Below, piece by piece: positions 1-30,473 of a stretch of DNA of 30,473 nucleotides (within the stretch, counting starts at the first letter, position 1; each line of letters starts with the position of its first letter). The notes under the pieces are model-generated. The model was not told the DNA's origin, ran no database searches, and saw only the letters and a program-made list of their open reading frames with translations. The translations under genes and the position numbers were made by a program. This DNA comes from a virus, in IMG/VR virus record IMGVR_UViG_3300008267_000232, positions 1 through 30,473 of that record; one strand, given 5' to 3'.

Positions 1-696
1 CAAGAACCCAAAACGTACACAAGCTTCAGCAAAGCATTTAAATTCATCGCTACTAAAATATTTATTATACTTATTATCATCATCATAATAATCATCTTCA
101 GCGATTTCAAAAGTTAAACCACTAAGAAAATTATCAAAATTTGTGCTTAATATAATAGAAGATTTAGTTACCGGTAGGTTGTTATTTGACAGGAAATAAA
201 TATAATTTTTAATAAAATCATCAGTATTTTTTATAGATGAATTTTTTTTGTTACTTGATATTATGTTTGTTTTAAATGCAGTAGAAAAAATTGATTGCTT
301 GGCAACGATTTGATTTGTAAAATTTACGTTTGCTTTATATATTTTTAAATTACTGAAAACGCTATTTTTAGTTATTTTTCCTAAACCAGCAGCTGTACCC
401 AAATATGTTTTCATATCTTCAAAAGCATCAGCAACAAAATTTTGCAATCTAACGTCTTTTCCGTTTGGATTAATATAAGACGTTAAATTGTTATCTAAAT
501 TTATTGGATATATTATATCTCCATCAAGATCTACTAAGCCGAATAAAAAATTTTTTCCATATAAATCATTGAGTGGTAAATCGCCGTTTACATACTCAAG
601 ATACGGTATTGCTTCATCGTAATAATTTTTTCTAAACTCATATATCTGTTCAACAATTTCAGTATTGTTTCTAACTAGTGGTTTAAAAAAAGACAT
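1..696 (-). CDS. Structural protein of unknown function, N-terminal part (runs off left edge)
   Basis: The frame opens with ATG at 696-694 and stays open for 232 codons to the window edge, so the C-terminus is missing. The start is supported by an AGGAAA ribosome-binding site 7-12 bases upstream, which overlaps the TAG stop of the hub gene, and the gap between the genes is only 11 bases. The protein begins MSFFKPLVRN. It contains a short segment around residues 40-60 (LPLNDLYGKNFLFGLVDLDG) and a very acidic Asp/Tyr run (DDYYDDDDN) near residue 205. I see no signal peptide, membrane segment or catalytic motif. Its place immediately after the hub gene in a tail operon suggests a baseplate or other virion component, but that is inference from context only. 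I do not recognise the family. Confidence 0.8.
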   Translation of the reverse strand, partial: MSFFKPLVRNNTEIVEQIYEFRKNYYDEAIPYLEYVNGDLPLNDLYGKNFLFGLVDLDGDIIYPINLDNNLTSYINPNGKDVRLQNFVADAFEDMKTYLGTAAGLGKITKNSVFSNLKIYKANVNFTNQIVAKQSIFSTAFKTNIISSNKKNSSIKNTDDFIKNYIYFLSNNNLPVTKSSIILSTNFDNFLSGLTFEIAEDDYYDDDNKYNKYFSSDEFKCFAEACVRFGFL

Positions 697-707
697 TTTT
701 ATATTTC

Positions 708-3560
708 CTAACAACCTTCATTTTCTTCCACAACTTTTTTGTTTGGATCTTTTGATTTAGAAGCTTTTTTAATACAATTTAATTTTGTTTCATATATATT
801 GTCATTAATAGTACTAGAAACTTTATTGACCATGTAATAACCATCTATATTTAATAAACTTAGATCTATTTGTCTAAGTAATTTTGTACCATGGCTGGTT
901 GTAATATCAGGATTTTTATTTAAATTAAAATATGGCTCAATATATAAAATATCTCCCGGTTTATATATGTCGTTGCCAAACATTTTTATTTCTGCATCAT
1001 ATACTTGTTTTAACATGTGAACGTCGCTCATACCATCTTGATGCGCCAATGCTTCTCTATAAAACGGTGTGTCTGTTTTAGAAAAACTTATAGACTTAAC
1101 TATTCCAGTATCTATACCCATTCTAAGATGATAAATTCTTTTTTTATTATCATCTTCTTCTATAGCGTTTAATTTAGAAACATCTATTTGACTAGAACAA
1201 TATAGAAAATAGTAATCAGCACTACCGGCAGCTGTTAATATGGCATTTTTTATATTAAAACCTTTATTAGAAGCAGCCAGTGCTTTAATAGCTGCAACAT
1301 TTGCAGAAGTTATAAAAGGCATTGCAGCATTAGATTTTGGGTCTATTCCTAGTATTGGATCAACGTTGTTTTTAGAAGAAATAGGGAGAGTTAAATAAAA
1401 TGTAGAAAAATTTATATGCGTATTTTCTGTAATATTTTTTGCTAAATATGAGGGTGAAATTGCAGGAAATAATAAATCACTTATAATATCTTTTATAAAT
1501 AATCCAACAGGATATGTTTCTCTTCTTGGTCTAACTATTTTCTCAAATAGAAAGTTTTGAAACATACTAACAGAAATTGGTATATCTGCTAAATTTACTA
1601 TTAATTCTTTTTTTTCAGCAAATGGAGAATATTGACCTAGCTTGTTTTCTAATTTTTGTTTTAAAGGAAGCTTAATTTTCATATCTCCAACAATAGTTAT
1701 AAATTTTTTTATTTTAGTGTAATCGTTGGGAAGAGCAGGATTATTTCTGAAAACGACATCTAAAACACAATCTAAAATATCACCTAAAAACAAAAAATAC
1801 ATTTCTTTATTTTTAGTATTGCTTAAAGATTTGCCAATAGAACTATTAACATTAGTATTTGTAAAATATTCCTTTAAATTTTTATCATAATATTCTTCTA
1901 AACCTTTATTTATTTGTTCATCATCTGGTGCCTCTTCATTGGAAGAAAACCATGATTGTATTGTTTGTAAAAAACCACTTGTAATAACATTATTTAACTC
2001 AGTAGCATCAGGAATGAAATTTTTTATTGTATTATCATAATCAGCTGCTTGAATAAAGTCTACTCCTATAGGTTTAGCAGACATCCTATTTAATCTTAGT
2101 CCAGCGGATTCTGAATCGGAAAACTCTCTTTCAAAAATAGTGGCGGCTAACCCAGCGTTAAGACCTATTTGAGAATCGTTGTATATAACCGTATAAAGAC
2201 CATATGGTAAAGGACTAGTACCAACTTGTCTAGAAGTGGCTAATCCATTCGCGCCTATCAATGTTTGATATAAGGAATCATAATATTTTTCTTCTTTTTC
2301 ATACAATTTTTTTCTATAATCTTCTATGTTTGCTTGTCCAATGTTTGGATCAGTGTTATTTAATTCATCTATAGCTGCTTCAATTTGTTTTTCGTCTATA
2401 CAGGGAGTTGATTTTATTTTATCTATTTCTTTTTGTCTTGTAACTAATAAGTCATTTAAAGCTTTTCTTATTTTAACTATCTTTTCGTGGTCCTCACCAA
2501 GTCTTAATATATCAGCATCGGCAGAATATAAAATAGAATCTAATGTTGCATAATATTCTATTTTTAGACTTATTGTTGCATCTTCGTTAAATTTTAAATC
2601 ATGAGCAATTGGTGTCAACATCAAAATAACTTTTGTTGCACTAATTGCGTCTTTAATAGAGGTGATTGCTTTTTTTACATCTGCTGGATTTGAAAAAACA
2701 TTATTGAAATATTTTCCAAGTTTATGGTAATAATTATCATCTAAATCAGCATAACCGATTTCTGCTCTTATTCTAAAATATTGTAAATTAGGTTGTAAAT
2801 TAGATGGTATTGGCGAAACTGTATTTGCTGGTGCAGGCGATACGCCAGTAGCAGCAGAAGGAGAACTTGCTGGTGCTTTATTAAATCCAACACCAACTAG
2901 ATCAGAATAAGAAAAACTAAATATAGAGGTTGAGTTTGGCTTTTTTCCAACAAAGCGTGTATCACTACCATTGAACTGTAATTTATTTATTAAATCCTCA
3001 ACGCTTTGAAAATAAATTTCTAATTCAGCTTTTATATTACTAACTATATCAGCTGGATTAGTTCCTAGATAATCATATTTAAATGATTTAATTCCGGCAC
3101 CATTCATTTTTCCAGTGCCTTTTAATACATTTTCAATTGAATCAGCCACATACTCACTGGTATATGGATCATGTTTTACAAACGAATTATCAAATGGGAT
3201 GCGCCATTCGTATTCTTCACGATTAGTTGAAGCCGAGGATTTATCTTGATAGAACACTTTATATAATTTTATTGATGGTAAAAGTGCATTTAAGAACTGC
3301 GGCGGCAATTTATTTATTAAATATGCCATATTAGAGTTCTTAGTAAAATTACTTGTTAAGTCAAAATGACCGGGAACGCCATTTCTTAAACAAGAAAAAT
3401 TAGAATAATTTACTTTTGTTCTATCATAATCTCTTGTTGAACCAACCTGACCGGCTGGATTTTTTACTCTTACTTTTTTTGTTGCATCTAAAATTTCTTT
3501 TAGATGCAACATTAAAAATGCCTGTTCGCCCATTCTTATTTGCTGTGCAGTTATAGCCAT
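708..3560 (-). CDS. Large baseplate hub-like structural protein (gp27/gpD type C-terminus)
   Basis: This 950-residue protein starts with ATG behind a good AAGGGA ribosome-binding site, 3 bases after the LysM gene. The C-terminal part (about residues 820-935) contains a run typical of phage baseplate hub proteins: a REALAHQDG segment, then YKPGDILYIEP, then LNIDGYYMVNKVSSTI. These correspond to the pattern 'G..iyi.p....lgi.GYy.V..v...i' of late-control-D/gp27-like hubs. In P2- and Mu-type tails the hub follows a U-like and a LysM protein, exactly as here. The hub would sit below the tail tube and bind the spike. The protein is about twice the usual size of T4 gp27 (roughly 390 residues) or P2 gpD, with a coiled-coil-like stretch near residues 370-440. 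No lysozyme or other enzyme motif was noticed. The hub call is moderately sure; the role of the long N-terminal two-thirds is unknown. Confidence 0.65.
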   Translation of the reverse strand: MAITAQQIRMGEQAFLMLHLKEILDATKKVRVKNPAGQVGSTRDYDRTKVNYSNFSCLRNGVPGHFDLTSNFTKNSNMAYLINKLPPQFLNALLPSIKLYKVFYQDKSSASTNREEYEWRIPFDNSFVKHDPYTSEYVADSIENVLKGTGKMNGAGIKSFKYDYLGTNPADIVSNIKAELEIYFQSVEDLINKLQFNGSDTRFVGKKPNSTSIFSFSYSDLVGVGFNKAPASSPSAATGVSPAPANTVSPIPSNLQPNLQYFRIRAEIGYADLDDNYYHKLGKYFNNVFSNPADVKKAITSIKDAISATKVILMLTPIAHDLKFNEDATISLKIEYYATLDSILYSADADILRLGEDHEKIVKIRKALNDLLVTRQKEIDKIKSTPCIDEKQIEAAIDELNNTDPNIGQANIEDYRKKLYEKEEKYYDSLYQTLIGANGLATSRQVGTSPLPYGLYTVIYNDSQIGLNAGLAATIFEREFSDSESAGLRLNRMSAKPIGVDFIQAADYDNTIKNFIPDATELNNVITSGFLQTIQSWFSSNEEAPDDEQINKGLEEYYDKNLKEYFTNTNVNSSIGKSLSNTKNKEMYFLFLGDILDCVLDVVFRNNPALPNDYTKIKKFITIVGDMKIKLPLKQKLENKLGQYSPFAEKKELIVNLADIPISVSMFQNFLFEKIVRPRRETYPVGLFIKDIISDLLFPAISPSYLAKNITENTHINFSTFYLTLPISSKNNVDPILGIDPKSNAAMPFITSANVAAIKALAASNKGFNIKNAILTAAGSADYYFLYCSSQIDVSKLNAIEEDDNKKRIYHLRMGIDTGIVKSISFSKTDTPFYREALAHQDGMSDVHMLKQVYDAEIKMFGNDIYKPGDILYIEPYFNLNKNPDITTSHGTKLLRQIDLSLLNIDGYYMVNKVSSTINDNIYETKLNCIKKASKSKDPNKKVVEENEGC

Positions 3561-3563
3561 ATA

Positions 3564-3902
3564 TTATCCCTTCATATATTCCAACACAGTTGATAGTGGA
3601 TATGGTATCATTATTTCATCACCAATTTCAATATGTGATTCCGTTGGAGATTTATTAAATTTTGCTATAATCCACCACATCGTAGAATCTCCATAAAATT
3701 CATGCGCTAATTTATAAAATCTGTCACCATTTTTCCAAATATATCCTACGGTTTGTATTAGTTTCATTTGTTTTTCTGTAGGATATTCAAACGCAGGAGA
3801 GGAATATTGATTTATAAATTTAACATTTCTGTTTTTAAATAACTCTTTATATTTTTCTGAATTGTTTTTTAATATGTCTCTATTATAGTATCTATTAAAC
3901 AT
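3564..3902 (-). CDS. Small LysM-domain baseplate protein (gp53/gpX-like)
   Basis: The 112-residue product has a LysM-like domain at about residues 56-103: WKNGDRFYKLAHEFYGDS, then WWIIAKFN, then IEIGDEIMIP. This is the classic layout of a LysM fold: processive start, YG, W..I...N, and a G..i.iP end. In T4 the wedge protein gp53 carries a C-terminal LysM domain, and Mu/P2-type tails have a small LysM protein (gpX-like) between the U-like protein and the hub. The position here, between a U-like gene and the hub gene, matches. The N-terminal 55 residues are basic and probably form a small anchoring segment. The ATG start is not well served by a ribosome-binding site: the nearest AAGGA lies about 19 bases upstream, so a slightly different start or translational coupling is possible. 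Confidence 0.75.
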   Translation of the reverse strand: MFNRYYNRDILKNNSEKYKELFKNRNVKFINQYSSPAFEYPTEKQMKLIQTVGYIWKNGDRFYKLAHEFYGDSTMWWIIAKFNKSPTESHIEIGDEIMIPYPLSTVLEYMKG

Positions 3903-3932
3903 AGGTTTATATTTGTTTATTTTCCTTATTTA

Positions 3933-5123
3933 TTAAAAACTTTCTCCTTCATCAAAATTCACTACTTCATATTTAGTAGGAGTAAATCCTCGCAAATAAA
4001 GTTGTCTTCTTTCCTCGAAAAGTGGACTTTTCCTAAAATTATAAAACTGCTCTGTACTATGAGCAATTTCATATCGTTGTGCATTTCTTATTGCTTGAGC
4101 GCTTTTTTCTTTACCTGTCTGTACCCAAGGTATTTTTTCTGAATCGATAGTCGTATTTGGTTTTTGTGAAGTTTGATTGCCATTTACTGGTTTTCCGGCG
4201 TCAGCTTTTTTCTTGTCTTGTTTTTCTTTTTTGTCTTGTCCGGATTTTTCATTATCTTCACTCTCCGTTTTTGCAGACGCTGAACCTTTTGGTTTATTAG
4301 GATCGCCTTGTGGATCAACTGGAGCAGAAGCAGTATCTTGTGCTGTGCCAGCAACAGGAGCGCCTTTTACCGGAAGACCTGTTTCTGTATTGCCTTGTAA
4401 TTGTTTAAGTGCCTCTGAATGTTTTTTCATAGCTTCTTGCACTTCAGCGCTACTCTTTGATGCGCCAAATCTATGAGAAAAAGTAGAAGCGTTAATTGAT
4501 ACTCTTGGATAAATATTGTTGCCTAATCTTTGCTGTCCTAATGCATGTTCGTGAATAACATTCAAACTAAGAGAAACTTTGATTAATTTAGGATATATTC
4601 TATTATCTACTTCCAAGACTCCTTGCGCCATATCCGGTTTAAAATCAAAATTTCTAAAATAACATAATAAGCCAGAATTGTTATTTTCATCGTATTCATG
4701 ACTAGAACCTTGTGCAAATCCAGCATTTTCAATAAAATTAGCAAATTTAACTCTAAAAAGAGGTGGAGAGCTTAAAGTACTAATTCCATAAAGATCTGAT
4801 GTATAAATCGGATATAGTCCTTCTATTATGTTATCAATACTTGTTGCATTTTTTGCTGCTGTAATTAAATCGTTACTTGGCACATCAAAAGATAAACTTA
4901 TGGTTCTAACAGTATTTTTAAATGTAGCTATTGGATCCATTTTACCATAAACTTCAGTTGTGTTCCAATTAGATGTAAATCCGTCAACATAATCAGTAAC
5001 AAACGCCGGGAACCACACCGATTTATTATTACTGAAACAGTAAATAAATATTTTACTTTGTATTTTATTGGCTAATGCTTGTTTTATACCATTAGAAAAA
5101 ATATCATATTGTTTAGGATTCAT
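3933..5123 (-). CDS. Baseplate/tail-tube end protein, gpU-like (inferred)
   Basis: The 396-residue protein starts with ATG behind GTAGGT. Its N-terminal half has the pattern FPAFVTDYVDGFTSNWNTTEVYGKMDPIATFKN (in parts), followed by TVRTISLSFDVPS, then GLYPIY, SPPLFRVKF and later VIHEHALG. I recognise this combination from structural proteins that lie just after the tape measure gene in many contractile-tail phages. The layout suggests a tube-like beta-barrel protein similar to P2 gpU or a tube initiator. The region from about residue 225 to 335 is low-complexity, rich in Lys, Ala, Gly and Asp (PVKGAPVAG, KKEKQDKKKAD), and is probably disordered. The C-terminal 60 residues regain order (FYNFRKSPLFEERRQLYLRG). 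Location in the baseplate centre is inferred from gene order; the exact role is uncertain. Confidence 0.6.
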   Translation of the reverse strand: MNPKQYDIFSNGIKQALANKIQSKIFIYCFSNNKSVWFPAFVTDYVDGFTSNWNTTEVYGKMDPIATFKNTVRTISLSFDVPSNDLITAAKNATSIDNIIEGLYPIYTSDLYGISTLSSPPLFRVKFANFIENAGFAQGSSHEYDENNNSGLLCYFRNFDFKPDMAQGVLEVDNRIYPKLIKVSLSLNVIHEHALGQQRLGNNIYPRVSINASTFSHRFGASKSSAEVQEAMKKHSEALKQLQGNTETGLPVKGAPVAGTAQDTASAPVDPQGDPNKPKGSASAKTESEDNEKSGQDKKEKQDKKKADAGKPVNGNQTSQKPNTTIDSEKIPWVQTGKEKSAQAIRNAQRYEIAHSTEQFYNFRKSPLFEERRQLYLRGFTPTKYEVVNFDEGESF

Positions 5124-5151
5124 AATTATTTACCTACGTCTTTAAAAAGCT

Positions 5152-8100
5152 TTATAATTTAAAATTGTCTTTAGCCATTGAGTTACCAATAATTGCATTT
5201 TTAACTGCTGTACCGTCTATATTAATTATTATATTATGCGATTTTTGTCCTTCGCGTCCACCGCTACTTAATTTAATCAATTCTCTTAATGCATTAACTA
5301 ATGCATCTTTATTTTCATCTTTTGAGCCTTTTTGAGCTTCATAATACTGTTTTACTGTTGATATAAAATTGGTTGCTGGTTCTAGAGTTTCTTTACTGGT
5401 GGAAGCACTTAGTTTTAATGTTTCGTTTAGTGGAGTTAAAGTTGCTCTTAGAGCAACAGATTTTTCAGCTGGGAACTCATTTATATTGGCATTTATGCCA
5501 GATAACATTGGAGAAACAAGATTAATTTTAGTTTCAGAAGCTGAACTAATAACACTCAATAGAGTTGTTATTGCATTAACAGTAGAAACAAAATTATTAG
5601 CTAATTTATCACTAAATTTGTCTAAATTTGTAATTATTTTTTCTATTATATTATTGAAACCTTTTAATGGAGTTAAATTGATTTGTGATATTGATATGGA
5701 AACAGCTTTAACAGAATCTAAATAACCAGATAAAGAATTTAAATTTATTTTATTATCATTTATATTTTTTATATCGTTAAAAACTTTTGTAATTTTATTT
5801 ATACTTGAAACAAAATCATTATTTATTTTTATTGTTAATTTATCAATATTGTTAATAATTTTTTCTATAACATTACCAAATACTTTTAAAGGTTCTATAT
5901 TAATTTTATTAATAAATAAAGATATTTTGTTAATTGATTCAAAATTAATATTAGATAATTTTGATGTCAAAAAATCAAACGATTCTGCATATAGTTTTAT
6001 TGGAGAAGCATCAAGCTTTGGAAGAGATTTAGACATCTTTTCAAGCGCATCGCTATATTTATTAATTTTTTCTATTTGCTTATCATCAATATTTATAGTG
6101 GATGTATTAATAGAGTTTAAATAACCAATTAAATTATTTATTGGTATTTTTGTGATAGATAAAGTTATATCATTTATTTTTTTGATTATACCATCTATTC
6201 CCTGTAGATAACTACTAATTGGCTTTAAACTTAAATCTTTTAAACTAGACATTGCTTGATTAATAGAATTAGCAACTTTTTCTAAACCATCAAAAGATTT
6301 ATCTTTTATATTAGCTAAAGCAACGTTCATTTGCGTTAATAATTGATTAAATTTATTAATATTATCAGTTGGTAAAATTTTAAATTTCTGTGTAATATTA
6401 GAAATAAAATTATTTAATTTTTCTAAATTATCTGTAGAAATATTAGTGCCAACCGTTACTTGACTCATCTGTGTTATCGATGCAACAGTAGCATTAAAAT
6501 TATACGTTTGATTTTCTGGTATATCTTTTAATTCCTTAGATATTTTAGCTATTCCTTTTGCAGCATCTTCTAAAACCGATGACTTAATTTCTGGTAATCT
6601 TAAAAGAAATCCTAGAGCGTCTGACACACTTTTCATAGCGTCTTTATCAATAGCTTTTGATAAAGCATACATAGCCGTACCTAATGAAATTATTGTTGCC
6701 AATAAAAACGCCATACCAGCACCAAATATAACCCATCCTGCTGGGCTTGCAACCGCTGCACCAACGGCACCAAGAACAATAATTAATGTTGCTAATGAGG
6801 CAGCTAGACCACCAACTGAATCTATTGCCACTGGGGATTCCTTACCTAGCAAACTTATCTGTGACACTAGGAGTGCCATGCCACCTGCCGCTAAACCAAT
6901 TCCTAAACCTATTAATGCCACGGCACCACCAAAAGCTAATAAACCTGCTTCAGCTACCTCTAAAGCGCCACTATAAGCTAAAAGAGCCATTATGACAGTT
7001 ATTGCTACAATGGTACCAGAAAGTTTCCACAAAGCGCTACTAACGCCGTCTAATTGATCTTTATTTAATCCTTTAAAGGCGCTAGCTAATAAGCCAATAC
7101 CACCAGCAGCAGCACCAATCCCAATACCTATGCCTGCTATGGCAACACCAAAACCCATCATTGATCTTCCAAGAGATACAGCCGAAGTGGAAGTTATTTC
7201 AGAAGCTATTTTTGTTTTAACTGCTTCTTCTTGAACAGTGGTACCAAATAGTTTAATTTTAAGTCTCTCTACGAGAGCAGCAAGACCCACGGCCCTAAAA
7301 CCAGCAATAAGTGGAATAAAAATAGTTCTAAGAGTTTGGAAAGCAGCATATAATCCTATAACAAAAGCTGGTATACCTCCGAGTGTTTTATTGAGCCACA
7401 TAAACATATTAACGGCTTTGATAACTAAATTAACAGCCGGTTCTAAAACTATATAGAATTGATAAAATGAGGCTTTTAATTTATCAGTTATTTTTGCTGC
7501 TTCTTCTTCTGCATCTTTAAGCTTTTTGCTGCTAGCTTCTGATTCTGCCATTTTCTGCATCATTTGAGCAGTGGAACCATTGAATATTTGATTTGCTTCT
7601 GCTAAATTCGTTATACCCAATCTTGCCGCAAGTGCTTTTTGTGTCCACTTATCTAGATCAGAAAACTGTTTACCAGACATTTCCATGCCACGTTTTAATA
7701 TTACCAAACGATCATTTTCTTTAGCGTTCATCATTTCAATACCGTCTAGATAATTTCCGCCTAATACAGCATTAAAACCAGCTGCTGCGCGTGTAGCGCC
7801 TTCAAAAGTATCAAATTGATCGCCAATAACTTTTGTTAATGTTGACATTTCTACGCCAAGTGATTTTGCTTGTTTTTCTAAATCTTTAAAAACATTTATA
7901 CCTTCCTTACCATAAACAGAAATCATTGGTAAAGCAGTGGCAAAATCCTGTGTCATTTTTTTAGCTGATATACCTGCACCTATTGCAGAAGCTGCTAAAG
8001 ATTGATTAATTCTTGCTGCTTCCAGCATATTAGTTTTAAATGTTTTTTCAATCGAATTAATATTTCTAGAAGATGTCTCAGCGCTAACACCTAATAATTC

Positions 8101-9000
8101 TAAACTAGAAACCATTAGTGTTACTTCGTTACGTGCTGATGTTCCTGCATCAGAGAAACTGGAAACACCTTCTCTTAGAGTTACAAAAGAGTTTGCTAAT
8201 TTTTCAGAACCTATACCAAAACTAGAAGCCTCACTTAATAAACCAGCAGTCATAGTTTCAGATGCTAGTTGCGTATCGCCGGTTGCAGCAGCTATTTTTT
8301 GTTGGACTGCCAATATTTCTTTAGAATATTGAACTCCTAATTGTATTAATCCATTTATGGTTGTAAAAGATTTAATTTGTTCGGTAAATTGTTTTACTAT
8401 TTCTTTACCTATGTTTTGTCTTTCTTCTTCTGTTTTCTTTAATTGATCCGCTTCTTTTTTTAAATTATTTAATTCTTTAGATTGATTTCTGTACTCAATA
8501 GTGGATTTATTTAATAAATTTTGCGCTTGTGCTAATTTTCCATTTTGTTGATCTTGTAAATTAGCATATTCTTTAAATTCTTTTAAAGTTAGACTTAAAT
8601 ATCCTTTTTCTTCTAATTTTTTAGATAGTTCTTCTTTTCGTTTTTTTAAACCATCAACAGTTTCTGCTAATAATTTAATTTCTCTTTTTCTTTGCTCTAA
8701 AATTTTTTCATCTATCTCTACTTGAACAGATGCGGCTTCTGCTTGTGAAGCAGCTACTTTTTTTAATTCTTTTAAAGCATCTATTTCAGTATTTAAATCA
8801 TCTATAGCTTGAGCGTTTTCAAGAGCTAATTTTCTTTTTAAATCTATTTGCTCTTTTATTACTTCATTACCTTGATTGACCGACTTATTATAATCTATTT
8901 GTTTATTTAATAAATCACTAATAACTTCTAGATATTTTTTAGTATCTATAGTGTTTTCAGTTGTTGGAGGATTTACTGGTGAGGTTGATGGATCTGCCAT
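5152..9000 (-). CDS. Tail tape measure protein
   Basis: This 1282-residue protein has the hallmarks of a tape measure protein. Residues 1-220 are predicted coiled coil, very rich in Lys, Glu, Leu and Gln. Next comes a conserved-looking helical region (about 240-480). From about 535 to 790 there are four long hydrophobic, Gly/Ala-rich segments able to cross a membrane. The last 450 residues are an Asn/Ile/Lys-rich helical region with internal repeats, ending in NIIINIDG and AKDNFKL. Such proteins fill the tube, set tail length and are ejected into the host envelope. At about 0.15 nm per residue the tail would be near 190 nm. The gene follows the tail-assembly chaperone and its frameshift frame, the standard position. 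A perfect terminator lies just upstream, so it probably has its own promoter. Its ribosome-binding site is AAAGGT. No peptidase or lytic motif was seen. Confidence 0.88.
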   Translation of the reverse strand: MADPSTSPVNPPTTENTIDTKKYLEVISDLLNKQIDYNKSVNQGNEVIKEQIDLKRKLALENAQAIDDLNTEIDALKELKKVAASQAEAASVQVEIDEKILEQRKREIKLLAETVDGLKKRKEELSKKLEEKGYLSLTLKEFKEYANLQDQQNGKLAQAQNLLNKSTIEYRNQSKELNNLKKEADQLKKTEEERQNIGKEIVKQFTEQIKSFTTINGLIQLGVQYSKEILAVQQKIAAATGDTQLASETMTAGLLSEASSFGIGSEKLANSFVTLREGVSSFSDAGTSARNEVTLMVSSLELLGVSAETSSRNINSIEKTFKTNMLEAARINQSLAASAIGAGISAKKMTQDFATALPMISVYGKEGINVFKDLEKQAKSLGVEMSTLTKVIGDQFDTFEGATRAAAGFNAVLGGNYLDGIEMMNAKENDRLVILKRGMEMSGKQFSDLDKWTQKALAARLGITNLAEANQIFNGSTAQMMQKMAESEASSKKLKDAEEEAAKITDKLKASFYQFYIVLEPAVNLVIKAVNMFMWLNKTLGGIPAFVIGLYAAFQTLRTIFIPLIAGFRAVGLAALVERLKIKLFGTTVQEEAVKTKIASEITSTSAVSLGRSMMGFGVAIAGIGIGIGAAAGGIGLLASAFKGLNKDQLDGVSSALWKLSGTIVAITVIMALLAYSGALEVAEAGLLAFGGAVALIGLGIGLAAGGMALLVSQISLLGKESPVAIDSVGGLAASLATLIIVLGAVGAAVASPAGWVIFGAGMAFLLATIISLGTAMYALSKAIDKDAMKSVSDALGFLLRLPEIKSSVLEDAAKGIAKISKELKDIPENQTYNFNATVASITQMSQVTVGTNISTDNLEKLNNFISNITQKFKILPTDNINKFNQLLTQMNVALANIKDKSFDGLEKVANSINQAMSSLKDLSLKPISSYLQGIDGIIKKINDITLSITKIPINNLIGYLNSINTSTINIDDKQIEKINKYSDALEKMSKSLPKLDASPIKLYAESFDFLTSKLSNINFESINKISLFINKINIEPLKVFGNVIEKIINNIDKLTIKINNDFVSSINKITKVFNDIKNINDNKINLNSLSGYLDSVKAVSISISQINLTPLKGFNNIIEKIITNLDKFSDKLANNFVSTVNAITTLLSVISSASETKINLVSPMLSGINANINEFPAEKSVALRATLTPLNETLKLSASTSKETLEPATNFISTVKQYYEAQKGSKDENKDALVNALRELIKLSSGGREGQKSHNIIINIDGTAVKNAIIGNSMAKDNFKL
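5506..5949 (-). repeat. Imperfect tandem repeat of about 74 codons in the tape measure gene
   Basis: Two successive copies can be read in the protein. One contains INIEPLKVFGNVIEKIINNI followed by NDFVSSINKITKVFNDI. The next contains INLTPLKGFNNIIEKIITNL followed by NNFVSTVNAITTLLSVI. The PLK motifs are 222 bases apart at 5661 and 5883. Upstream there are weaker half-length relatives (ASPIKLYAESFDFL and LKPISSYLQGID). The outer limits are approximate. Repeats of this type in tape measure proteins are a plausible route to tail-length change. Confidence 0.6.
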
Positions 9001-9020
9001 GATTTATTACCTTTAAAAAG

Positions 9021-9028
9021 ATATAAGT
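9021..9028 (-). promoter_or_regulatory. Candidate promoter element upstream of tape measure gene
   Basis: The 40 bases between the terminator at 9041-9070 and the tape measure start must contain a promoter if the terminator works. The minus strand there reads TTACTTATATCTTT, which resembles the ACTATTTATA motif upstream of other late genes in this window. The evidence is weak because the DNA is AT-rich. Confidence 0.22.
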
Positions 9029-9040
9029 AATTAGTAAGTC

Positions 9041-9070
9041 AAAAAAAATGAGCAGGCTTTCGCCTGCTCA
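9041..9070 (-). terminator. Strong intrinsic terminator after the chaperone frameshift frame
   Basis: On the minus strand a perfect 9-bp stem (TGAGCAGGC / GCCTGCTCA, 9062-9070 with 9049-9057) closes a GAAA tetraloop and is followed directly by eight T residues (9048-9041). It lies 8 bases after the stop of the overlapping frame at 9081-9079 and 40 bases before the tape measure start. It therefore separates the tube/chaperone unit from the tape measure/baseplate unit. Confidence 0.93.
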
Positions 9071-9078
9071 CTAGATAT

Positions 9079-9249
9079 TTATTTTTTTATAGTATCTGAT
9101 TCTTTTTTAATTTGATCAGATAATTTATCTATAAACCATTTTCTTAATTGTATTGGTAGGTTATAACTTTCAAAAAGACTAAAACCACCATAATATTTTA
9201 AATAGAAAAATGCTTCATAGATGTTTTGTTGGTATTCGCTACTTAAACC
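9079..9249 (-). CDS. Start-less overlapping frame: C-terminal extension of the tail-assembly chaperone, made by frameshifting
   Basis: After the chaperone stop an open frame continues for 56 codons to TAA at 9081-9079, in the +1 frame relative to the chaperone. It encodes GLSSEYQQNIYEAFFYLKYY, then a GGFSLFESYNLP segment, then IQLRKWFIDKLSDQIKKE. The 'aromatic-rich, GGFS..E...LP...R.WF...L..Q...E' pattern is one I know from the short frames that sit between chaperone and tape measure genes. It has no ATG, GTG or TTG in frame: the upstream in-frame stop is at about 9256-9275 and the only starts nearby are in other frames. The simplest reading is that it is translated only as a fusion with the upstream chaperone, giving about 339 residues. 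This parallels lambda G/GT and P2 E/E', where the long form recruits the tape measure protein. Confidence 0.8.
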   Translation of the reverse strand, partial: GLSSEYQQNIYEAFFYLKYYGGFSLFESYNLPIQLRKWFIDKLSDQIKKESDTIKK

Positions 9250-10099
9250 AAAAGAAGTCCGCTGTTAGCGGAACCTCCATAACCATTTCGGTATCACATT
9301 TAGAACAGTTAAATGTATGGTTTAAATCAACATTTGGTACACGTTTTTGATATTCTGTTCTTAGATATTTAGAATCTACTATTCTAAGAGAAGATAAGGC
9401 TTGTTCTATTAATTCTGCATCTTCTACACCTTCTATAGAAACAACCATGCGTTTCATTTGTTCTAATAAAATAGAATCGCTTCCGCTAGTGTTCTTTTTA
9501 GATTCAGAAACACGAAGTAATTCTTTTTCATCATAGCCATTCAACGCTCTACAAACAACGCGCCATTTAGAAGCTGGTAGTACTATGAGGAAATTTCCTC
9601 TTTCTGTAACTGGGAATTGTTCTACTTTTTCAGCTTGTGAATCTACTTTTTCCAGCAAATTAAAATTATACTTGCTCTTTTCTCCGCAAGATGGACATGC
9701 AACTTGTGTTTTGTATTCTGCACCATAGCCAGAGATCCTAGCGGCAATTATAATTGCATTCCTATCTTCTATAGTTAAAGTATCGGGATTGATGTTTTTA
9801 TCTACTACCAAGGATTGGATAAGTTTATCCAATGCAACACCCTTTTTTAAGAGATTTCTAGAAGTTAGAATATCTTCTTCTTTTGCAGTCATCTGCTTAA
9901 TTTCAAGCGTTTCTTTCTTATGCAAAGGATGATTGGAAGGATAGAATTTGCCACCGGATGGAAGTGTTACAAACTCAGTTGGAACTATAAAATTAATTTG
10001 TTGTGTTTGTAGAGTTTGTTCTGTATTAACAACTTGTGGAGGTGTTGCATCTTGATTTTGTATTTGAGCGCCGACTAGACGTTCTTGATTGTTACGCAT
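9239..10099 (-). CDS. Tail-assembly chaperone / baseplate hub assembly protein, T4 gp26/gp51-like
   Basis: The 286-residue product carries the signature of the T4-type baseplate/hub assembly family (PF12322-like): LPSGGKFYPSNHPL at about residues 46-59, MTAKEEDILTSRNLLKKG at 70-87, and EDRNAIIIAARISGYGAEY at 111-129. Two CxxC pairs, CPSCGEK (Cys135, Cys138) and CSKCDTE (Cys265, Cys268), probably bind a zinc ion. The gene lies right before the tape measure gene and is followed by the overlapping frame, so it most likely keeps the tape measure protein soluble during tail assembly. Long and short forms would arise by frameshifting. The N-terminal 40 residues are Gln/Asn-rich and probably flexible. 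The ATG start follows GCAGGTATAAC, a modest ribosome-binding site. The family call is good; the chaperone role is inferred from position. Confidence 0.85.
   Translation of the reverse strand: MRNNQERLVGAQIQNQDATPPQVVNTEQTLQTQQINFIVPTEFVTLPSGGKFYPSNHPLHKKETLEIKQMTAKEEDILTSRNLLKKGVALDKLIQSLVVDKNINPDTLTIEDRNAIIIAARISGYGAEYKTQVACPSCGEKSKYNFNLLEKVDSQAEKVEQFPVTERGNFLIVLPASKWRVVCRALNGYDEKELLRVSESKKNTSGSDSILLEQMKRMVVSIEGVEDAELIEQALSSLRIVDSKYLRTEYQKRVPNVDLNHTFNCSKCDTEMVMEVPLTADFFWFK
9248..9256 (-). promoter_or_regulatory. Probable ribosomal frameshift site (+1)
   Basis: In the chaperone frame the codons here are TTC TTT TGG. A tRNA-Phe on TTT (9253-9251) could move one base forward onto TTT (9252-9250) and keep full pairing, after which GGT TTA AGT reads into the overlapping frame. 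The zero frame ends two codons after the TGG, at the TAG at 9241-9239. The site is where the two frames overlap (9249-9239), so a shift is possible only in this small region. A -2 shift is formally equivalent and cannot be excluded. The overlap is seen directly; the exact slip codon is inferred. Confidence 0.6.
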
Positions 10100-10136
10100 G
10101 TTATACCTGCTTTCTTTGCTGTTATTGTACTACAAC

Positions 10137-10145
10137 ATATATAGT
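10137..10145 (-). promoter_or_regulatory. Candidate late promoter element before the chaperone gene
   Basis: The minus strand reads ATACTATATATGTTG here, 38 bases before the chaperone ATG. The same ACTATATAT core is found before the 134-residue gene at 23258-23266. The element overlaps the region just before the end of the preceding 1226-codon gene. It is put forward because of recurrence in leaders, not because of a match to a known consensus. Confidence 0.25.
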
Positions 10146-10148
10146 ATA

Positions 10149-13100
10149 TTAAGGTTTTTTATTGTATAGATTATAATAATATAATAAAATTCTTAATTCA
10201 TCAATCTTTTGATCTTTTTCTTGATTAGGAATTTTACTTTGTTCTACTAGTTTTTTTAATTCTTCATTTGCAGTTGATACTTCTTTTTTTTGTCTTTCTA
10301 AATCATCAATTGCATTTTGTAAATTTATATCCGTAATTCTACCAAGATTTGGATCATAATTAGGATTATAAGAAGTGATTTTAGTTAAATGCAATATTTG
10401 TTCTGCTCGTTCTACATCTTTTTTTTCTTTAAGCATTTTTTCTTCTGCTGTCTTTATTTTATCTTTATATGGATCATCTAAAATTAACCTAGACAACTCA
10501 GATAAAATGGCACCTTTATCTTCTTCATTTTTTGGATATTGATCTAATAAATCCAGTGGTAGTACTGGTGGTGGAATTAGAGTACTTTCATCTATTGGTG
10601 ATGTATAATCAATAACTGCATCGGTTGCTTGATCGGATGGCAAACCAGAAGGTCTACCTTCGGCTGCTAAAAGATATCCTTCTTCACTTGGCGCTGTATC
10701 AAATGGCATAAGACCGTCTGCTTGATCTGCCGCTGAACCAAACTCATCATCAGATAGTGGTTGCATCCAATCTGGTAATGAAGAAAATGGTGCAGATATG
10801 TGGCCCCCGGTATCTGAAGGCTGTGGTTTATTACTGGGGGGTGGTCCCCATCTGCCAGAAGAATCTCTTATCCAATCCTTTCGTATCCATCCTTTACCAT
10901 CAGGATCCCTTATCCATCCACTTGGCGCATTATCCTTCTGTTTTTCAACTGGTTGTGTTGAATCAGGCTTGGTATCTATTATTGATATTTGTGATGTATC
11001 TGGTTGAAATGTTTCTGGTAATATTAGAAAAGATTTATCACTAAGATTTTCAACTGTTTCACCCCAATATGCGTCCTCATCTGCTTTCATCTTGGCTAAT
11101 TCTTCTTTATTTGGAGCTAGTGGTCCAAACATAACTTGTTCTTCTGGTGATGGTATCACTGCCGCTGGTGCTGGTGCTGGGTCAGGAGTAGTTTCCCTAC
11201 TTTTTAATTCGTCTTTGTATATTTCTTGAATAGCTTCTATTTTACGTATTTCTGTTAATATATCAGACCAACGACTAGTACCATATGCTTCTCTGGCCGA
11301 TGCAGCCATAGCAGAACGCACACCACCTAATGATTGATCTGCGGCCACAAGTTCTTCATTAGATAATTTTGCAACATTATCAGCTGATTTATTCACTTCA
11401 TCTCTCACATCTCTTATTGATTTCAACCTAGCGTCAAAATTTTCTTCTGTTTCTGATTGTTCTGACGCGTGTTTTATACTATGAGCCTTAAGAACAATGT
11501 CTCTATATGTTAATCTTGCATTTACAGATTCTTCTGCTTCGGTAATACTCACAGTTTGACCATTTATAGTTACCGTATCTTTACCGCTTTTTTTTGCTTC
11601 AAATACAGCTGATTGAAAATCATCTGCTTCTTTTTGTGTTTCTGTAATTTCACCTAAAAGGTGGTGAAGTTCCTTGTCAGTAGATGATGACGAGGATGCT
11701 AGTATTCGTGCCTGTTCATCAATGTATGCTTGTCTTGTTTCTAATGGTTTTATTGTTGCTTCCGTGCCCGTTGATTCTGTCATAGGTTCTTCTACTTCTA
11801 ATTCATCCGCTGCAACATAACCCGATGTATATACGTAAGACCCGCTATCTATGGCGTTATCTATTGCCGCTTTTGGATCTGTTGCTGTCCAAATAGCTAT
11901 TTTTGCAGCTACCCCAGAGTTATAATCTGCCAATTGTTGTGCTACATTTGTAGTTGCTGTTACTGATGCAGTTGTTGGTTGTGTTGTTGGTAATCTTTCA
12001 CGTCCAGCTTCATCTGCTGCTTTTTCTTCATCTGACCTTAAATCTAAGCCAAATTCTACTGGTGGTGCTGGTGTAGAATCGGTAGAAACAGTTTCTTCTT
12101 CATCAAATTGATCAAAAAATTGAGCGGTATTAGGATCCTGTATTGGCCCTTCTGCTCTTAAAATATCTATACCGCCAACTTGCGCTGCATCATCTTTAAA
12201 TGAATAAGTAATATTATTAAAATTTTCAGGTGTTATATATCCACCTCTAACGGCTGTATTTATTGTTAAACCTTCATAAGTTCCAGTATCGCTAAATGGT
12301 ATTTTTCCTTCTGGTGTGGCAAAAGCAATAGTTTTTGATTCATTTCTCATCAAATAAGAAACTTGTTCTTTACTAAATCCCATGTCATATAATTTATCTT
12401 CAAAATAAGGATCTGGTTTGTCTGATAATTTGTCTATGGATGCAAAAAATTTTGCTCTAGCGGATAAGTCTTCTGGCTGAACTACGGTTGCTGTTTTTCT
12501 TTCTGTAGTAGGAGATTTTGCTACACTATCTGCTGTGCTATCTGTTGACTGTTCCGATTGTACTGTAGAAGAATCTTCATTTTCATCATCAGTAAGTTTA
12601 ATTGGCTCAGATGATAAATCTATTACACCATTAATATTTCTATTAGGTAGTGGATTTAATAAACTTGCATTTCTGTTGCCAGAAGATAATGAAAAATCTG
12701 AACCGCTTATGGCACTAGCATTTATATTTTGACTTTGGAGCATGTCTGGAATTGAAAAATCTTCTTCAGGTTTTGGAGCACTTGGGAATGCCGGATTATC
12801 AATAGGTTTATATATGTCTGATAATTGAGTTAATTTTTCTTTTTCATACTCTATTGGATTATTTTTATTTAAATCGTTATATCTTTCTATGGCGATTTGT
12901 AAATCTACATCTTGTTTTTGGTCTATCTCACTATATAATTGCTTTAATTCTTCTTCTTGTTTTTCTGTAGTTGAAGCTAATTCTTTTTCTTTTGCTCTAG
13001 CTTCTATAATTACTCTAGAACTTTCATCGGTCGAATATTTAGTACCTTCAAAATCAAAAGTTTTTTGTTTAAAAGTTTTTGCTGCTTCAGCAGCTTTAGC

Positions 13101-13829
13101 AAATTTATCTATTCTACCTGCTATTTCATCAGATTGTTTTTTATTATTTAAATATGATAACAATAGTTCATCATATTTATTAATATCTTTTTCTAATTGC
13201 TGTTTTAATAAACTAATCTTTGTTTCTAATACAGCACTGGTAACATCAATTTCTTTATTTTTGCGTACCGGTTTTTCAGCCCAATCATATTGAATAGTAA
13301 AATCAATTGTAACTATTTCTTCTGAATCATAGTCTAGATTACCAAATTTTACGTTTGAAATCCAAGCATTATATAAAGTCCATCTTTCTAATTCTTTGCC
13401 ATCCGTTGATGTTTGAACTATTGATAATTTTTTAAAATTAGAAGCTAATCTTTCTTTAGTTTTACGAGAACCAGAACGGTCGGGAATTACATCTAGAAAA
13501 CCAAAAACATCATAATTATCTGGTCTAGTATTAAAAATATCGCTATTATAATATGAAGAAAAAAGCTCTTCATACAAGATAGTAGAAGCATCTAGAAATT
13601 CATCTTTATTTAAATAACTTATTATAGAAACTTCTATTGGTTTCCAAGTTAATACGCCGGGATATTTAAAAGTATGATTTAATAAACGATGCTCGCTAAC
13701 ACTAATATCATATTCTGGTTTAGAACATTTTTTTAGCGCGTATTTTAAACTTTCATAAAAAGGAATTTCCAAGAACCATCTGTTTTGACGAAGAGGCTCT
13801 TGGAAATTATTTGGATCCCAAAATGGCAT
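10149..13829 (-). CDS. Tail tube paralogue fused to a ~1000-residue coiled-coil/disordered extension
   Basis: Residues 1-195 of this 1226-residue protein are a second copy of the tube protein. It opens MPFWDPNNFQEPLRQNRW, where the tube gene product opens MPFWDPAFQEPLRQYRW. It also shares LNHTFKYPGVLTWKPI (tube: LNHFFYYPGRVEWEPI) and VKFGNLDYDSEEIVTIDFT (tube: IQFGSLDYASEEVVDITLT). The rest is not tube-like: coiled coil at about 200-310, low-complexity acidic Ser/Thr/Pro-rich stretches, a compact-looking segment near 455-560 (FFASIDKLSD, INTAVRGGYITPENF), a tryptophan-rich repeat near 970-998 (WIRDPDGKGWIRKDWIRD), and a C-terminal coiled coil from about 1110. The gene sits 24 bases after the tube gene. 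Possible roles are tube initiator or end cap, baseplate scaffold, or a tube decoration; none can be chosen from sequence alone. I do not recognise the extension. Confidence 0.85.
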   Translation of the reverse strand: MPFWDPNNFQEPLRQNRWFLEIPFYESLKYALKKCSKPEYDISVSEHRLLNHTFKYPGVLTWKPIEVSIISYLNKDEFLDASTILYEELFSSYYNSDIFNTRPDNYDVFGFLDVIPDRSGSRKTKERLASNFKKLSIVQTSTDGKELERWTLYNAWISNVKFGNLDYDSEEIVTIDFTIQYDWAEKPVRKNKEIDVTSAVLETKISLLKQQLEKDINKYDELLLSYLNNKKQSDEIAGRIDKFAKAAEAAKTFKQKTFDFEGTKYSTDESSRVIIEARAKEKELASTTEKQEEELKQLYSEIDQKQDVDLQIAIERYNDLNKNNPIEYEKEKLTQLSDIYKPIDNPAFPSAPKPEEDFSIPDMLQSQNINASAISGSDFSLSSGNRNASLLNPLPNRNINGVIDLSSEPIKLTDDENEDSSTVQSEQSTDSTADSVAKSPTTERKTATVVQPEDLSARAKFFASIDKLSDKPDPYFEDKLYDMGFSKEQVSYLMRNESKTIAFATPEGKIPFSDTGTYEGLTINTAVRGGYITPENFNNITYSFKDDAAQVGGIDILRAEGPIQDPNTAQFFDQFDEEETVSTDSTPAPPVEFGLDLRSDEEKAADEAGRERLPTTQPTTASVTATTNVAQQLADYNSGVAAKIAIWTATDPKAAIDNAIDSGSYVYTSGYVAADELEVEEPMTESTGTEATIKPLETRQAYIDEQARILASSSSSTDKELHHLLGEITETQKEADDFQSAVFEAKKSGKDTVTINGQTVSITEAEESVNARLTYRDIVLKAHSIKHASEQSETEENFDARLKSIRDVRDEVNKSADNVAKLSNEELVAADQSLGGVRSAMAASAREAYGTSRWSDILTEIRKIEAIQEIYKDELKSRETTPDPAPAPAAVIPSPEEQVMFGPLAPNKEELAKMKADEDAYWGETVENLSDKSFLILPETFQPDTSQISIIDTKPDSTQPVEKQKDNAPSGWIRDPDGKGWIRKDWIRDSSGRWGPPPSNKPQPSDTGGHISAPFSSLPDWMQPLSDDEFGSAADQADGLMPFDTAPSEEGYLLAAEGRPSGLPSDQATDAVIDYTSPIDESTLIPPPVLPLDLLDQYPKNEEDKGAILSELSRLILDDPYKDKIKTAEEKMLKEKKDVERAEQILHLTKITSYNPNYDPNLGRITDINLQNAIDDLERQKKEVSTANEELKKLVEQSKIPNQEKDQKIDELRILLYYYNLYNKKP
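10832..10925 (-). repeat. Short tryptophan-rich WIRD repeat in the tube-paralogue extension
   Basis: At about residues 969-998 the protein reads SGWIRDPDGKG, then WIRKD, then WIRDSSGRWGPPP. This is three close copies of WIR(D/K) followed by proline. It stands out from a region otherwise poor in tryptophan and rich in Asp, Ser and Pro. It may be a small binding motif. The function is unknown. Confidence 0.6.
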
Positions 13830-13852
13830 TTAAAACCTATAGTGACAAAAAA

Positions 13853-14374
13853 TTATATTAATTTAGTAGAATCGTAACGAACTGTTAGAGTGATATCTAC
13901 TACTTCTTCGCTAGCATAATCAAGGCTACCAAATTGTATAGAAGTAAAGAAAGGATTAATCAACTGGAAAGATTCTACTGCCAATCCTTCAGCGTTAACT
14001 TGTACTATTTCCATACCGCCAATATTACCAGTAAAACGATTTTTTGAAACGGTTCTAGTTTCAAATTGTCCACCAGCGGCAGGCCATGAATAACCAGCTA
14101 GCTCTAAAAGTCTATATAAACTAGCAGTAGAATTTTCTCCTGTATTTGGGCTATTAACAGCTACCATTGTCATGTTGATTGGTTCCCATTCAACGCGACC
14201 CGGATAATAGAAGAAATGATTAAGATATTTATGAGTTATTTCATTTACTTTAGCTTTTGGTTTATCGACCTTTTTTAAAGTATATCTTAATTGTGGTAAT
14301 AAACCACCGCCAAATTTAACTTGCCATCTATATTGACGTAATGGTTCTTGAAAAGCTGGATCCCAGAAAGGCAT
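13853..14374 (-). CDS. Tail tube protein, T4 gp19-like
   Basis: The 173-residue product has the length and pattern of T4-type tube proteins. It starts MPFWDPAFQEPLRQYRWQV, continues with a hydrophobic core and PKAKVNEITHKYLNH, then YYPGRVEWEPINMTMV. It ends with IQFGSLDYASEEVVDITLTVRYD, the conserved beta-strand end seen in gp19 proteins. Stacked hexamers would form the inner tube through which DNA passes. The gene follows the sheath gene by about 50 bases, the usual sheath-tube order in T4. The ATG start has a good ribosome-binding site (TAGGAG). A divergent copy of the whole domain starts the next gene. No oddity was seen in the protein itself. Confidence 0.93.
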   Translation of the reverse strand: MPFWDPAFQEPLRQYRWQVKFGGGLLPQLRYTLKKVDKPKAKVNEITHKYLNHFFYYPGRVEWEPINMTMVAVNSPNTGENSTASLYRLLELAGYSWPAAGGQFETRTVSKNRFTGNIGGMEIVQVNAEGLAVESFQLINPFFTSIQFGSLDYASEEVVDITLTVRYDSTKLI

Positions 14375-14402
14375 TTTAATTTTCTCCTATATTTTTTACT
14401 AT

Positions 14403-14413
14403 ATTTAAATAGT
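14403..14413 (-). promoter_or_regulatory. Candidate late promoter element before the tube gene
   Basis: The minus strand reads AACTATTTAAATATAG about 30 bases before the tube ATG. It shares ACTATTTA with the leaders of the sheath gene and the 429-residue neck gene. It could raise tube expression above that of the sheath. The assignment rests only on recurrence. Confidence 0.27.
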
Positions 14414-14427
14414 TGTTAAATTGTTTT

Positions 14428-17256
14428 TTAATCATCGAAAGAAGCACCAGTGTTGGTGATAACGAAGTCTAGACCTATAAATTCTATAGAGCGTGTAGGC
14501 TTCAACATAATCTTTGCATAAACTATGTTACGGTCTACTAAATCTGGTGTAGTGGTGCTACCATCTAGAATTAGTCTATAATCAGAAAGACCAAATCTTA
14601 CTTTAACGCTTTCTAAGAAAGGCTCTGCAACGCTTGTGAAGCGTTTCCAAGTAACTTCTACGTTCGGATCAAATAGAACAGTTGTTGCAAAACGACTAAT
14701 TTCTTTCTTTAAGTAAATCATCAAACGACGAACATTAATACGATCCAAGGCGCTTGGTGTAACTTGTAAAGTCTTTTGACCAAAGATTACGATACCTTCT
14801 GCTGGGAAGCTAGCAATTGGATTAATGTTTGCTTCATAAAGAGCATCACGATCTTTTGAGTTTATTTTTAGAGCAGTTTGTAGGACTGTTAAACCACCAG
14901 CGCCGTTTGATAAACCACCGCGATTAAATCCTGCTGGAGCAAACCAGAGTTCGCTTACTCTTTCAGAGAATGCAAAGGTTCCTAATGCAACAACAGAAGG
15001 AGGAACCCAAACTGAATTGTTTGACAATCTATCTTGAATCATGACCCAAGGGAAGAAGGAGCAACCATAGCTAGTGTTAAGGTTACGATTTTTTAAGTTT
15101 AAGATAACATTATCTACATTAGGCTTACGTTCAGAAACCTTTTGTGTAGCATTTGCTTTACCTTCGTCTGGTACATAGTCGCCATCTAAGTCTATAATTG
15201 CTAATGCATCTGCGCGTGCTTCACATTTTTCCATTAATAAATTAGTTAAATCTTCATTAACTACACCGGGAACACAGGCAAGATTCATTTCTACTACTTC
15301 TGGGTCTGCGATGCTTTCGATAGCTACTTTAATACTATTGTAGGCATAGTTAGTAAATTCGCTTGAATCTGAGGTTAGAACGCGTTTATTAAACGGATCT
15401 TTTTCAGTAATGTCTACGCCGTCTGAACCGCCGTGTAGCGGTAATGTAAATTTATTAAACTTAGATAAAATTACAGAATCACCTCTACTGCCAGTTATTC
15501 CTAAATCATAAGTTTGATAAGTAACAGATAATTCATTCATTCTATTACCTTCTTGCCAAGTAGCGCCGCTGGTTTCTACAAGAGTGCCCTTATCACTTAT
15601 AGCACCACTTACGTCATCTAGTGAGAAGAAATAAGCATATTTTGTATCAGCGTCTACATCTACAGGGAAATTATAAGGATTGTCCTTTAATAAATCTCCA
15701 GAATCATAATTATGTTTTTTAGTAGCTAAAATTGATGTTTTTAAACCCCAGAATACACCATTAAAGCTGGAAGCAATAGAATCAGTTACGCTTGTTAATA
15801 AGGAAACGTTTGCTTTGGCTACCGGTAATTCTAAGCTAACTTGGAATGCACTGCTACCAGTTATATTTGCACCAATAAATCTATCAGCAACTATTTCGTC
15901 AACACCGCTTACAGCCTTATAAGTCACTGGACCATAGAAACCGAATGGTAACAAATCTGGGTCATTCAAGCCAGCTGCTGCATCTTCATCCATTTCTACT
16001 CTTATGAATTTTGAAGCGTTATCATAGGTACCATATTCTGCAAATTCTTTCTTTTTATAATCCCATGTTCTATATTTATCGCCAATTCTTTTAGCGATAT
16101 AATTTTCTGAATTTATATCTAATGATAGATTAGTAAATCTTTCTAGATATACAGGAGCAGAATCGCTATCATCTAGTTTTCTTACAGATACAGAGAAAGA
16201 ACCAAATTTAACGTAATTATTAGATGGCTCACGAATATCTTCAATTGTAACTTTTAAATTTTGACTATTCCATTCGCCTTCTGATAAACTTATTAACTTA
16301 AATAATTTCTGAACTGGGTACAAGCCAGATACAGCGTCGGCTTTGAAATCGGTTGGTACGCCTTTGTGTTGAGAAACGATCCAACCAGTTTCTGCATGAG
16401 TAGCAGGTTTTTTGTGATTTGCATAATCTGCAAAACCACTTGCGCCAAGTTTTACTAGAACACCAGCTAGTTGATTAGCGCCGGTACCCAAAGAACCACC
16501 ATTAATTTTCTTAATAGCAGTTGCATAAGACTCACCTAAGAAATATGTTTCTTGGTTTTCTTCTTTAATTAAATTAGTATTTGTTAGAATTGGGTTTACG
16601 TTTAGAACATTACGAATATATTTCTTTGAACTCTCATTAAAATTAACGCTAGCGGATACGTCACCAACTACTAATTTAAATTCTGCATCTGCACCGGTAG
16701 AACGAATCCAAACGCCAGTTTGCTTATGTACAGAGGTAGAGCCGCTTAATTCTGGACCGCTTAAGCCAACTTTTGTGTTTCCATTTAGTGTTGTATAAAC
16801 GATAGCAGCTAGAGTGCCAGTGAGATCGCCACCAATTGTGTAAATATCATCTGATCCGGTCAATGGTGCAACAAATAAACCATAAGCATCACCGCCCAAA
16901 TCCCAACCAGCGTAACCATCATCTACCGCTTCTTCATGTTGATAACCGCCTAAGCGGATAAATGTAACGGGATTTGCATTACGAAGATAAGCTTGAGCAG
17001 CGTAAGCGCCATATGTTGGTGCTGTATGATTGCCGTTTCTCCAAACATCACCTCCGATACCTCCGGGTACTGGAGCACCAAAAACATCAACGAAATCTGC
17101 AAAACTTTGAATTTGCACAGGTTTCATTAATGGACCTTGCATAGAGCGACCAATGATAACTGGTCCCATTCTTGCTGGTAATCTTGGTAATCTAGAATTG
17201 TCTATTTCATTTGTATATACACCGGGTGATACGAATCTAAAGTTTGTTGCTGGCAT
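14428..17256 (-). CDS. Tail sheath protein, T4 gp18-like
   Basis: The 942-residue product begins with the classic sheath start: SPGVYTNEIDNSRLP, then RMGPVIIGRSMQGP and QSFADFVDVFGAP. The C-terminal third is strongly conserved: YGCSFFPWVMIQDR, VPPSVVALGTFAFSER, GFNRGGLS, then ALYEANINPIASFPAEG and IVIFGQKTLQ, followed by NVRRLMIYLKKEISRFA, LFDPN and TWKRF. The sheath forms the contractile outer tail layer around the tube and is attached to its neighbours through N- and C-terminal arms. At 942 residues it is much longer than T4 gp18 (about 660). The extra length lies in the middle (roughly residues 130-640), where outward-facing insertion domains occur in this family. The start follows AAAGGAG, part of which can pair in a hairpin. 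A 94-base leader separates it from the gene before. Confidence 0.95.
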   Translation of the reverse strand: MPATNFRFVSPGVYTNEIDNSRLPRLPARMGPVIIGRSMQGPLMKPVQIQSFADFVDVFGAPVPGGIGGDVWRNGNHTAPTYGAYAAQAYLRNANPVTFIRLGGYQHEEAVDDGYAGWDLGGDAYGLFVAPLTGSDDIYTIGGDLTGTLAAIVYTTLNGNTKVGLSGPELSGSTSVHKQTGVWIRSTGADAEFKLVVGDVSASVNFNESSKKYIRNVLNVNPILTNTNLIKEENQETYFLGESYATAIKKINGGSLGTGANQLAGVLVKLGASGFADYANHKKPATHAETGWIVSQHKGVPTDFKADAVSGLYPVQKLFKLISLSEGEWNSQNLKVTIEDIREPSNNYVKFGSFSVSVRKLDDSDSAPVYLERFTNLSLDINSENYIAKRIGDKYRTWDYKKKEFAEYGTYDNASKFIRVEMDEDAAAGLNDPDLLPFGFYGPVTYKAVSGVDEIVADRFIGANITGSSAFQVSLELPVAKANVSLLTSVTDSIASSFNGVFWGLKTSILATKKHNYDSGDLLKDNPYNFPVDVDADTKYAYFFSLDDVSGAISDKGTLVETSGATWQEGNRMNELSVTYQTYDLGITGSRGDSVILSKFNKFTLPLHGGSDGVDITEKDPFNKRVLTSDSSEFTNYAYNSIKVAIESIADPEVVEMNLACVPGVVNEDLTNLLMEKCEARADALAIIDLDGDYVPDEGKANATQKVSERKPNVDNVILNLKNRNLNTSYGCSFFPWVMIQDRLSNNSVWVPPSVVALGTFAFSERVSELWFAPAGFNRGGLSNGAGGLTVLQTALKINSKDRDALYEANINPIASFPAEGIVIFGQKTLQVTPSALDRINVRRLMIYLKKEISRFATTVLFDPNVEVTWKRFTSVAEPFLESVKVRFGLSDYRLILDGSTTTPDLVDRNIVYAKIMLKPTRSIEFIGLDFVITNTGASFDD

Positions 17257-17266
17257 TTATCTATTT

Positions 17267-17293
17267 CTCCTTTGGGAGTCCACAGGTTAGTGG
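17267..17293 (-). promoter_or_regulatory. Two small hairpins in the sheath leader, one covering the ribosome-binding site
   Basis: On the minus strand CCAC-TAACCT-GTGG (17293-17280) is followed by CTCC-CAAA-GGAG (17278-17267). The GGAG of the second hairpin is the Shine-Dalgarno sequence of the sheath gene. The stems are short (4 bp each), so stability is modest. A role in tuning translation is an inference. Confidence 0.4.
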
Positions 17294-17306
17294 TCTACTA
17301 GTTTAA

Positions 17307-17316
17307 TATAAATAGT
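17307..17316 (-). promoter_or_regulatory. Candidate late promoter element before the sheath gene
   Basis: The minus strand reads TTACTATTTATATTAAAC in the 94-base gap upstream of the sheath gene. It is the clearest example of the ACTATTTAT motif shared with leaders at 19184-19195 and 14403-14413. The reverse complement contains TATAAATA, the T4 late promoter core, but pointing away from the genes. Confidence 0.3.
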
Positions 17317-17350
17317 AATTCTTTTATTGAAAATACTATAAATGTTTTTA

Positions 17351-17869
17351 TTATTTAGCATTAAATACGTTTTCACGCGCTTTAACACATTTAGCTATAA
17401 TTTCAAATTTATTATCTACTTGTCCAAACAACAATTTACTCTCTGAGAGAGTTACAATTTCATAAAATGTATCACCGTATAAAACAAAATCTCCTTCACG
17501 AACAAAAAGATCTTGATCTTCAACTAATCTACGTCGATGAAATTGAACAATAATAGAAGTTCTGCGGTCTACGCCAAAAATTTCTGTTGTTGTGTTGCTG
17601 CCTTCCCATTTAATTAATGCTTGAACTTTAATTGGTGAAAGAAAAGTTTTTTGTATTGCCTCTCCATAAACTGGATGATATTGCGTTGCTTCTCTGCTAA
17701 TTGGATAATAAACAATTGTTTGACCAATAATTCTTTCAATTATTTCATCATTAATTTGCTTAACATAATTTCTTTCTTTTTCACCAAGAAATAATGGCGG
17801 TGGTGGAGCTTCTGGTTGAACAGCAGAATTCTCAGACATTTCATTTTTTGTTTTTTTCTTACGTGCCAT
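17351..17869 (-). CDS. Probable neck / head-closure protein
   Basis: The 172-residue product starts with a basic, Pro-rich tail (MARKKKTKNEM, PEAPPPPLFLG), then a helix (EKERNYVKQINDEIIERIIG). The rest is probably a beta-barrel: YYPISREATQYHPVYGEA, then VDRRTSIIVQFHRRRL, REGDFVLYGDTFYEIV, FGQVDNKFEIIAKCVKAREN. I know this 'YGEa...GDf..y...YEI...FGQ' pattern from small head-tail connector genes between capsid and sheath genes in myoviruses. The position, directly after the 429-residue gene and before the sheath, supports a neck role. The start lies 4 bases after the previous stop with a weak GTGGGT as the only candidate ribosome-binding site, so it is probably translationally coupled. The exact T4 counterpart (gp14, gp15 or other) cannot be fixed. 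Confidence 0.6.
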   Translation of the reverse strand: MARKKKTKNEMSENSAVQPEAPPPPLFLGEKERNYVKQINDEIIERIIGQTIVYYPISREATQYHPVYGEAIQKTFLSPIKVQALIKWEGSNTTTEIFGVDRRTSIIVQFHRRRLVEDQDLFVREGDFVLYGDTFYEIVTLSESKLLFGQVDNKFEIIAKCVKARENVFNAK

Positions 17870-17873
17870 TTAA

Positions 17874-19163
17874 TTAACCCACAAAAATAATTGATGGAAT
17901 ATACATTTGAACTTTTGATGCATCTTCCATAGATTTAGCACTATCTTCACCAATTTTTATATAAGTCATTTCTGCTAATTGCGTCTTTAATTCTTCACGC
18001 AATTTTTCCATCTCCTCTTTACCTTCAGTGATTAGCTTATCACCATTCAAAGTTACGCTTTCGCCGGGAATTGGAATTGTTGCTATTTTGCTACGTATTT
18101 GTCCTAACATTTCTTTGCAAATAGCTAAACAAAAACGACGTATCCACTGTTTACCAATGCTATTAATTTTATCATATGGCAAGTTTTGAAATGGCAAAGT
18201 ATTCATATTATTTACACCGCCAACTCCACTGTTCGATGTATTACCATTTGCGTCAGGTGTTTCACTCCAAGCATCACCGGGAATTGTAAAATCAAACCAA
18301 AAAGATGCTGGTGAGGAGGCGTTTGGAACAGGAAAAATTCTGAGCATATTGTTTCTTAATTGAAAAGACCAATCACTAACGCGAGTCTTAATTGCATCTT
18401 CATATGCCATAGCTTGCAATTTATTTTGCCAAGCTGGAATAATCTCAAATGTGCTATCGTCAGCATATTGACCATAAGTTGATAAATTTCCGACAACGTT
18501 AAGACCGCCGAAATAACCGTAAAAGTTCCAAGAAGCGCCAATTGTTTTATAATATACTTTTAATACATTAATTCTTTTGCCAGCGACATTCCAACCACTA
18601 GCACTTGCGGCACTTTCTACTGCTGCTTGTAAATCATAATCTTGTACATTAGGTGAGGGAACAAAAGAGGCAGAATATATTGGTTCATTACCATTTAATC
18701 CAACGGCGTTGTGAACCGCTAATGAAACATTTTTTGCATAACTAAATTGCATTTTTGGAAATGCTAAACTTGCATTTGCTAAATTATTTGCATTGCTACC
18801 TGTCAATTGTCCATCGCTGTTAAATGATCCTGTTGCTTGTCCTAGAGCAAATGGCAGAGCATTTTTAGATTGATGCAAATTTATTAAATAAGAGTATTCT
18901 AAACACGGTTCTTCATAAGCAGCATAAACTTGCGTTTCTACTAATTCTATATCTAATACGTCACCACCTAATTTTTTATATACATAAGCGACTTGTTCTA
19001 TAGAACCGGTTTTATAAGCACCAATTTGTTCTTCGTTCCAATATGTAGGAGACACATAGACACCAAAAGGCAAACTGGATGTATTAACGTTTAATATATT
19101 ACCTGTTGGCGGCAATATAACTTTGCTCATTTTTGATACTGGTGAAAATGTAGGTAGTGCCAT
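17874..19163 (-). CDS. Probable neck/connector structural protein
   Basis: The 429-residue product is the first gene after the capsid terminator. The N-terminal part has LPFGVYVSPTYWNEEQIG and then a helix AYVYKKLGGDVLDIELVETQ followed by YAAYEEPCLEYSYLINLHQS. The middle is Asn/Ser/Ala-rich, with NVLKVYYKTIGASW. The C-terminal part has NLPYDKINSIGKQWIRRFCLA and ATIPIPGESVTLNGD, a coiled-coil helix, and ends MYIPSIIFVG. I recognise this arrangement from virion proteins encoded between major capsid and sheath genes in T4-related environmental phages. A neck role similar to T4 gp13 is likely but unproven. A good ribosome-binding site (GTGAGGA) precedes the ATG. Because a strong terminator lies just upstream, a promoter is expected in the 50-base leader. 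Confidence 0.6.
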   Translation of the reverse strand: MALPTFSPVSKMSKVILPPTGNILNVNTSSLPFGVYVSPTYWNEEQIGAYKTGSIEQVAYVYKKLGGDVLDIELVETQVYAAYEEPCLEYSYLINLHQSKNALPFALGQATGSFNSDGQLTGSNANNLANASLAFPKMQFSYAKNVSLAVHNAVGLNGNEPIYSASFVPSPNVQDYDLQAAVESAASASGWNVAGKRINVLKVYYKTIGASWNFYGYFGGLNVVGNLSTYGQYADDSTFEIIPAWQNKLQAMAYEDAIKTRVSDWSFQLRNNMLRIFPVPNASSPASFWFDFTIPGDAWSETPDANGNTSNSGVGGVNNMNTLPFQNLPYDKINSIGKQWIRRFCLAICKEMLGQIRSKIATIPIPGESVTLNGDKLITEGKEEMEKLREELKTQLAEMTYIKIGEDSAKSMEDASKVQMYIPSIIFVG

Positions 19164-19183
19164 TAATTTTAATCCTCACGAAT

Positions 19184-19195
19184 ATAATAAATAGT
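19184..19195 (-). promoter_or_regulatory. Candidate late promoter element before the neck gene
   Basis: The minus strand reads AAACTATTTATTATATTCG in the short leader between the capsid terminator and the neck gene. If the terminator is effective, transcription of the neck/sheath unit must begin here, which makes this the best-placed example of the ACTATTTAT motif. Confidence 0.35.
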
Positions 19196-19218
19196 TTTTA
19201 TATTCTTGTTTTTACAAA

Positions 19219-19252
19219 TAAAAAACCCCCGGTGTTTACAAGGCACCGGGGG
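19219..19252 (-). terminator. Strong intrinsic terminator after the major capsid gene
   Basis: On the minus strand a perfect 9-bp GC-rich stem (CACCGGGGG partner 19226-19234 with 19244-19252) encloses a 9-base loop and is followed by TTTTTTA. It begins 26 bases after the capsid stop. Such a terminator would isolate the capsid transcript from the neck/tail transcript and could also stabilise the 3' end of the capsid message. Confidence 0.95.
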
Positions 19253-19278
19253 CAAAGAATTTATTCTTTAATTATTTA

Positions 19279-21033
19279 TTAACCCAAGAGATCTTGAACA
19301 ACTACAAGACCGTACATGTCTGGGCGAACCATTGCTTTACCATAACGGGTCAAAACAGCCTTACGTGGTGTAAAGTTGTTTGGATCGAAGATGGTTGGTG
19401 TAGATTGTAGTGGTACGTATGGTGCATATACGTAACCGCTTTCTAGGAAGCTACCACCCTTACGACCAACTAGAATTACGTTACGGAGGAAGTATGGGTG
19501 TACGATTACATCCCACTTCTTGTTCATATCACCAACTTTAACTGCGCCTACGGTACCCTTTTCTGCATCGTTAGTTACAGAAGCGCGGAAGCCACTGGTG
19601 AATTCAAGAACGTTAGCTACTTCTGGAGAGCAAACTAGGAAGTTTGCACCACCGCGTAGTGTCTTTCTGTGGATGAGTGCAGATACATCGTTGATTGTTT
19701 CAACGAGTGTTTCATACCACATGCTGACGTTACCAGTGAAGTCTGGAGGAGCTACTGCATTAGTTACGTCTTGTAATGGAGCGCCGGTTTGACGATTTAC
19801 GAACTTACCGGGGCGACGGCTCCAGTATTTAACACCAGCAGTTGCACCCTTAACAAGATCGTTTAGGATTTCTTGATCAATTTCAAGACCGATTTGTTCA
19901 GACAACATGGAAGTTAGTTCTACTTCTGCATCCAAGTTGTGATAAGCGTTCAAGTCTTGGCCTAGTTCTGGGGTCCATTGTGCCTTGAGCTTACGGGTAC
20001 GAGCAGTGATTGAGAATGAATCTACCTTCAATTCGATTTCTGGGATATCTGCTGAACCTTCAAAGGTCCAAGGAGTTGCACCTACAGTTGCACCAAGAGC
20101 ATTGGTACCAACGTTTTGGAGATTATCCTTGATTGGATATGAAAGACCTAGGTGGGTCTTACCAGCAAACAATACTGTATCGGCAGTTGAACCAGCTGAT
20201 ACTACTACCAACTTTAGGTCGGTACCTTCGATACGGCTTAGACGACGAACAACCTTTGCGCCACCACCTAATGCTGCACCGACTGCTAAATCTCCTACAC
20301 CAGCAGCTACATAAGCAGTTAAGCCAACGATTGATGTTGCAAATACGTCTTGTAGAGCCAATAAATCTGACTTAGATAGGTCTGCTAGAGCAATAGTTAC
20401 TACTGCGCCAGATACATATGAAGAATCATTTAATACGTCTGGATCATGGCGAATAGCTGACAATTGTGCGTCAGTTGCAGAAGCAATTTGGAATGCGTCT
20501 ACAGAAGCACTTGCAGTTGGTATTGAACTGTGATAACGTGAGGTATTGTAACCGTTAGCAAGGTTATAGAAACCCTTTTCTGCATAATCAACGCCATCTA
20601 CACGAACACCACCAGTGATTTGTACGCCCAAACGATCACCGAATAGTGAAGATGATACTGCAAATACTGGATCTGCGGAATTACCTACAGAGGTACCACG
20701 GCGGAAGTCCATGAAGAATACTAGACCTGATGGTAAGCTCATTGGTTGTACGGATACGAGATCGTTAGCAATTAAGCCAGCGAATACGCGACGTACTATA
20801 GGGAAAGCTACAGCAGCGAAACCTTGAACATCACCTCCTGCCATTGTGGTCGCTTCACGAAGTAGTTCTTTTGCTTGGTTTTCAAGCAATACTGCCATTG
20901 TTGACTTTTCACGTTCTGTCTTTAGACCTTCTAATAGACCAGACTTTTCCCACTTACCTACTACTGCTTTTGTTTCAGTTAACATATTGCGTTCTACAAC
21001 GCCTTCTGTTAGTCTTTCTAATACGTTACTCAT
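19279..21033 (-). CDS. Major capsid protein, T4 gp23-like
   Basis: The 584-residue product aligns by eye with T4 gp23. The key block is GFAAVAFPIVRRVFAGLIAN, then VSVQPMSLPSGLVFFMDF, matching the gp23 'PavMgMVRRaiPnLIAfDi.GVQPMnsPtGqvF' segment. Later blocks include SFSITARTRKLKAQWTPELG, QDLNAYHNLDAEVELTSMLS, INREI-like EQIGLEIDQEILNDLV, and the C-terminal GKAMVRPDMYGLVVVQDLLG. It forms the icosahedral shell after assembly on the scaffold. A likely maturation site is Leu-Arg-Glu60|Ala61, which fits the gp21 protease preference (hydrophobic-x-Glu|Ala/Gly) and falls where gp23 is cut after residue 65. The ribosome-binding site is strong (TTAAGGAG). Base composition is richer in G and C than its neighbours, as expected for a very highly expressed gene. 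Confidence 0.96.
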   Translation of the reverse strand: MSNVLERLTEGVVERNMLTETKAVVGKWEKSGLLEGLKTEREKSTMAVLLENQAKELLREATTMAGGDVQGFAAVAFPIVRRVFAGLIANDLVSVQPMSLPSGLVFFMDFRRGTSVGNSADPVFAVSSSLFGDRLGVQITGGVRVDGVDYAEKGFYNLANGYNTSRYHSSIPTASASVDAFQIASATDAQLSAIRHDPDVLNDSSYVSGAVVTIALADLSKSDLLALQDVFATSIVGLTAYVAAGVGDLAVGAALGGGAKVVRRLSRIEGTDLKLVVVSAGSTADTVLFAGKTHLGLSYPIKDNLQNVGTNALGATVGATPWTFEGSADIPEIELKVDSFSITARTRKLKAQWTPELGQDLNAYHNLDAEVELTSMLSEQIGLEIDQEILNDLVKGATAGVKYWSRRPGKFVNRQTGAPLQDVTNAVAPPDFTGNVSMWYETLVETINDVSALIHRKTLRGGANFLVCSPEVANVLEFTSGFRASVTNDAEKGTVGAVKVGDMNKKWDVIVHPYFLRNVILVGRKGGSFLESGYVYAPYVPLQSTPTIFDPNNFTPRKAVLTRYGKAMVRPDMYGLVVVQDLLG

Positions 21034-21054
21034 TTTATATCTCCTTAAGATAGT

Positions 21055-22473
21055 TTATTTATTTGGTTTAATACCCGCTAGGGCTTTTAGACGTTCTGAC
21101 ATAATATCCGAAACGGAATTATTGACAGATTTCTTTACTACAAATGGCGTTGCAGATCTATTTAGCGCTTCGCTTAGAGCTTGCGGTGCTTCTTTTTTCA
21201 TTTGTGCGTTCTCTACAGCATTTTGAACCGTTTCATAGATTGTTTTCGCCGCTAATACACTATCAGCTTTGGAAATTGATTCGACAATTTGATTTTTTTG
21301 TCGCTCATTCAAGGAGATATTTGCCAATGCCTTATTTGTGTATAAAAGTTTTGCGTTAGATACATTCATCTTTTCTACTTGTTCTTTTAATGTTTCTAAC
21401 ATTTCTAGCATCTTGTTATTTAATGTTTTTAATTGTTCATTTTCTTTAACAAGATTGCTCATTTTTTCTTTTTCTTCTTCGCGTTCTTTAACTGCGTCTT
21501 CGTCTTGAGCGTCAGCTAATTCTGCGTTTCTTTGTAATTTTAATTCGCTTTCAGTGGTACCCATTTGACCACGACCCATACCTTTTACATTAATGTCTAC
21601 ACGGAAAGCTTCTTCTAATTCTGCTAATTCATCTTCAGTCAATTCTAGTTCTTCTTCCATAGAAGGATTTTTTAATGCTTTAGATTTATCTGCTAGGGCG
21701 CTTATTTTAGAAGTATTATATTTTGCTGTATCTCTTGCAAGAACTGCATCAGCATCCATCAATTTTTTATCTGCGGCGGCTACAGCAGGATTCACAGGAG
21801 CCGCCGCTAAAGCACCAGCAGCCATGCCAGATGTTTCATCTAACTCCAATTCTAATTCTTCAAGATTTTCTAGAGCTTCAGGACCGCTATTAACTTCTTC
21901 CATGTGGTCTTCATCTAATTCTAGAGTTTCTTCTTCTAGCTCATCCCATTCTTCATCAAGTTCTAATTCTTCTTCCATTTCTTCTTCTAAAGCAGCAGAA
22001 GCATGACCGGCAGAAGAATTATCTAAAGTTACGTCTTCATTGCGAATTGATTGATCATAAGATTCATTTAATTCTTCGTTATTACCCATCATTTGATTCA
22101 AGGTGCTTTTAATTTGATCAAAATTTATCGTTATCAAGTCGTTTTCATCGCCGTCAAGAAATGCAGTTTTAACATTTGCAAATGCATCTCTTTTATTTGT
22201 ATCTGCTGGACCGGTTCCGGTTGCAGTTGCTGTTGGATCTAATGCTGGTTCGGTAATTGAATCGGGAGATTCAGCATTTGGTGCAGCGGCCACTGCCGGA
22301 TCTGGAACGGGGGCAGGAGCAGCAATAGGCGCAGCCTCTTGTTCAAGAAGTTTTTCTACTGTTTGCTTAAATTCTTCAGAATATTTTTCTACTAATAAAT
22401 TTTCTGCATTCTTGATAGCTGCTTCTTTTAAAGCGGTTGCATCAATGATTGCTTGCTGTAACAAATCTGACAT
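21055..22473 (-). CDS. Prohead core scaffold protein, T4 gp22-like
   Basis: The 472-residue product is directly upstream of the capsid gene, as gene 22 is in T4. The N-terminal helix (LLQQAIIDATALKEAAIKNA, then ENLLVEKYSEEFKQTVEKLL) is followed by Ala/Pro-rich linker. Residues about 158-215 are extremely acidic (ELDEEWDELEEETLELDED). A long coiled coil covers about 320-375 (EREEEKEKMSNLVKENEQLK). The C-terminal region has NAKLLYTNKALANISLNERQ, then IVESISKADSVLAAKTIYET, a pattern shared by scaffold proteins of T4-related phages. The end (RLKALAGI) resembles other scaffold ends. It would build the inner core on which the shell forms and then be degraded by the prohead protease. The protease itself is not in the window. 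Its ribosome-binding site AGGAG lies inside a 5-bp hairpin. Confidence 0.85.
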   Translation of the reverse strand: MSDLLQQAIIDATALKEAAIKNAENLLVEKYSEEFKQTVEKLLEQEAAPIAAPAPVPDPAVAAAPNAESPDSITEPALDPTATATGTGPADTNKRDAFANVKTAFLDGDENDLITINFDQIKSTLNQMMGNNEELNESYDQSIRNEDVTLDNSSAGHASAALEEEMEEELELDEEWDELEEETLELDEDHMEEVNSGPEALENLEELELELDETSGMAAGALAAAPVNPAVAAADKKLMDADAVLARDTAKYNTSKISALADKSKALKNPSMEEELELTEDELAELEEAFRVDINVKGMGRGQMGTTESELKLQRNAELADAQDEDAVKEREEEKEKMSNLVKENEQLKTLNNKMLEMLETLKEQVEKMNVSNAKLLYTNKALANISLNERQKNQIVESISKADSVLAAKTIYETVQNAVENAQMKKEAPQALSEALNRSATPFVVKKSVNNSVSDIMSERLKALAGIKPNK

Positions 22474-22482
22474 TAATAAATC

Positions 22483-22496
22483 TCCTGTCTTCAGGA
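22483..22496 (-). promoter_or_regulatory. Hairpin covering the scaffold ribosome-binding site
   Basis: On the minus strand TCCTG-AAGA-CAGGA forms a 5-bp stem with a 4-base loop. The AGGA of the 3' arm is part of the Shine-Dalgarno sequence AGGAG (22486-22482), 8 bases before the ATG at 22473. This could lower or regulate scaffold translation. The structure is seen; the function is inferred. Confidence 0.42.
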
Positions 22497-22572
22497 AAAG
22501 CTCAATACTTTTACTTAATTAGTATTATTTTACTCAAAATGACAATTATTATAAACGTTTAACGGAATAAGA

Positions 22573-22842
22573 CTATTTTTTCTTGCTATAAGTCTTTTCG
22601 TCGCTTAAAGTTTCTAAATTTGCTAATCGAGCATTTCTCTTATATTGCAATTGTCTTCTACGCTCTAGAACAGATGGTTTATCATATCGCTTATTATAAG
22701 AACTATACTCATATAAATATTGTACAAGTGATTCCTTACTACATGCTTTTAAAAATCTGTTTATAATCAGTTCATTATTTTCTAAAGAAGGTTGCAAACC
22801 TTTTGGTAGTTTTGTTTCTAAATTTATAGGACGCTTACTCAT
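22573..22842 (-). CDS. Small basic protein resembling ribosomal protein bS21
   Basis: The 89-residue product has, from residue 21 on, the arrangement of bS21: ENNELIINRFLKACSKESLV, then YNKRYDKPSVLERRRQLQYK, then RNARL. E. coli bS21 has ENEP....RRFKRSCEKAGVL, then FYEKPTTERKRAKA, then KRHAKKL. Shared features are the RF..xC.K helix, the Tyr-x-(Glu/Asp)-Lys-Pro-(Ser/Thr) turn, and the following Arg/Lys-rich helix. An extra 5 or so residues lie before the KP turn, and there is an N-terminal extension of about 20 residues. Phage-encoded bS21 is known from environmental viruses. It would bind the 30S subunit near the anti-Shine-Dalgarno region and might favour phage messages. Its start overlaps the previous stop (TAATG), so it is translationally coupled. 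An alternative is a basic head protein with convergent pattern. Confidence 0.5.
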   Translation of the reverse strand: MSKRPINLETKLPKGLQPSLENNELIINRFLKACSKESLVQYLYEYSSYNKRYDKPSVLERRRQLQYKRNARLANLETLSDEKTYSKKK

Positions 22843-23246
22843 TATTTACTCTTTTCTTTCTTGCCATTTAGGGCATTAAATGTACTTTTTAATTTACCAC
22901 TCATTAATCTGCTGATATCTACGCCGGGATCATTTGGATCCCGTCCCGTTACAGAAACTCCAGACTGTTGATTACTACTTTCTACTAATGGGGCGGTACC
23001 TGCAAAAGCATCAAATCCATTCATACCGATTTCATCAAGCATTTTTTTTCTTGCTTCTAGTAAATTTGTTTTTTGAGGTTTGGTTTCTTGCTTTACTTCT
23101 TGTAAATTTACCGGATAAGTTAATTGCTGCTTTTCTATAACCAAAGACTCACTTAGCATTTTAGTAAATCCTTCTTCTATTAGAACTTCTTTTAAACATT
23201 CTTTAATTAAAGGTTTTATAATTTGTTTCAATTCTTGTTTTTTCAT
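22842..23246 (-). CDS. Small protein of unknown function upstream of the scaffold (possible prohead core component)
   Basis: The 134-residue product begins with an amphipathic helix, KKQELKQIIKPLIKECLKEV followed by LIEEGFTKMLSE. It then has a Lys/Gln-rich linker, a helix LLEARKKMLDEIGMNGFDAF with an AGT-PLV turn, and the motif RDPNDPGVDISRLM near residues 102-115. I have a memory of this 'helix, then DPxDPGVDI' layout in small genes beside prohead genes of T4-related phages, but no function is known to me. In T4 two small core proteins (gp67, gp68) lie near the scaffold gene, so a core role is a reasonable guess. The ribosome-binding site GTGAGGA precedes the ATG closely. The stop overlaps the start of the bS21-like gene. 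Confidence 0.7.
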   Translation of the reverse strand: MKKQELKQIIKPLIKECLKEVLIEEGFTKMLSESLVIEKQQLTYPVNLQEVKQETKPQKTNLLEARKKMLDEIGMNGFDAFAGTAPLVESSNQQSGVSVTGRDPNDPGVDISRLMSGKLKSTFNALNGKKEKSK

Positions 23247-23257
23247 ATATCCTCACG

Positions 23258-23266
23258 ATATATAGT
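23258..23266 (-). promoter_or_regulatory. Candidate late promoter element before the small-gene/capsid unit
   Basis: The minus strand reads AAATACTATATATCGTG in the 26-base gap before the 134-residue gene. It shares ATACTATATAT with the leader of the tail chaperone gene at 10137-10145. It would start a transcript for the small genes, scaffold and capsid. The element is very close to the start codon, which weakens the case. Confidence 0.22.
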
Positions 23267-23272
23267 ATTTTA

Positions 23273-23524
23273 TTATAAAATAATATTATTGTTTAAGGAA
23301 TTTTGGTAATTTTCTATTACTTCTTGTGTCCAAACAGCATTAGCAATATCTTTTACTTTCTGTTCTTGATCGTCAATATTTTGACCGGGTGATAAAGTCC
23401 AACGATGATATGTTTTGGCAATTTCTACACCATCACGTTTGACAATATTTGCTTGACGAACTTGAATGATACCATTTTCTAACACTTCAACTTTATCTAT
23501 TGTATTATGTTCTGTAAGAGCCAC
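23273..23524 (-). CDS. Small conserved-type phage protein of unknown function
   Basis: The 83-residue product starts with GTG at 23524-23522, chosen because a strong TTAGGAG ribosome-binding site lies 7 bases upstream and no ATG fits. It reads VEVLENGIIQVRQANIVKRD, then GVEIAKTYHRWTLSPGQN, and later AVWTQEVIENYQ. The 'en.iiqvr....v.kdG.ei...yhR..l.PG' pattern is one I have seen in small genes beside phage tail fibre or head genes, where no function is established. It is probably a small beta-sheet domain with a C-terminal helix. It lies between the fibre array and the head genes. No enzyme or DNA-binding motif is visible. Confidence 0.75.
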   Translation of the reverse strand: MALTEHNTIDKVEVLENGIIQVRQANIVKRDGVEIAKTYHRWTLSPGQNIDDQEQKVKDIANAVWTQEVIENYQNSLNNNIIL

Positions 23525-23539
23525 TTTTGTTTCTCCTAA

Positions 23540-25363
23540 TTAAGAAATGTTATAAGTAATAGAAAATGCTATTTTTGAAAAACTACTTAAATCTATTACT
23601 CTGAAAGATTGCGAGGAACCATTACCCACATCTCTGTATAATTGAATAGTATTAGTACTATGAACACCAATACCAGTAGGAGCATACAAAGTGCCGCTTA
23701 ATATACTGTACCATCCTATTGTCATTGCATGTGTGTTGTTAAGACCAGATGCTATTGTAAAAGGTAATTGAGAGATAAATAAATTTCCAGCGCTGCTACC
23801 GGTACTATTTATATTAATGTATCCATTGACATAAACCATTTTTCCAATTTTAACATAACTACCAGCTGTAGCAGCATCGTAGCTAAAATTAGTTGTAGTA
23901 GAAGCTGAAAAAGCCGGGGTCCAGCTTCCTTCTTCGTAATCATCTAGGGTATTAGCGTCTGCACTTGCTACTTGTGTAGCTGGGAATTTTACTCCAGAAT
24001 TAACTGCTAAAGTATTACTTGCGGTTAAAATTCCAGTAACTGTTAAAGCACCGGGAATAGTTACTAATCCATTACTATTAGCTTGAATTCTTATATTTCC
24101 TGCGCCGTCACTTATAACAATAGAACCTGTGGTACCATTTATTGTAGAGCCGTTATTCCCTCCGATAATTACACTATTTCTTAAAGAAGTTATACTATTA
24201 CCAGCATTATAACCAACAACAGTATTATTGGTAGAATCCACTAAATTTACTGATGATAGGGAAGAATTACCTATGATAGTATTATTAGAACAAACAGTGG
24301 CGTATCTTAAAGTTTCATATCCAATTGCAACACTGTTAGAGCCGCCAACTTTACTTTCTAAAGATGCAAAACCAATAGAAATATTATAGCCAGCAGTATT
24401 AGAATAAAGACTTGCATTACCTATAGCAATATTATTTACACCAGAAGAGTTTTTATATAAACAGCCAACTCCTAGTGCTATATTATCAGTTCCTGAACTA
24501 TTACTAAATAGTGAATCACCGCCGATACTTATATTTTGATATCCTGTATTAGTCCTAGACAAACTTCTATATCCTAGCGCTATATTTCTATAGCCAGTTG
24601 TAATAGAATTTGCACTAGCTGAACCGAAATATAAGTTTTCTTCATTGTTTGTACTAGAATATTTTGCACCTAAAGAACTGCTTATAATGTTTATATTACC
24701 ATTTAATAATAAATTTCCCGTTATTGTTTGATTAGCTGTAAATGTATTTGTTGCCGCTAATCTTGCTAAAGAAGAAGTAGCATTAGTATTAGTAACAAAC
24801 GAAGAAGAAATATCAGTGGCTCTAGCAAAACTGGCACTGACTCCTATTAATGTAGCATATGGAGTTAATGATGATGTTATTTTTGTATTTACAGCTGTGG
24901 ACGTATCATAAGAAGATAAAACACTAGTTAAGCCACTGGTTACTTCAGTTCTCGTTGGAAAATTAATTATTGAATTTGTTAATTCGTTGTTGTCAACAAA
25001 AGAAGAAGAAACATCAACAGTTTTGGCATATTGTAACAATGCGCCGCTTATTTCTTGAGCACTTATTCCGCTTCCAGAAGTTGTGGTGGCAGAAGAACCA
25101 GTAATTTCTATTCCATTAACAATCAAACTTCCAGAAACATATAAACCATTAGACGCAGTTAATTTACTATTAACTAAAGTATTGTCTGCTACGCTTGAAC
25201 CTAAAATAATATTATTTTTAAAATCAGCATTAGCCCATACCGTTAAATTATCTACAAAAGCATCGTTATTTTCTATATTAATACTACCTAATTTTATATT
25301 ATCTTTAGCGTCAGATGCTACGTCTAAGCCGCTTGAGGCAGAAATTGGAGTTAAGACTTTCAT
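23540..25363 (-). CDS. Fibre protein with YadA-like head repeats
   Basis: The 607-residue product is an elongated, probably trimeric fibre. Residues 1-240 are Ser/Thr-rich with strand and short coiled-coil repeats (SSFVDNNEL, SASFARATDISSSF). From about 245 to 420 there are repeated units such as GYRNIALGYRSL, GYQNISIGGDSL, GTDNIALGVGCL, GVNNIAIGNASL and GSNSVAIGYETL. These match the left-handed beta-roll head repeats of YadA/Hia trimeric autotransporter adhesins. From about 476 the C-terminal domain begins LDDYEEGSWTPAFSAS and includes YVKIGKMVYVNGYI, a tip domain common in environmental phage tails. There is no autotransporter membrane anchor, so it is a virion fibre, not a secreted adhesin. 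Receptor binding is inferred. A GAGGAAT ribosome-binding site lies in the end of the previous gene. Confidence 0.85.
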   Translation of the reverse strand: MKVLTPISASSGLDVASDAKDNIKLGSINIENNDAFVDNLTVWANADFKNNIILGSSVADNTLVNSKLTASNGLYVSGSLIVNGIEITGSSATTTSGSGISAQEISGALLQYAKTVDVSSSFVDNNELTNSIINFPTRTEVTSGLTSVLSSYDTSTAVNTKITSSLTPYATLIGVSASFARATDISSSFVTNTNATSSLARLAATNTFTANQTITGNLLLNGNINIISSSLGAKYSSTNNEENLYFGSASANSITTGYRNIALGYRSLSRTNTGYQNISIGGDSLFSNSSGTDNIALGVGCLYKNSSGVNNIAIGNASLYSNTAGYNISIGFASLESKVGGSNSVAIGYETLRYATVCSNNTIIGNSSLSSVNLVDSTNNTVVGYNAGNSITSLRNSVIIGGNNGSTINGTTGSIVISDGAGNIRIQANSNGLVTIPGALTVTGILTASNTLAVNSGVKFPATQVASADANTLDDYEEGSWTPAFSASTTTNFSYDAATAGSYVKIGKMVYVNGYININSTGSSAGNLFISQLPFTIASGLNNTHAMTIGWYSILSGTLYAPTGIGVHSTNTIQLYRDVGNGSSQSFRVIDLSSFSKIAFSITYNIS

Positions 25364-25369
25364 AATATT

Positions 25370-26527
25370 TTATTCTATTCCTCTAATTTTTATTTCTTGT
25401 TCCAAAATATTTATCTTTGCACTTAATTCTTGTATGGCTTTAATTAAAGGAGAAATAAATTCTTCATAACGTAAAAACTTGTTTCCTTCGCTTCCCTCTA
25501 CATAACCAGCAAAATCTTTCGTGTCTATACCATTTTTATCTAATAAATCTTTTATTTCTTGAGCTATTAAGCCGTAATGGATTCGTTCACCATTTTTATA
25601 GCGAAATTTAACTGGATTTAGTTCTTTAATAAATTGCAAACCTAAACTAGATTCTTTAATATTAGTTTTTAAACTTTTGTCTGATGTTAGTATAGTTCCA
25701 TTAACGGCATATAATGTATTCCAAAGATTACTGGAATTTCCTAATGTCATTGCAGGACCACTACCAGATGCATTATCGATATATGGTATTACATTTCCGC
25801 TAATTTGTAGTTTTTCTACGCTAATTGTAGTAGTAGAAAGACCGAAATTTCCACTTCCTGTAAAATTCAAATTTCCACTAATAGAAACTTGAGTATACAT
25901 CTTAGGATTATTACCGACTCCTACATATAATCTTGTTAATCCGATAGTAGTAGGAATACCAATAGTAGGATTAATAATTAATTGATTATTATTAAAAAGA
26001 ATAGTTTTTCCTGTATTACCATTTCCAAACTCGACTTGATTACCATAAGGCCATAACCATACTTGATTACCAAAACCACCTCTATAATCAGGACTATAAA
26101 ATGTAGGTGAATAATAATCTGGCACCTGTGCTCCCCGGCGCAAATAAATAGAAAACAACGGACTACCATAATCCATAAAAAAGGATTTATAAGAAAGATT
26201 TACATACCCGCTATTTACTATTCCTATTTGTCTAGCATTCTCTGCTGAATCCCATAATAAACTAGTACCAATAGAAATAGGCTGCGTTCTATTAGATTGA
26301 CTTAATATTAATAAGCCAAGCGAATTTGTTACTAAACTACTAGGCGTGTCATTTGGCTTACTACCTTGAATTATTATAGAAGAGGTATTATAAAGAGATT
26401 GTGATAATAAAATTTGCTGTGCAGCAAAAGTATTAGAATTTGTTAATAATTCCGTGCTAGAAGATACGGACATTATTTCACTACCAGAAATATAGAATGA
26501 AATTTTATTATTTGTTATATTAGCCAT
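25370..26527 (-). CDS. Fibre protein with C-terminal S74 self-cleaving chaperone domain
   Basis: The 385-residue product has a Ser/Asn/Gly-rich beta fibre body and a C-terminal intramolecular chaperone domain of the peptidase S74 family from about residue 278. The domain begins ILTSDKSLKTNI and contains NPVKFRYKNGERIHYGLIAQ and the KDFAGYV segment, with a terminal coiled coil (LIKAIQELSAKINILEQEIK). In this family the chaperone helps trimerise the fibre and then cuts itself off just before the Ser of the SD..LK motif, here Ser282. The gene lies 4 bases after the similar 368-residue gene. No clear ribosome-binding site was seen, so translation is probably coupled. Its chaperone is clearly related to that of its neighbour, while the body is different, which suggests duplication followed by exchange of fibre parts. 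Confidence 0.88.
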   Translation of the reverse strand: MANITNNKISFYISGSEIMSVSSSTELLTNSNTFAAQQILLSQSLYNTSSIIIQGSKPNDTPSSLVTNSLGLLILSQSNRTQPISIGTSLLWDSAENARQIGIVNSGYVNLSYKSFFMDYGSPLFSIYLRRGAQVPDYYSPTFYSPDYRGGFGNQVWLWPYGNQVEFGNGNTGKTILFNNNQLIINPTIGIPTTIGLTRLYVGVGNNPKMYTQVSISGNLNFTGSGNFGLSTTTISVEKLQISGNVIPYIDNASGSGPAMTLGNSSNLWNTLYAVNGTILTSDKSLKTNIKESSLGLQFIKELNPVKFRYKNGERIHYGLIAQEIKDLLDKNGIDTKDFAGYVEGSEGNKFLRYEEFISPLIKAIQELSAKINILEQEIKIRGIE

Positions 26528-26531
26528 TCTA

Positions 26532-27638
26532 TTATATGGAAGAACTTAATTTATTTTCCAATTCCTCTAATTTATTTGATAAATCTTGTATTGCTTTAAT
26601 CATAGGAGAAATAAATTCTGTATATCTTAAAGCATAATTATATTCTTTATTATCTTCTATTAATACCATTTTAGTGATAGTATCAATTTTTTCTTTTAAT
26701 TCGTGATCTAAATAAACATATTCATCTGTTACTATTTGTGGAATTTGTTTTTTTGACATAATAAAACCAGCAAAATCTTTAGTATCGATATTATTTTTGT
26801 CTAATGTGTCTTTAACTTCTTGGGCTATAAGACCATAATGAGTCCTAGTGCCATCAATAAATTTATAGGAAACAGGATTTAAGCTGTTGATAAAATCTAT
26901 ACCCAAATCAGATGTCTGTATATCAGTTTTTAAATTTCTGTCAGAAGTATTAATAGTACCGTTAGTTGCATAAATATCATTCCAACGATAATTTAAAGTT
27001 CCTAAATTCCATACTCCACTACCACTTGGAATAATATTACCGCTAACAACTAATTTTTCATTAGGAATAGAAGTAAATCCTATTCCAACAGCTCCTGTAA
27101 CTATTAAATTGCCACTTATTAGTGTGTTACCATTTACATCTAGTGTTGAATTAGGAGTTAAAGTTCTTATACCAAATCTACCTGTCTGTGCATCATATTT
27201 ATGTGCGCCGTTAACTATATTTCTATTACCAAAAAATATAGATCCGGTGTCATCTAATGTAAAACCTTCCACATCATTAGTCATTAAAGATATTCTAGAA
27301 TATCCATAAGTACCACCTCTAAATATTTTTAATGCTGGTTTTATTCCTAACGTTGAAGCAGAATATGCCATCTGGAAATCACCCGTTCCACTTAAAGTTT
27401 CAATTAAAAATGAACCAGTATTAACTATTGGAAATTCTATGCGAGAATTACTAGCAGCATCTTTAGCTTGAATTGTGAAAGAAGAAGTAATACCTGAACT
27501 AGAAACATATATTGATGAAGCAGTGATAGGAATGCTAAAATTAATTCCACTTCCAGATGCAAGAGTCAAAACATTACTGCCGCTAACAGTAAACTTTAAT
27601 TGTTTATTTGAACTATCGTAAAAAATACCATCAGCCAT
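26532..27638 (-). CDS. Fibre protein with C-terminal S74 self-cleaving chaperone domain
   Basis: The 368-residue product has a beta-rich fibre body with VSGSNVLTLASGSGI and ITGNLIV-type strands, and LTPNSTLDVNGNTLISGNLI near residue 160. The C-terminal S74 chaperone starts near residue 228 with NTSDRNLKTDIQTSD and contains NPVSYKFIDGTRTHYGLIAQ and the KDFAGF segment. Cleavage is expected before Ser232. Compared with its neighbour, the chaperone has an insertion of about 35 residues after KDFAGF (KKQIPQIVTDEYVYLDHELK), before the shared EFISPMIKAIQDL coiled coil. The ribosome-binding site is AAAGGG. The fibre body would remain on the virion and the chaperone would be lost. Confidence 0.88.
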   Translation of the reverse strand: MADGIFYDSSNKQLKFTVSGSNVLTLASGSGINFSIPITASSIYVSSSGITSSFTIQAKDAASNSRIEFPIVNTGSFLIETLSGTGDFQMAYSASTLGIKPALKIFRGGTYGYSRISLMTNDVEGFTLDDTGSIFFGNRNIVNGAHKYDAQTGRFGIRTLTPNSTLDVNGNTLISGNLIVTGAVGIGFTSIPNEKLVVSGNIIPSGSGVWNLGTLNYRWNDIYATNGTINTSDRNLKTDIQTSDLGIDFINSLNPVSYKFIDGTRTHYGLIAQEVKDTLDKNNIDTKDFAGFIMSKKQIPQIVTDEYVYLDHELKEKIDTITKMVLIEDNKEYNYALRYTEFISPMIKAIQDLSNKLEELENKLSSSI

Positions 27639-27654
27639 GTGCTTAACCCTTTAA

Positions 27655-29085
27655 TTAAATTATTTGTATCCATTGACTGGATTTATAAATATACATACCG
27701 TCTGCATCGCTACCAGATATATCTGTTTGGTATACTATTAAGCCAGTAGCTGGAGATGTTATAGCTGCTTTTTGAGCGCCTGTCATACGTGGGAATAAGA
27801 TACCTTGTGTAGTAGAAGCGACTTCCAAGACAGCAGACGCATTTCTGTTTGTTGTGCCAATAACACCATAAGAACCAGTAATATTGGTGTATTGCATATT
27901 GGAACCACTAATGTTTGTTCCAGTTAAATTAGTGAATAACCCAAGAGTACCAGATAAGCCAGCTGAAGCAGACAAAGTAGAAAAATTACTGCTGTCGATA
28001 CTAGATGTTAAAGAAATAGTTTGTACACCATTAATGAGACTGCTAGTTAAATTAGTGCCCGCATTAGTCGTGGCAACCCCATTCACAGCTCCAATATAAG
28101 AACCACTAAAAGAACCGGTAATTGTAGAGGCAGATATATTATTTGTTACGTTTAAATTTCCAGTTAATACGTAAGAACCTGTTAATTGTTTTTTGTTAGT
28201 CCATTGACCATATGGAGAAGTTTCATAAACTAATAAATCACCAGCACTTAACGAGCCAGTATAAACATCATGTAACTCACCAATCTCATAACCATTTTGT
28301 ACACGAACAAACATACTACCATTATTTTCCTGTACTGTTACTACTTGCCCTAAACGAATTTCATGGTATGGTGGCGCGGGAGGAATATTTGTATATTGTC
28401 CACTTGATGATAGAAATAAGGTTTCTCCTTCTGTAAAACCAGAAGTGTTTATTTTATTTAAAAAGCCATTAATTAAAATATATGCGAAATCATTTTGAAC
28501 ACCACTGTTCATTAATATACCAAGGGTATCAGCAGATGTTATATCATTATCCCAGCTAGCTGTAACGAACGAAGGATTTTGACCGGCACCGCCATTTATG
28601 CGAACAACTTGACCTTTACTAAATGTAGCCATAGCTGTACACTTAGCTCTTAATACTAATTGTTGACCAATTAACAAATTTAAATCTGTAACATCGGTAT
28701 AATAATTTAGTTCTTTATATGTGTCATCAACAAACAGTCTACCCAATTGGTATGGAGTAGACACTACTGTACGCTGTACAAAATCAATATAATCTATATT
28801 TAATTCGCTACCTGTTATTACAGAAGCGCTTAAAGCAGAAGAAGACAGTGAAGCGGTAACAAAAACATTACCGCTCACCGTTTGACTATTTGTAAATACG
28901 TTTGAAGCAGTTAAATTTGCAAATACAGTACTATCAAGCCCATCCAATAAATTAGCATCTTGTCCGTAAGAAGCAGTACCAGATAAACTACCAGTAAAGC
29001 CTCCAGATGCACTAACAGAACCAGTGGTACCAATGTTGCCTGATACTTGTAGACCTGTTTCTAATTTAAAATCTTGAATGGGCAT
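27655..29085 (-). CDS. Tail fibre protein with PRMT-type C-terminal tip
   Basis: The 476-residue product starts MPIQDFKLETGLQVSGNIG, a start shared in form with the next upstream gene (NFKIPTGLEVSG). Residues 1-120 and 300-400 are repetitive Ser/Thr/Gly/Ala strands (ASLSSSALSASVITGS). The middle (about 125-290) is a separate, more varied domain, with VRINGGAGQNPSFVTASW and ILINGFLNKINTSGF. The C-terminal domain reads ASAVLEVASTTQGILFPRMT, then AQKAAITSPATGLIVYQTD, and ends MYIYKSSQWIQI. This is a widespread fibre-tip domain in phage and Bacteroidota-type surface proteins. The ribosome-binding site is TTAGGAAT. The likely role is host recognition or fibre linking. Confidence 0.82.
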   Translation of the reverse strand: MPIQDFKLETGLQVSGNIGTTGSVSASGGFTGSLSGTASYGQDANLLDGLDSTVFANLTASNVFTNSQTVSGNVFVTASLSSSALSASVITGSELNIDYIDFVQRTVVSTPYQLGRLFVDDTYKELNYYTDVTDLNLLIGQQLVLRAKCTAMATFSKGQVVRINGGAGQNPSFVTASWDNDITSADTLGILMNSGVQNDFAYILINGFLNKINTSGFTEGETLFLSSSGQYTNIPPAPPYHEIRLGQVVTVQENNGSMFVRVQNGYEIGELHDVYTGSLSAGDLLVYETSPYGQWTNKKQLTGSYVLTGNLNVTNNISASTITGSFSGSYIGAVNGVATTNAGTNLTSSLINGVQTISLTSSIDSSNFSTLSASAGLSGTLGLFTNLTGTNISGSNMQYTNITGSYGVIGTTNRNASAVLEVASTTQGILFPRMTGAQKAAITSPATGLIVYQTDISGSDADGMYIYKSSQWIQII

Positions 29086-29106
29086 TGAATTATTCCTAAA
29101 TTATTT

Positions 29107-30327
29107 TTATGCTGTTAAAGCTAATACCTTTAGAACAACTGTATTTGAAACTGTTCTTGTAGCAGTAACAATTACACCTCCTGCATAAGAAGTAGAAATG
29201 CTAAATAATGGAGTATTAGTATACGTAGAGGCGTATGGAGTATGTTGAACAGTTGTGCCGTCGCAGGTTACTAATACTTCCATGACGTGTGTATAGTTAG
29301 TGCTTGAATCTTTAGCAGAAATAATATACTTGACTGAATGGTATAAAGTACTAGGATCATAAGTGTCTATTACAGTAGGAGTACCGGTAGTTAGGGATAC
29401 AGATGCACGGGCAGTACCAAAACCTAAAGCTGCAATTGCTGGCGCAGCAACAGAAGTGCTAGCAGAAATTGCTGAAGCTGTTACTTGAGTAAATTGACCT
29501 AATGCACCGCTTAATCCTACAGAAGCAGAAACAGTGTCAAATGTTGCTAAAGTGCCAGTTACTGTTGAACCTGTTAAAGTTGTAAAATCACCTTGTGGTG
29601 CTAATACTTTTACAGATGAAGATAAACCAACATTTGCTGTCCATGATGCTACATCGTGATCATAATACCACTGTACCTGTGCAGCATTACCTAAATCAAT
29701 ACCCGCACCGTCTAAACCAGCTAGAGTTGTGCTACCAGTAGCTAAACTTACGTTTCTATCACCAATATTTACAGTTGTTGAATCAACGTAGGTTGTAGTG
29801 CCTTTTACCCATAAATTACCATCAACGGTTAAATCGCCGCCTAGTGAAGCAGAACGAGCAGAAATATCATTTGTTACTTTTAAATAACTTGCGCTTACAT
29901 CTACTGCACCGGCGTCTAACGCACTACCAGTTACTGTTAAACCTCCAGCTAATGTAGCTGCGCCGCCAGCATGCAATGTTCCAGAACCGCTAATATTACC
30001 TAATACGGTCAAGTTGCTTGCGCTTACTTGTAAACCAGCAGAAGCAGTTAATTGACCATTAACATATACTAAATCTGTTGGTTGATTACCTAAATTAGTT
30101 GTACCGCTGACTGTTAAATCACCTTCTAAAGTTAAACTTGGCGCTGTTAAGCTTGCAACATTTAAATCTCCAAAACGACCAACTGATGCTGATACTGCGC
30201 TTGCACTAACGTCAGAACTTAAACCTAATATTTTACCTGCTGCTAGGCTTAGTGTGCCTGTTAATTGTAAACCGTCTGTGCCACTAACTTCTAAACCTGT
30301 AGGAATTTTAAAATTTGAAATTGCCAT
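29107..30327 (-). CDS. Repetitive fibre/structural protein
   Basis: The 406-residue product is dominated by short strand repeats with the words VSASVG, LTASAGLQVSASN, GDLTVSGTT and SASVGLSGALGQFTQV. Near residues 165-235 there is a recognisable domain (LWVKGTTTYVDSTTVNIGDR, then LDGAGIDLG and a W-containing strand), known to me from structural proteins of environmental phages. The C-terminal 100 residues are a compact-looking beta domain without repeats (YHSVKYIISAKDSSTNYTHV). Its composition (Ala, Ser, Thr, Gly, Val) is that of an elongated fibre shaft. The pair SASVGLSGALGQFTQVTASA here and SASAGLSGTLGLFTNLTGTN in the next gene points to shared ancestry. The ribosome-binding site is AAGGA. 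It may be a shaft or a whole fibre. Confidence 0.78.
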   Translation of the reverse strand: MAISNFKIPTGLEVSGTDGLQLTGTLSLAAGKILGLSSDVSASAVSASVGRFGDLNVASLTAPSLTLEGDLTVSGTTNLGNQPTDLVYVNGQLTASAGLQVSASNLTVLGNISGSGTLHAGGAATLAGGLTVTGSALDAGAVDVSASYLKVTNDISARSASLGGDLTVDGNLWVKGTTTYVDSTTVNIGDRNVSLATGSTTLAGLDGAGIDLGNAAQVQWYYDHDVASWTANVGLSSSVKVLAPQGDFTTLTGSTVTGTLATFDTVSASVGLSGALGQFTQVTASAISASTSVAAPAIAALGFGTARASVSLTTGTPTVIDTYDPSTLYHSVKYIISAKDSSTNYTHVMEVLVTCDGTTVQHTPYASTYTNTPLFSISTSYAGGVIVTATRTVSNTVVLKVLALTA

Positions 30328-30355
30328 CTACGTTTTTTCCTTGCTCCAAAGAGCG

Positions 30356-30473
30356 TTAAGATATATAATTTTTAATTAATGTTACTGCTATGTCTTGTGC
30401 TACTAGATTGTTAGCTGTTAATTCTATATTTGTACCGCTTATTGAAACATCAAATGATGCAAGATATGCATTA
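30356..30473 (-). CDS. C-terminal end of another structural gene (cut by right edge)
   Basis: A minus-strand open frame enters from the right edge and ends with TAA at 30358-30356. The 38 visible residues include SFDVSISGTNIELTANNL and AVTLIKNYIS. The strand-like Ser/Thr/Asn/Val composition is like the fibre genes that follow. Too little is present to say more. A 28-base gap separates it from the next gene. Confidence 0.6.
   Translation of the reverse strand, partial: NAYLASFDVSISGTNIELTANNLVAQDIAVTLIKNYIS

Follow-up and report, generated by a model that had tools for sequence, protein, structure and literature searches.

The window analysed here is a stretch of viral DNA of 30,473 nucleotides (IMG/VR record IMGVR_UViG_3300008267_000232), in which Pfam and PHROG profile matches give the tail gene order as sheath, tube, chaperone and tape measure (Table 1). 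The chaperone gene, TAC-N, matches the gp26 family with its N-terminal part (PF12322 T4_baseplate, E 3.5e-18, 66.5 bits against a cut-off of 24.5) and positions 12-233 of the phrog_150 profile (E 2.7e-17). It contains two cysteine pairs, CPSC and CSKC, and its zero frame ends in ADFFWFK followed by the stop. Directly upstream, between the tube gene and the chaperone, sits a 1226-aa ORF (10149-13829, minus strand) with tail-tube domain matches (PF06841 just below cut-off; phrog_4542, E 1.9e-18). It adjoins an ordinary tube gene of 173 aa and is thus a second, very large tube-like protein.

The end of TAC-N is overlapped by another minus-strand frame, TAC-C, which translates as GLSSEYQQNIYEAFFYLKYYGGFSLFESYNLPIQLRKWFIDKLSDQIKKESDTIKK. 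The original prediction placed this frame at 9249-9079, with 56 codons, in the +1 phase and without a start, and direct reading of the sequence confirms each of these points. The overlap takes in the last 11 bases of the TAC-N gene, the phase is +1 (equivalently -2), and the frame remains open for 160 nt beyond the TAC-N stop. A TAA at 9267-9265 closes the frame upstream and so excludes entry into TAC-C from an upstream start in the same frame. After this TAA the +1 frame reads CAG CGG ACT TCT TTT GGT TTA AGT AGC GAA TAC CAA CAA AAC ATC, and from the TAA into the domain it contains no ATG, GTG or TTG; the earliest near-cognate start codon is the ATC at 9222-9220, nine codons inside the domain. 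Such a long open +1 frame lacking ATG, GTG and TTG is unique to TAC-N among the 20 gene ends in the window.

Table 1. Features of the chaperone locus, with positions given in the window.
Feature	Position	Strand	Remark
Tape measure protein, 1282 aa, next gene downstream	5152..9000	-	phrog_167, E 1.1e-12
Strong intrinsic-terminator-like hairpin with T run, separating TAC-C from the tape measure gene	9047..9072	-	GAGCAGGC-GAAA-GCCTGCTC
TAC-C, +1-frame extension without a start, 56 codons plus stop, GLSSEYQQNIYEAFFYLKYYGGFSLFESYNLPIQLRKWF...	9079..9249	-	Frame conserved in relatives
Zero-frame stop TAG	9239..9241	-	Separated from the slip codon by three sense codons (TGG TTT AAG)
TAC-N chaperone, zero frame, 286 aa	9239..10099	-	PF12322 T4_baseplate, phrog_150
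Slip site TTC TTT TGG	9248..9256	-	Nearly every +1 relative has YTT_TGG
GAC codon before the slip site	9257..9259	-	49/51 GAC
+1-frame TAA, closing the frame shortly ahead of the slip codons	9265..9267	-	Sequence read directly
Shine-Dalgarno-like GGAGGT	9273..9278	-	19 nt 5' of the P-site codon

A scan of viral contigs gave 549 relatives, the best 80 of which were retrieved, and more scans with diverged relatives and with GenBank phages brought the collection to 135 distinct junctions from metagenomic sequences and cultivated phages. The extension lies in the +1 frame in 127 of the 135 and in the -1 frame in 8. The conservation of a start-less +1 frame, which the original prediction had proposed to check among relatives of the 286-residue protein, is thereby borne out, and a chance open frame is excluded. 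Beyond the stop, the +1 frame never closes before 160 nt in the main families (median 229), while the median open length of the other frame is 38 nt, and the extension has invariant or near-invariant residues (G, L, GG, Y, P and LR). Family A comprises the window-like and marine sequences (51 members), and family B the Flavobacterium immuto-like ones. In 22 of the 51 family A members the extension frame has a stop no more than 20 nt ahead of the slip site, and 21 of those 22, the window included, have no start codon between this stop and five codons past the slip. Start codons in the other family members are scattered over many positions, with none in common. A blastn search for distant matches, run with a marine relative against phages, gave no match. 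GenBank annotates the extension, whole or in part, as a separate hypothetical gene in several relatives (L082, 3252-3488; L083, 3366-3476; L085, 3309-3428; L092, 2741-2920; L094, 2813-2971), and the record of the Microcystis phage Mel-JY01 has it starting from a TTG. Recognition of the extension as part of the chaperone gene corrects the annotation of GenBank relatives in which it was taken for a separate gene or missed.

The extension evolves as a protein. Over the 44 codons after the slip, substitutions at codon positions 1, 2 and 3 number 6324, 3542 and 14774 in family A and 9802, 7472 and 22561 in family B, counted over pairs of related sequences that are not independent of one another, although the direction is unambiguous. 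The excess at third positions indicates that the extension is translated. AlphaFold2, run on the extension alone with an alignment of 40 viral-contig relatives, confidently predicts a helical fold (mean pLDDT 88), in which two long helices (residues 4-20 and 33-55) are joined by a short one (25-28). A Foldseek search with this 56-aa model returned no PDB match and no significant hit to viral models, which is unsurprising given its size. In the marine relative L057, the segment of the extension just after the slip site matches Pfam DUF6760 weakly (E 0.014, below the cut-off). This is a family of unknown function, on which our literature search found nothing, and it might tie the extension to similar C-terminal domains elsewhere.

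The slip site itself is fixed to a narrow set of sequences. Among the 127 junctions with a +1 extension, it reads TTT TTT TGG in 74, TTT CTT TGG in 28 and TTC TTT TGG in 17 (the window and 16 others), with TTT CTA TGG (3), TTT CTA TTC (1) and TTT CTT TAC (1) as rarer forms; three +1 members (Bacillus SP-15, Listeria LIS04 and Streptococcus GXN1) lack the motif. The TTC TTT TGG string, proposed originally as a plausible +1 slip, is one form of the YTT_TGG found in nearly all +1 relatives, where it would be the point of the shift. In the window TTT (9253-9251) is followed by T, so a forward move of one base re-pairs fully, TTT to TTT (9252-9250), and in the CTT TGG group a forward move from CTT to TTT is possible, which is a slip of the prfB type. 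In the three TTT CTA TGG members the second codon permits no re-pairing, and the slip would have to occur one codon earlier, from TTT to TTC. Natural variation at the second codon (TTT, CTT or CTA) and at the first (TTT or TTC) makes this a large aligned set of +1 sites that can be tested with a simple reporter.

Codon usage upstream is likewise constrained. In family A, by raw counts that ignore kinship among members, the second Phe codon at the site is TTT in 51 of 51 (80% elsewhere), the Asp codon preceding the site is GAC in nearly all members (Table 1), although GAC makes up only 23% of the other Asp codons of these genes, and the Glu codon within GGAGGT is GAG in 50 of 50 (23% elsewhere). 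These three choices are fixed beyond the needs of the protein, and the choice of GAG creates the GGAGGT, which lies 18-19 nt ahead of the P-site codon and is a candidate stimulator of the shift. Most members of family B have AGGAGG-like matches 28-29 nt upstream. No RNA structure that could serve as a stimulator was found 3' of the site in five sequences, for which z-scores were near 0. The stretch from GGAGGT to the slip site could form a hairpin (TCCGCT-AAC-AGCGGA in the window), but we rejected this element: its outer pairs require G at two third-codon positions, a combination that just 25 of the 51 family A members have. Beyond the end of TAC-C, a hairpin with a T run is present in 21 of 28 window-like junctions at the place listed in Table 1, with differing stem sequences. 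This terminator-like element may reduce tape measure mRNA relative to that of the tube and chaperone, and it is not needed for the frameshift.

How could a frame without a start be expressed? Very probably, one gene encodes two forms of the chaperone, TAC-N of 286 aa and, by programmed +1 frameshifting, TAC-NC of 339 aa. Most ribosomes would stay in the zero frame and terminate at 9239 to give TAC-N. A minority would pause at TTC TTT TGG with the Trp codon TGG in the A site, whereupon the Phe tRNA on UUU (9253-9251) would move one base forward onto UUU (9252-9250), and reading would continue with GGU UUA AGU and so on to produce TAC-NC with the junction ...ADFF-GLSSEY.... By analogy with lambda G/GT, TAC-N would coat the tape measure protein and the helical TAC-C would recruit tube subunits. 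The features of a G/GT-type gene are present: a position directly before the tape measure gene and after the tube gene, a conserved, start-less overlapping extension, and a slippery YTT_TGG within the overlap. Together they strongly support a +1 frameshifted tail-assembly chaperone, and the forward-skipping +1 signal is unusually clear and widely conserved here.

Other routes into the +1 frame fit the same sequence less well. A -2 shift, as reported for phage Mu, would add one more residue at the junction, and the run of seven T in most relatives would permit it. However, the run is broken in the window and in the 16 other distinct junctions with TTC TTT TGG, as well as in the 28 with TTT CTT TGG, and a -2 slip there would bring the tRNA, for Phe or Leu, to a codon that it does not match (TCT in the window, TTC in the CTT group), whereas the +1 move re-pairs. 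Since these two variants re-pair only after a +1 move, that direction is favoured. The original prediction had allowed for either, and its +1 alternative stands while a -2 shift is improbable. Less probable still is that TAC-C is an independent product of re-initiation or of a non-standard start. Several database records do list a separate ORF for all or some of it, and relatives with an independently started gene had been named at the outset as what would speak against frameshifting; only three distant relatives (L090, L104 and L110) have an ATG at the TAC-N stop or shortly beyond it, and no close one does. Moreover, the window frame has no ATG, GTG or TTG, the conserved residues G and L lie upstream of the ATC inside the domain, and the start codons of other members share no single position.

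The T-rich junction also invites explanations that involve no ribosomal shift at all. RNA polymerase slippage on poly-T, for which the T7 run of most relatives would be suited, could yield an mRNA with one base fewer, and an error of sequencing or assembly, or the decayed end of a gene, could likewise leave an open frame out of register. The TTC and CTT variants are evidence against both slippage during transcription and sequencing error. The run in the window has only four T and that of the CTT variants is T3-C-T3, which to our knowledge are too short for transcriptional slippage, and this route is highly improbable. That the identical configuration recurs in independent assemblies, in many samples and in cultivated phages argues against an error, and the retained coding signature argues against error and decay alike, so that this last explanation is hardly credible. 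A programmed +1 frameshift leading to a long chaperone form, by the biochemical steps that we infer above, is by far the best explanation of the locus, and the original observation was right in substance.

Within the same gene family, other solutions can be discerned. The extension lies in the -1 frame after T TTT TTC, the canonical -1 heptamer, in Pseudomonas phage Cassandra (PA5oct group), Erwinia pEa_SNUABM_19, Salmonella Munch, Agrobacterium Atu_ph07 and contig L196 (locus labels L086, L092, L093, L094 and L196). In pEa_SNUABM_19 an ATG also overlaps the stop, which makes a coupled start possible there, and the ATG of their own in L090, L104 and L110 makes an independent start likely in those three. 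L110 retains a CTT TGG remnant despite its own ATG. T4 itself seems to have taken another path. Both gp26 (208 aa, E 8.8e-64) and gp51 (249 aa, E 3.9e-52) cover the full PF12322 profile and are therefore paralogs, and gp51 runs on at its C-terminus for about 48 residues more. In one profile alignment of fused window-type proteins with gp51 relatives, these residues are collinear with the extension (E 2.4e-4); the extension domain alone gives no significant match to the gp51 C-terminus (E 0.45). The gp51 tail is covered by positions 237-281 of phrog_150, which lie beyond the part of the profile matched by the window protein. As the two T4 proteins are paralogs and the gp51 tail is collinear with the extension in that one alignment, T4 seemingly makes with two genes what the window makes by frameshifting, and gp26/gp51 appears, from these alignments, to be the two-gene equivalent of TAC-N/TAC-NC.

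The switch to -1 at T TTT TTC in some jumbo-phage relatives is possibly new, as is a +1 shift made while the A site holds a sense codon. We consider it an even question whether the window represents an undescribed branch of T4-like chaperones, one that shifts +1 at YUU_UGG with a sense codon in the A site, a conserved Shine-Dalgarno-like element upstream and no 3' structure, in a family with at least four solutions: +1, -1 (U UUU UUC), a coupled independent start, and duplication (gp26/gp51). If this is so, and the alternation among these four proves sound, it could be followed directly in one homologous family how programmed frameshifting is acquired, reversed or replaced, and the family would be a good system for studying how recoding signals evolve.

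The +1 slip is reminiscent of those of prfB and influenza PA-X, in which, as is generally known, a P-site tRNA at CUU_U or UUU likewise slips forward at a slow A-site codon. The window differs in having UGG in the A site, where those sites have UGA or CGU, in the distance of its Shine-Dalgarno-like motif, 19 nt as against 3 in prfB, and in its purpose, the production of two protein forms.

Among T4-like phages, the abstract of the study by Vladimirov, Gautam and Davidson reportedly describes frameshifting as conserved in several groups. Our literature search for gp26/gp51 together with frameshifting gave no direct match. However, the PRFect paper, in the passage that cites that study (Virology 566:9-15, 2022), has T4-like phages carrying a short and a long TAC gene (PMC10885494), and the phage Adele paper, where it cites the same work, describes poly-T -1 frameshift signals in T4-like TAC-N genes (PMC12846349). 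The link between T4 and lambda tail assembly, which the original prediction put forward as new, had therefore already been published, together with the recognition of gp26 and gp51 as the two chaperone forms, to judge from these citing passages, and the window locus is a further case of the published kind, a frameshifted T4-like TAC gene. Like the window gene, the T4-like genes belong to PF12322 and provide a short form alongside a longer one that carries a C-terminal domain, and the same passages have poly-T frameshift signals reported for T4-like TAC-N genes. The difference from T4 is that the window has one gene with a shift in place of two paralogous genes, and the difference from the T4-like signals, as the Adele paper describes them, is that the window extension is +1, with no extension in the -1 frame. 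A 2016 review presented G-T frameshifting as widely conserved, with T4 as the exception (PMC5009743). Lambda G/GT and P2 E/E' occupy the same place before the tape measure gene and also combine a short form with a frameshift-extended one (PMC5009743), although the lambda slip is -1 and the window's +1, and no search that we made found N-terminal sequence kinship between these proteins and that of the window. The G-T counterpart locus of the haloarchaeal myovirus HSTV-2, which belongs to another virus lineage and is likened here by description only, has been rated very likely +1 (PMC5009743). The window locus supports the view that the tails of the T4 family share the two-form chaperone logic of lambda-type tails.
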